Positions 1 through 64,000 of a stretch of 64,000 nt of DNA are shown here, piece by piece (within the stretch, counting starts at the first letter, position 1; each line of letters opens with the position of its first letter). The DNA comes from Actinosynnema sp. ALI-1.44. GTDB taxonomy: Bacteria; Actinomycetota; Actinomycetes; Mycobacteriales; Pseudonocardiaceae. Below the pieces are notes generated by a model. That model searched no databases, was not told where the DNA came from, and was given only the letters and a program-made list of their open reading frames with translations. The translations under genes and the position numbers were made by a program. Where the stretch lies: positions 1 to 64,000 of the forward strand of contig NZ_MTQO01000029.1 of assembly GCF_001984155.1 (NCBI RefSeq), written 5' to 3'.

Positions 1-938
1 TGGACGAACCGGGTCAACCCGGGTGAGGCGAACCGTCGCCGAGACACTTCCAGCACCTGCCCGGTGGGGTCGGTGATCACCCGTCGCCAGGTGGCGTTCT
101 GGGCCAGTTCTCGCGCGTACTCAGCGGTGATCGGACCGATCCCGCTGATTTCTCCGGGTTCCTGGTTCAATCCCATCAACGTGGTCATCGGCACGACCAC
201 GTTCACACTCACCGACGGCCGGTCACTCTGTTTGCCGCTGATCAAGTCCATGAACACATCCGCCCGCGCCTTCGCGAGGTTCCGGCCTGAGCCTGTGGCG
301 TGTCCGGCGAGCAGGTTGATGTGCTGATACGCCAACTCCGCCTCGTGTGGCTGCAAGTGGACAGTAAGACTCGAAGTGCCATCGGCCCGGTGCCACCGGG
401 TGACATCCCGCTGCGCTTTCACCGCCAACCGCCGCTGTTCGGCACCCTGTGGATCCGCCCGGATCACTTCCCGCCGCAGGACGTGTTTGAACCGGGTCAG
501 GTTCTCTTGCCTCCCGCCCGCCAACACCCGCTTCTCCACCTGTGCGGCCTGGTCGTCGTCCAACTCGGCGGTGTACTCCCGCACGGCCTTGGCCCGCATG
601 ACATCGATCTCGCCCGCCGTCAGCGCCGACACCGTCCCCGGCAGGCGAGTCACCAACTCCTGGGCCTCATGCAGGTGTTTGGCGGTGGTGTTCGGGCTGA
701 GAGACAATTCCAACGCGATCTCTTCCGCCGCGCCGTCTCCGATGGTGATTCCGCTGCGTTGTGGCGGGGTTAGTTCCGCGAACCGGGCATATGCTTGCAT
801 GATGTCGCCGTCGATCTGGTTACGTTGCCGGTGACGGTCCACCACATAGTCGAGAACTTGATCCCGTGTCATCTCGGCGAGTGGAATGTGTGGTGGTTGA
901 CCTACCGGGCGGAATGGAACAGCGAGCTGTTCGGGCAT
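1..938 (-). CDS. DUF222 / HNH endonuclease (13E12 repeat) family protein, partial
   Basis: The minus-strand reading frame is open from the ATG at 936-938 to the left edge, so the 3' end is missing. About 312 residues are visible, including the segment EIALELSLSPNTTAKHLHEA and the phrase LTAGEIDVMRAKAV, which are typical of DUF222 proteins of the 13E12 repeat family. These proteins normally end in an HNH nuclease domain, which would lie beyond the window. They are very common in actinobacterial genomes, often in many copies, and are of uncertain function; some may be mobile. No clear Shine-Dalgarno precedes the ATG, but a TAAACT hexamer lies a few bases upstream, which would fit a leaderless or very short-leader transcript. 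The family call is by eye. Confidence 0.82.
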   Translation of the reverse strand, partial: MPEQLAVPFRPVGQPPHIPLAEMTRDQVLDYVVDRHRQRNQIDGDIMQAYARFAELTPPQRSGITIGDGAAEEIALELSLSPNTTAKHLHEAQELVTRLPGTVSALTAGEIDVMRAKAVREYTAELDDDQAAQVEKRVLAGGRQENLTRFKHVLRREVIRADPQGAEQRRLAVKAQRDVTRWHRADGTSSLTVHLQPHEAELAYQHINLLAGHATGSGRNLAKARADVFMDLISGKQSDRPSVSVNVVVPMTTLMGLNQEPGEISGIGPITAEYARELAQNATWRRVITDPTGQVLEVSRRRFASPGLTRFV

Positions 939-1281
939 AAGTCCAGTTTATCGGAAACAGTGCTATTTTCCAGCGTTGGCCACGGTTGAGTTACGGTCTG
1001 CCTCCTTGTGGCCTGCTTGTCGCTGGGGCTGGTTTTCACGGATGATGTCTGATTGCTTTAGCGTCGTTGGTTGCGTTGGAGTGCGGTTTCCGGCCAGGGG
1101 TTCGGTTTCCGGCGCTGGGTGCACTGTGTTGGTTACCTACCAGCCCGTTGTGTGTTGGTTTAGGGTCAGCCGCTTGGGCCTGGCCGGGACAACGTGTATT
1201 CCCAGCGGGGCACCAGTGGCTCGATTCGTTTCCCCAGGTCGTCCGGGACGATCCATGGCGGCTGCTCACCTTTCCGCGCTC

Positions 1282-1304
1282 GTTCATGATCAACGATCAT
1301 GAAC
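1282..1304. repeat. Perfect 10-bp inverted repeat
   Basis: GTTCATGATC (1282-1291) is followed by AAC and then its exact complement GATCATGAAC (1295-1304). The element is AT-richer than its surroundings, has no U-tract, and looks more like a protein-binding palindrome than a terminator. Which gene it serves is not clear: the nearest start is the DUF222 gene, about 340 bases away. Confidence 0.6.
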
Positions 1305-1344
1305 CTTCAGGCACCACAAGTAATCAACTTGTTTGGAACTCTTA

Positions 1345-1375
1345 GGACCGCGCGCTGATCCACGGGGCGCGGTCC
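1345..1375 (-). terminator. Hairpin downstream of the GlcD-like gene
   Basis: GGACCGCGC (1345-1353) pairs perfectly with GCGCGGTCC (1367-1375) across a 13-base loop. It lies about 60 bases beyond the stop codon of the leftward flavoprotein gene. A second, weaker 6-bp hairpin (ACAAGT / ACTTGT, 1316-1332) follows it. There is no U-tract, which is usual for actinomycete terminators. Confidence 0.5.
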
Positions 1376-1434
1376 CAGCCCGTAGCCTGGTGTCCTGTCC
1401 GCAAACTGTCCACTGAGGACGGCTGGCGCCGTTG

Positions 1435-2844
1435 TCACGCCCTTTCCCGCTCGGTCGCAATCACCTTGCCGGGATTGAAGATCCCGTGCGGGTCCAACGC
1501 GTTCTTGACCGCACGGCCGAGTGCCAGCACGGCGGACCCGGCCTCGGCGGCCAACCCGTCCCGTTTGAGCAGACCGACTCCGTGCTCGCCGGTCACCGTG
1601 CCGCCCAACTCCAACGCCGCCGCGATGATGTCGTCGAACGCCGCCTGTGCCCGCTTCCTCGCGTCGTCGTCGCCGGGGTGGGTGATCAGCAGCGGGTGGA
1701 GGTTGCCGTCGCCGGCGTGCGCGATGTTGGCGATCAGCGTGTCGTGCCGCACGGCGGCTTCCTCGATCCGCGCGAGCATCTCGGGGACCGCGCCCTTGGG
1801 CACGCAGACGTCTTCGGTCAGCACTGGCCCGAGCCGTTCGAGCGCGGGGTAGGCCAGGCGTCGCGCGTCGAACAGCGCGTCGGCCTCCTGCTGGTCGGTC
1901 GAGCGAGCCGCGAACGTCGCACCCGCCTTCTCGAAACAGGCCAGCATCGCGTCGGCTTCTCGTTCGCCCGCCGGGCCGGGGCTGTCGGTTCGGCCAAGCA
2001 ACACCACGTCGGCCTCGGCCGACAGGCCCATGTGCTTCCACTCGTCGACGGCGGCAAGGCAGTGCCGGTCGATCAGTTCCAGCGCCGAGGGCTCCAGCCC
2101 GGCTTCGGCGACGGCGGCGACCGCGTACCCGGCGTCGACGGTCGAGGAGAAGTAACCCACGACGGTGTGTTCGGGTTCGCGAGCCGGGCGCAGCCGCACG
2201 GTGACCTCGGTGATGACGCCGAGCGTGCCCTCGGAGCCGACCATGAGCCCGGCGAGGTCGTAGCCCGCGACGCCTTTGGCGGTGCGACGGCCGACGCGGA
2301 CGAGTTCGCCGGTCCCGGTCACGAACTCCAGGCCAAGGACGTAGTCACGGGTGACGCCGTACTTGACGCAGCACAGTCCGCCCGCGTTGGTGGCGACGTT
2401 GCCGCCGATGGTCGACCACGGCGCGCTCGCGGGGTCCGGCGGGTACCAGAGGTCGTGCTCGGCGCAGGCCGCGCGCAGGTGGTCGTTGACCACGCCGGGC
2501 TCGACCACGGCCAGCCGTTCCCGCCTGTTGATCTCCTTGATCGTGGTCATCGCCTCGGTCGAGACGACCACGCTGTACTCGATCGCGTTCGCGCCGCCGG
2601 ACAGCCCGGTGCCCGCACCCCGTGGGACGACTGGGGCGCCGAGCCGTAGGCAGACCTGGACGACGTGCCGCACCTCTTCGGCCGTACGCGGTCGTACCAC
2701 GGCCGCCGGTGTGCCGTGCGGCGCCCATTCGGCCTCGTCGTGGACGTAGCCGGACACCACGGCGGGATCGGTGATCACCCGGCCGTCCGGCAGGCCCCGG
2801 CCCAGGTCCTCGATCAGCTCACGCCGCCACGCGTCGTCTCGCAT
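1435..2844 (-). CDS. FAD-linked oxidase, GlcD / D-lactate dehydrogenase-like
   Basis: This is a flavoprotein of the PCMH-type FAD-binding, VAO-like family that oxidises 2-hydroxy acids such as glycolate or D-lactate. The PP-loop motif PRGAGTGLSGG is near residues 74-84, followed by NVATNAGGLCCVKYG, and the C-terminal signature GEHGVG is near residue 425. The 469-residue length fits a full GlcD subunit. I chose the ATG at 2842-2844; an in-frame TTG at 2880 would add 12 residues but crowds the divergent gene. The divergent PucR-type regulator 87 bases away is the obvious candidate regulator. No GlcE or GlcF partner is adjacent, so it may work alone, as D-lactate dehydrogenase-type enzymes do. 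The exact substrate is not determined. Confidence 0.88.
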   Translation of the reverse strand: MRDDAWRRELIEDLGRGLPDGRVITDPAVVSGYVHDEAEWAPHGTPAAVVRPRTAEEVRHVVQVCLRLGAPVVPRGAGTGLSGGANAIEYSVVVSTEAMTTIKEINRRERLAVVEPGVVNDHLRAACAEHDLWYPPDPASAPWSTIGGNVATNAGGLCCVKYGVTRDYVLGLEFVTGTGELVRVGRRTAKGVAGYDLAGLMVGSEGTLGVITEVTVRLRPAREPEHTVVGYFSSTVDAGYAVAAVAEAGLEPSALELIDRHCLAAVDEWKHMGLSAEADVVLLGRTDSPGPAGEREADAMLACFEKAGATFAARSTDQQEADALFDARRLAYPALERLGPVLTEDVCVPKGAVPEMLARIEEAAVRHDTLIANIAHAGDGNLHPLLITHPGDDDARKRAQAAFDDIIAAALELGGTVTGEHGVGLLKRDGLAAEAGSAVLALGRAVKNALDPHGIFNPGKVIATERERA

Positions 2845-2930
2845 GACGGCGACGTTATCCGCGTCACGCCCGTCGCTCAATGTGCGGACCAGCTACCGTT
2901 GACGACAACCAATGGATGGAGTGTCTACTG

Positions 2931-4694
2931 GTGACGGAGTCATGGCTGGACTTGCTGCTGCGCGACGCCGCCCCGGACGAGCTCCAGCGGTACGGCAGCG
3001 AACTGGTGCGGTCGCGGGACGCCGCGGCGGCCGACCGGGAGACCGCGCAAGCGTTGCGGCTGACGATGACGCTGCGGCAGCAGGCGCGGCGAGCGGCCGA
3101 GTTGGCCGCGCTCAACGACATCGCGATCCGGCTGGCCACCCGCCACGAACCCGGCGATCTGCTGCCGGAGATCGTCGACCAGGCACGCCGACTGCTCGGC
3201 GCGGACCTGGCCTACCTCGGTCTCGTCGAGGACGGGCATCTGCGACTCAAGGTCGCCAGCGGTGCGCTCACACCAGAACTGGTCGGGGTGGCGATCCCGT
3301 TGTCGGTGGGGCTGGCCGGTGAGGTGATCGAGCACGCCGCGCCCCGCTGGACGGCCGACTACCAGGCGGAGCGGCGTTTCCGCCACGACGACACCGCCGA
3401 CATGGCAGCACGCGCTGAGAACATGCGCGGCCTGCTTGGAGTCCCGTTGCGCCTGCGCGGCCGCGTGCTCGGCGCCCTGTTCGTGGGCAAGCGCCAGGCA
3501 CGGGACTTCACTGAGCACGAGGTGACGTTGGCGTCGGCGCTGGCCGCGCACGCGGCGATCGCCATCGAGAACGCCAACGCCCTCAGTCGCCTCAACGCCG
3601 CCAACGACCAGCTCGCGCGGCGCACCGACGAGCTGGAGCGGACGCTGCTCTGGGACCAGCGGTTGACGCGCGTGGTGCTCACCGGCGGCGGCGTCGAGGA
3701 GTTGCTGGCCGAGATCAGCTCGATGGCGCGCGGGCAGGTCCGCTTCGTGGCGGAACAGCCGGGTACTGGGGACGACAACCCGGCTGGGACGCAGCCCGTC
3801 GTGGCCGGAGAGCGACGCTTCGGTGTGCTGGTGCTCGACGGTGAGCCCGTCGACGAGGACCGGCTGCTGCTGGACCGCGCCGCCCCGGCACTCGCACTGG
3901 CGCTTCTCGCTGAGCAGGCCGCGGCCGAAGCGTCGCAGCGTACCCGCGCGGCACTGCTGGTCGATCTGCTCACCACGACGTCGGAGCGACCGAACTTGCG
4001 GCAAGCGGGGCTGGACCCGTCGGCGCGGTACTCGGTGCTCGTGGTGGCCTCCGGACGGACGCCGCTCCCGCGATTGCCCGGCGTGCTCACGGCCGAGCAC
4101 GGCGGTCGGCTGCTTGTCGTGACCACAGCCGACCCCGACGACATCCGCCGGGACTGGCCGCGCGACGCAAGGACTGCGGGCATCGCGGGCCCCGCGCGCG
4201 GGCAGGCGGAACTGCGGCGGTGCTTCCACGCGGCCCGGCAGACGCTGCGTGCCCTGGAAGCCTTGGGGCGCACGGGAGAAGCCGCGACCGCCGACCAACT
4301 CGGGCTGTACCGGATTCTGCTCGACCACGCCGGTCGCCGCGATCTGGCGGAGGCGTTCGAGCACGTGCTGGGCCCGGTGCTCGCCGAGGAACGACGCCGG
4401 GGTGTGCCGCTGGTGGAGACCCTGCGGGTGTTCCTCGATCACGGTCGCCGCGTTCGCCCGGCAGCCGCCGCGCTGGCGATCCACGTCAACACGCTCTACC
4501 AGCGACTGGCCGTAGCCGACAGCCTGCTGGGCGAGGGCTGGCGGTCCCCGCAGCGTGCGCTGGAGTTGCACATGCTCCTGCACCTCAACGCGGCAAGCAG
4601 TCCGCTGGATGGACCGGAAGGTGGCTCTCCGCTCAGGTCCCCGGATGAGTCCGTGGACCGGATCGGCCCTGGCTCATCCGCAGGATCAGGGTGA
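2931..4694 (+). CDS. GAF domain / PucR-type HTH transcriptional regulator
   Basis: This is a probable activator of the divergent flavoprotein gene. The N-terminal third contains a GAF-type sensory domain (about residues 50-220, with LGVPLRLRGRVLGALFVGK). The C-terminus has the PucR helix-turn-helix region, including LRVFLDHGRRVRPAAAALAI and HVNTLYQRL. The GTG at 2931 was chosen because GGATGGAG lies about 10 bases upstream; an in-frame ATG at 2916 and a longer start at 2880 are possible. It is about 587 residues, normal for GAF-PucR regulators of purine, amino-acid or hydroxy-acid catabolism. Its 3' end overlaps the convergent TetR gene by 62 bases. The inducer is unknown. Confidence 0.85.
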   Translation: MTESWLDLLLRDAAPDELQRYGSELVRSRDAAAADRETAQALRLTMTLRQQARRAAELAALNDIAIRLATRHEPGDLLPEIVDQARRLLGADLAYLGLVEDGHLRLKVASGALTPELVGVAIPLSVGLAGEVIEHAAPRWTADYQAERRFRHDDTADMAARAENMRGLLGVPLRLRGRVLGALFVGKRQARDFTEHEVTLASALAAHAAIAIENANALSRLNAANDQLARRTDELERTLLWDQRLTRVVLTGGGVEELLAEISSMARGQVRFVAEQPGTGDDNPAGTQPVVAGERRFGVLVLDGEPVDEDRLLLDRAAPALALALLAEQAAAEASQRTRAALLVDLLTTTSERPNLRQAGLDPSARYSVLVVASGRTPLPRLPGVLTAEHGGRLLVVTTADPDDIRRDWPRDARTAGIAGPARGQAELRRCFHAARQTLRALEALGRTGEAATADQLGLYRILLDHAGRRDLAEAFEHVLGPVLAEERRRGVPLVETLRVFLDHGRRVRPAAAALAIHVNTLYQRLAVADSLLGEGWRSPQRALELHMLLHLNAASSPLDGPEGGSPLRSPDESVDRIGPGSSAGSG

Positions 4695-5235
4695 CCGCGT
4701 CCTCCGAGTGGACCGCCGGAGTCAGCACTTCCTGTAAGAGCAGGCCGCGAATCGCGGCAACGGTGACGGTGGCCACGGTCAGTGCTTCCCGGGCGTCGCG
4801 CCCTTCGCGTTCCGCGAGCGAGGCCAGCATCCTGGTCAGGTCGTCGAGCGAGTCGATGAACTCGCGGAAGTCCTCCGGCCGGTACGCGGCCAGTCCGACG
4901 ACGTGGAAGAAGCTGCGGATCCGCGACAGCTGCTCCGGGCGGGTGTAGGTCCGCCAGATCGCCACGACGAGGTCGTCGAAGGTGCCCTGTTGGGCGGCCT
5001 CGAAAAGCGCCGCGTTGTCCCGAGCTCGCTGTGCCTTGAGCATGGCCGCCAGGACGCCCGGCAGCGACCCGAAGTGGTAGCGCAGGAGGGCGTGGCTGGT
5101 CTCGGTCCGGGCGGCGATCTCGCGGAGCGACACCTCCGGTGCGGGAGGGGCCTCGTCGAAGGCGTCGAGAAGCCGGGCCAGGAGACGCTCGCGCGCGTCG
5201 CCCTTGCGTTCCGTGCTTGACAAGATCACTCCCAC
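4633..5235 (-). CDS. TetR family transcriptional regulator
   Basis: This 200-residue protein has an N-terminal TetR-type helix-turn-helix: EVSLREIAARTETSHALLRY and then HFGSLPGVLAAM, near residues 38-65. The helical ligand-binding C-terminal part carries a typical interface stretch near FFHVVGLAAYRPEDF. The start is GTG at 5233-5235. It is divergent from the amidohydrolase-esterase operon starting 89 bases away and probably controls it; the short intergenic stretch (5236-5323) is the likely operator region. Its 3' end overlaps the convergent PucR-type gene. The ligand is not predictable from sequence. Confidence 0.87.
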   Translation of the reverse strand: MGVILSSTERKGDARERLLARLLDAFDEAPPAPEVSLREIAARTETSHALLRYHFGSLPGVLAAMLKAQRARDNAALFEAAQQGTFDDLVVAIWRTYTRPEQLSRIRSFFHVVGLAAYRPEDFREFIDSLDDLTRMLASLAEREGRDAREALTVATVTVAAIRGLLLQEVLTPAVHSEDAVTLILRMSQGRSGPRTHPGT

Positions 5236-5323
5236 AGTTTATCCATTGGAAAAGAAAGGTCGGCGGCGCCCTGGTGCTCACCCCATGGTCGCAGTCAGCT
5301 TCCAACGGCGGAGGGAACGACTC

Positions 5324-6550
5324 GTGGGACGTTTTCAGGTAGTCGGCGCGGCGGTAGCCGACGGGACGGGTCGCGACCCCGTCGACGTCAGCGTCACCGT
5401 CGAAGACGGGCGTATCACCCAGCTCGGTGCCGCCGAAGCGCACGGCGAGCGCCTGGACGCAGGCGGGCTGACGATGACGCCCGGCCTGATCGACGCCCAC
5501 GTCCACCTGGGCTTGTCGAGCCCGATCCAGCCGCAGTTCTCGTTCCGGATCAGTGCCGCCGAGATCGCGGCCGACATCTTCGCCGCGGCGGGCGCGACGC
5601 TCGACGCGGGCTTCACGACCGTCCGGGACACCGGCGGCATCGACGGCGGCGTCGTCACCACGATCGCGAAGGGCAAGGTCAGGGGACCGCGCGTGCTGTC
5701 GTGCGGACCGGTGCAGTGCCAGACCGGTGGGCACGGTTACTACGGAGCCGAGTGGGAGCCCACCGAGTTGTGGAACCGCCATCACGTGCCGGGTCTGTGC
5801 GCTCTGTCCATGATGTCGGGCAACGCCGACGAGTTGCGAGGCAACGTGCGCGAGGCGTTCCGTCGCGGAGCCACCTTCCTGAAGCTCTGTGTGACCGGCG
5901 GAGTGGTCGGCGCTCACGACCGGCTGACCGACACCCAGTTCACCGTGGAAGAGATCGCCGTCGCTGTCCAGGAAGCCGCGGCGCGCGGCACCTATGTGAC
6001 GGTTCACGCCCACAACAACGACGGCATCCGGAACGCGGTGGAGGCCGGGGTGCGCTGTGTCGAGCACGGCACCGACCTCGATGAGTCCACGGCCGCCCTG
6101 ATGGCCAGTCGTGAGGTTGCCCTTGTGCCCACGTTCGCTGTCGTCGAGCAACTGCTGCACGACACCGCCGGAGCCGGCCTCGACGAGTCGACCCGCGATC
6201 GCGGGATGGGAGTTCGTGAACGGATGACCGAGGCGCTTGCTGTCGCCAAGGAAGCCGGGGTGCGGATCGGGCTGGGTTCCGATCTCATCGGTCCGGCTCA
6301 GGACCGCCGAGGCGGGGAGCTCACGTTGCGCGCGGCACTCGAGACGCCGATGGACGCGCTCGTGGCGGCCACGAAGACCAACGCCGAGATCCTCGGCCTG
6401 TCCGGTGATGTCGGGGTCATCGCGACCGGCATGCGGGCAGACCTCGTGCTCTGGAACGGCAACCCGCTCGAAGATCCGGAGCTGTTCGCCGACCCCGCCA
6501 ACGCCGTTGTCGTCGTCCAGGCCGGACGCGTTGTGAAGGACCTGCGATGA
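5324..6550 (+). CDS. Amidohydrolase family protein (imidazolonepropionase-like)
   Basis: This is a metal-dependent hydrolase of the amidohydrolase superfamily, in the group that includes imidazolonepropionase-like and Xaa-Pro dipeptidase-like enzymes. TPGLIDAHVHLG gives the HxH metal pair. FLKLCVTGGVVG supplies the lysine region, YVTVHAHNNDGI and CVEHGTDLD supply later metal histidines, and GLGSDL supplies the aspartate. The GTG at 5324 was chosen because GGAGGG lies 8 bases upstream; the open frame runs 40 codons further but reads into the TetR promoter. The stop overlaps the esterase start by 4 bases (ATGA), so the two are translationally coupled. A related enzyme lies at 9816. The substrate is unknown. 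Confidence 0.88.
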   Translation: MGRFQVVGAAVADGTGRDPVDVSVTVEDGRITQLGAAEAHGERLDAGGLTMTPGLIDAHVHLGLSSPIQPQFSFRISAAEIAADIFAAAGATLDAGFTTVRDTGGIDGGVVTTIAKGKVRGPRVLSCGPVQCQTGGHGYYGAEWEPTELWNRHHVPGLCALSMMSGNADELRGNVREAFRRGATFLKLCVTGGVVGAHDRLTDTQFTVEEIAVAVQEAAARGTYVTVHAHNNDGIRNAVEAGVRCVEHGTDLDESTAALMASREVALVPTFAVVEQLLHDTAGAGLDESTRDRGMGVRERMTEALAVAKEAGVRIGLGSDLIGPAQDRRGGELTLRAALETPMDALVAATKTNAEILGLSGDVGVIATGMRADLVLWNGNPLEDPELFADPANAVVVVQAGRVVKDLR

Positions 6551-7401
6551 GCACCATGTGGCACGGCTGCCTCGCCGACACCGACTACTTCGAGATGCGT
6601 TCCAGCTCAGGGCGTGACTACGGCGTCTGGGTCACCACGCCACCGAACTACGACCCTGCCACGACACAGGCGCCGGCCGTGTACGTGCTCGACGGCAACT
6701 GGACCGTGGGCATGACGGCCCCGCTCATCGTCACCCAGCTGGATCCCATGCAGAAGATCCAGCCCTACATCCAAGTCAGCGTCGGCTATGCGGGCGAGGA
6801 AGCCCAACACTGGGCACGACTGCGCAACAGAGACCTCGTGCCACCCGGTGAGCCCATCGCCAAGGAGCTCGTCGACGCCGTGGAGGTGGGACTGCGAGCA
6901 GGCACGATGACACGCGAAGAAGCCGACGCCTACCTCGCCGAACTACGCGACACCCACGCCGACGCGTTCCTGAGGTTCCTCACCGCGGAACTGCACCCGC
7001 GGATCGAACGCGACTACGGCACAGCCACGAGCGGCCACGGCCTTTTCGGCTACTCCTACGGCGGGCTGTTCAGTCTCTACACCTGGCTCACCGGCACCAC
7101 GCTCTTCGACAGCATCGGAGCGGGCAGCCCCGGCGTCGCCGGTGCGGACAGCCAGGTCTTCGCCCAGCTCCAAGCGTTGGGCGACAGGCAGCACACCACC
7201 AGGCTCCACGTGACCCTCAACGAGCGAGAGCTGCTGGGAGACCTGGCCATCTACCAGAACATCACGAAGAACGCGGCCACCGTCCTGCACCACCTCATCT
7301 CCCGCGGTGAGGCCGTCACCAGCGCGATCCTGCGCGAAACACACGTGACCGGTCTGCAGGCCTCGTTCCTCAGCTACCTCAGGACCTGCCGCGCGCTGTA
7401 A
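6547..7401 (+). CDS. Alpha/beta hydrolase, putative esterase (IroE/Fes-like)
   Basis: This 284-residue serine esterase has an alpha/beta-hydrolase fold of the putative-esterase family that includes siderophore esterases. The nucleophile elbow is GYSYGGLFSLYTWL, with the serine near residue 169. The strand TQAPAVYVLDGNWTVG lies near the start, and the acid and histidine are expected toward the C-terminus. No signal peptide is seen, so it is cytoplasmic. The ATGA overlap with the preceding amidohydrolase indicates one operon. Its partner suggests joint hydrolysis of an ester- or amide-containing compound. An iron-siderophore role is possible from the family but nothing nearby supports it. Confidence 0.82.
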   Translation: MSTMWHGCLADTDYFEMRSSSGRDYGVWVTTPPNYDPATTQAPAVYVLDGNWTVGMTAPLIVTQLDPMQKIQPYIQVSVGYAGEEAQHWARLRNRDLVPPGEPIAKELVDAVEVGLRAGTMTREEADAYLAELRDTHADAFLRFLTAELHPRIERDYGTATSGHGLFGYSYGGLFSLYTWLTGTTLFDSIGAGSPGVAGADSQVFAQLQALGDRQHTTRLHVTLNERELLGDLAIYQNITKNAATVLHHLISRGEAVTSAILRETHVTGLQASFLSYLRTCRAL

Positions 7402-7478
7402 GCGCGAACGCCGAGGCTCAACCGCGGAGGGCCATCGTGCGTGGTTCGTGTGACGCGCGCTGAGCGAGGGAGAGGTCT

Positions 7479-8765
7479 ATGGCCACGGATGTCGTGGTGA
7501 TCGGGTCGGGAGTGATCGGTGCGTCGATCGCACTGGAACTCGCTCGCGGTGGCTGGCGGGTGACGGTGGTCGACAAGGCGGGCGGAGCGGGCCACGGCTC
7601 CACGAGTGCGTCCAGCGCGGTGGTGCGGTTCAACTTCTCCACCGCCGCGGGCGTCGCCACCGCCTGGGAGGCGCACTTCGGCTGGCGGTCGTGGGCGGAG
7701 CACCTCGGCCGCGATGTCGGGCCGTTGGCTCGGTACGTGCGGTGCGGGATGGCGATGCTGGACGTGGACGTCGCTCCCCGGTCGGTGTACCTGCCGTTGT
7801 TCGAGACCGTGGGTGTCCCCTTCGAGGTGTGGTCGAGTGTGGACCTGTCCGAGCGGATCCCCGGTATCGACGTCGGCAGGTACTGGCCACCGAAACGCCT
7901 CGACGACGAGGAGTTCTGGGTCGAGGCCGAGACCAAGCTGGGTGCCGTGTACACACCTGACGCGGGGTACGTGAACGATCCGCAACTGGCGGCGCAGAAC
8001 CTGGCCGCCGCCGCGCGGGCACACGGCGCCGAGTTCCGGTTCCACGCGTCGGTGCATGGCGTCGAGCGGGCCAATGGCCGGGTCACCGCGGTGACACTCG
8101 CTGATGGGAGCAGGATCCCCTGCGCCGTAGTGGTCAACGCGGCGGGCCCGTGGTCGACGCGCATCAACGAGCTGGCCTCGGTCGGATCCGACTTCGCCGT
8201 GGGATGCAGGCCGCTACGGCAGGAGGTCGCACACGTCGCGGCTCCCGCCAGTGCCCGCGTCTGGCCCTGCGTCGCGGACATGGACCTGGGAACGTACCTG
8301 CGCGGTGAGGTCGGCGGGGGACTGCTGGTCGGTGGTACGGAACCGAAATGCGACCCGATGCAGTGGGTGGACGACCCGGATGCCGTCGCCCAGCACCCGA
8401 CGATGGCGGTGTTCGAAGCCCAGGTGACGAGAGCTGCGCGGCGGCTACCGGCGTTGGAGATACCCAATCGGGCTCGCGGGGTCGTGGGAGTCTACGACGT
8501 CGCCGACGACTGGACGCCGATCTACGACCGCACGGAGCTGGGCGGGTTCTACGTCGCCATGGGGACGAGCGGCAACCAGTTCAAGAACGCGCCCGTCGTC
8601 GGCAAGTTCCTCGCCGCGATCATCGACCAGACGGAGAACGGAGTGGACCACGACGTACGTCCGGTGCGATTCGTCGGCGAGCACACCGGCCTGGAGATAG
8701 ACCTTTCGGCGTTCTCCCGCAAACGCCCCCACGGCGCGCAGAACTCGGGCACAGTGCTGGGGTGA
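7479..8765 (+). CDS. FAD-dependent oxidoreductase (DAO family)
   Basis: This 428-residue protein of the D-amino-acid-oxidase / glycine-oxidase fold has an N-terminal dinucleotide-binding motif, VVVIGSGVIGASIALELARG, at residues 5-24. VVDKAGGAGHGSTSASSAVV follows soon after. The C-terminal FAD contact GFYVAMGTSGNQFKNAP is near residue 360. The ATG at 7479 has GAGGGAGAGG just upstream. It lies 77 bases after the esterase on the same strand and may belong to that operon or have its own promoter. The family oxidises amines such as sarcosine or D-amino acids; the substrate cannot be chosen. It ends 16 bases from a convergent gene. Confidence 0.88.
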   Translation: MATDVVVIGSGVIGASIALELARGGWRVTVVDKAGGAGHGSTSASSAVVRFNFSTAAGVATAWEAHFGWRSWAEHLGRDVGPLARYVRCGMAMLDVDVAPRSVYLPLFETVGVPFEVWSSVDLSERIPGIDVGRYWPPKRLDDEEFWVEAETKLGAVYTPDAGYVNDPQLAAQNLAAAARAHGAEFRFHASVHGVERANGRVTAVTLADGSRIPCAVVVNAAGPWSTRINELASVGSDFAVGCRPLRQEVAHVAAPASARVWPCVADMDLGTYLRGEVGGGLLVGGTEPKCDPMQWVDDPDAVAQHPTMAVFEAQVTRAARRLPALEIPNRARGVVGVYDVADDWTPIYDRTELGGFYVAMGTSGNQFKNAPVVGKFLAAIIDQTENGVDHDVRPVRFVGEHTGLEIDLSAFSRKRPHGAQNSGTVLG

Positions 8766-8781
8766 GGCTGTCCCACTCGCT

Positions 8782-9213
8782 TCAAGCGTGGTGGTCACCC
8801 TTTCCTTTCTGCAGGATGAGGGTCATCACCAGGGTGGTCAGCAGTGCGTCGCCGATGTGCAGGACGTACAGCCCCCACGGGTATTGCTCGTGGATCACCG
8901 ACCCGAGCACGGCCATGGCCTGGAACCCGAGCCATACCAACGCTGCCACGCCCAGCGCTGACCTCCGGGTGGTGATCGCGAGCCGGTGCAGCAGTGTCGC
9001 CAGGACGGCCGCGACGAGGAAGTTGCGTCCTAACTGGACAGCGATCGCCCATGGATCCGGGGTCGCGTTCACGCCGCCGCGTAATTGCTGGTACACCTCC
9101 CCGAAGATCATGTAGTAGAGCGTGCTCGCCAGGATGGTGGACACGGCGGCAACCAGCACGCGGCCACCACCGACGAACGTGCGTGCGCCTCCGCGCTGGG
9201 TCGCCGTCGTCAT
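8782..9213 (-). CDS. DUF1761-like small membrane protein
   Basis: This 143-residue hydrophobic protein has four probable membrane segments: VLVAAVSTILASTLYYMIFG, FLVAAVLATLLHRLAI, ALGVAALVWLGFQAMAVLGS and VLHIGDALLTTLVMTLILQ. The arrangement and the first-helix motif (TLYYMIFGEVYQ) resemble DUF1761 proteins, of unknown function. Its start overlaps the end of the upstream VOC gene by 4 bases, so the two are translationally coupled. The family call is by eye; an inner-membrane location is near certain. Confidence 0.72.
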   Translation of the reverse strand: MTTATQRGGARTFVGGGRVLVAAVSTILASTLYYMIFGEVYQQLRGGVNATPDPWAIAVQLGRNFLVAAVLATLLHRLAITTRRSALGVAALVWLGFQAMAVLGSVIHEQYPWGLYVLHIGDALLTTLVMTLILQKGKGDHHA

Positions 9214-9638
9214 CGGGTCTCCTCCTCATCGGTGGCGGGATTGGTGGGCGCGGGGCTTTCGCTGACGTACAGGACATTGCCGTCCGGATCGCGGAAGTCG
9301 AACATGGGCGGCACTCCTGGCCAGCGCAGCAGTTCGTCGACGTCCACACCGTCATTCGACAGTTGGGCGTGCAACGCCGACGCGTCCTCGGTCGTGAAGC
9401 GGATCCCGGTGTCCACGCCCGCGAACTGCGCCTCACGGGCCGGGGTCAACGCGACGGTCACGGTGGACCTCGGCGGACGCAGGTCGATCCAGCGGCCACC
9501 GAACTGCCCGATCGGTGCGTCCATCAGCTTCTCGAAGCCGAGGACGCCGACGTAGAACTCCAGCGCCCGGTCCTGATCGCTGACCGGGATGCCGACGGTT
9601 CGCACCGCGTCGATGCGTGCCCGCTGCCGGTTGGTCAT
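9210..9638 (-). CDS. VOC family (glyoxalase/bleomycin-resistance-like) protein
   Basis: This 142-residue vicinal-oxygen-chelate fold protein has the typical opening TVGIPVSDQDRALEFYVGVL. A later strand, FTTEDASALHAQLSNDGVDV, leads to the C-terminal signature FDFRDPDGNVLYVSES. The ATG at 9638 was chosen because GAGAGGAAAG lies a few bases upstream; the frame extends 15 codons further without a ribosome site. It is the first gene of a two-gene leftward operon with the DUF1761-like membrane protein. VOC proteins include glyoxalases, dioxygenases and antibiotic-binding proteins; which applies here is not evident. Confidence 0.87.
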   Translation of the reverse strand: MTNRQRARIDAVRTVGIPVSDQDRALEFYVGVLGFEKLMDAPIGQFGGRWIDLRPPRSTVTVALTPAREAQFAGVDTGIRFTTEDASALHAQLSNDGVDVDELLRWPGVPPMFDFRDPDGNVLYVSESPAPTNPATDEEETR

Positions 9639-9815
9639 GATTTCTTTCCTCTCCCGTGGAAGCCGTGTCGTTGCTCGCTCCATCTTCGGCAGGAGTTCCT
9701 GGTGGGAACAACGGCGCCGCGCTCACCGCATCGGTAAGCGTGGCTCAACGATGGGGTGAGCCAACGGTTGTTGTTCGGGTTGGGGCGGGTCGTTCAGGCT
9801 GGACGGGTGCAGAGC

Positions 9816-11117
9816 ATGTGGTTGACCAACGCCCGGGTGTTCGACGCGACCGGGGCCGCCGCCCGTGACGGCCGGGCGATTCTGATCGAGGACGGGTTGA
9901 TCGCCGCGGAGGACCGCGCCGGTGCCGTGCCCGACGACGCGGAAGTGATCGACCTGGCCGGACGCACTGTCCTGCCGGGACTGATCGACGCGCACGCGCA
10001 CGTCTTCGCCACCCCGCCGACGCCCGATGACGGCGCAGAACCGCTCTGGCCGGGGACGGCAGCGCACTTCGTGGCCGCCGACTTGCGGAAAGCCCTGCGG
10101 ATGGGTTTCACGACCCTGCGGGACGTCGGCTCGTACGGCGACGACGTGGTCACCGTCCGTCAAGCCGTGCGATACGGGGCTTTCCGCGGGCCGCGCCTGC
10201 TGACCTGTGGCCGAATCGTGTCGGCGACAGCGCCCGGCGGACGTTTCTTCGACGGCATGTACCGCGAGGCGGACGGGCCGGACGAGGTGCGCAAGGCAGT
10301 CCGCGAACAAGTGCGCCGCGGTGCGGACTTCATCAAGGTGATGTCCACCGGTGCCCGTTCGGTCGAACTGGAGGATCCCCATCCCGCTCAGCTGACTGGC
10401 CCCGAGGTCGCCGCGTTGGTCGACGAGGCACACCGGCTCGGTTTCCGGGTGGCCGCGCACGCCGAGGGTTTGGCCGGGACCGAACTCGCCATCCGGTTCG
10501 GTGCCGACACGATCGAGCACGGCATGTACCTCAACCAGCGACCCGACCTGCTCGACAGGATGGCTGCGGCAGGCCAGGTCCTCGTGCCCACGCTGTCCTG
10601 CTACTACGGTGTCGCGTCCGGACAGTGGACCGCGCCCCTGATCCGGCTGGCCCGCCACAATCTGGCTGAGGCGTCACGCACTCTGCTCGCCGCGCGGGCC
10701 GCGGGCGTGCCCATCGCGCTCGGCCACGACTGGCAGCCGTTCTCCGACGCCGCGGTCGAGCTGACCCGCCTGGTCGAACACGGCATGACCACCCACGAGG
10801 CGCTGCTCGCCGCCACCGCGACCGGCGCCCGCGCGCTTGGCCTGGACGACCGGCTCGGCACCGTCCAGCCCGGCAAGCTCGCCGACCTCGTCGTCGTCGA
10901 CGGCGACCCGCTGGCCGACCCGGCGTTGCTCCGCGAGCGGGACCGGATCTGGCTGGTCCTTCAGCGGGGCGACCCGGTCGCCGGAGCCGCGTTCGACAGC
11001 TCGGCGGCGATCGCGGCGAACGCCCGGACCGCCGCGGACTCCCGCTCGGTCACCCACACCAGCGCGCTCTCCAGCGCGGGAAAGCCGCGAAGCGGAACCA
11101 CCGAGACCCCGGGATGA
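9816..11117 (+). CDS. Amidohydrolase family protein (second copy)
   Basis: This metal-dependent hydrolase belongs to the same group as the gene at 5324. LPGLIDAHAHVF gives the HxH pair, TTLRDVGSYG and DFIKVMSTGARS follow, and VAAHAEGLAG, TIEHGMYLN and ALGHDW give the remaining metal ligands. I prefer the ATG at 9816 (GGACGG about 11 bases upstream); a GTG at 9807 or the ATG at 9756 are possible. The last 50 or so codons overlap the convergent LysR gene by 157 bases, and the family's usual end is before that, near DRIWLVLQRGDPV. Either the extended tail is real or the original stop was lost. It stands alone. Confidence 0.83.
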   Translation: MWLTNARVFDATGAAARDGRAILIEDGLIAAEDRAGAVPDDAEVIDLAGRTVLPGLIDAHAHVFATPPTPDDGAEPLWPGTAAHFVAADLRKALRMGFTTLRDVGSYGDDVVTVRQAVRYGAFRGPRLLTCGRIVSATAPGGRFFDGMYREADGPDEVRKAVREQVRRGADFIKVMSTGARSVELEDPHPAQLTGPEVAALVDEAHRLGFRVAAHAEGLAGTELAIRFGADTIEHGMYLNQRPDLLDRMAAAGQVLVPTLSCYYGVASGQWTAPLIRLARHNLAEASRTLLAARAAGVPIALGHDWQPFSDAAVELTRLVEHGMTTHEALLAATATGARALGLDDRLGTVQPGKLADLVVVDGDPLADPALLRERDRIWLVLQRGDPVAGAAFDSSAAIAANARTAADSRSVTHTSALSSAGKPRSGTTETPG

Positions 11118-11854
11118 CTGTAGTAGTCCCCGAGGGTGGCCACCGTGGGGTGCACGATCTCCCCACGAGCCACCAGGGACAGCACCTCGACCATCCGCCC
11201 CTCGCGGTGCCGTCCGACCGGTCCGGGATAGAGCACCTCCAGTGTCTCCGGGGGAACCACGTCCGTCGCGTCGACCATCTGGAACGCCTCGAGGTCCGCT
11301 GCGGTGGCATGGCCGCGCTCGGCCAGCGGATGTCCAACGCGGACCGCGACCGCGCGGTCGTCACGCATCACAACCGGCCCTACCGTCAGATCCGGTTGCC
11401 GAACCGGCAACCAGTGCGCCACCAGGTCCAGCTCACCGCGTCGGAGCCGGTTGAGCGCCTCACCGGGAAACGCCTCGTACACGTCGACCTCACACCCCGG
11501 GTGCGCCGTCGTGAACTGCCGAACGATCTCCGCGAACACCGGTCCGCCCGCCACGAAGTTCAACAGGCTGATCCGCAACGTCCCGGTGATCCCCGACGCC
11601 GTCTCCCTGGCCTCACCGAACGCCCGGTGGATCTCCTCGTAGGCCGGACGAAGCCGATCCCGCAACCGCTCACCCAACGACGTCAGCCGCACCTGCCGCG
11701 ACGTCCGCTCGAACAAGGCCCCGCCGACCCGTGACTCCAACACGCGCACTGTCTGGCTGATCCGCGACGACGACAGGTACAACCGCTCCGCTGTCCGGCC
11801 GAAATGCAACTCGTCGGCCAGAACCAGGAAGATCTCGATCTCGCGGAGCTCCAC
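10961..11854 (-). CDS. LysR family transcriptional regulator
   Basis: This regulator has an N-terminal LysR winged HTH, VELREIEIFLVLADELHFGR followed by TAERLYLSSSRISQTVRVLE. Its effector domain includes GTLRISLLNFVAGGPVFAEI and GCEVDVYEAFPGEAL. The GTG at 11854 (or 11857) is chosen because a LysR protein normally starts just before this HTH; the longer frame to 12028 is low-complexity and reads into the neighbouring region. Length is about 297 residues, normal for the family. It converges on, and overlaps by 157 bases, the amidohydrolase at 9816, and is divergent from the carrier-like ORF at 12031. The target genes could be either side. Confidence 0.86.
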   Translation of the reverse strand: MELREIEIFLVLADELHFGRTAERLYLSSSRISQTVRVLESRVGGALFERTSRQVRLTSLGERLRDRLRPAYEEIHRAFGEARETASGITGTLRISLLNFVAGGPVFAEIVRQFTTAHPGCEVDVYEAFPGEALNRLRRGELDLVAHWLPVRQPDLTVGPVVMRDDRAVAVRVGHPLAERGHATAADLEAFQMVDATDVVPPETLEVLYPGPVGRHREGRMVEVLSLVARGEIVHPTVATLGDYYSHPGVSVVPLRGFPALESALVWVTERESAAVRAFAAIAAELSNAAPATGSPR

Positions 11855-12030
11855 CACACCATCCCGCCCGTCCCTGACACCTGTTGACGTCGGCCGAAGT
11901 GTAGAACGCAAGACGAAGCCCGGCTCCAGGTCGGGTTGGCGGCGATCAAGCGCGTCATCTCGGCGGTGAGCCCGCGACGATCTTGGCGTGACCAAACTTT
12001 CGTCAGCGCGCAAGGCGCTCAGGGTCACTT

Positions 12031-12222
12031 GTGGACGGTCGGCTGCCGGGTCCGCTGGGACGCTCGCTGGACCAGGTCATGAAGATCCGGCGAGACCTGC
12101 TGGGGGTCGGCGAAGCGCGTGCCGAGCCGGACTTCTTCGACCTCAGTGGCGAGTCGTTGTTGTTCATCAGGATGGTGGCCGGAATCCGAGGGCACTTCGG
12201 TGCCCGCTCCCGGAGGGGGTGA
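12031..12222 (+). CDS. Truncated carrier-protein (PCP/ACP)-like ORF, possibly frameshifted
   Basis: This 63-codon frame contains a recognisable carrier-protein core. A helix, QVMKIRRDLLGVG, leads to DFFDLSGESLLFIRMVAGIR, which matches the 4'-phosphopantetheine attachment consensus of peptidyl carriers and keeps the attachment serine (GES). It stops soon after GHFG, where a normal domain has another 25 or so residues. The next frame continues with RCPLPEGVSGRALDRT, which resembles the missing last helix, so a one-base frameshift near 12195 is plausible. It lies upstream of the synthetase locus and may be a remnant of another NRPS or a stand-alone carrier. The start is a GTG without a strong ribosome site. 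Confidence 0.42.
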   Translation: MDGRLPGPLGRSLDQVMKIRRDLLGVGEARAEPDFFDLSGESLLFIRMVAGIRGHFGARSRRG

Positions 12223-12234
12223 GCGGTCGAGCTC

Positions 12235-12279
12235 TTGACAGAACTGTGTCGAGAGATAACTCTTGAGAGATGTCTCTCG
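12235..12279 (+). promoter_or_regulatory. Promoter/operator of the ArsR-type gene, probably leaderless
   Basis: A perfect -35 hexamer TTGACA is at 12235-12240, with AT-richer sequence (GATAACT) about 15 bases on. Transcription would then begin at or next to the ATG at 12270. The start is flanked by an inverted repeat, CGAGAGA (12250-12256) with TCTCTCG (12273-12279), and a nested CTCT-TG-AGAG lies at 12260-12269. This is the arrangement expected for autorepression by an ArsR-type protein. It is read from sequence only. Confidence 0.5.
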
Positions 12280-12890
12280 AAGAAGGGCCGGAGGCGGTGG
12301 AGCTGCGGTCGGTCACGGACGTGCGGACTCTTCGCGCGCTCACGCACCCCGTGCGCATCGCGTTGCTGGAGGCGTTGAGCCTGGGTGGCGCGATGACAGC
12401 CACCGAGGTCGGCGACCGTATCGGCGAATCACCGACGACCTGCTCGTTTCACCTGCGGCAGTTGGCGAAGTACGGATTCGTCGAAGAGGCAGGTGGTGGC
12501 AAGGGGCGGGCACGGCCGTGGCGGATGACCGCGATCGGGATGTCCATCGGATCGACCCCCGGCGACGCGGCGAGCGAGGTCGCGGCGAACGCGTTGACGC
12601 GCCTGGTGCGGGAGCGTCAACTCGACCGGCACCGGCAATGGCTGGAGACCAGGCGAACCTATCCTGAGCGCTGGCAGGACGCGGCCCAGAACAACGAGTT
12701 CGTGCTGTACTTGACCGCGGCGGAACTGGCGGAGCTGAACCAGGAGATCTCTGCGATGCTGCTGTCGCGGTTCCGCGAACGCCTCGACGATCCGGCACAA
12801 CGGCCCGGGGCGTCGCTGCCGGTCGAGATGCTGGTGTTCTCCTACCCGATCAGCGTCCCGGCAGGAGACGACGGCGAGAACGAGCGGTGA
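12270..12890 (+). CDS. ArsR-family winged-helix transcriptional regulator
   Basis: This 206-residue protein has an N-terminal ArsR/HTH_20-type winged helix: LRALTHPVRIALLEALSLGG, then AMTATEVGDRIGESPTTCSF, and HLRQLAKYGFVEEAGGGKGR. A C-terminal helical part of about 110 residues lacks metal-binding cysteines, so it probably senses a metabolite, not a metal. The ATG at 12270 has no separate ribosome site and sits at the predicted transcription start. Its stop overlaps the next gene's GTG (GTGA), so it is translationally coupled to the MFS exporter. It is the likely local repressor of the exporter and perhaps of the synthetase. Confidence 0.86.
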   Translation: MSLEEGPEAVELRSVTDVRTLRALTHPVRIALLEALSLGGAMTATEVGDRIGESPTTCSFHLRQLAKYGFVEEAGGGKGRARPWRMTAIGMSIGSTPGDAASEVAANALTRLVRERQLDRHRQWLETRRTYPERWQDAAQNNEFVLYLTAAELAELNQEISAMLLSRFRERLDDPAQRPGASLPVEMLVFSYPISVPAGDDGENER

Positions 12891-14164
12891 TTCGCGCTGT
12901 CGAACCTTTACGGCACCGGGGTTTTCGTTTCCTGGTAGCCGGTCAGCTCGCCTCCAACGTGGGCGACGTGTGCTATGCGGTGGCCCTGCCCTGGTACGTC
13001 CTCAGTGCGGGCGGCGGGGCCCTCACTCTTGGTGTGGTCCTTGCCGCGTATGGCATTCCGCGCACACTTCTGCTGGCCGTCGGTGGTAAGGCCAGTGACC
13101 GTTGGCAGCCGTGGACGGTGATGATGGTGGCCGACGGCGTACGCGCGATCGGCGTCGCCGCGTTGGCTGTCGAGGCAGCCCTCGGACCGGCGCGAATCGG
13201 CATCATCGTTCCGATCGCGGCACTGGTCGGCGCGGGAACGGGATTCTTCCTGCCAGGGTCGTTCGCCATCGTCCCCACCCTGCTGCCCGACAAGGATCTG
13301 CAAGCCGGCAACGCATTGGCGTCCGGCGGTACCCAATTGGCGGCGCTGACAGGGCCCGCGCTCGGTGGAGTCCTGGTCGCCTGTCTGGGCCCGGCGCCCG
13401 CGTTCGCGATCGACGCGGCCACCTTCGTCGTCTCGGCGCTGTCACTGCTGGGTGTTCGTTCCGCACAGCGACACACCACCCGCGGGAGGCGCGAGGAACC
13501 GAGCTTCGTAGGGCTGCGCGCGCTGATACGTGCCATCCCGATTCTGCCGTTCGGGCTGGCGGCCACCGCCGCCGCCAACCTCGGATTGGGCGGCCTGAGC
13601 GAAGTGGCGTTGCCGTCGCTGGTGCGAGACACGTTACAGACCAACGCCACCTTCTACGGCGGACTGCTCGCCGCCATCGCCGCGGGCGCGTTGGTCGGGA
13701 CGCTGGTCGCTGGCCAAGTTCGTTCGCCACCTCGTCCCGCCGTCTTCGCGTCGTGTGCGTTTCTCCTCCAAGCGGCCACGCTCGCCGTCGCGCCATATCC
13801 GAACAGCACGTGGGCGCTCGGTGTGGCGATGGTGATCGTCGGCCTCAGCAACGGCTTCGCGAACGTCCTGATGATCACGACGTTCCAGCGATCGATTCCA
13901 CCCGCCCTGCTCGGCCGCGCGAGCGGAGTGTTGCTGCTGGCCAGCTTCGGAGTCCTGCCGATCTCGGTCGCACTGGCGGGTTTCGTGGTGGACGAGATCG
14001 GACCGGCTCCGTTCTTCCCAGTGGCCGCGGCGATTCTGGCCGCCGCCAACCTCGCCGCACTCTGCCAACGCCGCTGGCGCGCGTTGGGGACAGCCGATCA
14101 GTCCGACTGGTCTGCTTCCCGCACACGGGTGGCGTCGCCCAATCCCGCCGAACTGCGGAATTAG
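12887..14164 (+). CDS. MFS exporter (MFS_3/enterobactin-exporter-like)
   Basis: This 425-residue, 12-helix transporter opens with LVAGQLASNVGDVCYAVALP and has the between-helices basic motif GGKASDRWQP. LPDKDLQAGNALASGGTQL is typical of the MFS_3 group of drug and siderophore exporters. The GTG start overlaps the ArsR-type gene by 4 bases. Two TTA (leucine) codons are visible, at 12908 and 13634. Position and family suggest efflux of, or self-protection from, the product of the synthetase downstream, controlled by the coupled ArsR-type repressor. The substrate is inferred from context only. Confidence 0.85.
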   Translation: MIRAVEPLRHRGFRFLVAGQLASNVGDVCYAVALPWYVLSAGGGALTLGVVLAAYGIPRTLLLAVGGKASDRWQPWTVMMVADGVRAIGVAALAVEAALGPARIGIIVPIAALVGAGTGFFLPGSFAIVPTLLPDKDLQAGNALASGGTQLAALTGPALGGVLVACLGPAPAFAIDAATFVVSALSLLGVRSAQRHTTRGRREEPSFVGLRALIRAIPILPFGLAATAAANLGLGGLSEVALPSLVRDTLQTNATFYGGLLAAIAAGALVGTLVAGQVRSPPRPAVFASCAFLLQAATLAVAPYPNSTWALGVAMVIVGLSNGFANVLMITTFQRSIPPALLGRASGVLLLASFGVLPISVALAGFVVDEIGPAPFFPVAAAILAAANLAALCQRRWRALGTADQSDWSASRTRVASPNPAELRN

Positions 14165-14538
14165 GGATGCCGGTGAGACCGGGAAATGGTGTGGGGGCGG
14201 TGCTTGTCGTTCGGCCAATCGTTCGAACACCAGGCGTGGAACCACGATGAGCGTCCCGAGCACCTGTCTGGTGGTCGATCTGTGGCACCGGAGACATCTA
14301 TGGCCGAACGAGTGGCGCTGGATATCCTGATCACGGAGATCCGTTCGATCATGGCCTGACTGACGCCGGGCCGAGGCGTCGGAGGTCTGTCTGTGGGGGG
14401 CATCGTGGTTGACGAATGTGGCTTGCGGCCCTGTCCGCACCTGTTACGTGTTCGCGCGTCGTCCCGTGGTCGTGACGCCTCCACATCCCGGCAACGCGGA
14501 GACCTTGGAGGGTCGGCTGTCTCGCCAAGAACGACAGC
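14165..14538. other. 374-base gap with a possible 19-codon ORF
   Basis: No normal gene is seen between the two exporters. A short frame at 14300-14359 (ATG to TGA, 19 residues, MAERVALDILITEIRSIMA) has GGAG 6 bases before its ATG and protein-like composition. It could be a leader peptide or a decayed gene end. The leftward frames here are shadows. No clear promoter or terminator was found. Confidence 0.35.
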
Positions 14539-15741
14539 ATGACAGCCACGTCGGCATCTGATGTGGGCTTCCGCTTCCGGTGCGTGGCAGGCGGATACGC
14601 GTTGTCCGCGGCTGGAAACTACCTCAACCTGGTCGCACTCAGTCTGTACACCTACGAGGTCACCGGCGGCGGCCTTGGCGTCGGACTGGTGATGGCGTTA
14701 CGGCTGGCAGCGGGAAGTCTGGGCGGGCTGGTCGCCGGTCGTCTGGTCGGTCGATTCGACCGCCGCAGGTTGATGATCGGCGCGGACCTCGTGCAGGCGG
14801 CTGCCATGACTGTGCTCGTGCTGTCCGCGCGGCACGTTGTCGTGCTCGCGGGAGTCGTTGTGTTGCTCGGCGCGGGAAACAGCTTGTTCACGGTGGCGTT
14901 GCGGACTTCTGTTCCGGAGATGGTCGGGCAGAGCGCCAGGGTGAAGGCGAATGGGTTGTTGGTCATCGCCAAGTCGTTCGCGACGGTGACGGGCTTTGGC
15001 GGCGCGGGTGTCGTAATCGGCTTCGGCGGTGTCGAAGCCGCGTTCGCGATGAACGCGGCCACGTTCCTGGTTTCCGCCCTCGCGATCACGATCGTTCGCC
15101 TGCGTACCGAGGATTCGGCGCCACAGCGCACTTCGGCCCGGGTGACCCTGGGCGCGTTGCCGTTCCTGCTGTTGGCGATGGTGGTCGTGCGCGGCATCGA
15201 CGCGCTGGCGTCGTCGTCGCACAACGTCGCGCTGTCTGTGTTGGCAGGCACGACGCAGGACGGCGCCGCGTTCCTGAGCCGGTTCTGGGTGGCGTGGGCT
15301 GTGGGGATCCTGCTGGCGCACCACGTCGTCAAGAGATATTGGAAACCGGCTTCGGGTGAGCGGATGTTCGCACTCGGCACCGGTGTGATGTCGATTTCCT
15401 TCGCGCTGGCGTTCACCTCACCGCCAACGCCGGTGTGGCTGTGCCTGGTCGCCATGGCCGGGTTCGCCGACGGTGTCACCGAGATCGCGTACACCTCGCG
15501 CCTGCAAGAGGAACCGGAGCGCAGGCGCGGTGGTTTGTTCGGGCTGTCCTCGGCCGCCGAGACAGCCGGTTTCGCTGTCGGCATGGTGGCCGCAGGTGCC
15601 TCGCTCGAGATCCTGCCCGCTGTCGTGGTCGTTGCGATGTTCCACGGCGTCGCACTGACCGCCGCAGCAGTTCTGCTGTTGCTGAAACACTGGGGGACAA
15701 GACATGACATGGCTATCGGGACCCGATCTGATCCTGACTGA
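14539..15741 (+). CDS. MFS transporter, second exporter of the synthetase locus
   Basis: This is a 400-residue MFS protein related in style to the gene at 12887. It opens with FRCVAGGYALSAAGNYLNLV, and the loop GRLVGRFDRRRLMIGADLVQ is the motif-A region. VVVLLGAGNSLFTVALRTSV follows. The ATG has only a weak ribosome site. The 3' end overlaps the synthetase gene by 38 bases, so the two are tightly linked and probably co-transcribed. A TTA codon lies at 14698. The likely role is export of the synthetase product. C-terminal helices end in a short charged tail. Confidence 0.84.
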   Translation: MTATSASDVGFRFRCVAGGYALSAAGNYLNLVALSLYTYEVTGGGLGVGLVMALRLAAGSLGGLVAGRLVGRFDRRRLMIGADLVQAAAMTVLVLSARHVVVLAGVVVLLGAGNSLFTVALRTSVPEMVGQSARVKANGLLVIAKSFATVTGFGGAGVVIGFGGVEAAFAMNAATFLVSALAITIVRLRTEDSAPQRTSARVTLGALPFLLLAMVVVRGIDALASSSHNVALSVLAGTTQDGAAFLSRFWVAWAVGILLAHHVVKRYWKPASGERMFALGTGVMSISFALAFTSPPTPVWLCLVAMAGFADGVTEIAYTSRLQEEPERRRGGLFGLSSAAETAGFAVGMVAAGASLEILPAVVVVAMFHGVALTAAAVLLLLKHWGTRHDMAIGTRSDPD

Positions 15742-18700
15742 GGACGACCCGCGCGACGTCGTCGGCGCCCTGCGGCGGGCCGCTGAATCGCACCCGGATG
15801 CCGGGGTGATGGTGGTCGCGGACGGTGTGCGTCGTCTGATCACCTACCCGCAACTGCTGGCACAGGCGTGTCGGATCCTGACGGGGCTGCGCGCACACGG
15901 TGTGCGGCAAGGGGATCATGTCGTGCTCTCCGGCCTCGCGCTCGCGGACTTCTTCCCTGCGCTCTGGGCGTGCGTACTCGGCGGCATCACGCCTGCCGCG
16001 GTCGCTGATCCCGCGGATGAGGGTGGACCGGCCATGGAGCGCCTGCGGCACACATGGCGCCTGCTCGGTGAGCCGTTGGTGATCGCGAACGCTGTACCTG
16101 CGTCGTTCGCGTCGAGCGCTGTGGTCACGGTGGCCTCCTGTCTGCGATACGAGCCCGCGGTCGAGTTCGCCGATGTCGATGACGACGACGTCGTGGTCCT
16201 GATGCTGTCGTCGGGGAGCACCGGCCAGCCGAAGGCCGCGCAGCTCACCCAGCGAGCACTGGTCCGGTTCGCGGCCAGCACCAGGCGCCTTCTCGATGTG
16301 CGGCCCGGTGACGTCAGCCTCAACTGGCTACCGCTCGACCACAGCGGCGCGTTCCTGCTCTCGCACCTGGTGGAGGTGTTCGCGGGCTGCACCAACGTGC
16401 ACGCGCCGACGTCGTACGTGCTGGCTGATCCCACTCGCTGGCTCGACCTGATCGCTGAGCACCGTGCGAACCACAGTTGGGCACCCATGTTCGCCTACCA
16501 GCTCGTGGCGGACGCGGTGACCGACCAGACGTGGGACCTGTCGTGCGTGCGCACGTTGCTGTGTGGCGGCGAACAAATCATGTTGCCGGTGCTCGACCGG
16601 TTCATGGACGCGGTCGGCGTCGGCCCCGGTTGCATCGTGCCTGCGTGGGGCATGGCCGAGACGACGACTGCGATCACGTACGGCCGGCTCGCCGACCCCC
16701 ACGCCGTGCACCGCGTCCGCAAGTCCAGCCTTGGCGGAGAGCTCCTCTACGCCGACGACGACACGCCTGAGCATGACGTGTCCACGTTCGTCGCCGTCGG
16801 TCCACCGGCACACGAAACGCGCCTGCGTGTCGTCGATGACCGCGGCGTTGTCCTACCGGACAGGCACATCGGCAGGTTGCACATCAGCTCGCCGCGCGTC
16901 ACACCCGGCTACCTCAACGACCCTGCTGCGACCGCGGCCGCGTTCAGCGAGCCGGACTGGCTGGACACCGGTGATCTCGCCTTCCTGTCCGACGGACAGC
17001 TCGTGATCACCGGCAGGCACAAGGACGTGATCGTCCTCAAGGGCCACAACCACTTCGCCCACGAGATCGAGCAGGTCGCCGCGACCGCGCCCGGCGTGCG
17101 ACCGGGTGAGGTCGCCGCGTGTGGCGTACCGGACGAGCGGAGCGGCACGGAGCAACTCGCGATCTTCTTCGTCGGCGGTGATGACGACAACCGGACGGCC
17201 CAGGCGATCCGTCGAGTTCTGCACCAGCGGCTGAGGCTGACCGCGGCGCACGTCGTCGCGGTGGCGGAGCTACCGAGGACGCCGTCGGGCAAGGTGCAGC
17301 GCGCGAAGTTGCGGGACCGCCTGGTGGTCGACACCCTGGGCGTGGTAGCCGAGAGCGTCGCCGCGGTGCTGGGCATGCCAGTGGCCAGGAACAAGCCGTT
17401 CTACGAGGCTGGGTTGGACTCGGTACTGCTGGTGCGGTTGCGTGATCGGTTGGAGCGTGAGCTGGGCAGGGAGATCGCGCAGACTGCCCTCTTCGAACAC
17501 CCCACTGTCGAGGCGCTGACGGCCTACCTCGACGCGGTCGCCGTCGCCGCCGCACCCCGACCTGCGGAACCACCGCAGGACACCAGGATCGCGGTCATCG
17601 GAATGGCACTGCGTTTTCCCGGGGCGCGCTCGGTGGACGAGTTCTGGGCCAACCTCCGGGCCGGTGTCGACAGCGTCAGCGTGTTCGGCACCGACGATCC
17701 GGACCGCGTGCCGGTGATGGGTGTGCTCGAGGACGTGGACGCTTTCGACGCCGAGTTCTTCGGGATGAACGGGCGCGAAGCGGCGGTCACCGATCCGGCG
17801 CAGCGGCTGTTCCTCGAGGTGTGCTACCACGCGCTGGAGGACGCCGGTCACGCGGGCACGTCCGAGGTCGCCGGGGTGTTCGCCGGATCCGGCTCGAACC
17901 TGTACGGCCAGCAGGCGCGAGCGGCCGTGACCGGTGACTCGGCCGCCGCCATGCAGGCGGTCATCGGGCAGGCACCGGACTTCCTGGCGACCAGGGTCGC
18001 CTACCGGCTCGGCCTGACCGGACCCGCGATCGGCGTCCAGACGGCGTGCTCGACCTCGCTGGTCGCCGTGCACCTCGCGGTTCAGTCGCTGCTGGCCGGT
18101 GAGGTGGACATGGCACTGGCCGGAGCGGCCGCGGTGCACCTGCCGCAACAGTCCGGTTACCGCCGAGGCGCACCGCTCTCGCCCACGGGCCGCTGTCGTC
18201 CGTTCGACGCCGAGGCAGACGGCACGGTCGGCGGCAACGGCGTCGCCGCTGTCGTGCTCAAACGACTGGACCGGGCCATCGCCGACGGCGACACCGTGCA
18301 CGCTGTGCTCCTCGGCTCGGCGGTGAACAACGACGGTGCGAGCAAGGCGGGATTCTCCGCGCCGGGGGTGGCCGGTCAAGTCGACGTGATCCGACGAGCG
18401 TTGACCCGCTCGGGTGTCCGGGCGGACTCGATCTCGTACGTCGAGGCGCACGGGACCGGTACCGAACTGGGTGACCCGATCGAGTTCGAGGCTTTGACCC
18501 GCGCGTTCCGAGCGGACACCGAGCGGTCCGGCTTCTGCGCACTGGGGTCGGTGAAGGCGAACGTCGGGCACCTGGACAGTTGCGCCGGGATGGCCGGGCT
18601 GATCAAGACCGTGTTGATGCTGCGGCACGGTGAACTGGTCGCGACGCTCAACCTGAGCAGACCCAACCCCGGACTGCGCCTGGACGACAGCCCGTTCGTC

Positions 18701-21700
18701 CTGGCGACTCGCCTGAACGACTGGACGACCGAAGGACCACGCCGCGCCGGAGTCAGCGCACTGGGCGTCGGGGGCACCAACGCACACGTGATACTCGAAG
18801 AGCCGCCGCGGCGTCGCACCTCGCCACCGTCTCCTGTGCCGACGATCGCTCCGCTGTCGGCACGGGATCCGGAGGCGCTCGCCGACCTCGTGGACCAGTT
18901 CCGGTCTGTCCGCGCCGCGCCTGCGGACATCGCTGCCACGCTCGCGTTGGGTCGTGCACACTTCGCCTGCCGGGCTGTGGCGATCGGTGGCGGCGGGTTC
19001 GTGGTGCGGGAGGCGTCGAAACCGTTGACGCGGACGCTGTTCGCGTTCTCCGGCCAGGGGAGTGCCCGATACGGCATGGCACGTGAACTGTACGATGTGT
19101 TCCCCGTCGTGCGTGACGTGCTCGACGAATGCGATCATGTCTACGGCGGCGGGCTGCTCGACCTGCTGCTGAACGACCGTGCCGAGGCAGTGTGGCCGAC
19201 GTTGACCGCTCAGCCTGCGCTGTTCGCGTTCGAGGTCGCGCTGGCGCGCCTGTGGGAGAGCTTCGGCATCACACCGGATGCGGTGACGGGGCACAGTCTC
19301 GGCGAGTACGCGGCTTTGTGCGTCGGTGGTGCGATCACGATGGCCGACGGGATGCGCCTGACCGGTGAGCGCGCGCGGCTGATGGCGGACAGTGAACCGG
19401 GCGGCATGGTCGCGGTGCACGCTGATATCGCTGTGGCACAGAAAATCGCTGATGCGACAGGGACCGTGCTCGCTGCGGTCAACGGATCCGAGGCGCACGT
19501 GTTGGCCGGTACGCCAGACGCGGTGCGCCGGGTCCTGGACCGTGCGGATGTGCGTACCACCCGGCTCGCACTCGACAGGGCTTTTCATACGGCGCTGATG
19601 GATGACGCGCTCGCGCAGTTCCGGGACTACGCGAAGACCGTCCCGTTGAACCCGTTGCGGGTGCGGTTCGTGAGCAGCCTGGACGGTCGGGAGCGTCCTG
19701 TCGGGTGGTTGCCTGATCCGGACTACCTGGTGCGCCAGGCGCGTCAGCCGGTGCGGTTCGACCTCGTGATGTCTGCTGTGGACGGATCCGACGTGATCGA
19801 GGTCGGGCCTGGGGAAGTCCTCACTGGACTGGGCGACGGTTGGCTGCCGAGCCAACGCGCCGGGGTCGACCGGGTCACCGCTCTCTGGCTCACTCTGGGG
19901 GAGCTCTACGTTCGTGGTGCTGACATCAACTGGGCGGCTGTGATCCGTGGTGGTTCCAGGATCTCGTTGCCTGTTTACCCCTTCAAACGCACCCGTTTCC
20001 CGGTGGAGGAAGCCGAACAGACGCCTGACGTCGTCCCGTCGCAGGGGCGGCTGCGCTCCGTGCGCGCTGTTGTGGCCCGTGTGCTGGGCGCGGAGGAGAG
20101 CGCGGTGACAGCCGACAAGTCGTTCTTCGACTTCGGCGCGGACTCGTTGACGTTGATGAGCCTGGCACGAGCGGTCGACGCGGAGTTCGGGGCAAAGGTG
20201 CCCGTGCGTACGCTTTTCGCGGACGCTGACACTCCCCGCAAGCTCGCATCGCTGATCGGTACCGAGCCGGAGATCGTCGATGTCCCCGACGAGCCGGAAA
20301 CGGTGAGCCGACCGGCGTCGGTCGTACAGGAGACGGTGGACCGCCAGTTGCGCCTCGGTGAACGCCTGGTCGACCTGATGGAACGGCAACTGGCGATGTT
20401 GACGACCAGTTCCGTCGAGCTGCCTCCGCAGAACACCGCCACCGTCGCTGTGCGGGAGCGCGATCCCGAGCCGGTGGTGCTTTCCGCGCCGCCCGAACCA
20501 GTTGTGCCCGACGAGCGGGCGACCCAGAGCGGTGGCGTGTCCTGTGACTTCAGTCTTTACTTCTTCGGGGACTACCCGGAACAGCAGGAGACGAACAAGT
20601 ACGAGTTGATCAACGCGGCCACCGAGTTCGCGGACCGGCACGGTTTCCATTCGGTCTGGCTGCCGGAGCGGCATTTCCATTCGTTCGGCGCGTTGTTCCC
20701 CAACCCGTCGGTGCTCGCTGCCGCACTCGCCGCCCGCACCAGAAGGATCAAGTTGCAGGCCGGCTCCGTCGTGCTGCCGCTGCACAATCCCATCCGGGTG
20801 GCGGAGGAGTGGTCGGTCGTGGACAATTTGTCCGGCGGCCGTGTCGGGCTGTGCTTCGCCAGTGGCTGGCACGCCGGGGACTTCGCGTTGGCGCCCCAGA
20901 ACTTCGGCAAGCACCGCGAGCTCATGTACGAACAGTTGGACACAGTGCGGCGGCTGTGGTCAGGCGAGGCGATCGAGGCCACTTCCGGCAGCGGCGAGCC
21001 CATCGACGTGCGGCTGTACCCCCGTCCGATCCAGCAACGGCCACCGATGTTCGTCGCGGTGGTGAGCAACCCGGACAGCTACCGGCGGGCTGCTGAAGAG
21101 GACCTCGGGGTCGTTACGAACCTGATGGTGCAGACCGTGGACCAACTCGCGGAGAACATCGCCCTGTACCGGCGCACCCGCCGTGAACACGGCCTCGACC
21201 CGGCCGCGGGCCGAGTCGTCGTGCTCGTGCACACCCACGTCGGCCCCGATGCCATAACCGAGGCCTACCAGCCGTTCTGTGCCTACCTGCGGTCTTCGCT
21301 GTCCCTGTTCGACCAGGTCACGAACAGCCTCGGGTTCGACATCGACCTGGCGAACACGCCTGAGGAGGACGTCGATTTCCTGCTCGACCAGGCTTACCGC
21401 CGATACTGCGAGTCGCGCGCGCTGATCGGTGCCGAGCAGGATGTCGCGGCTGTCGCCGACCGGCTGATCGCCGCCGGTGTGAACGAGATCGCGTGCTTCG
21501 TGGACTTCGGTGTGCCGACTCGGAACGTCATCGAGGCATTGCCTGCCGTCGACCGTCTGCGCGAGCGGTATTCGACGCCGCGGTTGCCGTTGTCGCCGGG
21601 GCAGCGACGAGTCTGGCTGATGGAACAGCTGCATCCGGACACCAGCGCGTATCACGAGCCCAAAGCCATCAGGTTCACCGGCCGGCTGGACGAGCGGAAA

Positions 21701-24700
21701 CTGATTGCCGCGCTGCAAGCTGCCGTGCACCGGCAACCTGAGCTGCGGACTGTCTTTCGCGAGCAGGACGGTGAACCGCATCGAGTCGTGCTGCCTGCCG
21801 TCGAGTTCGACTGCCCGGTGCTCGACTACACCGGCACCGACGAGACCACGGCCTTGCGCTCGGTGCTCAGCACGGTCGGCCGGGAGATCTTCGACCTGGC
21901 GGAAGGTCCGCTGGTGCTGGCCAGGCTGCTGCGGCTGGACGACGAGCACCACCTGCTCTTCCTGCTGGCGCACCACATCGTGTTCGACTCGTCGTCGACG
22001 GCGGTGCTCGTCCGGGACATGGCCGCCCACTACAGTGGCGGCACGTTGCCCACTGTGGACATAAGGGTGACGCCCGAACACAGCCGATCGGCCAAGGAGG
22101 CCGATCTCGAGTTCTGGCAACGAGAGCTGGCGGACGCCCCGGTGCTGCGGTTGCCGACGGACCGGCCCCGTCCGGTGGCACGGCACGCCGAAGGCGCGAG
22201 CTTCACGCACGAGTTCAAGTTCACGCGTGAACTGGCACGATTCTGCGCGAGCCACCGAGTCACACCGTTCATGGCCATGCTCGGTGCGGTCGCCGCGGCG
22301 CTCGGGCGGTTCAGTGGCCAGGACGACGTCGTGATAGGCACCGCAGTGACGAACCGGCCACCGGATGCCCAAGGTGAGGTCGGTCTGTTCCTCGACACGG
22401 TCGCGTTGCGGATGGACTTGTCCGGCGATCCGGCGTTCGCCGACCTGGTGAGCCAGGTGCGGGACCGCACCATTGCTGCCTACGAGCACCGCCACGTCGC
22501 GTTCGACGAGCTCGTCCGGGCGCTGAACCCGACGCGAGACGCGAGCCGCAACCCGTTGTTCCAGGTGATGGTGGAGTTCGAGAACGCCGAGGAAGTCGAG
22601 TTCGCGGCGCCGTTGACCGTTGATCTGCTCGACGTACCGAGTGATCGAGCGCCTTTCGACATCACGTTCTACCTCACGCAGCACCGTGCCGGGCTACGTT
22701 GCTCGGTCGAGTACGACACAAGGCTGTTCGACGAGGTCACAGTGCGTCGCGTCCTCGATCTCGTCGAGGCAGTGCTCCGCCGCGCGATGGCCCGTCCCGA
22801 TGCGGTGTTGTCCGAGCTGGTGACGCTCACCGAGCACGATCGGGCCGCGCTGAACTCGTGGCAAGGCGCGCCGGTCGCGGTGCCGTCCGAAGGTCTGCAC
22901 CATCTCGTCGAACGCCAGGCCGCCGATACGCCGGACGCCGTCGCATTGCTCGGGCAGGACATCGAGGTGTCCTACCGGGACCTGGACAAACACGCCAACC
23001 GGGTGGCCAGACGGTTGCACGAACGCGGGATCGGCCCGGGGGACTTCGTCGCGGTGCTCCTGCCGCGTGGTGCCGAGCAGATCACCGCGATGCTAGGCGT
23101 TCTCAAGGCCGGTGCGGCCTACCTGCCAATCGATGTGGATACGCCCAAAGCGCGGCGCGAGTACATGATGGCGGATTGCGCGGTCGCGCTCCTGCTCACG
23201 ACCGAGGTCCTCAGTGAGTGGGGGAGCGCGGACGACCTGGACTCCGCGCCACCCGCAGTGACCACAACGCCGGACAGCCCGGCGTACTGCATCTACACAT
23301 CGGGGTCGACTGGGCGGCCCAAAGGCGTGGTGGTGCCCCACCGCGGGCCGGTGAACCTGGTTCGTTGGCAGTTGCGGCACCACCGGGCGCTGCGCACGCT
23401 GCAGTGGACTTCGACGGCGTTCGACGTGAGCGTGCAGGAGATCTTCACGACGCTCGCCGCTGGCGCGACGCTCGTGCTGATCACCGAGGACATGCGGCAC
23501 GACGTGCCTGCCGTGGTGGCGAAGTACGACGTCCAGCGATTGTTCCTGCCTTTCACGCCGTTGAAGTATCTCGTGGAGTCGCTGCCGTCCCTGCCGTCGT
23601 TGCGTGAGATATTCTCGGCGGGGGAGGCTTTGTCCGTCACACCAGCGTTACGCCGGTTCCTGGCCGAGCACCCTTCCTGCGCGTTGTACAACCAGTACGG
23701 TCCGACCGAAACGACGATCATCGTCACCTCGCAGCTGGTCGACCACGAGAGCGAATCCCGCCCACCGATCGGTGCGCCGATCGACGGCGTCGAACTGCTG
23801 TTGCTCGATTCCGGTGGTCGTGAGGTTCCCGTTGGCGCGGTGGGGGAGATCCACATCGCCGGAATCGCAGTAGCCCAGGGCTATGTGCGGTCGCCGTTCA
23901 ACGGTGTGTACCGCACGGGTGATCTTGGCCGTTGGCGGGCGGACGGTACGGTCGAGTTCGTCGGCCGGATCGACGACCAGGTGAAGATCCGCGGTCACCG
24001 GGTCGAACCCGGCGAGGTGCAGGCCGTGCTGCAGGAGCTGGACGGCGTCGTCGACGCCGCTGTGGTGGCTCGGCCTGACGTGCACGGAGAGCCGGAACTC
24101 GTCGCGTATGTGGTCTCCGGTCGCGGGGACCTCGCTGACGAGCTCGCCGAGTGGTTGCCGGGCCACGCCATACCGCGACGGTGGGTGCAGCTCGATCGCC
24201 TGCCTTACAACACAAGCGGAAAGCTGGATCGCGACCGGCTCCCGGCGCCGACATACGGGAGGGCGAGGAACGACGACACGCCTGCGGACGACCTGGAGCG
24301 GTCACTGCACGCGGCGTGGTGCGCGGAGTTGGGCAGGGAGTCGGTGCCAGTCAACGCGTCGTTCTTCGAACTGGGCGGCCACTCGTTGACGGCGATCAGA
24401 CTGGTGAACCGGATAGCTGCCGAACACCGGCTGAAGCTGTCCATCACGGACTTCTTCCACGCGCCGACGATCCGCGCTGTGGCAGCACGACGGCAGACGG
24501 AGTTGCCGATGACGTCGTTCCTGCGCAGGCTCTGGCAAAGACACCACGAACGCGTCGACCCGGCTGTGTACAACATCGCGCATCGCGTCGACGTGGAAGG
24601 GCCGCTGGACCTGACCGCGCTGACCCAGGCGTTCACCGAACTGGTGCGCAGGCATGACGCCTTGCGGATGAGATTGTCCGACGACACGATCCAGGTCCTG

Positions 24701-25717
24701 GCGCAGGTTCCCGTTGAGCTCCCGGTCACCGACCTGGACCCGGATGACGTTGAGCGGTGGTGCCGGGAGCAGGTGGGCGAGGTGTTCGTACTGACCGAGG
24801 CACCTCTGTTCCGGTTCCGCCTGGCACGAATCAGCGATGCTCGGTGGGTACTCGTTGTCGTGTGGCACCATTCGGTGTGCGACGCGTGGTCGCTCGACAT
24901 CTTGTGGCGTGAGATCGGCGAGCTGTACCGAGGGACTCAGCTACGACCGCCTCGAGCACAGTTCGCGGAGTACGTTCGCTGCGAACGAAGCAACCTCGCT
25001 CCACCCCGGAGAGCGGAGTTGGAAGCTTTCTGGCGCAAGGAGTTGGACGGCGCCAGGTTGCGCTTGGCCTTGCCCGTCGACCATCCGCGCCCTGGCAGGT
25101 TGTCCGGCCGCGGCGCTCGTCACGAGTTCGTGGCCGGTGCTCCGGTCGCTCAAGGGGTCCGCAGACGGGCTGCCGAGTTCGGAAGCACTCCCTACATGGT
25201 GCTGGCCGGGGCCTTCGCGGCGTGGATATCGGATCTCTGCGGCCAGCCGGACATCGTGCTGGCCGCGTCGAGCGCGAATCGCCTGCAGGGCGACCACGAC
25301 GAAATCGTCGGTCCGCTCGGTGACGCGGTACTGCTGAGAGTACGCCCGGACGGCGGTTTTCCAGACGTGGTGGCTCGGATGGCCGAAACGGTGTACACGG
25401 CGCTCGACCACCAGGCTCTGCCCTTGACCGAGGTCGCGCGGCTGGTCGCCCCGTCCGAGGCGGATGGCCTCTTCCCGACTGTCCTGTTCACCGTGGTGAC
25501 AACGCCCGCGCCGACGTTCGGCCTGCCCGGCGCTACGCTGCGCGAACTGTCCCATCCTGGTATGGCTCGCAACGAGTTGTACGCGGTGATCATCCCGTCC
25601 GACGACACCATCCGCGTGGTGTTCGAGTACTCGACCGATCTTTTCGAGGAGTCGACAATCCTCGCCTGGGGGGAGAGCTTCCTGGCTGTGTTGGCCGAAC
25701 GCTGCACGCCACAGTGA
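15704..25717 (+). CDS. Hybrid NRPS-PKS: AL-ACP-KS-AT-ACP-MSL-C-A-PCP-C
   Basis: This 3,337-residue assembly-line protein begins with an acyl-AMP ligase (about 10-535; SSGSTGQPKAAQLT near 165) and ACP1 (545-612, Ser574). The KS spans 626-1035 (Cys782, His916, His956) and the AT 1110-1395 (Ser1198 in GHSLGEY, His1295 in RAFH). ACP2 is at 1448-1520 (Ser1481). A luciferase-like FMN monooxygenase (1612-1955) of the MupA/Atu3671 type follows. The C domain spans 1961-2390 (HHIVFDS at 2090-2096) and the A domain 2398-2850. The PCP is at 2862-2935 (Ser2894) and a second C domain at 2937-3337 (HHSVCDA at 3055-3061). There is no thioesterase. Predicted chemistry: activate an acyl starter, extend it once with a malonyl-type unit, hydroxylate it and couple one amino acid. 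The last C domain then needs a partner. GGGGGA precedes the ATG; a TTA codon is at 23648. Confidence 0.93.
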   Translation: MTWLSGPDLILTEDDPRDVVGALRRAAESHPDAGVMVVADGVRRLITYPQLLAQACRILTGLRAHGVRQGDHVVLSGLALADFFPALWACVLGGITPAAVADPADEGGPAMERLRHTWRLLGEPLVIANAVPASFASSAVVTVASCLRYEPAVEFADVDDDDVVVLMLSSGSTGQPKAAQLTQRALVRFAASTRRLLDVRPGDVSLNWLPLDHSGAFLLSHLVEVFAGCTNVHAPTSYVLADPTRWLDLIAEHRANHSWAPMFAYQLVADAVTDQTWDLSCVRTLLCGGEQIMLPVLDRFMDAVGVGPGCIVPAWGMAETTTAITYGRLADPHAVHRVRKSSLGGELLYADDDTPEHDVSTFVAVGPPAHETRLRVVDDRGVVLPDRHIGRLHISSPRVTPGYLNDPAATAAAFSEPDWLDTGDLAFLSDGQLVITGRHKDVIVLKGHNHFAHEIEQVAATAPGVRPGEVAACGVPDERSGTEQLAIFFVGGDDDNRTAQAIRRVLHQRLRLTAAHVVAVAELPRTPSGKVQRAKLRDRLVVDTLGVVAESVAAVLGMPVARNKPFYEAGLDSVLLVRLRDRLERELGREIAQTALFEHPTVEALTAYLDAVAVAAAPRPAEPPQDTRIAVIGMALRFPGARSVDEFWANLRAGVDSVSVFGTDDPDRVPVMGVLEDVDAFDAEFFGMNGREAAVTDPAQRLFLEVCYHALEDAGHAGTSEVAGVFAGSGSNLYGQQARAAVTGDSAAAMQAVIGQAPDFLATRVAYRLGLTGPAIGVQTACSTSLVAVHLAVQSLLAGEVDMALAGAAAVHLPQQSGYRRGAPLSPTGRCRPFDAEADGTVGGNGVAAVVLKRLDRAIADGDTVHAVLLGSAVNNDGASKAGFSAPGVAGQVDVIRRALTRSGVRADSISYVEAHGTGTELGDPIEFEALTRAFRADTERSGFCALGSVKANVGHLDSCAGMAGLIKTVLMLRHGELVATLNLSRPNPGLRLDDSPFVLATRLNDWTTEGPRRAGVSALGVGGTNAHVILEEPPRRRTSPPSPVPTIAPLSARDPEALADLVDQFRSVRAAPADIAATLALGRAHFACRAVAIGGGGFVVREASKPLTRTLFAFSGQGSARYGMARELYDVFPVVRDVLDECDHVYGGGLLDLLLNDRAEAVWPTLTAQPALFAFEVALARLWESFGITPDAVTGHSLGEYAALCVGGAITMADGMRLTGERARLMADSEPGGMVAVHADIAVAQKIADATGTVLAAVNGSEAHVLAGTPDAVRRVLDRADVRTTRLALDRAFHTALMDDALAQFRDYAKTVPLNPLRVRFVSSLDGRERPVGWLPDPDYLVRQARQPVRFDLVMSAVDGSDVIEVGPGEVLTGLGDGWLPSQRAGVDRVTALWLTLGELYVRGADINWAAVIRGGSRISLPVYPFKRTRFPVEEAEQTPDVVPSQGRLRSVRAVVARVLGAEESAVTADKSFFDFGADSLTLMSLARAVDAEFGAKVPVRTLFADADTPRKLASLIGTEPEIVDVPDEPETVSRPASVVQETVDRQLRLGERLVDLMERQLAMLTTSSVELPPQNTATVAVRERDPEPVVLSAPPEPVVPDERATQSGGVSCDFSLYFFGDYPEQQETNKYELINAATEFADRHGFHSVWLPERHFHSFGALFPNPSVLAAALAARTRRIKLQAGSVVLPLHNPIRVAEEWSVVDNLSGGRVGLCFASGWHAGDFALAPQNFGKHRELMYEQLDTVRRLWSGEAIEATSGSGEPIDVRLYPRPIQQRPPMFVAVVSNPDSYRRAAEEDLGVVTNLMVQTVDQLAENIALYRRTRREHGLDPAAGRVVVLVHTHVGPDAITEAYQPFCAYLRSSLSLFDQVTNSLGFDIDLANTPEEDVDFLLDQAYRRYCESRALIGAEQDVAAVADRLIAAGVNEIACFVDFGVPTRNVIEALPAVDRLRERYSTPRLPLSPGQRRVWLMEQLHPDTSAYHEPKAIRFTGRLDERKLIAALQAAVHRQPELRTVFREQDGEPHRVVLPAVEFDCPVLDYTGTDETTALRSVLSTVGREIFDLAEGPLVLARLLRLDDEHHLLFLLAHHIVFDSSSTAVLVRDMAAHYSGGTLPTVDIRVTPEHSRSAKEADLEFWQRELADAPVLRLPTDRPRPVARHAEGASFTHEFKFTRELARFCASHRVTPFMAMLGAVAAALGRFSGQDDVVIGTAVTNRPPDAQGEVGLFLDTVALRMDLSGDPAFADLVSQVRDRTIAAYEHRHVAFDELVRALNPTRDASRNPLFQVMVEFENAEEVEFAAPLTVDLLDVPSDRAPFDITFYLTQHRAGLRCSVEYDTRLFDEVTVRRVLDLVEAVLRRAMARPDAVLSELVTLTEHDRAALNSWQGAPVAVPSEGLHHLVERQAADTPDAVALLGQDIEVSYRDLDKHANRVARRLHERGIGPGDFVAVLLPRGAEQITAMLGVLKAGAAYLPIDVDTPKARREYMMADCAVALLLTTEVLSEWGSADDLDSAPPAVTTTPDSPAYCIYTSGSTGRPKGVVVPHRGPVNLVRWQLRHHRALRTLQWTSTAFDVSVQEIFTTLAAGATLVLITEDMRHDVPAVVAKYDVQRLFLPFTPLKYLVESLPSLPSLREIFSAGEALSVTPALRRFLAEHPSCALYNQYGPTETTIIVTSQLVDHESESRPPIGAPIDGVELLLLDSGGREVPVGAVGEIHIAGIAVAQGYVRSPFNGVYRTGDLGRWRADGTVEFVGRIDDQVKIRGHRVEPGEVQAVLQELDGVVDAAVVARPDVHGEPELVAYVVSGRGDLADELAEWLPGHAIPRRWVQLDRLPYNTSGKLDRDRLPAPTYGRARNDDTPADDLERSLHAAWCAELGRESVPVNASFFELGGHSLTAIRLVNRIAAEHRLKLSITDFFHAPTIRAVAARRQTELPMTSFLRRLWQRHHERVDPAVYNIAHRVDVEGPLDLTALTQAFTELVRRHDALRMRLSDDTIQVLAQVPVELPVTDLDPDDVERWCREQVGEVFVLTEAPLFRFRLARISDARWVLVVVWHHSVCDAWSLDILWREIGELYRGTQLRPPRAQFAEYVRCERSNLAPPRRAELEAFWRKELDGARLRLALPVDHPRPGRLSGRGARHEFVAGAPVAQGVRRRAAEFGSTPYMVLAGAFAAWISDLCGQPDIVLAASSANRLQGDHDEIVGPLGDAVLLRVRPDGGFPDVVARMAETVYTALDHQALPLTEVARLVAPSEADGLFPTVLFTVVTTPAPTFGLPGATLRELSHPGMARNELYAVIIPSDDTIRVVFEYSTDLFEESTILAWGESFLAVLAERCTPQ

Positions 25718-25783
25718 CCGCTGCGACACAACTGGGACACGACAGGGACGGGCCGCGGACGCGTGGCTCCTAACTTCGCGGCT

Positions 25784-27172
25784 GTGAAAACCACCTACCG
25801 CATGATCGCGATCGTCGTGGTCGGCGCCACGGCCGCACTGGGCGCCGCTGCGGGCGCCGATGCCCGTCCCGCCGTAACGGATGCTTACGACGCGCTGCAC
25901 TACGACGTGAGCCTCGAGTACCGCTCCGGCTCGAAGGACATGGCGGGCACCACCACACTCAAGGCCAGGGCCACCGGTGCGTTGCCGAGGTTCGCGCTGG
26001 ACTTCGGCGGCGGCCGGGTCAGCCAGGTCACGGTGAACGGGCGACCCGCCAGGTTCCAGGCCAGCGGCGAGCGCTTGCTGGTCACCCCCAAGCCGCTGGC
26101 CCGCGGCGCGGAGTTCTCGGTCACCGTCGACTATGTGGTCACCAGGTCCAATGGACCGGACAACCGCGGTCCATGGCGGGAGATCGATGACGGCTTCGCC
26201 ATCTCCCCGCAGAACCACCAGACCATGCACCACGTGTACCCGTGCAAGAACGACATCGCGGACAAGGCCACGTACACCATCAGCGTCACCGCTCCCGCCC
26301 ACCTGACCGGGGTGGCGAACGGCGATCTGACGCAGACCCGGCAGCTGCCTGGCGGCCGGACCGCGCGCACCTATCGCATGGTTCACCCGATGCCCGCGCA
26401 CGACGGGCAGATCGCGGTCGGCCCCTATTCGCTGATCACCCGCCCTGGCCCGGACGGGGTCACCATTCGTGATGTCGTGCCGACCGCCCAGGCCGACCAG
26501 CTCGAGAAAACGCTGGCCAGGACTGACGACCAGCTGCGGTGGCAGACCGCGAGGCTGGGTGCCTACCCCTTCGGCACCTACGGGATCTTCGCCCCGCTGG
26601 GCACCATCAGCCCTTTCGAGAGCCAGACGATGACCACCATCGCGGCATCGACACTGGCCAGTGACCCGGCGGACTACTTGCGAACCCATGAGCTCAACCA
26701 CCAGTGGTTCGGTGCATCCGTCACCCCCGTGAACCTCGACGACGACTGGACCGCCGAGGGACACGCCCACTTCTACGGCACCTGGTACGACTCCGAGCTG
26801 AGCCAGCCCGGTTCCCCTGATGCCTTCGCCGCGGGCATGCGGTTCAACTACGAGATGGACCAGGAGAACCGTGACCGTGAGGGAGCCCCGGCGCGGCCCA
26901 AGCCGGTGTCCGGCCAAACCCAACGCGTCGGTGGGGCGCTCGCGCTGTACGCGCTGCGCCAAACCGTTGGCGCGCAGACCTTCGAGCGGATCGAACGCAC
27001 GGTGGTGTCGCGGTTCAAGGACGGTGTGATGAGCACGGCCGACTACATCACCGTCGCGAACCAGGTGTCCGGGCGTGATGTCAGCGGCCTGCTCAAGGAC
27101 TGGCTGTACGGCACCAAGACCCCGCCGATGCCCGGACACCCCGACTGGAAGCCCGGCACCCCCGCCTCCTGA
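25784..27172 (+). CDS. Secreted M1-family-like metallopeptidase (first of a pair)
   Basis: This is an exported zinc aminopeptidase-like protein. A short basic start and the hydrophobic stretch IAIVVVGATAALGAAAGADA form a signal peptide. An N-terminal beta domain precedes the catalytic motif HELNHQWFG near residue 302. It is followed 18 residues later by DDWTAEGHAHFY, giving the third zinc ligand as in M1 enzymes. It is shorter (about 460 residues) than classic M1 enzymes and lacks their last domain. No good ribosome site marks the start: GTG 25784 gives the most signal-like start, GTG 25763 and ATG 25802 are alternatives. It lies 66 bases after the synthetase and just before a paralogue, so a product-maturation or resistance role is possible but unproven. 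Confidence 0.82.
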   Translation: MKTTYRMIAIVVVGATAALGAAAGADARPAVTDAYDALHYDVSLEYRSGSKDMAGTTTLKARATGALPRFALDFGGGRVSQVTVNGRPARFQASGERLLVTPKPLARGAEFSVTVDYVVTRSNGPDNRGPWREIDDGFAISPQNHQTMHHVYPCKNDIADKATYTISVTAPAHLTGVANGDLTQTRQLPGGRTARTYRMVHPMPAHDGQIAVGPYSLITRPGPDGVTIRDVVPTAQADQLEKTLARTDDQLRWQTARLGAYPFGTYGIFAPLGTISPFESQTMTTIAASTLASDPADYLRTHELNHQWFGASVTPVNLDDDWTAEGHAHFYGTWYDSELSQPGSPDAFAAGMRFNYEMDQENRDREGAPARPKPVSGQTQRVGGALALYALRQTVGAQTFERIERTVVSRFKDGVMSTADYITVANQVSGRDVSGLLKDWLYGTKTPPMPGHPDWKPGTPAS

Positions 27173-27199
27173 ACCCCGCACTGGCCCAAGGAGATCTCT

Positions 27200-28600
27200 G
27201 TGTTGCCCATCAGGAAACGACACCTGCTGACGCTGGGAGCACTGCTCACCAGCCTGACCCTGACCGCCCCTGTCGCCTTCGCCGGAGTCGGGGGAGACGG
27301 GATCGGTGATCCGTACTGGCCGCAGGACGGCAACGGCGGCTACCGCGTCGGCCACTACGACGTGAAAGTGGGCTACGACCCGGACAAGCCGGACGAGCTC
27401 ACCGGGGACACCACGGTGTCAGCCACCGCCACCGCCGGGTTGGACCAGTTCAACCTGGACTTCACCCCGACCTTCGACATCTCCACGATCACCGTCAACG
27501 GAGTACCGGCCCGGGGTTTCACACGGGAAGGGGAACACGAGCTGGTGGTCACCCCGGCCCGGCCGATCCGCCGGGGTGCCCGGTTCGACGTGCGGGTGGT
27601 GTATTCGGGCAAGAACGGCGACACCCGGTACAACCCCGAAACCGGCGGCATGTTCATGGCAGGCGAGCCGCATTCGGCCACCAGCTGGTTCCCGTCCAAC
27701 GACCACCCGTCGGACAAGGCCACCTTCGCGCTGACCGCGACCGTGCCGCAGGGGTGGACAGCGGTCGGCAACGGCAGGCCAGGCCCCACCACCACTGAGC
27801 GGGGCCGAACCACCTTCCGCTGGCGCGAGGACAGCCCGCTGTCCACGTGGACCGCGGTGCTGGCGATCGCCAAGTTCACCGTCGTCAACGCCGCGCTGGC
27901 CGACGGAACCCCGGTGATCAGCGCCTATGCCCCGGGGGCGGAGGCCGCGGCCCGCCAGCACGGCGACCGCGTCCCGGAGATCATCGACTTCCTCTCGGCC
28001 AAGTTCGGGAGGTACCCGTTCTCCTCGGCAGGCGGGATCTACTTCAACGAGGACATCGCGATGGGACTGGAAACCCACAGCAGGCCGCTGTATCCGGGCA
28101 CGGCGTGGAACGACGTGGTCGGCCTCATCGTGCACGAGCAGGCGCACCAGTGGTTCGGCAACAACGTGACCGGCCGGAACTGGCGCGACATCTGCGTTGC
28201 CGAGTGCTTCGCCACCTACGCCCAGTGGTTGTGGAGTGAAGCGAAAGAAGGCAAGGACCTGGACGCCCACTACCGCGAGCTCGTCGCCGTCAACCGGGAC
28301 AAGCCGGACTTCTGGAAGGTGCCGCTCTACGACCCCGGCGCCGAGAAGTACCTCGCAGCGGTGTACCGGACCGGGCCGCTGATGGTGCACGCACTGCGCC
28401 GGAGCATCGGCGATGACACGTTCTTCCGGCTACTGACCCGCTGGCAGGAGCTGCACCGGGGTGGCAACGCCTCGTGGCCGGAGTTCGAACAGCTGGCGCA
28501 GCGGGAGTCCGGAGTGGACCTCGGCGGGTTCTTCCACGCGTGGACACGGAGCACCACGATCCCGGCTGAGCGATATCTCCACCTCGGTCCGGTCCGCTGA
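27200..28600 (+). CDS. Secreted M1-family metallopeptidase (second of a pair)
   Basis: This 466-residue exported zinc peptidase has the signal peptide RKRHLLTLGALLTSLTLTAP ending near AFAG. A beta domain follows, and FNEDIAMGLETHSRPLY stands where M1 enzymes have their substrate-binding GxMEN motif. The zinc site is VHEQAHQWFGNNV near residue 312, with the third ligand in VAECFATYAQW. The GTG at 27200 has AAGGAG 6 bases upstream. It starts 27 bases after its paralogue; both keep the zinc ligands and probably share a transcript. Substrates are peptides with a free N-terminus by family rule. It converges on the MFS gene 8 bases away. Confidence 0.88.
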   Translation: MLPIRKRHLLTLGALLTSLTLTAPVAFAGVGGDGIGDPYWPQDGNGGYRVGHYDVKVGYDPDKPDELTGDTTVSATATAGLDQFNLDFTPTFDISTITVNGVPARGFTREGEHELVVTPARPIRRGARFDVRVVYSGKNGDTRYNPETGGMFMAGEPHSATSWFPSNDHPSDKATFALTATVPQGWTAVGNGRPGPTTTERGRTTFRWREDSPLSTWTAVLAIAKFTVVNAALADGTPVISAYAPGAEAAARQHGDRVPEIIDFLSAKFGRYPFSSAGGIYFNEDIAMGLETHSRPLYPGTAWNDVVGLIVHEQAHQWFGNNVTGRNWRDICVAECFATYAQWLWSEAKEGKDLDAHYRELVAVNRDKPDFWKVPLYDPGAEKYLAAVYRTGPLMVHALRRSIGDDTFFRLLTRWQELHRGGNASWPEFEQLAQRESGVDLGGFFHAWTRSTTIPAERYLHLGPVR

Positions 28601-28608
28601 CGGTCATC

Positions 28609-29982
28609 TCAGGGAGACAAGGGCTCCAGCGGTCGGCGCGCGGTCTCGACACCGAACAGCACAACGGTGACGCAACCGATGGCGCACGCCGCGGCCAGCA
28701 CGCCGAAAACCGGGGCGATGCCGCCGTTCGCGCCGACCGCGAGCCCGGTGATGATCGGTCCGACGATCACGCCAAGCCTGGCGAACACCCCACCGATGCT
28801 CGCACCGGCCGCGCGGGAGCGAGTGGGGTACAACTCCGGGCCGTACAGGTTCACGACGAGGCTCACTGCGAACACGAACAGCGCGGCCGCCGACACGAAC
28901 ACCATCACGCCCGGCCCTGTCGCCGGGGCCATGACCGCGGCCGCGCCGAGGGTTACCGTGCCGCCGAGCAGTCCGACGATGAGTCCGGTCCGTCGGCCGA
29001 GTCGGTCGACGGTGGTGGCGATCACGATGCTGCCGACGAGCCCGGCGACGGTGGTGACCATGCTGTAGGTGAGCGAGGTACTCATGCCGAGGTGGATCAT
29101 GCTCGTGTAGATCGTCGGAAGCCATGAGGACAGGCCGTAGTTCACGAGGAAGGACACGAACCACAGCACCGACACCACAGCCGTGCGACGCAAGTACCGG
29201 CGGCCGAACAGATCCAGCAGCCTCGGGTGGTCGGTCGCGGTTGCCGAGGGGGACAGCTCGATGTCGGGAAGTGTGCCGAACTGTTTGTGTGCCAGGGCTT
29301 CGAAGTGGTCCACTACCGCTTCGGCCTCGTCGTAACGACCACGTGCCGCCAGCCATCGTGGCGATTCGGGGACTGTTCGCAGCGCGACCGCCACGAAGAT
29401 GGGTAACGCGCCCACCGCGAACAAAGCGCGCCAGCCGAACGACGGCACCACCCACGCCGAGACCAGTGATGCCATCACGAGCCCGGTGACACACGCCAGT
29501 TCGTAGAGCAGGACGAACCTGCCACGCCTTCTCGGGCCGATGATCTCGCTGATGTAGGTCGCCGCGACGAGCACTTCGCCGCCGACTCCGATACCTTGCA
29601 GGAATCTGGCTGCCTGCAGCCACTCGACGTTCGGCGCGAACGCGGCGAACAAGCTGCTCAACGAGTACAGCACCAGGAAACACGCGACGACCGGCACCCG
29701 TCCGAACCGGTCGGCCAGCCTGCCCGTGAGCAGTGCGCCGATCAGCGTGCCCACCGAGCCGACGGTGATGGTGAGCGTGGTGGTGGCGGTGTCCATTTGG
29801 TACTGCGCACGCAACGCGGGTAACGCGTAGGCGATCAGGAACTGGTCGAAACCGCCGAAGAACGTGACCGCGCCGATCACCAGCCGTGCCCGGACGGCGA
29901 GCCTGGAAGCCGGGAGCCGGTCGGCCGGGAGCCGGTCGATACGCGCCGCGATGAGTGCGCCGCGGGTGTCGGCACCCGTCAC
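28609..29982 (-). CDS. MFS transporter (sugar/aromatic-acid symporter type)
   Basis: This 457-residue, 12-helix permease opens with FFGGFDQFLIAYALPALRAQ. GRLADRFGRVPVVACFLVLY contains motif A, FLQGIGVGGEVLVAATYISE follows, and PESPRWLAARGRYDEAEAVV is the central-loop signature of the sugar-porter/AAHS-like branch. These are usually uptake symporters for organic acids or metabolites. The start GTG overlaps the upstream P450 stop by 4 bases, so permease and P450 are one operon. Import of the P450's substrate is the natural reading. The substrate itself is not evident. Confidence 0.86.
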   Translation of the reverse strand: MTGADTRGALIAARIDRLPADRLPASRLAVRARLVIGAVTFFGGFDQFLIAYALPALRAQYQMDTATTTLTITVGSVGTLIGALLTGRLADRFGRVPVVACFLVLYSLSSLFAAFAPNVEWLQAARFLQGIGVGGEVLVAATYISEIIGPRRRGRFVLLYELACVTGLVMASLVSAWVVPSFGWRALFAVGALPIFVAVALRTVPESPRWLAARGRYDEAEAVVDHFEALAHKQFGTLPDIELSPSATATDHPRLLDLFGRRYLRRTAVVSVLWFVSFLVNYGLSSWLPTIYTSMIHLGMSTSLTYSMVTTVAGLVGSIVIATTVDRLGRRTGLIVGLLGGTVTLGAAAVMAPATGPGVMVFVSAAALFVFAVSLVVNLYGPELYPTRSRAAGASIGGVFARLGVIVGPIITGLAVGANGGIAPVFGVLAAACAIGCVTVVLFGVETARRPLEPLSP

Positions 29983-31220
29983 GGGTGGGTACTTCTGGGG
30001 AGGTTCTGTACCACCGGCGGGTCCCAGCTGATCGGCATCTCGGCCGGGCTGCGTACGAACCCGCCCTGCTTCCAGCGCAGCTGGTCAGCGGGCACGGCGA
30101 GACGCAGGTTCGGCAGCCGGCCGACGAGTGTGGCCAGCGCGACCTGGAGTTGCGTCCTGGCCAGCGACGCGCCGAGGCAGTGGTGGACGCCGTGGCCGAA
30201 CCCGAGGTGCGCCTTGACGGTCCTGGTCACGTCCAAGGTGGCGGCGTTCGGGAACACGGCGTCGTCGCGGTTCACCGAGTTGATCGTGACCAGCACCGGC
30301 TCGCCCGCCCTGACCAGCACGCCACCCACCTCGACGTCCTCCTTCGCGTACCGCGGCAGGGTCGCGCCGACGCCAAGCGGGACGAACCGCATCAGTTCCT
30401 CGACTGCCTGCGGGATGAGCTCCGGGTCCTGCTCGATCTTGGCGAGTTCACCCGGGTGCCGCAGCAGCGTGAGCACGAAGTCCGAGATCGCGGCGGTGGT
30501 CGTCTCGTGGCCCGCGGCGAGCAGGCTCGCGGCCAGGTGCAGGACCTCCTCGCCGCTGAACCGGTCGTCGTTGTCCTTGGCGTTGGCCAATGCGCTGAGC
30601 AGGTCGTCCTGGGGATCGGCGACGCGCTCGGCGAGCAGTTCGGCCATGTAGGTCCAGAGGTTGCGCTGGTACTCGTCGATCTTCTCGGCGGTGAGCCCGG
30701 TCGCCGACAGGAACCCCGACGCCCATTCGCCGAACAGCGCCTGATCGGCGACGGGCACGCCGAGCAGGACGCAGATCGTGGTCGTCGGGAGCGGCACGGC
30801 GAAGTTCGCGACCAGGTCGACGGCCGGGCCGAGGTCGATCATGGCGTCCACGAGCTCGTTGGCCACCTTGGTCACGGTGGGGCGCAGCGACTCGACTCCG
30901 CGCTGGGTGAACGCCTTCGCGGCGAGGCGTCGAATCCTGGAGTGCTCCGGCGGATCCGTGGCCATCAGCCCGGAGTCCACTTTGCGCTCACCCATCCGCG
31001 GCATGTCGAGCCCGGGCGGCAGCACCCGGCTGAAGCGGGGGTCGGCCAGGACGAGACGGCCGTCCTCGTACCGGGTCGCCAACCACGCTTCGTTGCCGTA
31101 CGCGAGTTTGACCCGGACCATCGGCGATTCGGCACGCAACCGTGCGTAGCGTTCGTCTACCTCAAGGCCCTCCCACCGGTTGAACGGGTAGGAAAGGGGT
31201 TGGGTGACCGGGATGTCCAC
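29979..31220 (-). CDS. Cytochrome P450
   Basis: This 413-residue soluble bacterial P450 has the oxygen-activation I-helix motif AGHETT at residues 236-241, the ExxR motif EELMR ending at Arg278, and the heme loop FGHGVHHCLG with Cys348. HSRIRRLAAKAFTQRGVESL is the usual C-helix region. Length and motifs are complete. The GTG start has GGAGG 5-6 bases upstream. It is coupled to the MFS permease downstream. No ferredoxin or reductase is adjacent, so electrons must come from elsewhere. Substrate unknown; a tailoring role for the NRPS-PKS product (3.5 kb away) is possible but the coupling to an importer-type MFS argues for catabolism. Confidence 0.9.
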   Translation of the reverse strand: MDIPVTQPLSYPFNRWEGLEVDERYARLRAESPMVRVKLAYGNEAWLATRYEDGRLVLADPRFSRVLPPGLDMPRMGERKVDSGLMATDPPEHSRIRRLAAKAFTQRGVESLRPTVTKVANELVDAMIDLGPAVDLVANFAVPLPTTTICVLLGVPVADQALFGEWASGFLSATGLTAEKIDEYQRNLWTYMAELLAERVADPQDDLLSALANAKDNDDRFSGEEVLHLAASLLAAGHETTTAAISDFVLTLLRHPGELAKIEQDPELIPQAVEELMRFVPLGVGATLPRYAKEDVEVGGVLVRAGEPVLVTINSVNRDDAVFPNAATLDVTRTVKAHLGFGHGVHHCLGASLARTQLQVALATLVGRLPNLRLAVPADQLRWKQGGFVRSPAEMPISWDPPVVQNLPRSTHP

Positions 31221-31463
31221 GTGTTCCTCCGCTGGGTGAAAATGGCGCGTGTGGACGCAGGTCGCTCTCCGGCCATGTCCCTCGGAATTGTCGCCACCGG
31301 ATGCTAATCACCGAAGGCGCCGTCGAAACAGTGGTTTACCTGCGGATTGACATGATCGTGCCATTCGTGAACGCCCTGTCGTGGAATCCTTCCCTTCCCG
31401 GCAAGAAAAGTGCAGTTGTTTCCAGTTCGGCGGATTTCTCTGTGTGGTGTTCGCGCCCTGCGG

Positions 31464-32636
31464 TCAGCGGTCGGCTGTCTTGGCCATCAGCCGCGCCCGG
31501 ATCTGGTCGGACTGCGCGACTTCGGCGATCGTGAGGGCCATCGCCAGACCGGCGTCGTGGACGAACCGGTCGCCGTCGGGGCCGCCTGCCGCGACGGCGA
31601 AGGCCGCGGTGTGGTTTCCGGCCTCGGGCGGGAGGTCGAAGGACAGCATGGGGTGGATCGCGGGGACGCGCAGCGAGACGTTGCCCATGTCGGTCGAGCC
31701 GAACATCTTGTCGGGGTAGTCGGGAAAGGTCCGGCCGGTCGCTTTCGCGTGTTTTTCGAACAGCGGGGCCAGGTCTGGGTCGTGCCGGAATTCGCGGTAG
31801 ACGGACGGCAGCGTCGTGTACTCGACGCGGGTGCCGGTGGCGATGGCGCCCGCGTCGAAGCAGGGCCGCACCCGTTCCCATACCTCGTCGACTTCGTCGA
31901 TCGTGTCAGCGCGGATCATGCAGTCGACGACCGCGTGGTCGGGGATGACGTTGACGGCGGCACCGGCCTCCTTGACGACGTGGTGCACCCTGATGCCGTC
32001 ACGCAGTTGCTGGCGCAGCAGGCCGATGGCGGTCTGGGCGACGACTGTCGCGTCCGCCGCGTTCAGCGCGCTCCACGGGCGTGAGGCGTGCCCGCCGATC
32101 CCGGTGTAGGTCACCTGCCAGGACCGCGAAGCGCGCAGGTGGGGGATGACGACGTCCTTGAGCGTGGGGTGCACCATCATGGCCGCGTGGGTGTCGTCGA
32201 AGACGCCGCAGTTGACCATGATTTCCTTGCCGGTTCCCTTTTCCTCGGCCGGGGTGCCGAAGACCCGTACGGTCAGCGCGAGCTCGTCGGCGTAGGGGGC
32301 CAAAGCCAGGGCGGCGCCGACCGCGGACGCTGCGATGACGTTGTGGCCGCAGCCGTGCCCGATGTCGGGGAGCGCGTCCATTTCCGCGCACAGACCGAAC
32401 GCGAAGTCGCCGGACCCGGCCGAGGCGACGAAGGCCGTCGACAGGCCTGCGACGCCCTTCTCCACCGTGAACCGGCCGCGTTCCAGCATCTCGATGAGCG
32501 CCGCCGAGGTCTCGTGTTCCTCGAAGGCCAGTTCGGGGTTGGCGTTGATCCGGTGCGAGAGGTCCAGGACCGAGCTTAGGTTCTCCTCGAACGCGCGCTC
32601 GATGCGGTGGTCGATGCCGGGGTCGATCTCGGTCAT
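31464..32636 (-). CDS. M20 family amidohydrolase (AbgB/PM20D2-like)
   Basis: This 390-residue metal-dependent amidohydrolase of the M20D-type group has the metal-binding stretch IGHGCGHNVIAASAVG followed by FGTPAEEKGTGKEIMVNCGV and the bridging-domain segment YTGIGGHASRPWSALNAA. The ATG at 32636 was chosen because it overlaps the upstream deacetylase stop (ATGA); the open frame continues upstream but only as a shadow of that gene. Relatives hydrolyse p-aminobenzoyl-glutamate or N-acyl dipeptides. Coupled to a PuuE-like deacetylase, it probably cleaves an amide formed by ring opening of a cyclic imide or ureide. That is inference. Confidence 0.88.
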   Translation of the reverse strand: MTEIDPGIDHRIERAFEENLSSVLDLSHRINANPELAFEEHETSAALIEMLERGRFTVEKGVAGLSTAFVASAGSGDFAFGLCAEMDALPDIGHGCGHNVIAASAVGAALALAPYADELALTVRVFGTPAEEKGTGKEIMVNCGVFDDTHAAMMVHPTLKDVVIPHLRASRSWQVTYTGIGGHASRPWSALNAADATVVAQTAIGLLRQQLRDGIRVHHVVKEAGAAVNVIPDHAVVDCMIRADTIDEVDEVWERVRPCFDAGAIATGTRVEYTTLPSVYREFRHDPDLAPLFEKHAKATGRTFPDYPDKMFGSTDMGNVSLRVPAIHPMLSFDLPPEAGNHTAAFAVAAGGPDGDRFVHDAGLAMALTIAEVAQSDQIRARLMAKTADR

Positions 32637-33526
32637 CGCGCCAGGTCCTTTCCGAGGGAGACGTGGTCGGCGATCTGGGCGTGGGTGGCGAACCAGACGC
32701 CTTCGTGCGAGGCGATGTGCTCGAGCAGTTCGGTGAGGATCGTGATGCGCGAGCGGTGCCCGATGACGTGCGGGTGCAGGGTGAGCTGGAAGACACCGCC
32801 TTCGGCGTAGGCGAGGTCGAACTCGTCGCGCCAGATCGACAACACGCCGCGTGGTGGCGTGTAGGGCCGCTGCGCCCCGAACCGTTCCATCATGAAGTAC
32901 GGCATGTCGTCGCGGATCCACTCGACCGGCAGTTCGACGATGCCGGTGGGCTCACCGTCGGCGAGGATCTCGTAGCAGTCGTCGTCGGCCATCAGCGAGG
33001 AGTCGTACGTCAGGCCAAGCTCGCGGATGATCCGCAGCGACTGCTCGGAGAAGTCCCACGACGGGGTGCGGATGCCAACCGGTCGTGTCCCGGTGAGGCG
33101 CTCCAGCGTGTCCGCGGCCCGGAAGGTGAGGTCGCGTTCGGCTTCGGGCGGCAGCTGGGTGTTGCGTTCGTGGATCCAGCCGTGCAGGGCGACCTCGTGC
33201 CCGGCATCCACATAGGACTTCGCTTCGCCGTCGTGCAGCAGCGCGGACACGGCGGGCATGAAGAACGTCGACGGCGCCCGGAACCGGTCGAGCAGCTTCA
33301 GGACCCGGGGCACACCGGTCCGCGCGCCGTACTCGCCCTGTGACAGCTTGCCCGGCAGTACCTCCCCGTCGCGCAACGGGATCGTCTCGTGGTCGGAGTC
33401 GAACGACAACGTCACCGCCGCCTTGGCGTCGCCCGGCCAGGAATCCGGCCGCAACGGCCGTCCGGCGCGCACACGCCCGACGTGTCCGCGCCAGGTTTCC
33501 TCATCCCACTGCCACGGTTCACTCAT
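32633..33526 (-). CDS. Polysaccharide deacetylase / PuuE-like NodB-fold hydrolase
   Basis: This 297-residue NodB-fold metal hydrolase has motif 1 AAVTLSFDSDHETIPL, motif 2 ALHGWIHERN and motif 3 GIRTPSWDFS; a C-terminal LTLHPHVIGH carries the last histidine. The lack of a signal peptide and the overall pattern fit the cytoplasmic cyclic-imidase/allantoinase-like (PuuE) branch, not a cell-wall enzyme. The ATG at 33526 was chosen because AAGGAGGAAAC precedes it; the longer frame to 33760 has arginine-rich shadow composition. It is translationally coupled to the M20 gene and overlaps a small upstream ORF. The IclR regulator is divergent. Confidence 0.87.
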   Translation of the reverse strand: MSEPWQWDEETWRGHVGRVRAGRPLRPDSWPGDAKAAVTLSFDSDHETIPLRDGEVLPGKLSQGEYGARTGVPRVLKLLDRFRAPSTFFMPAVSALLHDGEAKSYVDAGHEVALHGWIHERNTQLPPEAERDLTFRAADTLERLTGTRPVGIRTPSWDFSEQSLRIIRELGLTYDSSLMADDDCYEILADGEPTGIVELPVEWIRDDMPYFMMERFGAQRPYTPPRGVLSIWRDEFDLAYAEGGVFQLTLHPHVIGHRSRITILTELLEHIASHEGVWFATHAQIADHVSLGKDLAR

Positions 33527-33738
33527 GTTTCCTCCTTGATGGGGGTTCGCCGTACGCGCCCGCCCTCGTCGACCACGATGGACGGTCTGTCGGCCGTGGC
33601 GTTGAAGCCGAGCGGCAGCGCGGAGCAGAAGCTGAAGAAGGCCAGCGTCCGCCCGGCGGCGGACACGACGCGGGGCCGAGTCGCCCGGCCCGGGGTGCGC
33701 CACGACCGGGCGCCGCGGCCGTCCTGCGGCGACGACAT
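33523..33738 (-). CDS. Small unrecognised ORF coupled to the deacetylase gene
   Basis: This frame of about 71 residues has almost pure G/C third positions and ends in an ATGA overlap with the deacetylase start. Its last part reads AFFSFCSALPLGFNATADRP and continues with IVVDEGGRVRRTPIKEET. These points favour a real coding frame over a shadow. The start is unclear: the ATG at 33738 has no spaced ribosome site, while a well-placed GGAGG/ATG at 33760 is in a different frame. It may therefore be a small peptide, or the end of a gene whose start was lost by frameshift. No family was recognised. Confidence 0.35.
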   Translation of the reverse strand: MSSPQDGRGARSWRTPGRATRPRVVSAAGRTLAFFSFCSALPLGFNATADRPSIVVDEGGRVRRTPIKEET

Positions 33739-33778
33739 CTCCCACCACGACGAGATCCATGATCCTCCGTTTCGCAAT

Positions 33779-33869
33779 GTGATACGAGGTATCACAATGT
33801 AGTCCAATTGTTGGTCCGAAGCACTGCGTGCTGTATCACGATGAGAAACGGTGGTGCGCAGAGTGATAC
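33779..33869. promoter_or_regulatory. IclR operator region with repeated GTGATAC / GTATCAC sites
   Basis: GTGATAC-GAG-GTATCAC at 33779-33795 is a perfect palindrome with 7-base arms. The half-sites recur as GTATCAC (33833-33839) and GTGATAC (33863-33869), just before the IclR start at 33879. The region separates the leftward deacetylase operon from the IclR gene, so one protein could control both. Binding by this IclR protein is inferred from position. Confidence 0.65.
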
Positions 33870-33878
33870 GATCGGGCT

Positions 33879-34673
33879 GTGTACGCGGAAGAGGCGGACA
33901 AACCGGCTGGCAGCGTCCGGTCGATGAACAGCGTCCTGAACACCTTGCGGGTCTTCGAGGAAGTCGCCATGCGGCAACCGATCGGCGTCTCGGAGCTGGC
34001 CAGGGTGACCGGGATTCCGAAGGGCACCGTGCAGCGGTGCCTGGTGACGCTCCAGCAGGCAGGCTGGCTCAAGGTCGTCGACCTCGACCGCGCGCGATGG
34101 GGTGTGACGAGCAAGGTGCTGGCGCTCGGCCTGCGCGGCGCGGGGGAGCGGGACCTGCGGGAAGTGGCGGGACCCGTGATCAAGAGACTCGCGGCCGAGA
34201 CCGACGAGACCGTTCTTCTCGGCGCGCGCGACGGGGAATGCCTCGTCATCCTCGCCCGCGAGGACACCTCCCAGGTGATCCGCGTCGTGATGGACGTCGG
34301 CTCGCGGGTGCCGCTGCGCGCGACCTCGGCAGGCGTGGCGATCATGGCGCTGCTCGACAGTGCCGAGGTCGACGGGCTGCTCGAGCGCGAGCTCTCCGAG
34401 TTCGCCAACAGTCGCGTGCCGGACGCCGCGGAGCTCCAGCGGGAGATCGGCCAGACCTCGAAGCGTGGATACGCGCTCAACGGTTCCTCCTCGTGGTACC
34501 GCCCGCACGTGGCTTCCATCGCCGCGGCCATCACGAACGCGGACGGCCGCCCGGTCGCCGCGGTCACGCTCGCCGTTCCGGAGATGCGCTACGACCGGGC
34601 CCGGGAGGAAACCCTCGCGCCGCTGGTGGTGGCCGCGGCGGCCGAGGTCAGCCACCTGATGTCGGCGGACTGA
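33879..34673 (+). CDS. IclR family transcriptional regulator
   Basis: This 264-residue regulator has the IclR winged HTH MNSVLNTLRVFEEVAMRQPI and then GVSELARVTGIPKGTVQRCL. The effector domain contains TDETVLLGARDGECLVILAR, SRVPLRATSAGVAIMALL and the closing YDRAREETLAPLVVAAAAEV. The GTG at 33879 fits the usual N-terminal length. It is divergent from the deacetylase/M20 operon, with palindromic sites between them, and converges on the MHS transporter 8 bases away. It probably represses the deacetylase operon and itself until a breakdown intermediate appears. The inducer is unknown. Confidence 0.9.
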   Translation: MYAEEADKPAGSVRSMNSVLNTLRVFEEVAMRQPIGVSELARVTGIPKGTVQRCLVTLQQAGWLKVVDLDRARWGVTSKVLALGLRGAGERDLREVAGPVIKRLAAETDETVLLGARDGECLVILAREDTSQVIRVVMDVGSRVPLRATSAGVAIMALLDSAEVDGLLERELSEFANSRVPDAAELQREIGQTSKRGYALNGSSSWYRPHVASIAAAITNADGRPVAAVTLAVPEMRYDRAREETLAPLVVAAAAEVSHLMSAD

Positions 34674-34681
34674 CAGCCGTG

Positions 34682-35989
34682 TCACCGGAGCCGGTCCATC
34701 TTCGCGCCGTCGGGCATCGTCATGATCGTGACCATGCCGACCACGGCCGCGGTCACCACGTAGATCCAGATCTTGTCCCGGTGCCCGATGCTGGCCAGCC
34801 AGGTCGTGAAATACGGTGCCGTACCGCCGAACACGGCGACCGCCGTCGCGTAGGGCAGGCCGATCCCGGTCGTGCGCACCCGGGTCGGGAACAGCTCGGC
34901 GTAGATGGCGGCCACGTTGGCCGAATTGCCGACGAGCAGCACGACGCCGACGAGCTCGACGAGCAGCAACGTCCAGAAGCCACCTCCGTCGAGCAGGTGG
35001 TAGGCGGGCCACGCGTACACCGCGAACCCGGCCAGGAAGAACAGGAAAGTCGGCCGCCTGCCGAACCGGTCCGACAGCAGTCCCCCGAGCGGGAGCAACA
35101 GCATGAACACGACGACCGACAACGAGTTCGCGAGCAGGGCCTTGCCCAGGTCGAGACCGGTGGTCACGGTGACGTAGCCGGGCATGGCGGTGATCCACAG
35201 GTAGTAGATGATCGTGCCGGGAACCGTGATCCCGACGACCCGCAGCAGGCTCAGCTTGTGCTCGGCGAACAGGGTCCGCACCGGTCGGCGCGATCCACCG
35301 GACGCCGCCGCGTCGTCGAAGTGCTGGGTTTCCTTGGTGCGGAACCGCAACCACAGGACCACCAGGCCCAGTGCGGCGGCGATGGCGAACGCGATCCGCC
35401 AGCCGAACTCGTGCAGCTGGCGATCGTCCAGCAGCGCGGTCACGGTGAGTGCGAGCAGCGAGGCGAGCAGGATGCCGCCCGCGGTCGACACCTGTTGGAA
35501 GGACCCCGCGAACGCCCGCCGCCCCGCGGCCGCGTTCTCGACGATGTAGGACACCGAACTCGGCCATTCCCCGCCCGCGGAGAACGCCTGCACGAGCCGG
35601 GCGACCAGGAGGATCAGTGGGGAGAACACCCCTGCCTGTTCGTAGGTCGGGCACACCGCGATGGCCAGACCGCCTGCCGACATCAGGCTGATGGTCAGCG
35701 TCAGCGCCTTCTTCCGGCCGAACCGGTCGGCGTAGGCGCCGAGCACGACACCGCCGAGCGGGCGGACGAAGAAGCCCGCGGCGAAGATCGCCAATGTGGA
35801 CAGGAACGCGGCGGTGGAATCGCCGCGGGGGAAGAACTGGCTCGCGAAGACGGGTGCCAGGGCGGCGTAGATTCCCCAGTCCACGTACTCGACCGCGTTG
35901 CCGAGCGCTCCGGCCAAGACGGCCTTGCGCTGCTCGCCGGTCATCCGGACCGGGCTTTCGGGCACGACGGTGTGCTCTTGTGCTGTCAC
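34682..35989 (-). CDS. MFS transporter, metabolite:H+ symporter (MHS) type
   Basis: This 435-residue symporter resembles ProP/KgtP-type carriers. It opens with ALGNAVEYVDWGIYAALAPV and has GAYADRFGRKKALTLTISLM (motif A), LVQAFSAGGEWPSSVSYIVE and GLLSDRFGRRPTFLFFLAGF. MHS carriers take up organic acids, betaines or aromatic acids with protons. The GTG at 35989 was chosen because AGGGAGA lies 4-5 bases upstream. It is divergent from the OYE/hydrolase operon, with a GntR-type site between them, so it is the likely uptake system for that pathway. The substrate is not identified. Confidence 0.88.
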   Translation of the reverse strand: MTAQEHTVVPESPVRMTGEQRKAVLAGALGNAVEYVDWGIYAALAPVFASQFFPRGDSTAAFLSTLAIFAAGFFVRPLGGVVLGAYADRFGRKKALTLTISLMSAGGLAIAVCPTYEQAGVFSPLILLVARLVQAFSAGGEWPSSVSYIVENAAAGRRAFAGSFQQVSTAGGILLASLLALTVTALLDDRQLHEFGWRIAFAIAAALGLVVLWLRFRTKETQHFDDAAASGGSRRPVRTLFAEHKLSLLRVVGITVPGTIIYYLWITAMPGYVTVTTGLDLGKALLANSLSVVVFMLLLPLGGLLSDRFGRRPTFLFFLAGFAVYAWPAYHLLDGGGFWTLLLVELVGVVLLVGNSANVAAIYAELFPTRVRTTGIGLPYATAVAVFGGTAPYFTTWLASIGHRDKIWIYVVTAAVVGMVTIMTMPDGAKMDRLR

Positions 35990-36109
35990 GGCTCTCCCTG
36001 AGATCGGGGGTGACCGGAGTGGACTGACCACTCCGGGAGAGGCGGCGGGGGACCGGGGCGGATCGTGCTGCTCGTCTCACCCGCTGGGCACCGGCTCCAT
36101 CGACGGGAT

Positions 36110-36124
36110 TACCGTAATACGGTA
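36110..36124. promoter_or_regulatory. GntR/FadR-type operator, site A
   Basis: TACCGT-AAT-ACGGTA is a perfect palindrome containing the GT-N3-AC core GTAATAC (36114-36120). It lies between the leftward MHS transporter and the rightward OYE gene. The same core occurs at 40304-40310, and GTAGTAC at 38884-38890 before the GntR gene itself. Confidence 0.6.
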
Positions 36125-36186
36125 TTCTCGTATGTCAACACCTCGTAGTGTGCTCCCAGGAAACCCGTGAGGAAGTGAGTTCAGCT

Positions 36187-37275
36187 GTGCCCAGCACAGA
36201 GACCCCCGGCCCGGAGATGAACCCGTTGCGGCTGCGGGAGGTCACGACCCCCAACCGCGTGTGGATGTCCCCGATGGCCCAGTACGCGGCAGGGCCCGAC
36301 GGCATGCCGACCGACTGGCACATGGTGCACTACGGCCCTCGCGCGCTCGGCGGCGTTGGCCTGCTCATGGTCGAGTCCACCGCGGTCGGACCGCTGCACC
36401 GGACCACGGCGGCGGATCTCGGGATATGGACGGAGGACCAGGCCCTCGCGCACCGGCGCCTGACCTCGTTCGTCGCCGACTACGGCGCGGTGCCCGCGAT
36501 CCAGCTGATCGCCGCGGGCCGGAAGGGATCGCACCAGGTCCCCTGGGAGGGTGAAGGGCAGAACGGTCCGGTGAGCGCGGCCGACGGCGGCTGGGACCTG
36601 ATCGCGCCGTCCGCGATCCCGTTCGGCGACCTGGCCACGCCTCGCGAAGCGACCCCCGACGACCTCGACGAGGTCGTCGAGGCCTTCGCCCAGGCGACTC
36701 GGATGTCCCATCTGGCCGGTTACCACGCGGTCGAGATCCACGCCTCGCACGGGTACCTGCTGCACCAGTTCTTGTCCCCGCTCGCCAACCACCGGACCGA
36801 CGAGTACGGCGGGAGCCCGCAGAACCGGATGCGCCTGCCGTTGCGTGTCGCCCGCGCCGTCCGGCAGGCCTTCCCGGAGGACAAGCCCGTCTTCGTCCGC
36901 ATCACCGCGACCGACTGGATCGACGGCGGCATCACCATCGAGGACGCCGTGCAGTTCGCCAAGGAACTCGCCGCCGCGGGCATCGACCTCCTCGACGTCA
37001 CCTCCGGCGTCCTGGTGCGTGACGAGGAGGCCCGCCCGCCGACGAGGGAAGGGGTGAACGTCGGGTTCGCGGCCACCCTCAAGGAGGCGTCGGGACTCGC
37101 GGTCGCCCCGGTCGGGCAGATCGGCAGCCTGGCGACGGCGGGCCGGATCGTCGGCGCCCAGGAGGCGGACGCCGTGCTGTTGGGCCGCGCACTGCTGCGT
37201 GACCCGTACCTCGCGCTGCGCCACCGTCCCACCGACAAGGACGCATGGCCTGTCCGGTACCACCGCGCGCTCTGA
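36187..37275 (+). CDS. NADH:flavin oxidoreductase, old yellow enzyme family (YqjM-like)
   Basis: This 362-residue FMN-dependent ene-reductase reduces activated C=C bonds. RVWMSPMAQYAAGPDGMPTD is the N-terminal FMN region, WHMVHYGPRALGGVGLLMVE follows, and YHAVEIHASHGYLLHQFLSP with LANHRTDEYGGSPQNRMRLP is the family signature carrying the substrate-binding histidine pair. ADAVLLGRALLRDPYLALR is the C-terminal phosphate site. I chose GTG 36187 (GAAGTGAG upstream); the frame runs to 36148. The alpha/beta hydrolase follows 31 bases later in the same operon. The operator site A palindrome is 63 bases upstream. It likely acts in catabolism of an unsaturated compound. Confidence 0.88.
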   Translation: MPSTETPGPEMNPLRLREVTTPNRVWMSPMAQYAAGPDGMPTDWHMVHYGPRALGGVGLLMVESTAVGPLHRTTAADLGIWTEDQALAHRRLTSFVADYGAVPAIQLIAAGRKGSHQVPWEGEGQNGPVSAADGGWDLIAPSAIPFGDLATPREATPDDLDEVVEAFAQATRMSHLAGYHAVEIHASHGYLLHQFLSPLANHRTDEYGGSPQNRMRLPLRVARAVRQAFPEDKPVFVRITATDWIDGGITIEDAVQFAKELAAAGIDLLDVTSGVLVRDEEARPPTREGVNVGFAATLKEASGLAVAPVGQIGSLATAGRIVGAQEADAVLLGRALLRDPYLALRHRPTDKDAWPVRYHRAL

Positions 37276-37306
37276 GACCGAATCCACTACCCCGAAAGGA
37301 ACCGCC

Positions 37307-38107
37307 ATGACGGTGGTCATCGACAACACCAAGCACGACGAGGTCCGGCGTCCCGACGGCACCACGATCCGGTACACGGCCAGCGGTCCCGCCGACGGGC
37401 CCACCATCGCGCTCATCCACGGTTGGGGGTGCGACCGCCACGACTTCGACGCGATCACCGGTTTCCTCCCGCGGCACCTCCGCGTGCTGGCGGTCGACCT
37501 CGCCGAACACGGGGACTCCCGGTCCACCCGCGAGGTCTGGACGATGGAGGAGTTCGCCCGTGACGTGGCGGCCGTGCTGGAAGCCGAGTCGGTCGGCTCG
37601 TGCGTCGTCGTCGGACATTCGCTGGGCGGGGCGGTCGCGCTCGAAACCGCCCGGCTGCTGCCCGATGTGGTCACTCGCGTGGTCGAGCTCGAAGCCTTGC
37701 ACTACCTGTCGCTGTTCCCCGCGCAGGACAAGGACCAGGCCGAAGCTCTGCTGCGCCCGTTCCGCGAGGACTTCGCCGGTGCGATGCGCGGCATGGTGGA
37801 GGCGGGCTCACTGCCCAGCACCGACCCGGCCCTGGTGGACAAGTACACCACCAAGATGGGCGCGGTGCGCCAGCCCGCGGGGCTGCACGCCCTCGAAGCC
37901 CTGTTGCACTGGGACATGGACGCCACGCTGGACGCGATCACGCAGCCGATCACGCTGTTCGCCGTGCGCGAGATCATCACCCAGGAAGCCATCGACCGCT
38001 ATGGCGACCGGATCCGCATCGAGCTGGTCGACCTGGGCAGCCACCACTTCCACGCCGAGTCGCCCGAGGCCACGGCCGGGCTGCTGGCCGATGTGATGTC
38101 CGAATAG
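37307..38107 (+). CDS. Alpha/beta fold hydrolase
   Basis: This 266-residue hydrolase has the nucleophile elbow VVVGHSLGGAVALETA (serine near residue 103), oxyanion strand IALIHGWGCDRHDFD, and C-terminal histidine region LGSHHFHAESPE. The ATG at 37307 has GAAAGGA 6 bases upstream; the longer frame to 37199 overlaps the OYE gene and is a shadow. It is the second gene of the OYE operon. It probably hydrolyses an ester, lactone or C-C bond after reduction by the OYE enzyme. The specific reaction is not evident. A bidirectional hairpin terminator follows the stop. Confidence 0.86.
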   Translation: MTVVIDNTKHDEVRRPDGTTIRYTASGPADGPTIALIHGWGCDRHDFDAITGFLPRHLRVLAVDLAEHGDSRSTREVWTMEEFARDVAAVLEAESVGSCVVVGHSLGGAVALETARLLPDVVTRVVELEALHYLSLFPAQDKDQAEALLRPFREDFAGAMRGMVEAGSLPSTDPALVDKYTTKMGAVRQPAGLHALEALLHWDMDATLDAITQPITLFAVREIITQEAIDRYGDRIRIELVDLGSHHFHAESPEATAGLLADVMSE

Positions 38108-38114
38108 GACAGCC

Positions 38115-38146
38115 GAGTCCCGGTCGACGGCGGTCGGCCGGGACTC
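38115..38146. terminator. Bidirectional hairpin between the hydrolase and GntR genes
   Basis: GAGTCCCGG (38115-38123) pairs perfectly with CCGGGACTC (38138-38146). It sits 8 bases after the rightward hydrolase stop and touches the leftward GntR stop, so it can end both transcripts. Confidence 0.6.
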
Positions 38147-38843
38147 AGTCGGCGCGTGGTTGCGGGTGTTCCAGCTGCCGGGCGGCGAGTTCGCGCAGCG
38201 CGGTGGCCGCGGCGTTGCGGACGTGGTCTTCGCATGCTTCACGAGCGGCGACCGGGTCGCCCCGCACGGCCGCAGTCTCGTGGATGGCGGTCAGCTCCCG
38301 GACGGTTTCCGGCCCGCGGCCTTCGGCCTGCAGGGACAACCCGCGCAACATCTGCACCCGGGCGTGGATACCGCGCAGCGTCGAGTCGACGATCGGGTTC
38401 GCCGCGCCCGCGATGAGGATGTCGTAGAACTCGTCCTTCATCGCCAACCGCTCGGCCAGGTCCGTCCTGCGGTAGGTCCTGGCGAACCGCCGGATCACCT
38501 TGCCCATCTGGTCGCGCTGCTCGGCGGTGGCCCGTTCGGCGAACAAAGCACCGGCCAAGCCCTCCAGCGCGCCGCGAACCTCGAACAACGCCTTGGCGTC
38601 GGTGGATGTCAGCTCGGTGACGACAGGGCCGCGGTTGGCCACCGTGGTCACCAGCCCCTCGGACTCCAACTGCCGCAGGACTTCGCGGACGACCGTGCGG
38701 GAAACCTCGTACCGCGCGCACAGCCGCGCCTCGACCAGCCGTTCGCCTGGCTGGAACTCCGCGAGGAGGATGTCCTGCCGGAGCGCTTCGAGGACCTGGG
38801 TGCGCAGTGGCGCGGCGACCCGCTGCACTCGTTGCCCTGTCAC
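38145..38843 (-). CDS. GntR family transcriptional regulator (FCD/FadR subfamily)
   Basis: This 232-residue protein has the GntR winged HTH AEFQPGERLVEARLCARYEV followed by SRTVVREVLRQLESEGLVTT. It is joined to an all-helical FCD domain, with FEVRGALEGLAGALFAERAT near residue 88 and a metal-binding-type DEFYDILIAGAANPIV later. The GTG at 38843 has AGAAGGGGG 7 bases upstream. A GTAGTAC site lies just upstream of its start, matching sites before the OYE operon and the CMD-family gene. It therefore looks like the local repressor of this catabolic block, with an acid effector as usual for FCD proteins. Confidence 0.9.
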   Translation of the reverse strand: MTGQRVQRVAAPLRTQVLEALRQDILLAEFQPGERLVEARLCARYEVSRTVVREVLRQLESEGLVTTVANRGPVVTELTSTDAKALFEVRGALEGLAGALFAERATAEQRDQMGKVIRRFARTYRRTDLAERLAMKDEFYDILIAGAANPIVDSTLRGIHARVQMLRGLSLQAEGRGPETVRELTAIHETAAVRGDPVAAREACEDHVRNAAATALRELAARQLEHPQPRAD

Positions 38844-38870
38844 GCGGACGCCCCCTTCTTCACCAGCCTA

Positions 38871-38890
38871 TGACGGTATCAGAGTAGTAC
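38871..38890. promoter_or_regulatory. GntR/FadR-type operator, site B (autoregulatory)
   Basis: TGACGGTATCAGAGTAGTAC lies 28-47 bases before the GntR start. It holds the GT-N3-AC core GTAGTAC (38884-38890). Its complement contains GATACCGTCAT, close to GATTACCGTAAT around site A. Confidence 0.5.
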
Positions 38891-38922
38891 GCGGTGGGTG
38901 GCCGACGCGGCGGACGCCCTGG

Positions 38923-39825
38923 TCAGCGAGTCAGGTCGACGCCGGTCACCTTCGCCAGGTACCGGGCGATCTCGGACTGGTCCGGATTGCCCTCGCCCAG
39001 GTCGGACAGCGCGGCCTGGCAGAACCGGACACACGCCCGCGACACCTCCGGCGCCAGGCCGAGCGAGGTCGAGAGGTCCAGTGCGGTGGTGATGTCCTTG
39101 ACGGTCAACGGAAGCGAGAACCCGACCTGGAACCGCCCGGCCAGCACCTCCGGTCCGATCTTGACCTCGGTCGACTGGTTGCGGCCGGTGGACCGGTTGA
39201 TGACGTCGAGCATGGTCCGCGGGTCGAGGCCGAACTTGGTGCCCGTGGTGAGCACCTCGAGCGCCCCGACCAGGCCGATGGCGGACAACAGGTTGTTGAG
39301 CGCCTTCAGCGCGTGCGCGGACCCGGCGGGTCCTGTGTGCGTCACCGACGTGCCCATCGTGCGCAGCAGGGGAAGGGCTCGCTCGTAGTCCTCGGCCGAG
39401 CCGCCTGCCATGATCGTCAGCTCGGCAGTCGAGGCCTTGCGCGGACCACCGGAGACTGGCGCGTCCACCATCGCCACGCCGTGCTCACTGAGCCGCTTGG
39501 CCAGGTCCTGGGTCGCGCGGGGCGCTGACGATCCCATGTCGACGACCAGCGCGCCCGGCCGCAGACGGCCGGCGAAGCTTCCCCGGTCGCCGGGGTCGCC
39601 GAGCACCTGCTCGACGACAGTGCTGTTGGGCAGCATCAGGATCACGACATGGGCGTCGGCCCCGGCCAGCAGGCCGGGCAACGCCGTCACCCCTTCGTTC
39701 CGGGTGGCCGCGTCGATCGCGGCGCGGTCCGTGTCGTGCACCGCGACCCGCACGGATCGCGCGAGGTTGCGGACCATGGGCTGCCCCATCGTGCCCAGTC
39801 CGATGAAGGTGACGGCGTCCGTCAT
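38923..39825 (-). CDS. NAD(P)-dependent oxidoreductase, 3-hydroxyisobutyrate dehydrogenase family
   Basis: This 300-residue beta-hydroxyacid dehydrogenase opens with the Rossmann motif FIGLGTMGQPMVRNLARSVR. It has VDAPVSGGPRKASTAELTIM (substrate site), VTHTGPAGSAHALKALNNLL (catalytic lysine region) and LPLTVKDITTALDLSTSLGL. Relatives oxidise 3-hydroxyisobutyrate or reduce tartronate semialdehyde or succinic semialdehyde. The ATG at 39825 follows GAAGGGAAAGACC. It is downstream of the CMD-family gene on the same strand, with 29 bases between them, so they form an operon in the GntR-controlled block. The exact hydroxyacid is unknown. Confidence 0.89.
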   Translation of the reverse strand: MTDAVTFIGLGTMGQPMVRNLARSVRVAVHDTDRAAIDAATRNEGVTALPGLLAGADAHVVILMLPNSTVVEQVLGDPGDRGSFAGRLRPGALVVDMGSSAPRATQDLAKRLSEHGVAMVDAPVSGGPRKASTAELTIMAGGSAEDYERALPLLRTMGTSVTHTGPAGSAHALKALNNLLSAIGLVGALEVLTTGTKFGLDPRTMLDVINRSTGRNQSTEVKIGPEVLAGRFQVGFSLPLTVKDITTALDLSTSLGLAPEVSRACVRFCQAALSDLGEGNPDQSEIARYLAKVTGVDLTR

Positions 39826-39854
39826 GGTCTTTCCCTTCGTGGATGGCCGGTGAC

Positions 39855-40265
39855 TCAGCCGTGGAAGGCGTCGACGGTCGGTTCGAGGCCGTCCGCGCCG
39901 ACGACCTCGCGCCAGGCTTCGAACCCGGTCTGGAAGGCGACGATTCCCGCCTCGGGCAGGGAGATCTCGATCGCTTCGAGTATCTCCCGAGGCGTGACGC
40001 CCAGATCGAGGGCGACCTTGATGTGGCTCTGGATGTGTCCCTTCGTGGCACGCATCACCGTGAGGCTGACGATGAAGATGAGCTCCTTAGTCCTGCGGTC
40101 CAGCGTTCGTTGGTCGAGGTAGGCGGCGCCGACGAGATCGTTGGCTGCCCGCAGCACGTCGAAGTCCTGTTTGGCCATCACCTTGTGGTAATCGAGGACG
40201 TAGCCCCGTTCGCGCGCCATGTCGTCGATGTAGCGCTGCGGATCCCGGTCAGTGGTCGTGGTCAT
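39855..40265 (-). CDS. Carboxymuconolactone decarboxylase family protein
   Basis: This 136-residue small helical protein has the CMD/AhpD-like core LDQRTLDRRTKELIFIVSLT followed by THIQ-like KGHIQSHIKVALDLGVTPRE and LEAIEISLPEAGIVAFQTGF. It lacks the CxxC of AhpD peroxidases, so it belongs with decarboxylase-type members. The ATG at 40265 has GAAGGGA 4 bases upstream. It leads the leftward operon with the HIBADH-family gene, and the palindrome at 40295-40311 is directly upstream. It probably acts on a lactone or keto acid in the pathway with the OYE reductase and hydrolase. Confidence 0.88.
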   Translation of the reverse strand: MTTTTDRDPQRYIDDMARERGYVLDYHKVMAKQDFDVLRAANDLVGAAYLDQRTLDRRTKELIFIVSLTVMRATKGHIQSHIKVALDLGVTPREILEAIEISLPEAGIVAFQTGFEAWREVVGADGLEPTVDAFHG

Positions 40266-40294
40266 CTCGTCCCTTCCGCCGTCAACTACCTGAC

Positions 40295-40311
40295 AGTATT
40301 ATAGTAATACT
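40295..40311. promoter_or_regulatory. GntR/FadR-type operator, site C
   Basis: AGTATTA-TAG-TAATACT is a perfect palindrome, 30 bases before the CMD-family start. It contains TAGTAATACTA, an exact match to the FadR-subfamily consensus TNGTNNNACNA, and shares the GTAATAC core with site A. Confidence 0.68.
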
Positions 40312-40410
40312 ATATGCCGGTGCCAGGGGTCGCGGACCGTGATCCTGAGGGCTCGTCCGGCCGATTCGCGCGTTTACGCAAGATGAAGACCCTTGCAGGA
40401 GACTTTCGTC

Positions 40411-41079
40411 GTGAAACCAAGGCACTTGTCGAACGATGTGGAGTCGCGGAAGGCGACTGCCATCTCGGTGCGCGCCTCGGACCCGATGACCGCCCTCGGC
40501 GCGGAGCGCATCCTGGGCGCCGACGACCGGCTGACGGTGCTCGGCGACTCCGACGTGGCCAAGGCCGAGGTGATCGTGGTCATCGAGGAGTCCTTCGACG
40601 ACAAGGTCATAGCGTTCCTGCGCAAGGCTCGGGCCCAGTCGCGACTGGACTCGACGCCGCGGTGCGTGATCGTCACCGAGCGGTTCCGCGTCGACGGCCT
40701 GACCGCGATCCACTTCGGCACGGCGGCGGTGCTGCAGCTGCACACCACCACTGGTGAGGAGCTGTTGCGGACGGTTGTCGGAGTCAGCCAGGGCACGGCG
40801 TTCCTGCCGCCGTGGCTGCAGGGCAGCCTGCTTGCCCACATCGACCGGATGCGGCGGGATGTCCTGGAGCCCAGGGGACTCACCGTGGCAGGCCTGTCCG
40901 CGCGGGAGCGGGACGTGCTCCAGTTGGTCGCCGACGGCCACAACACCGGCGGAGTCGCCGACCGGATCGGCTACTCCGAGCGGATGGTGAACTACATCCT
41001 GCACGACCTGATGAGCCGCCACGAACTCAAAACCCGGGCACACGCCGTCGCTTTCGCCTGGCGCGCGGGGATAATCTAG
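40411..41079 (+). CDS. LuxR-type (NarL-like) transcriptional regulator with degenerate receiver
   Basis: This 222-residue regulator has a C-terminal LuxR HTH, GLSARERDVLQLVADGHNTG followed by GVADRIGYSERMVNYILHDL. The N-terminal half has a receiver-like layout (EVIVVIEESFDDKVIAFLRK) but no clear phosphoacceptor aspartate, so control by phosphorylation is doubtful. The GTG at 40411 was chosen because GGAG lies 9 bases upstream; a TTG at 40393 is possible. No sensor kinase is adjacent. A 32-residue peptide gene follows 11 bases later and probably shares its transcript; a large SARP-type regulator converges beyond it. Confidence 0.84.
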   Translation: MKPRHLSNDVESRKATAISVRASDPMTALGAERILGADDRLTVLGDSDVAKAEVIVVIEESFDDKVIAFLRKARAQSRLDSTPRCVIVTERFRVDGLTAIHFGTAAVLQLHTTTGEELLRTVVGVSQGTAFLPPWLQGSLLAHIDRMRRDVLEPRGLTVAGLSARERDVLQLVADGHNTGGVADRIGYSERMVNYILHDLMSRHELKTRAHAVAFAWRAGII

Positions 41080-41090
41080 AAGGGCACGGC

Positions 41091-41189
41091 ATGGATGACG
41101 GGTACGTCGCCGTCGACGACCTGATCGAACGGATCATCGACGAGCAGGAGGCGGAGCCGGTGCCGAACCGGTCAGACTTCGCCGGGTGA
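41091..41189 (+). CDS. Short acidic peptide gene (32 residues) after the LuxR-type regulator
   Basis: An ATG at 41091 preceded by GAAGGG (6 bases away) opens a 33-codon frame ending in TGA. The product starts MDDGYVAVDDLIERIIDEQE and ends NRSDFAG; 10 of 32 residues are acidic and the middle could form an amphipathic helix. It has no signal peptide, cysteines or recognisable leader motif. It is 11 bases after the LuxR-type gene and overlaps the convergent SARP gene by 18 bases. It could be a co-regulator, a signalling peptide, or a precursor. No family was recognised; it is below usual gene-caller size limits. Confidence 0.5.
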   Translation: MDDGYVAVDDLIERIIDEQEAEPVPNRSDFAG

Positions 41190-44100
41190 GCTGCGAACCC
41201 GTTCCATCAGGTCGGAACGGGATTCGATGCCCAGCTTCCGCATGGCGGCGGACAAGGTGGCCTGCACGTCCCGGCGGGACAGCGAGAGCTGGGCGGCGAT
41301 CTCCGGATACGTCCGCCTCGCGGCGACCATCTCGACGGTGAGGCGCTCGAGATCGGACAGGGAGCCCCATTTCGGGATGGTCTGCCGGCGTACCGGGGTG
41401 GCTGTGCTGTGGACACCGAGCCCACGCATCCGCTGGGCCGCTCGGTCGAAATCGGCCGTCGCGCCCAACTCGGTCAGTACCGGCAGCGCGTCGGCGAACG
41501 TGAGGGTGGCGAGACTGATCCGGCCGCGTTCGGCGAAGGCCACGGCGGCGTCCACGAGAACGGCGGCCATCTCGACCGGCCTGCCGACTTGCTTGTAGCG
41601 CCACGCGACGTCGATCAGGACGTCCGGGTCCCGCTCGGCAAGCCCTTGGCACCAGCGCACCGCGGCGTGGGCACGAGCCGGTATCGTCTCTTTCGCCGCT
41701 TCGGCCCGGCACACACGCAGGGCCGCCGCTGCCCGGCCCTGGTCGCCGACGTCCATGGCGAGCCGCATGATCCGGGGCATCCACTGGTGGCGCGGTGCCA
41801 TCCGGTCCTGTGTCCGGTCGAGCAGGGGGTCCATGGCGGCCAACTGTTCAGCGACACCCGATTCGACGCCTGCGCGCATCGCCGTGGCAACCAGGTGGAA
41901 GTCACTGCCTTCGCAGGGATTGCCGGCGCGTGGTGAGTACTTTTCCGCCACACGGAGGTGGGCGTGCAATGCGGGTGTGTCCCCTCTGTGGCCCGCGACC
42001 AGGGCCGCGACGCTGTGCCGCACCAGTTGCGTATGTCCTGAGGGGTCGTGCGTCTCGTCCTGATTGTCCAGTGCGGCGCGGTCGAGATGGCCGAGTGCCT
42101 CGTCCCAGCGGCCCAGCCAGTAGTGGTGGATGGCGGTCAGGACGTGCGGACGCGCGGCTGGTGGACGCAGGCGGTCGCCGATGTAGCGCATCCGCGCGAG
42201 GGTGTGCGTCGCGTCGTCGAGGCGGTCCAGGCTCTGCAGTGAGAAAGCGCGATCGGCCAACAGGTCCAGCTGCGGGTAGACGCGGTCGGTGGTGTGCTGC
42301 AGCGTCTCCAGCGCACTGTCGGCGTGTGCCAGGGCAGCCTTGTGGTCGCGTCGCATGGTCGCCATGAACCACAACACCTTGTGCGCGTCCATTGTGGCGA
42401 CGGGATCCGATGTGTTCGTCGCGTGCCAGAGCACCGCTCGTGCTGCCTGCTCCGCGCCGCCGAGGTCGTCGAGGGTGTGTTCGAGGTCCACCCGAACTGC
42501 CGATTCGGCCTCCTCGTCCGATGTCCGGCAGTCGAGGTAGTCGAGGATCCACCGCATCTCGGCGGGATACTCGACGTCGCTCGGCGTGTCCGGCACGGCC
42601 GCGGTCCTCGGTCTTCGGCCGAGCTGCAACTCCATCCGCGTCCGGCGTGCCGTGAGCGCGTCGCGCTGCTCTTCGTTCGCATCGGTGTTCGCGATGACGT
42701 GGTCGAGCAACTCGAAGGCGGCAGCCTGGTCCCGTGTGGCGACAGTCTCGATGTTGTCCAGGACCCATCGCGCGGTCCACGCGTCGACGTGGTTCACGGC
42801 GAGCAGGTGCGCCGCGACCCGCTCCACCGGCGTCCCGGCTGAGGCGAGGGCTTCGGCGGCGTCCCGGTGCAGCGCGGCTCTGGCCACGGGACCGAGGTGG
42901 TCGACCAACGCCTTGAGCAGAACGGTGCTGCGGAACGAGAGGCGGTGGCCGTCGGCGTCCAGCCTGCCCGTCAGGACAGCCTCCTCCACTGGCGTGATCA
43001 GACCAGCCGGGGTCGTGCGCATCAGCGCTGCGAGGTCACCGAGGTCGAACTGTTCGCCGAGCATGGCGGCCGAACGCAACAGTTGCCGCGTGCGGGGCGC
43101 GAGCGCGAGATGGTGTTGTTTGGTGAGGCGCACGAGCTCATCGGCGAGTTCGGTCTCGTATCCCTCGTCGAGATCGGCGACGCCCGCCGTGGTGTGCAGG
43201 ACGGAAGAGCTCGTCACAGCGTCCAGCAGTTGATGGGCGAACGACGGGTTGCCGCCCGCACCGTCCAGCAGTTCCCGTAGCCGAGGACCGCACCGCGCGT
43301 CGAGACGCCGCTCCGCGAGTTCGATGATGTCGCGCGAGGGTAGTGGTCTGATGGTCCTGAGCCGACCACCTGTGGTGCCGATGGTCTGACGGAGACGCAC
43401 GCGAAGTGGTCGCGTCGGATGCGTGCGGAACACACCGACCAGCAGCACCGGCAGGCGCAGGGTCAGCTGGAACAGCCGATCCCAGGCCAGCAGCCCGCTC
43501 TCGTCGACCGAATCGAGGTCGTCGACGACGAACACGAGAGGCCGCGCCGCCGACAGTTGCTCGACAAGCGAGACGACATGGTCGGTGTCCTCGGTCAGCG
43601 AACTCCACGCGACGGCGTACTTGTCGTCCGGGTGGGCGAACGCGGCGGAGACCAGCGCCGTCTTGCCGACCCCCGCCATGCCCTCGACGCCCACGCACCT
43701 GCCGTCGCCGTTCAGCACGTCACGTGACAGGGAGCGCAGCCACGCGATCTCGTCGTCCCGGCCGACCAGGAGCGGGGCAAGAGCCGGGCGGGTGGCGCCG
43801 GACAGGACGATCGTGCGGTCGGTGTCGTGCCGAGGTGTCCAGATGCCCGCGCTGATGGCGTCGGCGGGCACCGGGTTTCCGGCGGCGATGTCCTGGTGGA
43901 TCCGGCGCAGCGCCGGTCCGGGTTCGATGCCCTGTTCCCAGGCCAATGTCCGTTCTGTGTCCCGGTAGAGCTGGACGGCGTCGGCACGCCGCCCGGCTTG
44001 GTTGAACGCGACCATCAGCAGCCCGCGCGCGGTTTCCCGCGACGGCGCCGCGGCGACCAGCTCGGTGAGCTCACCGCTCACCCTTTCGTGCTCGCCGCGC

Positions 44101-44648
44101 AGCAACAGCAGCGCGCTACGGCGCTCCACCGCGGTGATCCGGCTTTCCTCGAGGCGGGCGCGCTGTGTCTCGGCGAACGGCCCGGGGAGCCGGTGCAGAG
44201 CCTGGCCGTGCCACAACGCCAGTGCGGCGTCGAGCGCGTCGACCGCTGCGGTGAGGTCACCGGCGGCCCAGTGCCGTTGTGCCTGCTCCTGCTGCTTCGC
44301 GAACAACCGCTCGTCGAGCTGGTCCTCAGGCAGTCGCAACGAGTAACTGGTCTGTACTGTCGCGAGCACCTCGGAGTCGGCTCGCTTGCCCCGGCCGGGG
44401 TCCAGTGCTCTGCGCAGGTCGGAGATGTAGATGCGGACGATGCCGACGGCGTTGGCAGGCGGGCATTCGCCCCAGAGCCCGTCGACCAGATCTGCCTTGG
44501 ACACGGTGTTGTTCACGTGCAGGGCGAGGGCACTGAACACAGCGCGTCGCGCGCCGCTGCCGAGGTTGATCTCCTCGTCGCCGCGCCAGGCGCGCACCGG
44601 TCCCAGCAGTTGGACCCGCAACGAGCCGGAAACATCCAAGGCTGCCAC
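41172..44648 (-). CDS. SARP-type regulator with AAA ATPase and LuxR HTH (large activator)
   Basis: This 1,158-residue activator has an OmpR-like winged helix at 1-105 (VQLLGPVRAWRGDEEINLGS) and a BTAD domain at about 110-255 (GDLTAAVDALDAALALWHGQ). The ATPase has Walker A GMAGVGKT at 323-330 and Walker B RPLVFVVDDLDSVDES. A long TPR-like helical region is followed by a C-terminal LuxR HTH near 1090-1158 (LERLTVEMVAARRTYPEIAA). SARP and LAL features together are typical of large pathway or global activators of actinomycete secondary metabolism. The GTG at 44648 has a weak ribosome site. Its target may be the NRPS-PKS locus, 15 kb away, but no binding repeats were identified. Confidence 0.88.
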   Translation of the reverse strand: MAALDVSGSLRVQLLGPVRAWRGDEEINLGSGARRAVFSALALHVNNTVSKADLVDGLWGECPPANAVGIVRIYISDLRRALDPGRGKRADSEVLATVQTSYSLRLPEDQLDERLFAKQQEQAQRHWAAGDLTAAVDALDAALALWHGQALHRLPGPFAETQRARLEESRITAVERRSALLLLRGEHERVSGELTELVAAAPSRETARGLLMVAFNQAGRRADAVQLYRDTERTLAWEQGIEPGPALRRIHQDIAAGNPVPADAISAGIWTPRHDTDRTIVLSGATRPALAPLLVGRDDEIAWLRSLSRDVLNGDGRCVGVEGMAGVGKTALVSAAFAHPDDKYAVAWSSLTEDTDHVVSLVEQLSAARPLVFVVDDLDSVDESGLLAWDRLFQLTLRLPVLLVGVFRTHPTRPLRVRLRQTIGTTGGRLRTIRPLPSRDIIELAERRLDARCGPRLRELLDGAGGNPSFAHQLLDAVTSSSVLHTTAGVADLDEGYETELADELVRLTKQHHLALAPRTRQLLRSAAMLGEQFDLGDLAALMRTTPAGLITPVEEAVLTGRLDADGHRLSFRSTVLLKALVDHLGPVARAALHRDAAEALASAGTPVERVAAHLLAVNHVDAWTARWVLDNIETVATRDQAAAFELLDHVIANTDANEEQRDALTARRTRMELQLGRRPRTAAVPDTPSDVEYPAEMRWILDYLDCRTSDEEAESAVRVDLEHTLDDLGGAEQAARAVLWHATNTSDPVATMDAHKVLWFMATMRRDHKAALAHADSALETLQHTTDRVYPQLDLLADRAFSLQSLDRLDDATHTLARMRYIGDRLRPPAARPHVLTAIHHYWLGRWDEALGHLDRAALDNQDETHDPSGHTQLVRHSVAALVAGHRGDTPALHAHLRVAEKYSPRAGNPCEGSDFHLVATAMRAGVESGVAEQLAAMDPLLDRTQDRMAPRHQWMPRIMRLAMDVGDQGRAAAALRVCRAEAAKETIPARAHAAVRWCQGLAERDPDVLIDVAWRYKQVGRPVEMAAVLVDAAVAFAERGRISLATLTFADALPVLTELGATADFDRAAQRMRGLGVHSTATPVRRQTIPKWGSLSDLERLTVEMVAARRTYPEIAAQLSLSRRDVQATLSAAMRKLGIESRSDLMERVRSSPGEV

Positions 44649-44836
44649 TGTTCAGACCCGTTCGCCGAGCTGCCGGATGGCTTATGTGCGATGAACACTA
44701 AAGTACCTCTTCGTCAACGGCAACAGTGGGCGAACACAAAGAGTGATCGCGGCCCCGGGTCGAGGACAATCCAGCACTCCGCGTTGCCGACCAGGGCAGC
44801 GCCGGAGCGAGCCGGACGTGGTGGCCTGCGCCCTGT

Positions 44837-44872
44837 GCTAGTGGTAACGAACTTCCGTTCGCAACCACTAGC
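44837..44872 (-). terminator. Hairpin at the end of the membrane-protein gene
   Basis: GCTAGTGGTAACGAAC (44837-44852) pairs with GTTCGCAACCACTAGC (44857-44872), with 14 of 16 positions matching across a 4-base loop. It overlaps the stop codon of the leftward membrane-protein gene and separates it from the SARP gene. The remaining 44649-44836 stretch shows nothing else recognisable. Confidence 0.5.
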
Positions 44873-45566
44873 TTCCCGCTGAGTCCGGCTGTCGCGATGA
44901 GCCGGGAAGCCTTGACCGGAGCAGGAATCCCCCCAGGATCAGCAGCCACAGCCAGACGACGATCGTGCAGGGCACGATCACCGCGAAGTCGATCGTCAGC
45001 GCGCCGACCAGCCAGCCCGTTCCGGCGAGGACGCCGGTGAACGCGAACGGCTTGTTCACCTCCGGGATGCGCGCGAGCAGGACGGCGAACACGGCGATCG
45101 CGCTGCCGAGCAGACCCTGCGCCACGAAGGCCGTGCTTCCCAGTACCAGCAGCAGCGTCTCGGCTCTTTCGAGCACGGCGACGGGGTCCGTGTCACCGTT
45201 GAGGTACTGGTCGGCCGCGGTGCTCAGCCCCAGGGCGTGCAGGCTGAAGTAGACGGCGAACGTCGCCGCCGCGATCCCGAAGACCATGACCGTCGCACCG
45301 GCGAGGGCCCGTGAGACAGGCAACGAGGGCACGAGCGTCGCGACCGCCACTGCCCACAGCACCACCGCGGCGATGTTGGCGAAGTGTGCGAGTGTCCACA
45401 AACCGCGGTCGGCCACGTAACGCAGCGTCGCCTCGGCGTCGTCGATCGGCGGGTTGCCGTGCAGCGCCGTGGGAAGTACGTAGAGCGCCACCCCGAGCAG
45501 GAGCAGTGCGCCGGGTAGGCGGCCAGTGCTCGAGGTGGCAGCCGCGGGACGAAGAAGAAACGACAT
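44868..45566 (-). CDS. Multi-pass membrane protein of unknown function
   Basis: This 232-residue integral membrane protein has about six hydrophobic segments, including LPGALLLLGVALYVLPTAL, HFANIAAVVLWAVAVATLV, AGATVMVFGIAAATFAVYF and IVPCTIVVWLWLLILGGFLL. The pattern is reminiscent of DUF4386-like proteins but I am not sure. The ATG at 45566 lies inside the operator repeat; a TTG at 45584 is less likely. It is divergent from the PadR gene, and PadR regulators commonly repress a neighbouring membrane-protein gene, so this is the likely target. Confidence 0.75.
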   Translation of the reverse strand: MSFLLRPAAATSSTGRLPGALLLLGVALYVLPTALHGNPPIDDAEATLRYVADRGLWTLAHFANIAAVVLWAVAVATLVPSLPVSRALAGATVMVFGIAAATFAVYFSLHALGLSTAADQYLNGDTDPVAVLERAETLLLVLGSTAFVAQGLLGSAIAVFAVLLARIPEVNKPFAFTGVLAGTGWLVGALTIDFAVIVPCTIVVWLWLLILGGFLLRSRLPGSSRQPDSAGS

Positions 45567-45607
45567 ACTATAACTATAAGGCAAAACGGCATACTATGAC
45601 TATGGCG
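45565..45607. promoter_or_regulatory. Direct repeats between the membrane protein and PadR genes
   Basis: ATACTATAACTATAAGGC (45565-45582) and ATACTATGACTATGGCG (45591-45607) are near-identical, with starts 26 bases apart. They are AT-rich in a GC-rich genome and cover both divergent start regions. They probably combine -10 promoter elements with a PadR binding site. Confidence 0.6.
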
Positions 45608-45621
45608 ATAGGGTGAGTCGT

Positions 45622-46233
45622 ATGTCCCCGTCCAGCGATTTCACCCTCCGGTCGCCCTTGAGCCTGGTTGTGCTCGCGCTGCTGTTCGAACGGCCGATGC
45701 ACCCGTACCTGATGCAGAAGCTGATCGTCGAACGGGGCAAGGACAAGGTCGTCAACGTCCGCAGCCGCAACAGCGTCCAGCAGACGGTCACCCGGCTGGA
45801 GAGAGCCGGACTGATCGAGAGCTCGACCCCCTCCCGAGAGGGCGGCCACCCGGCACGCACGGTCTACAGCCTCACCGACGAAGGCGCGGCGGCGCTGCTG
45901 GACGCGCTGCACGACGCGCTGGCCCGACCGGCTCTCGAGCACCCGATGTTCGCCGCCGCGCTGTCGTTCATGTCGGTGACGACTGTCGGCGCGGTCACCG
46001 AGATGCTCACCCGGCGCCGCGCCGAACTCGACAGGCGCATCGACGAGGAACAGATCTCCCTCGATGCCGGACGCCGGCGTCTGCCCGAGATCTTCCTCAT
46101 CGAGAACGACTACATCATCACCATGCTGGAAGCCGAGCGCGCCTGGATCGACCGCGCGCTCGCGGCCATCCGCGCCGGTGCGCTGACCTGGGACACCGAC
46201 CAACTCCGCACCGACGCGCTCACCGGCAACTGA
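45622..46233 (+). CDS. PadR family transcriptional regulator
   Basis: This 203-residue regulator has the PadR winged HTH: SLVVLALLFERPMHPYLMQK, then RNSVQQTVTRLERAGLIESS, and the wing GGHPARTVYSLTDEGAAAL. The C-terminal helical arm typical of the AphA/PadR subfamily includes EMLTRRRAELDRRIDEEQIS. I chose ATG 45622 with GGTGAG upstream; GTG 45613 would add three residues. It is divergent from the membrane-protein gene, with paired direct repeats between the two starts. This is the common arrangement of an autoregulated repressor that also controls a transport or stress protein. Confidence 0.88.
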   Translation: MSPSSDFTLRSPLSLVVLALLFERPMHPYLMQKLIVERGKDKVVNVRSRNSVQQTVTRLERAGLIESSTPSREGGHPARTVYSLTDEGAAALLDALHDALARPALEHPMFAAALSFMSVTTVGAVTEMLTRRRAELDRRIDEEQISLDAGRRRLPEIFLIENDYIITMLEAERAWIDRALAAIRAGALTWDTDQLRTDALTGN

Positions 46234-46274
46234 CCCCTGCCAAGCGCTTGCGTGGCCACCGGGAACACCGGGGT

Positions 46275-47117
46275 TCAGCTGTCCGCGGAGTGGTCATGGG
46301 CGAGGAGTTCCGCGGTGAGCTCCATGCAGCGGATCCGGGCGGGGGAGAAGTCGTAGGGCATCTTGGTGACCGCTTCGGAGACGCTCATCCGCGCGGGCTC
46401 CTCGCCCTTCAGATCGGCGTCGTAGGTCTCGAAGAGCGCCTCCTCGTCGATGTCCAGTCCGATCGTCTCGATGGCTTCCTCCATGGCCTTGTGGTGGGCG
46501 TACCGCTGTGCGGCGAGTTCGTCGACGCGGGGATCATGGGGATCCACGCCGTCGTCGAGTGCGGCCTCGGCGGCGTCCAGACGGTCCTCTTCGGCCCGCA
46601 GGTCGGGGTGGGTGGCCAACACGATGAACACGCTCGCCTGGACGGCGGCGCCCAGCGGGCCGAAGACCCGTTCCGTGACCAGCAGGGCGTCGAGGTCGGA
46701 GCGGCGCAGTGCGCCTGGCGGCAGGGAGCTGAGCCGGTCCGTCACCAGTTCGGAGAGCAACCCGAGCGGACTGCCCACAGCCCGCAGGCGCTGGAGGACG
46801 GCCCGCTGGCGTTGGATGTCGGCCTCCTTGGCGGCCAGGGTGTCCGCCAACCGGCCTAGGCTCTCCTCGATGTCGCCGACTTCGTCGAAGGCGGCCCGCA
46901 TGTCGTCCAGGCTGATGCCTGCCTCGGCCATCCTGCGGATCCACAGCAGGCGGATCATCTCGTCGTAGCCGTAGCGGCGACGGCCGTCCACGCCCCGCTC
47001 GGGCTCCGGCAACAGGCCGATCTCGTGGTAGTGGCGGATCGCGCGCGGGGTGGTCCCGGCGAACGCGGCCGCATCACCGATCTTGACCTGGCGGGGAGGC
47101 GTGATGGAGGGGTGCAT
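46275..47117 (-). CDS. MerR family transcriptional regulator
   Basis: This 280-residue regulator has the MerR winged HTH VKIGDAAAFAGTTPRAIRHY followed by HEIGLLPEPERGVDGRRRYG and the dimerisation helix (SLGRLADTLAAKEADIQRQR). The C-terminal half, about 170 residues, is longer than metal-sensing MerR proteins and has no clustered cysteines, so it probably binds a small organic ligand. The ATG at 47117 is chosen as the usual distance from the HTH; the frame is open to 47237 without a better start. A perfect palindrome lies 45 bases upstream. The target is not clear; it may regulate itself. Confidence 0.86.
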   Translation of the reverse strand: MHPSITPPRQVKIGDAAAFAGTTPRAIRHYHEIGLLPEPERGVDGRRRYGYDEMIRLLWIRRMAEAGISLDDMRAAFDEVGDIEESLGRLADTLAAKEADIQRQRAVLQRLRAVGSPLGLLSELVTDRLSSLPPGALRRSDLDALLVTERVFGPLGAAVQASVFIVLATHPDLRAEEDRLDAAEAALDDGVDPHDPRVDELAAQRYAHHKAMEEAIETIGLDIDEEALFETYDADLKGEEPARMSVSEAVTKMPYDFSPARIRCMELTAELLAHDHSADS

Positions 47118-47161
47118 CGCGGAGGGCGCCTTTCGTGCAGTGGGTCCCCCTACGACATCAC

Positions 47162-47176
47162 ATGCCGCTACGGCAT
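47162..47176. promoter_or_regulatory. Palindrome upstream of the MerR gene
   Basis: ATGCCG-CTA-CGGCAT is a perfect inverted repeat in the 142-base gap between the MerR and subtilisin genes. Its position, about 45-59 bases before the MerR start, suits an autoregulatory MerR operator between promoter elements. Confidence 0.5.
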
Positions 47177-47259
47177 CTGCAACACCTGGACGAGCCGTAG
47201 CCGAAGCTGCTACCTGCGCCGATGTCTGACCTGTCATCCCTCTCTCGAGGTCCGGCCAG

Positions 47260-48405
47260 CTACGGGCGGACCCACAGCAGTCGGTTCGGTGAGCCCCTCG
47301 GGTCCACCACCACGTTCTTGGTGGAGTCGTTCAGCAACGCGGTCGCCACCTGAGCGGGTGTCAGCGTGGGGTTTCGGGAGAGCTCCAGTGCGGCCGCGCC
47401 GGCCACGTGGGGCGTCGCCATGGACGTACCGGACAGATCACCCCAGTCCGTGTCGCTGCCGTTGTACGCGGAGGTGATGCTTTCCCCTGGCGCGAACAGG
47501 TCGACGCAGCTGCCGTAGTTGGAGAAGTACGACCGGTAGTCCGACCCGCCGATCGACCCGACGGTCAACGCTTCCCGCACCCGGGACGGCGAGTGCCTGC
47601 AGGCGTCGTCGGAGTCGTTGCCTGCTGCCACCACCGCTACGACACCGTCGGTGATGACCCGCCGCACGGCGTCTTCGATCACCCGGTCCGGCGCGGGGCC
47701 GCCGAGGCTCATGTTCGCCACGGCCGGGCCGGACGCGTGGTCGACCACCACCCAGTCCAACGCCTTCGCGAGCTGTTCGCTGGTTCCGTTGCCGGCGCAG
47801 TCGAACACCTTGGCGGAGACCAGCCGGACGCCTTTCGCCACACCGTGATCCAGCCCGCCGACAGTGCCCGCGACGTGGGTACCGTGTCCGTGGCAGTCCA
47901 CGTTCTGGTTGTCCACGGTGTTCGTGCCCCAGATCGCACGTCCGCCGAAGTCCCGGTGACTGATCCGGATCCCGGTGTCGACGACGTAGACGGTGACGTT
48001 CGACGCCGAGCCGGGGTACCGGTAGACGTCGTCCATCGGCAGGCGCCGTTGATCGACCCGGTCCAGGCCCCACGAAGGCGGGTTGCGTTGTTCGCCGGAG
48101 ACCCGTATCCGCTGGTTCTGCTGTACGTACGACACCGCGGGATCCGCGGCGATGCGCCGTGCGTCGCGTTCCGTCATCCGCGCCGAGAACCCGTGGAAAA
48201 CGTGAGAAAACGTGTGCACGACCGTACCTGAGTACCGGGCCGCCAGGTCGTCAACGGGGCGTTGTCCCTTGAGTACCACCACATAGCTGCCGTCGATCGC
48301 GCCAGGCGTGTTCGCGCCCAGGACATCGGCCACAGCCATGGGCGGCACACCCATCAGTCCACCGGCCGCCAATGCCGTGGCCGCCAACCAGGATCCTGTC
48401 CTCAT
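47260..48405 (-). CDS. Secreted subtilisin-family (S8) serine protease
   Basis: This 381-residue exported protease has a signal peptide at residues 1-26 (LAATALAAGGLMGVPPMAVA) and an inhibitor-I9 propeptide at about 40-100 (YVVVLKGQRPVDDLAARYSG). The catalytic triad is Asp143 (VVDTGI), His174 (CHGHGTHVAG) and Ser328 (LSGTSMATPHVAG), with oxyanion Asn263 (AAGND). The pattern matches the proteinase-K/aqualysin-like branch. The ATG at 48405 has AAGGAGGTGCG directly upstream, a strong site. It stands alone; the 215 bases before it (48406-48620) show no gene. It probably degrades extracellular protein. Confidence 0.93.
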   Translation of the reverse strand: MRTGSWLAATALAAGGLMGVPPMAVADVLGANTPGAIDGSYVVVLKGQRPVDDLAARYSGTVVHTFSHVFHGFSARMTERDARRIAADPAVSYVQQNQRIRVSGEQRNPPSWGLDRVDQRRLPMDDVYRYPGSASNVTVYVVDTGIRISHRDFGGRAIWGTNTVDNQNVDCHGHGTHVAGTVGGLDHGVAKGVRLVSAKVFDCAGNGTSEQLAKALDWVVVDHASGPAVANMSLGGPAPDRVIEDAVRRVITDGVVAVVAAGNDSDDACRHSPSRVREALTVGSIGGSDYRSYFSNYGSCVDLFAPGESITSAYNGSDTDWGDLSGTSMATPHVAGAAALELSRNPTLTPAQVATALLNDSTKNVVVDPRGSPNRLLWVRP

Positions 48406-48620
48406 CGCACCTCCTTCGTTCGCTTTCCGGACGATCGCAGGCTACGGGCAGCGGTCGGCGCCGCGATCGGCCCGGACGAACGATTTCCCCGTGTCACTGG
48501 GAAAAGACCCCGAACGGCCGCCAACCAAGGTCGGAGATCGAGGTCGAACGGCGGACCCGGCACTTCGGCCCGCGTTCGCTGTGCCCACGTCACCCGGCCG
48601 GACTGTTCGGCACCGAAGAC

Positions 48621-51600
48621 CTACGGGCAGGTGGGTGGATGGTCCGCGTCGGGCAGGAACTGGTCGCGTTCCTCGCGGGTGAGTTCGCGGTGGATGATGT
48701 CGCAGATGTCCCGGATGGCCCGGTCTTCGTCGATCGTCCAGGTGATCGCCCGGGCGTCCGCACTGGACACCGCGTGGCCGCCGGGGGCGAACGCCACGGC
48801 AGCGACCGGTCCTGTGTGGCCGGACAACGTCGCCAACCGGCTCCCGGTCGCGGAATCCCACAGTCCGACGGTGTTCTCCGCTCCGCCGGTGACGAGCAGG
48901 CGGCCGTCCGGGCTGAACGCCATGCTGATCAGCGTGTCGCTGTGGGTGAAGGTCGCGGTTGGTTCGTGGCGCTGGACACTCCACAATGTCACAGTCCGGT
49001 CGGCTGCGACGGTGGCGAGGGTGCGGCTGTCCGGGCTGAACGCCATCTCGCGCGGCAGGCCGGGATGGGTGAGGGTGGCCGACTTGGTTCGATCGGCCAG
49101 GTTCCACAGGGTGACCCGGTGCGCGTTCCCGGTGCTCAACGCGAGGGTTCGACTGTCGGGACTGATCGCAACGGCGTTCACCGCGTCACCGACGGGCAGG
49201 GCAGCGACTTTGGTGTGGTGGTGGGTGTCCCAGAGGATCACCGACTCGTCGGCGCTCGCGGTGGCGAGCATCCGGTCGTCAGGGGTGAACGCCACTCCGG
49301 TGACCTCGTCGGTGTGGCCGGTGTAGGTGGCCAGTTCGGTTGGTCTGGCGCGGTCGGTGACGTCGAGGAGCATGACGCCACCGTCGGCGAGACCCGTGGC
49401 GTGGCGGGGTGAACCGGTGCCGATGGCCAGCCAGCGACCGTCGTGGCTGAACGCCACCGCGTTCGCCGGTCCGGTGCGTGAGCGGATCGTGGCGAGGGGT
49501 GTGCGATCGTCGACGTCCCAGAGTGTGGCGGTGTGGTCGGTGCTCGCGGTGACGAGGGTCTTGCCGTCCGGGCTGTACGCGGTGGCGGAAATGGTCTTCG
49601 TGTGCCCGGCCAGTGGCGCCCGGTCGATGTTCCACAACAGGATGCGGCCTTGTTCCTCGCCGGAAGCCAGCAGCGGCAGGCGGGGGTGGAAGGCGAGCGC
49701 GTAGATGTTGTTGGTGTGCCCGGTGAGCCGGGCCCGGACAGTGCGGCTTGCGACATCCCACAGGATGACTGTGTGGTCGTGGCCCGCCGATGCGAGAGTG
49801 CGGCCGTCCGGGCTGAACGCGACGGCTCGTGCCTGGTTGGTGTGTCCGGTGAGCGTGGCCACGGAGGCATGACTGGTGACGTCCCATAACCTGATGGTGT
49901 AGTCGGTGCTCGCGCTGGCGAGGGTACGGCCGTCCGGACTGAACACGACACTGTCCACAGAGGCCGTGTGGCCGGTGAGGGTGGCCAGTCGCCTGCCGGT
50001 CGCGGTGTCCCACAGCCCGATTGTGCGATCGCCGCCGGCGGTGGCGACGATGCTGCCGTCGGGGCTGAAGGCGACTGCTTGGATGACGCCCTGGTGGCCG
50101 GTCAGGCGACGTACCGCGGTGCGGTCGCGCACGTCCCACAGGACGACCGTGCGGTCGTTGCTCGAGGTGGCGACGGAGCGCCCGTCCGGGCTGAACTTGA
50201 TGTCCCTGATCCGTTCGGTGTGACCGGCCAGGGTGGCGAGCCGTTGGCCGCGGTTGGCGTCCCAGAGCACGAGGTTCGCGTCCTCGCCGCCGGTGGCCAT
50301 CTGCTGTCCGTCCGGGCTGAACGCCACCGCGCGCAGGAATGTCGGGTGGTCGGTCAGCGTGGCCCGGCGGGTTTTGCTCCGGGTGTCCCACAGAATGACC
50401 TGCTGATCGCTGCCGGCGCTGGCCAGGGTGCCGTCCTTGCCGAAGCTGACGTCGGAGACGGCGTCGCCGTGCCCGGTCAGTTCGCCTTGGTAGACCTGGT
50501 AGGCAGCCATGCTCAGCAACGCGCCGCGGGCTTCGGTGGTCGGGGCTGTGCGGAAGGCCGCGACGCTGAGCAGCATCGCTGTGCCTGGCGCGGTGTCCTT
50601 CAACCTCAACGCCTCGGCCGCGAGGTGCCGGGAGACCGCGGTCTGCCGCGCCGCGACCGCGTCGTGGCGTTGCACGAGAGCGACACCAGCCAGCCCCGTG
50701 ACGAACAGCAGTGCCACCGCCAGCCCGGCCGCCAGGCGGTGCAACCGGCGGCGGTTGCGCACCTCAGTGGCCCGTTCCGCGGCCTCAGCGTTGACGCTGG
50801 CGTCCAGGAACTCCTGTTCGGACTGGTTCGCGCGGGGGACGTTGCGCGCCCAGTCCTTGATCACGGCCAGGCGAGTACCCCGCAGAAGGGTGCCGGGGTC
50901 GCGGTGGTTGTCGCGCCAGACAGCGGCTGCGTCCGTGAGTTCGCGGTGCACGCGCAGCGCTTGACGGTCCTCATCCAGCCACGTCCGCAGCCGTGGCCAC
51001 GCGTTGATGAGCGTCTCATGGGTGATCTCCACACCCTTGTCGGACTGGACGACCAGCCGCGTGTCGACCAGCTTGCCCAGGACGGCCTCAGCACTGTCGT
51101 CGAGTTCGTCCGGCCCAACCCGGCGCTTGGTGTCCTCAGTGCCCTCGCCCAACGCGACCAGGCGCAGGAACAGGTCTTTGACCACCTGCTGCTCGGGTTC
51201 GTCGAGAGCGGCGAACTCCGCTTCCGCGGACTGCGCCAGCGCGCCTCCTATTCCTCCGACACGGTCAAAGCCCGCATGGGTGAGCGTGTTGCCCTTACGC
51301 CGCCGCCACGTCTCCAACAGAGCGTGGGACAGCAGCGGCAGCACCCCGGTTCGCCCGTGTGCCTGCGCGACAAGGCTGGTGAGCAACGAGGTTTCGATGA
51401 CGCAACCCGCGCGGCGCGCCGGCTCGACGATGGCCCGGCGCAACTCGTCGACCGACATCGGTCCGACGGCCACCTGCCCCTCCCGCAGCTGAGCGGCCAG
51501 GTCGGCGTCCTGCAGGCAATGGGAGTAGAAGTCGGCACGGACACCGAGCACCACCCGGCAACGGCTGTTCGCCGCCGTACTCGCCGCGACGAGCGCCGTG

Positions 51601-52391
51601 ACCAGCGCGGACCGGTCCGCCGCGGTCCGGCAGAGGGTGAACAGCTCCTCGAACTGGTCGACGACGAGCACCAGTTCGGTCTCCGGTGGGTCGTCGACGA
51701 GTGCCTGCCGAGCCACCAGATTCAGGTTGCGGGGGTCGGTGGCGAGTTCCGCGGTCACGGCACCAGGCAGTTGACCGAGCAGTGGGGCGAGGTGGACAGC
51801 GCATTCCCCGATGGGGTCGGGACCCGGGGTGAACACCACGACTCGTGCCGAACCCTGAGCCGTCAGCCTGGGTACCAGACCCGCGCGCAGCAACGACGAC
51901 TTCCCGGCACCGGAAGCGCCGAAGACCATCACGAACCGCTTCGTCGCAACCGCGTCCGCCACTTCGTCGATCAGGCGTTCCCGGCCGAAGAACCAATCCT
52001 TGTCCTCGGCCTGATACGACGCGAGCCCGCGATAGGGAGCGGTCCCGTTGTCCTGATCCACACGGGTCCCGTTCTCGACGTCCGTTTCCCTGGCCGACTC
52101 CGCGACCAGCGTTCGCCACCGGCGTTCCCATTCCGTGGCATCACCCCCGCATGCCCGGACGTAGGCCAACGTGACGGCGAGGCTGGGTACCCGTCGGCCA
52201 CCGGCCGCGTCCGACAATGTCGTCGAGGAGAAATGCGCTCGCCGGGCGAGTTCCCGGTACGGCGGACTGCCCGCCCTTTCCCGGAGCCGCCGCAGCTCGG
52301 CGGCGAAACCGGTCAACGCTTTCCCGTCGGCGTCCAGCGGGCGCTCAGCTCGTGGCAATCCAACCACCCCCTCCTGAGCAGTCACCTCCAT
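48621..52391 (-). CDS. HTH / STAND NTPase / WD40-repeat signalling protein
   Basis: This protein of about 1,256 residues has an N-terminal XRE-like HTH (about 30-92, FAAELRRLRERAGSPPYREL). The STAND P-loop domain has Walker A GASGAGKS at 158-165 and Walker B LVLVVDQFEELFTL. A single membrane-like helix (LAAGLAVALLFVTGLAGVAL) is near 575. The C-terminal half has 14 WD40 repeats, enough for two seven-bladed propellers; many read FSPDGRTLASA...ILWD. This nSTAND-WD40 layout is common in actinomycetes and related to NLR-like sensors. Start: ATG 52391; GTG/TTG starts further in are possible because GGAGG occurs just inside. Partner and signal are unknown. Confidence 0.88.
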   Translation of the reverse strand: MEVTAQEGVVGLPRAERPLDADGKALTGFAAELRRLRERAGSPPYRELARRAHFSSTTLSDAAGGRRVPSLAVTLAYVRACGGDATEWERRWRTLVAESARETDVENGTRVDQDNGTAPYRGLASYQAEDKDWFFGRERLIDEVADAVATKRFVMVFGASGAGKSSLLRAGLVPRLTAQGSARVVVFTPGPDPIGECAVHLAPLLGQLPGAVTAELATDPRNLNLVARQALVDDPPETELVLVVDQFEELFTLCRTAADRSALVTALVAASTAANSRCRVVLGVRADFYSHCLQDADLAAQLREGQVAVGPMSVDELRRAIVEPARRAGCVIETSLLTSLVAQAHGRTGVLPLLSHALLETWRRRKGNTLTHAGFDRVGGIGGALAQSAEAEFAALDEPEQQVVKDLFLRLVALGEGTEDTKRRVGPDELDDSAEAVLGKLVDTRLVVQSDKGVEITHETLINAWPRLRTWLDEDRQALRVHRELTDAAAVWRDNHRDPGTLLRGTRLAVIKDWARNVPRANQSEQEFLDASVNAEAAERATEVRNRRRLHRLAAGLAVALLFVTGLAGVALVQRHDAVAARQTAVSRHLAAEALRLKDTAPGTAMLLSVAAFRTAPTTEARGALLSMAAYQVYQGELTGHGDAVSDVSFGKDGTLASAGSDQQVILWDTRSKTRRATLTDHPTFLRAVAFSPDGQQMATGGEDANLVLWDANRGQRLATLAGHTERIRDIKFSPDGRSVATSSNDRTVVLWDVRDRTAVRRLTGHQGVIQAVAFSPDGSIVATAGGDRTIGLWDTATGRRLATLTGHTASVDSVVFSPDGRTLASASTDYTIRLWDVTSHASVATLTGHTNQARAVAFSPDGRTLASAGHDHTVILWDVASRTVRARLTGHTNNIYALAFHPRLPLLASGEEQGRILLWNIDRAPLAGHTKTISATAYSPDGKTLVTASTDHTATLWDVDDRTPLATIRSRTGPANAVAFSHDGRWLAIGTGSPRHATGLADGGVMLLDVTDRARPTELATYTGHTDEVTGVAFTPDDRMLATASADESVILWDTHHHTKVAALPVGDAVNAVAISPDSRTLALSTGNAHRVTLWNLADRTKSATLTHPGLPREMAFSPDSRTLATVAADRTVTLWSVQRHEPTATFTHSDTLISMAFSPDGRLLVTGGAENTVGLWDSATGSRLATLSGHTGPVAAVAFAPGGHAVSSADARAITWTIDEDRAIRDICDIIHRELTREERDQFLPDADHPPTCP

Positions 52392-52749
52392 TGTCCGAAA
52401 ACTGGTGTCCGGTGTCCCTCGGTCGACACCGGACAACCCGAACGGGCTACAAACGGTGTCGTGGATCCCACGGCCGAGCGTGGCTGAGGTTCGGGATTCG
52501 ACAAACCAGCGGCAGTGCTTCGTCGCCGTTCGGGATCTGGGGGTAGGAATGGGCGCCGCAGTGCCGCGGCGTCCATTCCTGACAGCAGAGCTCGGTAACA
52601 GGCGGTCCGGTCAAGCTCGTCGGCGGACGAGGCCGGTCTGTTCTTTGGGGTGAAAGCCGCACGAGGAAGGGATGTCGAAACAACACATTTACTATCTTCA
52701 AGCGAGTTGACACACCGACTCCGTCCGTGACGTAGTGGAGGAAATCAAG
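52392..52749. other. Divergent intergenic region with a long hairpin
   Basis: No gene is seen in this 358-base stretch. Its main feature is the inverted repeat at 52545-52580. The AT-rich part near 52675-52700 (ACACATTTACTATCTTCAAG) is a likely promoter for the secreted protein at 52750. Confidence 0.55.
52545..52580. repeat. 15-bp inverted repeat, orphan hairpin
   Basis: AGGAATGGGCGCCGC (52545-52559) pairs with GCGGCGTCCATTCCT (52566-52580), with one G-T wobble position, across a 6-base loop. It lies between two divergent starts, so it is not a normal gene-end terminator. It could be an RNA structure in a long leader or a binding site. Confidence 0.5.
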
Positions 52750-53187
52750 TTGATACGTGCTTCTTTGATCGCAGCTGTCGCGCTGATTTCCGGCATGGTG
52801 GTCCTTCCTGCCTCCGTCAGCGCCGACACCGGCGACGTCAGTGACACGGTCCTGGCGCATCCGGATGTGCGGCTGGTCAGCAGTTCGCCGCCGGTCGGCG
52901 TCCTCGGGAACTGCAGCCTCGGCGGGATGTTGTGCGGCCACATCTACAACGACGACAACAACCAGAACCTGCGCATCACCACTGATTGGGGCAAACGCTC
53001 GAATTCCGCCACCTGGCGCACGCTGAAAGTCGGGCAGAATTCCAAAGAGATCGGTGTGAAGGACGCCGACGGGTTCTGGATTCCGAAAGGTTGCTTCGGC
53101 AAGGTCGCATTCGTGCAGAAGCTCGGCCCTGGCTGGTACAAGGTGTACGACGGTCAGCACATCCACCTCACCGACATCGTCTGCTGA
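52750..53187 (+). CDS. Small secreted four-cysteine protein, unrecognised
   Basis: This 145-residue exported protein has the signal peptide IRASLIAAVALISGMVVLPA, with cleavage expected after SVSA. The mature part of about 120 residues has four cysteines (GNC, LCGH, GCFG, and the final residue), allowing two disulfides, and aromatic-rich strands such as GFWIPKGCFGKVAFVQKLGP. The TTG at 52750 was chosen because GGAGGAA lies 7 bases upstream; a GTG at 52735 overlaps that site. A perfect hairpin terminator follows 16 bases after the stop, so it is a single-gene unit. No family was recognised; it is a small, probably beta-rich exoprotein. Confidence 0.78.
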   Translation: MIRASLIAAVALISGMVVLPASVSADTGDVSDTVLAHPDVRLVSSSPPVGVLGNCSLGGMLCGHIYNDDNNQNLRITTDWGKRSNSATWRTLKVGQNSKEIGVKDADGFWIPKGCFGKVAFVQKLGPGWYKVYDGQHIHLTDIVC

Positions 53188-53202
53188 ACAGGGACCACGA
53201 GC

Positions 53203-53229
53203 GCCCGCTCTCCATTGTGGAGAGCGGGC
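53203..53229 (+). terminator. Terminator of the four-cysteine protein gene
   Basis: GCCCGCTCTCC (53203-53213) pairs perfectly with GGAGAGCGGGC (53219-53229) across ATTGT. It starts 16 bases after the stop codon. Confidence 0.75.
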
Positions 53230-53292
53230 CGGGTGCTGTGGGGAAGTCACGTCTTGACCCTGTCTCCGTTCCGCGGGAGTAGCCTGCGGCGC

Positions 53293-53775
53293 ATGGCTTT
53301 CCACTTGGCGCACGGCACGGCCGTGTACCGCACCACCCCGCTGCACGGGTACTCCGCGATCGTGATGGTCGAACGCTTCGTCGGCGACCGGTGGGAGCTC
53401 ACCGCGGCACTGCCGCGTGACGCCGAGGAAATCGCTGCCGAGTCCGCGCGGGAGATGGTGGGGGCGGCCGCCGACGAGCCCAGCCGGTTCGCCGCCCCGC
53501 CGCCGGACCGGAGCGTGGCGGGCGGGCTGGACGCCAGGCTGGAGCAGCTGGATGCGATGATCGAGGCCACGGTGGCCTGGCTGCGGACGTCCGCCGTCGG
53601 CACCGACGGCGAACTGGAGTGGGCCGCGTACCAGTCAGCCGATTACGACTACGAACTCGACACGCGGACGGCGTTGAGCGACGCCGCTTGGCTCGTCTCG
53701 CAGATGGTCAAGCAACGCTCTACGCTCGCGATCCGGAACGAGATGCGTCACCGGAAGCGTGCCGAAGAGGACTGA
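53293..53775 (+). CDS. Hypothetical protein, conserved-looking
   Basis: This protein of about 160 residues starts MAFHLAHGTAVYRTTPLHGY and has an even mix of acidic and hydrophobic residues. It contains a central coil-prone stretch (GLDARLEQLDAMIEATVAWL) and a basic tail (NEMRHRKRAEED). The third-position GC pattern is clearly coding. There is no signal peptide or membrane segment, so it is cytoplasmic. The ATG at 53293 is the most protein-like start but has no well-spaced ribosome site; the frame is open to 53215. No family was recognised. It sits between two terminator-bounded units and may be independent. Confidence 0.62.
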   Translation: MAFHLAHGTAVYRTTPLHGYSAIVMVERFVGDRWELTAALPRDAEEIAAESAREMVGAAADEPSRFAAPPPDRSVAGGLDARLEQLDAMIEATVAWLRTSAVGTDGELEWAAYQSADYDYELDTRTALSDAAWLVSQMVKQRSTLAIRNEMRHRKRAEED

Positions 53776-53894
53776 CCGTGCACGTGCTCGGACCGCCCAC
53801 GGGGCCGCGATGATCAAGGTACTCTCACCGGTTGTGGCCGGTTTGCGCGTGAGTGTGCGAATCCGGGGGAGACGACGGGATCGAAGGACGCCAC

Positions 53895-56159
53895 GTGACG
53901 GGTCGGTTCGGCGCGCTGCTGCGGCAGTTTCGGCAACAGGCGGGGATGACGCAGGAGCAGTTGGCGGAGCGGTCCGGGATCGGCGCGCGGACGATCCGGC
54001 GGTTCGAAACCGGGGAGCGGACCGACTCCAGACTGGTGACGGTGCGCTTGCTCGCCGACGCGTTGGAGTTGCGGTCGGCTGAGCGTGACGAGTTGCTGGC
54101 CGCCGCGCTGCACACCGAGGTCACCGACACCGTCAACACTCCCGACACCAGTACGCCGGTGCCCCGGCAGCTTCCCGCGCCGCCGGGGGCGTTCGTCGGG
54201 CGGCGTCGCGAGTTGGAGGCGCTCTCGGCGGCTGTGGATGGCGCCGCGGTCGTTCACGGGACGGTCGTGGTCTCGGCGATCGGCGGAGGCGGGGGAGTCG
54301 GCAAGACCTGGTTAACCCTGCACTGGGCGCACCAGCACTTGGCGGATTTCCCTGACGGGCAGCTGTTCGCCGACCTGCGCGGCTTCAGTCCGGACAGCGA
54401 ACCGGTGCCCGCGAGTGCCGTGGTGCGGCGGTTCCTCGACGGACTGGGTGTGGAGCCCGCACGCGTCCCGGTCGACCCGCAGGCCCAGATCGCGTTGTAC
54501 CGCAGCCTGGTCGCGGGCAAGCGCATGTTGATCGTTCTGGACAACGCGGTCGACGCCGAGCAGGTCGTGCCGTTGCTGCCGGGCGGGGACTCCTGCACGG
54601 TGGTGGTCACCAGTCGCAAGACCCTGACCGGGCTGATCGCTCGCCACAGCGCACACCACCTGCCCCTGGACATGCTCAGCGCCGACGAGGCCCACGCCCT
54701 GCTGGGCACGCGTGTGGGGGCGGATCGAGTGACGGCCGAGCCCGCCGCGGTGCGGGAGCTGGTCGAGCTGTGCGGTGGACTGCCACTCGCGTTGGGCATC
54801 ATCGCGGGCCGTGCCAACACCCACCCCCGCATTCCCCTTGCCGAGTTCGCCGCCGAGTTGAGGGAAATCGGGCTCGGGGCATTGGAGGACGAGGACCCGG
54901 GTGCGAGCCTGCCCGCCGCGTTGTCCTGGTCCTACCGTGCACTGAGCGCCGACCAGCAGATGATGTTCGGGCTGCTGGCTGTCGCACCCGGCGCCGACAT
55001 CACGCTGCCTGCCGCCGCCAGTCTCATCGGTCACCCGGAGGCCCGGAAACTGGTGCTGGAACTGGAGAAGGCATCGCTGCTCAACCGGGTCGGGCGTGGC
55101 CGGTACGCCATGCACGACCTGATCCGCCGCTACGCCACCGACATCGCCGACCACCAGGTACCGAAGGAGGCACGGGAACAGGCGCTGCGGCGGGTGGTCG
55201 ACTTCTACCTGCACACCGCCCACGCCGCCGACCTGCTGCTGGACCCCCACCGCCCGCCCGTCGAACTCGACCCGCGAGCGCCGGGTTGCCTGCCCGAACC
55301 GCTGTCCGGCCACGCGGCGGCCCTGGCGTGGTTCGACGCCGAGCATTCCGCATTGCTGGCCGCTCAACACGCGGCGACCACCCACCGATGGCACCGAGCG
55401 GTGTGGCACCTGGCTTGGACCATGGGCACCTACCACGATCGGCGGGGACGCGGCCATGACCGGCTCGCCGTCTGGCAGTCCGGCCTGGCCGCCGCCGATC
55501 GCCTTGCCGACCCCGCGGCCCAGATCCGCGCACACCGGGTCCTCGGCTATGCCTGCGCCGAGGTGGGGCGGCACAACGAATCGATCGAGCACCTGCGGCA
55601 ATCCCTTGCCTTGGCCGAAGGGCACCGGGACCACACCAACCAGGCCCACACCCACCGGTTGCTCGCGCGAGCCTGGGGGCAGCGAGGAGACAACAGGCAG
55701 GCGCGTGAGCACGCCGCCCACGCTTTGGATCTCTATCGAACCCTCGACAACCCGGTGTGGGAAGCCGAAGCGCTCAACGAGATGGGCTGGCACGCCGCCC
55801 GGCTCGGAGAGTACGAACAGGCCCGTGATCACTGCCGCGACGCACTCTCGTTGCACCGCCGCCACGACAACCCCGACGGTGAGTCGTACGCCCAGGACAG
55901 CCTGGGCTACATCGCCCACCACACCGGCCGGTACCGCGAAGCCGTTGAGCACTACCAACTTGCCCTCACTCTGCTCCGCCAACTCGGTTACACCTACGAA
56001 GTCGCCAACACTCTCGACGGACTGGGCGACTCGCACCTGGCCCTCGGCGAGCATGATCAGGCCCGCGTGACATGGCGGGAGGCGCAGGAGTTGTACCGGG
56101 CACAGCAGCGCCACGACGAGGCCGACCGGCTCCAGCGAAAACTGGGTGCCCTTACCTGA
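53895..56159 (+). CDS. XRE-HTH / NB-ARC / TPR regulator (AfsR-like)
   Basis: This 754-residue signal-transduction ATPase has an N-terminal XRE HTH (FGALLRQFRQQAGMTQEQLA, then GIGARTIRRFETGERTDSRL). The NB-ARC ATPase has a glycine-rich Walker A, IGGGGGVGKTWL, near 130-140 and the strand KRMLIVLDNAVDAEQVVPLL. GGLPLALGIIAG is the GLPL motif. C-terminal TPRs include the repeated sense of HRLLARAWGQRGDNRQAREH. This is the AfsR/NB-ARC family layout with an XRE head in place of a SARP head. The GTG at 53895 has GAAGGA 6 bases upstream. The family senses ligands or proteins through TPRs; the target is unknown. Confidence 0.9.
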   Translation: MTGRFGALLRQFRQQAGMTQEQLAERSGIGARTIRRFETGERTDSRLVTVRLLADALELRSAERDELLAAALHTEVTDTVNTPDTSTPVPRQLPAPPGAFVGRRRELEALSAAVDGAAVVHGTVVVSAIGGGGGVGKTWLTLHWAHQHLADFPDGQLFADLRGFSPDSEPVPASAVVRRFLDGLGVEPARVPVDPQAQIALYRSLVAGKRMLIVLDNAVDAEQVVPLLPGGDSCTVVVTSRKTLTGLIARHSAHHLPLDMLSADEAHALLGTRVGADRVTAEPAAVRELVELCGGLPLALGIIAGRANTHPRIPLAEFAAELREIGLGALEDEDPGASLPAALSWSYRALSADQQMMFGLLAVAPGADITLPAAASLIGHPEARKLVLELEKASLLNRVGRGRYAMHDLIRRYATDIADHQVPKEAREQALRRVVDFYLHTAHAADLLLDPHRPPVELDPRAPGCLPEPLSGHAAALAWFDAEHSALLAAQHAATTHRWHRAVWHLAWTMGTYHDRRGRGHDRLAVWQSGLAAADRLADPAAQIRAHRVLGYACAEVGRHNESIEHLRQSLALAEGHRDHTNQAHTHRLLARAWGQRGDNRQAREHAAHALDLYRTLDNPVWEAEALNEMGWHAARLGEYEQARDHCRDALSLHRRHDNPDGESYAQDSLGYIAHHTGRYREAVEHYQLALTLLRQLGYTYEVANTLDGLGDSHLALGEHDQARVTWREAQELYRAQQRHDEADRLQRKLGALT

Positions 56160-56376
56160 GCCGTGCCATCGTGAAAGGATCATGGTGCGGCAATGGAAAC
56201 AGCGCTCGGCAACATCCAGAGTGGATCTCGACGGCGAGGATGAGACCCTGATGAGACTCCGCGCGGTTGGCGTCGCCCTAGCGTCTGCGACGTCAGGTTG
56301 ACCCGTGGGACCCACTCACCCCGGCGCCGTCGCGTCCCATGGTTCGACACGTCGCCAGCCGAAAGGACTGGAGAAG

Positions 56377-56952
56377 ATGTCGCGAAGAGTTGTCGCTTTG
56401 CTCGTAGCGGGATTGCTTTCGTTGCTCACGGTGTTGTGCGTGCAACCGATGGCCGGAGCAGCCACGCAGAGCGAACCTGCGATCTACTACACGACCTCGA
56501 TGCGTAGCGCATCCATCTACGAGGTGCGTGCTTCCTATTCGTGGAAGTGCCTCGACCTGCGAGGCGGGTCGAACAACCCGGGCACCGTCGTACAGACCTT
56601 CGACTGCAAGGGGAGACTGCACCAGCGTTTCTGGTTCATGCGCTCGGGCACGCCTGGGCTGTTCCACATGGGCGCCTTCGCGTACTGCCTCGGCACCCAG
56701 AACGCGTCCACCGCGGAGAACACCCCGATCGTGCTGGGCCACTGCCAGGGTCCCGGCCAGCACTTCCGGTGGGTGGACCGGGGCTCGAACCACTGGGACA
56801 TCGTCGAGGCCTCGAGCGGCAAGTGCCTGACCGACACCGGGTACCGGTCCGCGATGCAGTTGCGCACCTGTGCCCCGATGCAGGAGCCGTACCCGACGCT
56901 GTGGACACCTCTGTACGCCGGACAATGGGACTACAGCAACCCTAACGGCTAG
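56377..56952 (+). CDS. Secreted ricin-type lectin-like protein
   Basis: This 191-residue exported protein has the signal peptide RRVVALLVAGLLSLLTVLCV, with cleavage near AGAA. The mature part has beta-trefoil features: YSWKCLDLRGGSNNPGTVVQ, then FDCKGRLHQRFWFMRSGTP, and a second repeat with FAYCLGTQNASTAENTPIVL and HCQGPGQHFRWV. A third follows with GKCLTDTGYRSAMQLRTCAP. The QxF/QxW-like pattern and paired cysteines match ricin-B / carbohydrate-binding trefoils. The ATG at 56377 has AAAGGA 9 bases upstream and GGAG closer. No catalytic domain is attached, so it is a stand-alone lectin or inhibitor. It is followed by a strong bidirectional terminator. Confidence 0.82.
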   Translation: MSRRVVALLVAGLLSLLTVLCVQPMAGAATQSEPAIYYTTSMRSASIYEVRASYSWKCLDLRGGSNNPGTVVQTFDCKGRLHQRFWFMRSGTPGLFHMGAFAYCLGTQNASTAENTPIVLGHCQGPGQHFRWVDRGSNHWDIVEASSGKCLTDTGYRSAMQLRTCAPMQEPYPTLWTPLYAGQWDYSNPNG

Positions 56953-56958
56953 ATCACC

Positions 56959-56994
56959 GAACGGCCAGGGAAGGACGGCCTTCCCTGGCCGTTC
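56959..56994. terminator. Perfect 16-bp bidirectional terminator
   Basis: GAACGGCCAGGGAAGG (56959-56974) pairs with CCTTCCCTGGCCGTTC (56979-56994) across ACGG with no mismatch. It fills the 46-base gap between two convergent genes and can end both transcripts. Confidence 0.88.
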
Positions 56995-56998
56995 GCCG

Positions 56999-59980
56999 TC
57001 AGATCCGTTCGATCCAGACGTTGCGGAACCGCGGGTTGGCGCCGGGGTCGCCGTGGTCCTGCAGCTTGATCTGGCCCGGTGCCGGGTCTTCCGGTTTGCC
57101 CGCGCCGGTCGGTCCGTCGACGGCCACGTCGCGGTGCACCAGGATTCCGTTCCACCACACAGTCATCCGCGCGTTCTGCACCTTCTTGCCCGCACTGTCG
57201 AAACGCGCCGCGTGGAACTCGATGTCGTAGGTCTGCCACGTGCGGGTCGGTGTCGCGGCGTTGACGTCCGGCGCCTTCTTCAGGTAGATCGAACCGGCGC
57301 CGTTGAGCTCCGGTGGACGCCCGGATGACTCCAGCACCTGCAGTTCGTAACTCTCGTAGATGTACACGCCGCTGTTGCCGCGAGCCTGCCCGGTGACCTC
57401 CGGCGGGTAGTCCGGCTGGTACCACTCGACATGCATGCGGAAGTCGCCGAAGCGTTCCTTCGTGCGGATGTCACCGCCGACCGATTCCATCGACCCGTCC
57501 GCGACAGGCCATCTCGCCGCGCCGCCGGATGTCGCCTCCCACGCGTCGAGGTTGGTGCCGTCGAACAGCGTGACCCGGTTCGTCGGTGTCAGGGTGATCT
57601 TGTCCAGGTTCACGTGCCCGGTGTCGGTGGGCTCGTAGACGTAGGAGATGGTGTTCGGGCCGGGTCGCAGCGTCACCGTCTCCACATGGGTGGCCCATTT
57701 GTCCCAGCTGCCGGTGGCGGCGAGCCAGATCTGTTTCTCCTTCTTGCCGTTGACGTACAGGCTCATCGACTTCGACACCGGGGTCGGGCTGGGGTTCGGG
57801 CCGTTGGCGTACCGCAGGGCGACATCGTGACGGCCCGCGCGCTCGGGTACGACGGCGAACGTGGTGGTGCTGCCCGGTTCCCAGTTGCGGTCGACGAAAC
57901 CGGCGCCCGAATAGCCGGTGTGGTCGGTGTTCCACCCGGTCCCGCCGGTCAACCTCGCCGACTCCGCCTCGTACTCCGGTGGCGCGGGCGTCCCGCCGGG
58001 CAGCCGGTTGAGCGTGTACCAGGCCTCGGTGCTCCACAGTTCAGCACCGGACACCGAGCTGAACGGACGCGGCGAACGCAGGTACACCACGCGGCCAGGC
58101 TTCAGGCCCGCGATCTGCAACGTCACCTTCTTGCGATCCGCTGACAGCGTCGCCGAGGTGACGCCGAGGGTCTCCTCGTCGACCTTCGGGCCGCCGTACT
58201 GGGGCGTTGGCACGTACCGCCACTGCTGGGCCTTGTACTTCGCGGCGAGGTTCTTCGCGGTCTCGTCGGCCAACGGTTGCGTGTACTCCAGCTCGAAACC
58301 GCCGCTGATGGCCCGCATCTTGTGGATGTCGAACGCGTCGGCGTTGTCGAGGCTGAGCTTCTGCAAGCCGTATTTGAGTTTGCCCGCCTGCCCCCAGTTG
58401 CCTTGCCAGCCGATGCCGCCGGTGTAGATCGCGCCGTCCGGACCGAGGCTGATCCGGCTCACCCCGGACTCGAGCCCCTGCGTCATACGGAACACCGCGC
58501 CCTGGTATTCGCCGGAGACCTTCTCCAGGTACGCGCGCTGCAGACCGCCGTAGGTCACGTCACCGAACACCATCTGACCCGCGAACACCCCGTTGGGCAG
58601 GACGATCGGGTTGCTGGGCGAGTTGGAGATCTCGTTGTGCGGCAACCAGAGCACAGGTTCGGTCACCGGTTGGGTGTCGTACGGACCGGTCGGGTTCGTG
58701 TAGTGGTTGTAGAAGGCGCGCTGCTTGATACGCACCAGCTTCGACGCTGGTATGTACATGCCCTGGTTGTCGGTGACGAAGACGTCCCCTTCGGGTCCCC
58801 AGCCAAGGCCGTTGGGTGTCCGCAGTCCACCGGCTACATAGGACACCTCACCGGTGTTCCTGTCGATCTTGAGCGTGCTGCCCCGGTTGGGCACGGGCTG
58901 CGGGTTGGCGGTCGCGCCGCCGGGGACCATCGCGATGCCGGTGGTGACGTAGAAGTATCCGTCCTTGTACAGCAGGCCGAACGCGAACTCGTGGTAGTTG
59001 CCGCCGAACGGCCACGTCGCGATCCTGCGGTGCTCGTCGGCGACCTCGTCACCGGTCTTGTCGACCAGGGCGGTCAGCTGGTGCTTCTCGGACACGTAGA
59101 CCGCGCCGTCGACGTACTTGAGTCCCATCGGTTCCCGTAGGCCGTGAGCGATCCGTTTCATGGTCACCTTGGCCGGATCGGTGGTGCCGGTGACGCCGGA
59201 AAGCAGATACACCTCACCGAGCACGGTCAGCCGGTCGCCGCCCCACGTGGAGATGGCCAGTCGGCCGTCCGGCAGCCAGTCCATGCCCGTGACCTGTGGT
59301 TCGAAGCCCGCAGGACGCAGGTTCGTCAGCTTGTAGCCGGGGTGCACGCCGGTCAGCGGCAGACCGTCACCAGGAGAATCCGCGACACCCTCGCACTGCT
59401 TGCGGCCCGGCGAAGTGACCCGGACGACGTCGGCATCGGTGCTCAGCGCCGAGTTCGGCACCAGGGTGTACGCGGTCGCGCCCGGCGGTCGCCACTCCAG
59501 CTTCAACCGTTGGTCGAAGTCCGCGTCGAAATGGTCGATGCGCAGCGCGTGGGGGCCCGCGGCCAGCTGAACCGAACCGTCTTTCGGCGTGGCACCGTGA
59601 CGGCCGGGGTGATCGATCACCTGGGTGCCGTCGAGCAGGAACCGGGCGCCGTCGTCACTCGTGAGCCGGAAGCCGTAGGTCCCGGCGCTGGAGACGTGGA
59701 GGTAAGCGCTTACTTCGGTGACAAAACGATCAGCGAACCCGAAGTCCGTGGAGCTTGACCAGTCGATTGTCGGCATCAGCTTGTCGACGTTGGGCGTCTG
59801 GCCTGGCTTGAGCTTGCAGTAGTCGGTCAGGGGGACCTGCACGTCGAACACGCGCATCGTCACGCCCGGTTCCTGAGGTGGGATGTGAGCCTGGGCGGAC
59901 GCTGGAACCGGGAGCAGGGGGAGCGCGATCACAGGGGCAAGAAGTGGGGCAAGACGGGCGAACCAAGCGGCTGGCGGCAT
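56999..59980 (-). CDS. Secreted PA14 / sorbosone-dehydrogenase-like propeller / CBM6 / DUF1080 protein
   Basis: This 993-residue exported protein has a signal peptide at 1-29 (LAPVIALPLLPVPASAQA). A PA14 domain at about 60-165 has TYGFRLTSDDGARFLLDGTQ. A six-bladed glucose/sorbosone-dehydrogenase-type propeller at about 215-640 has GLRTPNGLGWGPEGDVFVTD. A CBM6-like domain at about 665-795 has PPEYEAESARLTGG. A C-terminal DUF1080 domain at about 800-993 has TLFDGTNLDAWEATSGG and ends NPRFRNVWIERI. DUF1080 is linked to 3-keto-glycoside hydrolysis, so extracellular oxidation and cleavage of a glycan or glycoside is likely. AAGGAGGT precedes the ATG. The 145-base leader (60000-60144) is AT-richer and holds TTGTTGACTTG. 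Confidence 0.9.
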   Translation of the reverse strand: MPPAAWFARLAPLLAPVIALPLLPVPASAQAHIPPQEPGVTMRVFDVQVPLTDYCKLKPGQTPNVDKLMPTIDWSSSTDFGFADRFVTEVSAYLHVSSAGTYGFRLTSDDGARFLLDGTQVIDHPGRHGATPKDGSVQLAAGPHALRIDHFDADFDQRLKLEWRPPGATAYTLVPNSALSTDADVVRVTSPGRKQCEGVADSPGDGLPLTGVHPGYKLTNLRPAGFEPQVTGMDWLPDGRLAISTWGGDRLTVLGEVYLLSGVTGTTDPAKVTMKRIAHGLREPMGLKYVDGAVYVSEKHQLTALVDKTGDEVADEHRRIATWPFGGNYHEFAFGLLYKDGYFYVTTGIAMVPGGATANPQPVPNRGSTLKIDRNTGEVSYVAGGLRTPNGLGWGPEGDVFVTDNQGMYIPASKLVRIKQRAFYNHYTNPTGPYDTQPVTEPVLWLPHNEISNSPSNPIVLPNGVFAGQMVFGDVTYGGLQRAYLEKVSGEYQGAVFRMTQGLESGVSRISLGPDGAIYTGGIGWQGNWGQAGKLKYGLQKLSLDNADAFDIHKMRAISGGFELEYTQPLADETAKNLAAKYKAQQWRYVPTPQYGGPKVDEETLGVTSATLSADRKKVTLQIAGLKPGRVVYLRSPRPFSSVSGAELWSTEAWYTLNRLPGGTPAPPEYEAESARLTGGTGWNTDHTGYSGAGFVDRNWEPGSTTTFAVVPERAGRHDVALRYANGPNPSPTPVSKSMSLYVNGKKEKQIWLAATGSWDKWATHVETVTLRPGPNTISYVYEPTDTGHVNLDKITLTPTNRVTLFDGTNLDAWEATSGGAARWPVADGSMESVGGDIRTKERFGDFRMHVEWYQPDYPPEVTGQARGNSGVYIYESYELQVLESSGRPPELNGAGSIYLKKAPDVNAATPTRTWQTYDIEFHAARFDSAGKKVQNARMTVWWNGILVHRDVAVDGPTGAGKPEDPAPGQIKLQDHGDPGANPRFRNVWIERI

Positions 59981-60144
59981 GGCAGGGCTACCTCCTTGGG
60001 GCCGACGACGCGGCCCACGCCCGTTCGCGTGACGACCACGTCTGTCACAGAAGAAAACAACTTCGGCCGCAAGTCAACAAAAGAACTGTCTGTTTGTGCG
60101 AAAGTACCGCCGGTTGTCGCAATATCCGTGCGTGAAGCTGACGT

Positions 60145-60518
60145 CTACCGCGGCCCGTTCGCGAGCTCGGCGCGCAGCCGCGGCAGCGCGTCGAGCAGTG
60201 CTGTGATGCCTGGGCGAGTGGCATTCGCTGCCAGGTACACGAATCTCAGTTCGACGCTCCACAGGGGCAGTTGGACGGGCAGGAGCCGCACGACGCCGTC
60301 CCGTAGCGACCAGTGCGCGGTGAACTTCGGCACGACCGCGACGTGGTCGGAGTCGGCGGCCAACCGGATCGCTGTCTCCGGTGATCCTGTCGTGTGCACC
60401 GGGCGGTCACGCCGACGGTCCGGGTGGTCGAAGACCTGCGCGAGCGGTTCGCCCTCCCGAGCCGGGCGATCGCCGACAGCACCACGAGGTCCATGGTCTC
60501 CAGGGCTGACCCAGCCAT
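60145..60518 (-). pseudogene. LysR regulator remnant with internal deletion
   Basis: Two parts of a LysR regulator lie together in different frames. The start (ATG 60518 or 60494) reads MDLVVLSAIARLG, like a LysR N-terminus. After a junction near 60450 the frame changes and the LysR effector-domain end follows: TGSPETAIRLAADSDHVAVV, then LPLWSVELRFVYLAANATRP and GITALLDALPRLRAEL, ending in TAG at 60145. The HTH and about 150 residues are missing. Length is about 125 codons against about 300 for the family. It is therefore a dead gene, formed by an internal deletion and frameshift. Confidence 0.66.
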
Positions 60519-61038
60519 AGGCGCAGACTACCGCTAACGGTATGAGAATTCGGCCTACCGAAACCCTCCCGGGTGGCTGAGGCTGGGGGAACACAGCAAC
60601 CGACAGCTCCTCCCCGACGAAGTGAGAGGGACCGTCCGATGCGGACACCACTGAGATCCACCCGCGCGGCGCTTCTGGCGAGTATCGCTCGGCGAGGTCG
60701 TTGATGGACAGGATGAGGTCGAAGCGGCGGGACTCAAGGCCGGCACCGGTCGACGTGCTGGACGTCACCGAGGACGAACCGAGGTGCTCACCGGTGAGCG
60801 TTCGCCGCTGCTTGCCGACTACGCGCCGGATCGCCTGATCGGCAGGACAGTGGCCGACTTCCCCCAGTTCGCGACGCTGCGTTTTCCCGCCGCACAATAG
60901 CTGTTGTGTGTTCGGGCAGCCGTCCGGTACCGAACGGGCAAGGGATGATTCCGTGCGGTCGACGCGCGGGTAACGATCTTGTGCGGGCGTTTCGCCCCCG
61001 TAGTTGCCGGCACAGTCGGGACAAGGAGAGACGGCACC
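60519..61038. other. 520-base gap with a decayed rightward gene end
   Basis: No intact gene is seen. A rightward frame ending in TAG at 60898-60900 has protein-like composition over its last 40 codons (LTGERSPLLADYAPDRLIGR, then TVADFPQFATLRFPAAQ) but no start or upstream continuation past the stop near 60652. A leftward frame over 60560-60730 is also protein-like (RFDLILSINDLAERYSPEAP). Together with the LysR remnant this looks like a decayed cluster. The family of these fragments was not recognised. Confidence 0.4.
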
Positions 61039-61263
61039 ATGAACATGCGGAAACTCGCGGCAACAGCAGTTGCCAGTGTTGGTGTTTCCCTGCTCATCAG
61101 CGGTACCGCCTATGCGGATCACGTGGAGTACAAGGGTCCCTACGAGACTCCGGACGAGTGTGTCCAAGCCCTGCGCAACCTGCCGCACGATCCCACCGTG
61201 AACGGCATGGAGTGCATACCCATGAACGGCAAGCACTACATCGAGATCTCACACACGAACTGA
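61039..61263 (+). CDS. Small secreted two-cysteine peptide
   Basis: This 74-residue precursor has a signal peptide, MRKLAATAVASVGVSLLISG ending in TAYA, that leaves a mature peptide of about 48 residues (start DHVEYKGPYETPDECVQALR). The mature part has two cysteines about 26 residues apart, which could form one disulfide, and many charged and histidine residues. The ATG at 61039 has AGGAGAG 8 bases upstream; a second ATG two codons on is possible. A perfect 17-bp hairpin terminator follows, so it is a single-gene unit. No family was recognised; related small exported peptides occur in actinomycetes. Confidence 0.72.
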   Translation: MNMRKLAATAVASVGVSLLISGTAYADHVEYKGPYETPDECVQALRNLPHDPTVNGMECIPMNGKHYIEISHTN

Positions 61264-61271
61264 GCGTGCTT

Positions 61272-61312
61272 CCGTCGGTGGTTCCGGCGTGCGTGGCCGG
61301 AACCACCGACGG
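61272..61312 (+). terminator. Perfect 17-bp terminator of the two-cysteine peptide gene
   Basis: CCGTCGGTGGTTCCGGC (61272-61288) pairs with GCCGGAACCACCGACGG (61296-61312) across a 7-base loop. It begins 8 bases after the stop codon. Confidence 0.85.
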
Positions 61313-61443
61313 GCAGCGCGGCCTTTTCGTACCAAGCGAGACGGCTGAACGGGCAGATCGGGGTGGAATCTGTCGCGGATCGCGCGGTCCGGTGCCTAAC
61401 GTCGAAGCGACCTGACAGACCTGTTGCCGCACCAGGAGCCGTT

Positions 61444-62673
61444 TTGTCGTCCACGATCAGTGCTCGCCCGCTGCCGGTACCCCGTGAGGACGTCTGCCCG
61501 TTCGGGCCGGCTCCCGAGGTGGCGGAGGTGCGCACGCGAACCCCGGTGGCCAGGGTCACCTGCCCGACAGGCATCGAGGCTTGGCTGGTCACCCGATACG
61601 CCGACGCCCGCGAAGTGCTGGGCGACTCGCGGCGCTTCAGCAACCGTTGCGGTCCGGCAGGCCACATGCTTGCCAACATGCCGCCCGGCGTACCCGTCGG
61701 GGAAGGCGACTTCTCCAAAATGGACGGACAGGACCACGTCCGGTTCCGGCGGGTGTTCGCACCCGCGGTCACCACCGTGCGCCGGATCGAGGAGTTCCGG
61801 CCGATGGTGCGGCGCACCGCCGACGAGTTGCTGGACGGCCTTGCCGCCGTGTCCGGGCCGGTCGACCTGCACGAGCGGTTCGCCAAACCGCTGACCTCGT
61901 CCGTGATCGCGGAACTGCTCGGCGTGCCGTACGCCGACCGCGGCATGTTCCAGTGCTACGCCGAGACCATGTTCGACGGCAGGACCGGCGTCAACGACCT
62001 GGCCGCTGTGCGGGTCGCCCTGTTCGGCTATGTCGCCAACCTGATCCGTTCGCGGCGTGTCACCCCCGGCGAGGACGCGCTGAGCGTGCTGGTCACGCGT
62101 GGCCAGGCACACGAGAAACCGTTCACCGACCTGGAACTCACCAAGATGGCCGCGGGCCTGCTCGCCGCGGGCTACGACACCACCGCCAGCGCCATCACGT
62201 ACGGCGTCCTCGCGCTGCTGGCCGACCGGTCCCAGTTCGACCGGCTGGCCGCCGACCCGTCGCTGGCCGCCGGTGCCGCCGAGGAGTTGGTGCGGCTGCT
62301 GGGCGGTGGTTCCGGGCTGATGCGGGTGGCCACGGTCGACACCGAGATCGCCGGCCAGCCGATCGCCGCGGGTGAGTACGTGGTCGTCGCCATCCAGGCG
62401 GCCGACCACGACCCCGAGCGCTTCCCCGAGCCGGAGCGCCTGGACATCGACCGACAGGCCAGCGGTCACATGGGCTTCGGGTACGGGCCGCACCAGTGCG
62501 TCGGCCAGCAGATCGCACGGCTGGAGCTGACCACGGCACTGGCCACCCTGCCCCGGCGTGTGCCGACCCTGCGGCTTGCCGTGCCGCAGAAGGAGATCCG
62601 GTTCAAGGCCGACACCACCGTCTACGGCCCGGTCGCCCTCCCGGTCACGTGGGACGAGATCCTCCCGGCCTGA
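61444..62673 (+). CDS. Cytochrome P450 (second)
   Basis: This 409-residue soluble bacterial P450 has the I-helix motif AGYDTT at 242-247 (Tyr in the place of the more common His), the ExxR motif EELVR ending at Arg284, and the heme loop FGYGPHQCVG with Cys352. DGQDHVRFRRVFAPAVTTVR is the C-helix region. The TTG at 61444 was chosen because AGGAG lies 5 bases upstream; the frame is open to 61363 but reads into the preceding terminator. It resembles the CYP105-like macrolide and small-molecule hydroxylases in general layout. No ferredoxin is adjacent. A hairpin follows the gene, so it is monocistronic. Confidence 0.88.
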   Translation: MSSTISARPLPVPREDVCPFGPAPEVAEVRTRTPVARVTCPTGIEAWLVTRYADAREVLGDSRRFSNRCGPAGHMLANMPPGVPVGEGDFSKMDGQDHVRFRRVFAPAVTTVRRIEEFRPMVRRTADELLDGLAAVSGPVDLHERFAKPLTSSVIAELLGVPYADRGMFQCYAETMFDGRTGVNDLAAVRVALFGYVANLIRSRRVTPGEDALSVLVTRGQAHEKPFTDLELTKMAAGLLAAGYDTTASAITYGVLALLADRSQFDRLAADPSLAAGAAEELVRLLGGGSGLMRVATVDTEIAGQPIAAGEYVVVAIQAADHDPERFPEPERLDIDRQASGHMGFGYGPHQCVGQQIARLELTTALATLPRRVPTLRLAVPQKEIRFKADTTVYGPVALPVTWDEILPA

Positions 62674-62690
62674 CCGCACGCATCGCCGCA

Positions 62691-62722
62691 GCACCCCGCG
62701 CGAGAGAAATCGCGTGGGGTGC
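62691..62722 (+). terminator. Terminator of the second P450 gene
   Basis: GCACCCCGCGCG (62691-62702) pairs with CGCGTGGGGTGC (62711-62722), 12 bases with one G-T wobble, across an A-rich 8-base loop. It starts 18 bases after the stop. Confidence 0.7.
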
Positions 62723-62823
62723 AGTCCGTTGTGCTGTCGTCCCGCGGGCTCCAACCCGTCATCGGGAAGAGTTGATATTGCGGGACGATGGCGTGCATGA
62801 CGGTTCGTGCGGAGGGAACTTCG

Positions 62824-63888
62824 ATGGCCTGGCTCGATCGAGATCAAATGCCGGTACGGTTCGCGATAGTGACGTCGGTGGCAAGCGGACTCATACTGGC
62901 CGTCATCGTGAGGGCATTCCCAACAGGTGCTGTTCTGATGTGGTTCGCGATGGCCTCAGGCGGTGTCGCGGCATTTTCGTTCGGTGCGATGATGCTGATC
63001 CGTCGTACGCGAAATCGTTCGAGAAGGGCATTTCTGATCACGTCGGCCTTCGGTCAGAAGTACTACGTCGCGGATTTCGTTCTGCGTGCGCAGAGCGCGC
63101 TGGACAGCGAGGGAATCGACCTCGTGCTCAAGGTGCCTGACCGGGACTATGACGCCAGTGCGCAGTCCCACCACCTGGGCAGACTCCTGGACAGGCGGCG
63201 TGAGTACGTCGGTGGGATCATCTTCGCCGGTGAGGTGCACCGGTTACGTGACGACCTGGTGACGTTCTGCCGCGGATCACGATTACCGGTGGTCTTCACC
63301 GATATCGAACCGTTCGACAAGGTGGCCGACTACCCGCCCAACAGCGCGTACATCGGATACGACACCGGTGAACTCGGTGAGCAGGCCGGTCAGTGGCTGG
63401 CCAGGCACCTTCGCGGGAAGCGACAGCCACGCGTCCTCATCGTCGCCAGTCTGGAACACAGCACCCGGCAGGAACGGTGCGAGAAGATCCTGCGCCGCGA
63501 ATTGCCGGATGTGATGATCACGACCGAAGACCGGTGCGGTTTCGTGCGTTCTCGCGCATGCGACGCTGTACGCGCTCACGTCCGGCAAATGGATCCTCAC
63601 GAGTGTCTCGACGCGATCTTCTGCACCAACGACGAGATGGCCTTGGGGGCCGTCGACGCGCTGTCGACGCCCTCCTCGGTCACCCGGAACACTGTCGTGG
63701 TGGGAATCGATGGAGTTCTGGAAGCGAAAGCGTTGATCGACACCACCGGTAGTCCGCTGCGCGCCACTGTCGTTCAGGACACCCACCGCCTGGCGGGCTG
63801 TGTCGTGGACCTGCTGATCAAGATGCATCGGGGTCGCACGGTGCCGACGCGGACGATTCTGAAAGCTGAGATGTACGTGGCGAATTGA
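62824..63888 (+). CDS. Membrane-anchored periplasmic-binding-protein-like sensor (no HTH)
   Basis: This 354-residue protein has two N-terminal membrane helices (FAIVTSVASGLILAVIV and AVLMWFAMASGGVAAFSF) and then the basic stretch RRTRNRSRR. A LacI/ribose-binding-type domain of about 280 residues follows, with FLITSAFGQKYYVADFVLRA, GRLLDRRREYVGGIIFAGEV, LDAIFCTNDEMALGAVDALS and VVVGIDGVLEAKALIDTTGS. There is no HTH and no lipoprotein signal. By the positive-inside rule the binding domain would face the cytoplasm, which is unusual. The ATG at 62824 has GGAGGG 7 bases upstream. The next gene starts 30 bases later and is probably in the same operon. TTA codons occur near 63244 and 63282. Confidence 0.75.
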   Translation: MAWLDRDQMPVRFAIVTSVASGLILAVIVRAFPTGAVLMWFAMASGGVAAFSFGAMMLIRRTRNRSRRAFLITSAFGQKYYVADFVLRAQSALDSEGIDLVLKVPDRDYDASAQSHHLGRLLDRRREYVGGIIFAGEVHRLRDDLVTFCRGSRLPVVFTDIEPFDKVADYPPNSAYIGYDTGELGEQAGQWLARHLRGKRQPRVLIVASLEHSTRQERCEKILRRELPDVMITTEDRCGFVRSRACDAVRAHVRQMDPHECLDAIFCTNDEMALGAVDALSTPSSVTRNTVVVGIDGVLEAKALIDTTGSPLRATVVQDTHRLAGCVVDLLIKMHRGRTVPTRTILKAEMYVAN

Positions 63889-63918
63889 GCGTCAGTGCTG
63901 GTGACCGAGGAGTTCGAC

Positions 63919-64000
63919 GTGACTGACAAACGCGACGCGGCGGTCAACGCGATGCACGCCTACGAACGCGGCGGCGATCCCAACCGCGGCAGACCAGAGG
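63919..64000 (+). CDS. Start of an unidentified gene, cut by the right edge
   Basis: A GTG at 63919 with GAGGAG 6 bases upstream opens a frame that runs to the edge (27 codons seen). It begins VTDKRDAAVNAMHAYERGGD, which is charged and helical. It is 30 bases after the membrane-anchored binding protein and likely in its operon. Too little is visible for a family call. Confidence 0.55.
   Translation, partial: MTDKRDAAVNAMHAYERGGDPNRGRPE

Follow-up and report, generated by a model that had tools for sequence, protein, structure and literature searches.

Two overlapping genes on the forward strand of the 64,000-nucleotide stretch of DNA analysed here (the window, in which no N bases occur) recur side by side in actinobacteria: one encodes a presumed exporter of the MFS type and the other a PKS-NRPS hybrid synthetase that ends in a lone condensation domain. 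The domain order of the synthetase is conserved, the exporter gene is paired with it, and in most loci no further module lies nearby downstream; the starter, the chemical steps, the amino acid, the mode of release and the export are predictions. It is an evenly balanced proposition that the two genes form a self-sufficient unit that would load, extend, α-hydroxylate, couple, release and export its product, release onto a free nucleophile being the likeliest outcome.

The synthetase gene (15704..25717) encodes 3,337 amino acids from an ATG start without internal stop, and a ribosome-binding-like GGGGGA ends 6 nucleotides 5' of this ATG. Pfam and NCBIfam profiles (two AMP-binding stretches, three PP-binding, a ketoacyl synthase, Acyl_transf_1, TIGR04020 and two Condensation matches) and the comparison of relatives define the ten-domain order AL-ACP-KS-AT-ACP-LLM-C-A-PCP-C, confirming the initial annotation of a one-protein NRPS-PKS with an acyl-ligase start, one PKS round, one NRPS round and a lone terminal C domain. 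The acyl-AMP ligase (AL, residues about 15-541; 15746..17326) is followed by the carrier ACP0 (17345..17539), the KS with a C-terminal extension (17582..18937), the AT with a RAFH motif (19040..19780), ACP1 (20057..20257) and the FMN luciferase-like monooxygenase (LLM; 20549..21562). The NRPS part comprises the condensation domain C1 with the motif HHIVFDSSS at residue 2090 (21584..22852), the A domain (22910..24241), the PCP (24266..24478) and the terminal condensation domain CT with HHSVCDAWS at residue 3055 (24491..25714). The catalytic residues of the KS (Cys782), the AT (Ser1198) and the carriers (Ser573, Ser1481 and Ser2894) are intact, as had been claimed, except that the first carrier serine had been placed one position too far, at 574. 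Families for KR, DH, ER, AMT, TE and docking domains were not found in the synthetase at E <= 1e-3, and the slot of an aminotransferase, about 97 residues between ACP1 and the LLM, has no family match.

The first gene of the pair (14539..15741, 400 amino acids) overlaps the synthetase gene by 38 bases. It matches Pfam MFS_1 with an E-value of 3.7e-24, and its best NCBIfam match is TIGR00900 with 115 bits, under the cut-off of 320 for that family. The MFS protein would export the product. Outward of it lie a second MFS gene and an ArsR-like regulator.

With the LLM as query, GTDB contigs yielded 480 relatives, of which the best 80 were fetched; four loci without an ORF of more than 1,500 amino acids (L084, L092, L100 and L103) were left out, and 76 were analysable. 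The identical ten-domain order in a single ORF was found in 54 of these 76 other loci, a share that describes the best 80 of 480 relatives and is no population frequency. The remaining 22 are cut at contig or locus ends, are split over frames or genes, carry an AMT or KR, or are without CT. In the exact-order relatives among the best 80, the KS cysteine and histidine, the AT serine and the three carrier serines are kept in 54 of 54, as are the second histidine and the aspartate of both C domains; the first histidine of the terminal motif is replaced by N in two relatives and by S in one. Because the order recurs in 54 of 76 and the active residues are kept in all 54, the domain order is well beyond chance. 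A misassembly joining two separate proteins, which had been named as what would refute the initial annotation, is excluded by the same order at 54 other loci.

Of the 54 exact-order relatives in this best-80 set, 52 have the MFS homologue directly upstream and on the strand of the synthetase, L078 and L082 giving no match, with 23-416 nucleotides between the end of the MFS match and the AL domain. When the ORFs of the flanks were clustered, no cluster besides MFS and other NRPS-type proteins occurred in more than nine loci. Since only the MFS gene is widely kept in the flanks, the conserved unit consists of exporter and synthetase.

The cassette, which the initial annotation had taken for a possible new class, is widespread. 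Among 392 sampled Streptomyces genomes, 18 contained the terminal C domain (E <= 1e-90), each time within a frame of 3,464 to 3,984 amino acids; the genus of this sample was identified from S. harbinensis and Streptomyces sp. XM4193, each of which gave a 100% DNA match. At E <= 1e-60 the same domain was detected in 4 of the 394 genomes sampled from the class, own genome included, and the LLM (E <= 1e-120) in 21 of the 390 sampled from the family, a count that includes the own genome and the aminotransferase type; the family, class and Streptomyces samples overlap in part with the named relatives. Besides Streptomyces, with S. albidoflavus and S. coeruleorubidus among its harmless carriers, the genera carrying the cassette include Saccharothrix, Kribbella, Amycolatopsis, Micromonospora, Actinoplanes and others. 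A linear plasmid of Streptomyces aurantiacus (L122, NZ_CP114282.1), the one inspected among 19 records of a plasmid search, holds an MFS gene and a 10.8-kb synthetase gene (WP_331276005.1 and WP_269246219.1) that are cassette-like by the gene pair alone; this apparent cassette adjoins the phosphonate genes aepX and aepY. With only two genes and so broad a spread, the cassette should be exceptionally simple to express in a heterologous host and is a good place to look for a new natural product.

Some relatives seem to end differently. In two split-gene loci where no terminal C was detected, a protein of about 255 amino acids without Pfam match follows the KS-AT gene (L093:17450-18205 and L087:17243-18028) and may serve as an alternative enzyme for release or tailoring. 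In an Actinoallomurus relative without terminal C, a fused thioesterase-TylF-methyltransferase gene (L094:2212-4197) adjoins the synthetase and is possibly its release enzyme.

As predicted from the intact domains, an acyl starter would be extended once, hydroxylated and joined to one amino acid, in line with the initial annotation. The AL would adenylate a carboxylic acid and load it onto ACP0. This domain is collinear with the fatty acyl-AMP ligase 3pbk through residues 338-366, presumably the place of the FAAL-specific insertion, yet its nearest solved relatives are 6ulx (289 bits), which we take to be the keto-acid A domain StsA, and McyG (4r0m, 259 bits). These are not classical fatty-acyl ligases, a point against the model; the likeliest substrate is a fatty acyl or aryl-alkanoyl group. 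The RAFH motif of the AT, assumed by us to be of the malonyl type, has F in 51 of the 54 exact-order relatives (from the best 80 of 480) and Y in three. The KS-AT would add one malonyl unit and, because the KS and AT sites are intact and KR, DH, ER and AMT are absent, leave a β-ketoacyl chain on ACP1.

The LLM scores 467 bits against TIGR04020, whose cut-off is 244, and its nearest solved chain is PuwE of puwainaphycin (6ket, E 1.9e-122). Its expected substrate is the β-ketoacyl chain, because no domain of the synthetase alters the β-ketone before the LLM, and by analogy with MupA it would hydroxylate the α carbon while the β-ketone persists. MupA, according to the accessible part of its description, hydroxylates the α carbon of a β-keto ACP substrate and not the β-hydroxy form (PMC10952193). 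A counter-example is the LLM Cpr32, which in the consulted portion of a review hydroxylates after ketoreduction (PMC8037709), and LLMs of the CalD/MndB type are said, in the excerpt available, to proceed to Baeyer-Villiger chain cleavage (PMC8739492). The aminotransferase-free lineage described here suggests that an LLM of the puwainaphycin/microginin type can act on the β-ketone before amination, a question on which the cassette bears.

The α-hydroxy-β-ketoacyl chain would then be coupled by C1-A-PCP to one amino acid, probably proline-like. The nine-residue code of the A domain is DVQTFAQII, which departs at T278 and Q322 from a proline reference code like DVQxxAHVV. D[VI]Q codes are found in 47 of the 54 exact-order relatives from the best 80 of 480; the other seven (Kribbella and allies, L054, L078 and L110) have other codes. 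It is with low to moderate confidence that the code points to proline or another cyclic secondary amino acid.

The terminal C domain, where release would take place, retains its catalytic histidine and aspartate in 54 of 54 exact-order relatives (best 80 of 480). In 50 of these 54, a tblastn search with the domains of the window at E <= 1e-8 found no A, C or carrier match in the available 3' flank, which measures 2-5,869 bases and is shorter than 2 kb in two; with queries taken from the window itself, distant NRPS parts may escape. Downstream A or C matches occur in the other four (L038, L056, L057 and L077), at least 2.6 kb away, and count against a stand-alone unit. CT is proposed as the release catalyst; it would free the chain with no module following, the likeliest acceptor being a small nucleophile in solution, for instance an amine, or else by forming a ring via the α-hydroxyl. 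The cassette also bears on which nucleophile a bacterial terminal C domain uses.

Structural comparison gives a hint in this direction. With the AlphaFold model of CT (pLDDT 94.5) as the Foldseek query, CmnI ranked first and SgcC5 eighth; with the model of C1 as control (pLDDT 91.2), they ranked 45th and 47th. Their E-values were similar for both models, and HtmB2-CT ranked about equally for both. CmnI and SgcC5 are, we assume, C enzymes that use free acceptors not bound to a carrier, and the shift in rank hints that the modelled CT may do likewise. Glidonin C13 (in the part of its description at hand), CmnI, SgcC5 and HtmB2-CT resemble CT in that they end the line or use a non-carrier acceptor; to our knowledge, none of them follows an LLM-hydroxylated ketoacyl-aminoacyl chain. 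Glidonin C13 adds putrescine and sits in a C-A*-T-TE module, not as a lone C, as stated in the available sections of PMC10587159. Two observations speak against a release role of the C domain: by sequence profile CT is nearest to the chain-elongating C domains of Txo (Txo2, 305 bits), and at 37199-38107, 11 kb away, lies a gene for an alpha/beta hydrolase that weakly matches Thioesterase.

Instead of using a free nucleophile, CT might close a ring within the bound chain, the α-hydroxyl or the α carbon attacking the amino-acyl thioester; attack by the hydroxyl would give a bicyclic pyrrolo-oxazine-dione, provided that the amino acid is proline, and attack by the carbon a pyrrolizidine tetramate. 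The lack of a conserved acceptor gene in the flanks agrees with such a closure, the LLM would itself make the nucleophile, the own-genome paralogue with an aminotransferase likewise ends in a lone C, and fungal CT domains cyclise, according to the part of a review that was available (PMC11546977). The profile of CT, however, is nearest to elongating C domains, the CT of fungal TqaA scoring only 82 bits against 305 for Txo2, and the literature consulted, in part as excerpts, held no bacterial precedent, which makes ring closure possible but rather unlikely. The broader proposal that a single polypeptide constitutes the whole pathway and that CT closes on the new α-hydroxyl or α carbon, so that several actinobacterial families would make bicyclic oxazinediones or tetramates of an undescribed class, is more doubtful still.

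It is improbable that the synthetase passes its chain to an A-PCP encoded elsewhere in the genome in the manner of the iturin/mycosubtilin initiation subunit. A terminal C is typical of such a subunit, and L077 and L038 have same-strand A or C matches about 3 to 4 kb downstream; against this stand the 50 of 54 loci without a match in the available flank, the MFS gene as the only one widely kept beside the synthetase, and the scarcity of any tail that could serve as a docking domain. The residues beyond the terminal C match number 118 in one locus and at most 51 in the others. A Stackebrandtia relative (L097) encodes its terminal C as a gene of its own, equipped with a TubC_N docking domain and followed by no A or carrier match.

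Very improbable is the reduction or amination of the β-ketone by an unlinked enzyme to a microginin- or bestatin-like α-hydroxy-β-amino acyl peptide, with the M1-like genes (25763-28600) as self-protection: sister synthetases hold an aminotransferase in cis and the M1-like genes adjoin the synthetase, but no AMT or KR occurs in the synthetase or the 30 other window ORFs scanned, and the M1 genes have no match (E <= 1e-8) in the flanks of L010-L113.

The nearest known kind is the cyanobacterial puwainaphycin/microginin type, and the cassette is an orphan family, not a rarity. As in this type (MicD, we take it, holds an LLM), the LLM of the window synthetase is embedded in the PKS part before the first NRPS module. 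Where the sources could be consulted, PuwE and MicD are, like the window synthetase, hybrid proteins that combine a PKS extension, an α-hydroxylating oxygenase step and a single NRPS module, whereas the FAAL and ACP, fused in the window synthetase, are separate genes in those systems (PMC4219810, PMC12250027); the review consulted for MicD names no monooxygenase. In the same sections, the puwainaphycin and microginin assembly lines also include an aminotransferase and continue with more NRPS modules; the window synthetase has neither and ends in the lone C. MupA of mupirocin is of the same TIGR04020 family as the window LLM, but it works in trans in a trans-AT PKS, whereas the window LLM is fused in cis.

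MycA and ItuA, whose domain order has an AL-ACP-KS start and a terminal C, resemble the window synthetase in that a single protein combines this start with one NRPS module and the terminal C. They differ in that the window synthetase has no AMT, has an embedded AT and an LLM, and is accompanied by no following synthetase that could be found. The portion of PMC4219810 available lists FAAL, AMT, PKS and an NRPS module for the iturin/mycosubtilin subunit. An iturin-type initiation subunit, the parallel originally drawn, is unlikely, as the window synthetase fails in the AMT and following-NRPS features: neither the 30 other ORFs scanned in the window nor the available 3' flanks of 50 of 54 relatives showed an NRPS. 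No characterised pathway with the domain set of the cassette was found in the open-licence literature searched; the initial annotation, too, had recognised no described actinomycete product with this exact set. Palmerolide (LLM and terminal C), karnamicin (FAAL and terminal C) and ichizinone (stand-alone LLM) were rejected because the domain order differs in what their sources disclosed. Detoxin/rimosamide, pyreudione, bohemamine and salinazinone were further known products that we considered.

The closest actinobacterial comparison is with sister synthetases that bear an aminotransferase, namely L096, L101, L106, L108 and, in the own genome, L114 (contig C40). They share with the window synthetase the arrangement AL...ACP-KS-AT-ACP-...-LLM-C, plus A-PCP-C where the locus holds it, and differ by an inserted AMT, by a KR where tested and by other A codes where readable. 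A class-III aminotransferase precedes the LLM in five of five segments tested, and a KR follows the AL in three of three. It had been said that the FMN monooxygenase stands where the iturin family has its aminotransferase; this is misleading, for the sisters carry both and the window protein is merely without the AMT. We know of no characterised product of these sisters. The exporter family of the cassette was found upstream of L096, L108 and L114, and none was found for L101 and L106. L114 is a second pair of exporter and synthetase in the same genome, the latter of about 4,640 amino acids with KR and AMT and the code DATTMGIVA; its upstream gene is an MFS homologue (41%), only 13 residues follow the lone C at the end of the synthetase, and the gene after it lies on the opposite strand. 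In the LLM tree the window sequence falls in the starred clade of 48 rows (99/94), of which 46 end in a terminal C and two are cut short; with midpoint rooting, seven aminotransferase rows lie on the opposite side from this clade. The tree needs three label changes, and the placement of the long-branched L078, L091, L094, L097, L107, L110 and L113 is unsure.

A scan of the 30 other ORFs of the window showed no further NRPS/PKS, AMT or KR, and scans for terminators and inverted repeats gave nothing. On the 3' side of the synthetase lie two M1-peptidase-like genes, an MFS gene, a P450, an M20 amidohydrolase and a polysaccharide deacetylase. The M1-like genes (25763-27172 and 27200-28600) follow directly in tandem and encode secreted-looking proteins of 469 and 466 amino acids, which share 127 identities over 396 aligned residues and carry one HEXXH motif each. 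Neither was matched (E <= 1e-8) beside the synthetase copies of loci L010-L113 within their flanks. A bestatin/amastatin-like aminopeptidase inhibitor with M1 resistance was ranked last among the candidates, the M1 genes being absent beside the other copies and no aminotransferase having been found. At 7560-7649 ARAGORN calls a tRNA with a four-base anticodon inside the ORF of an FAD oxidoreductase, a call that is probably spurious.
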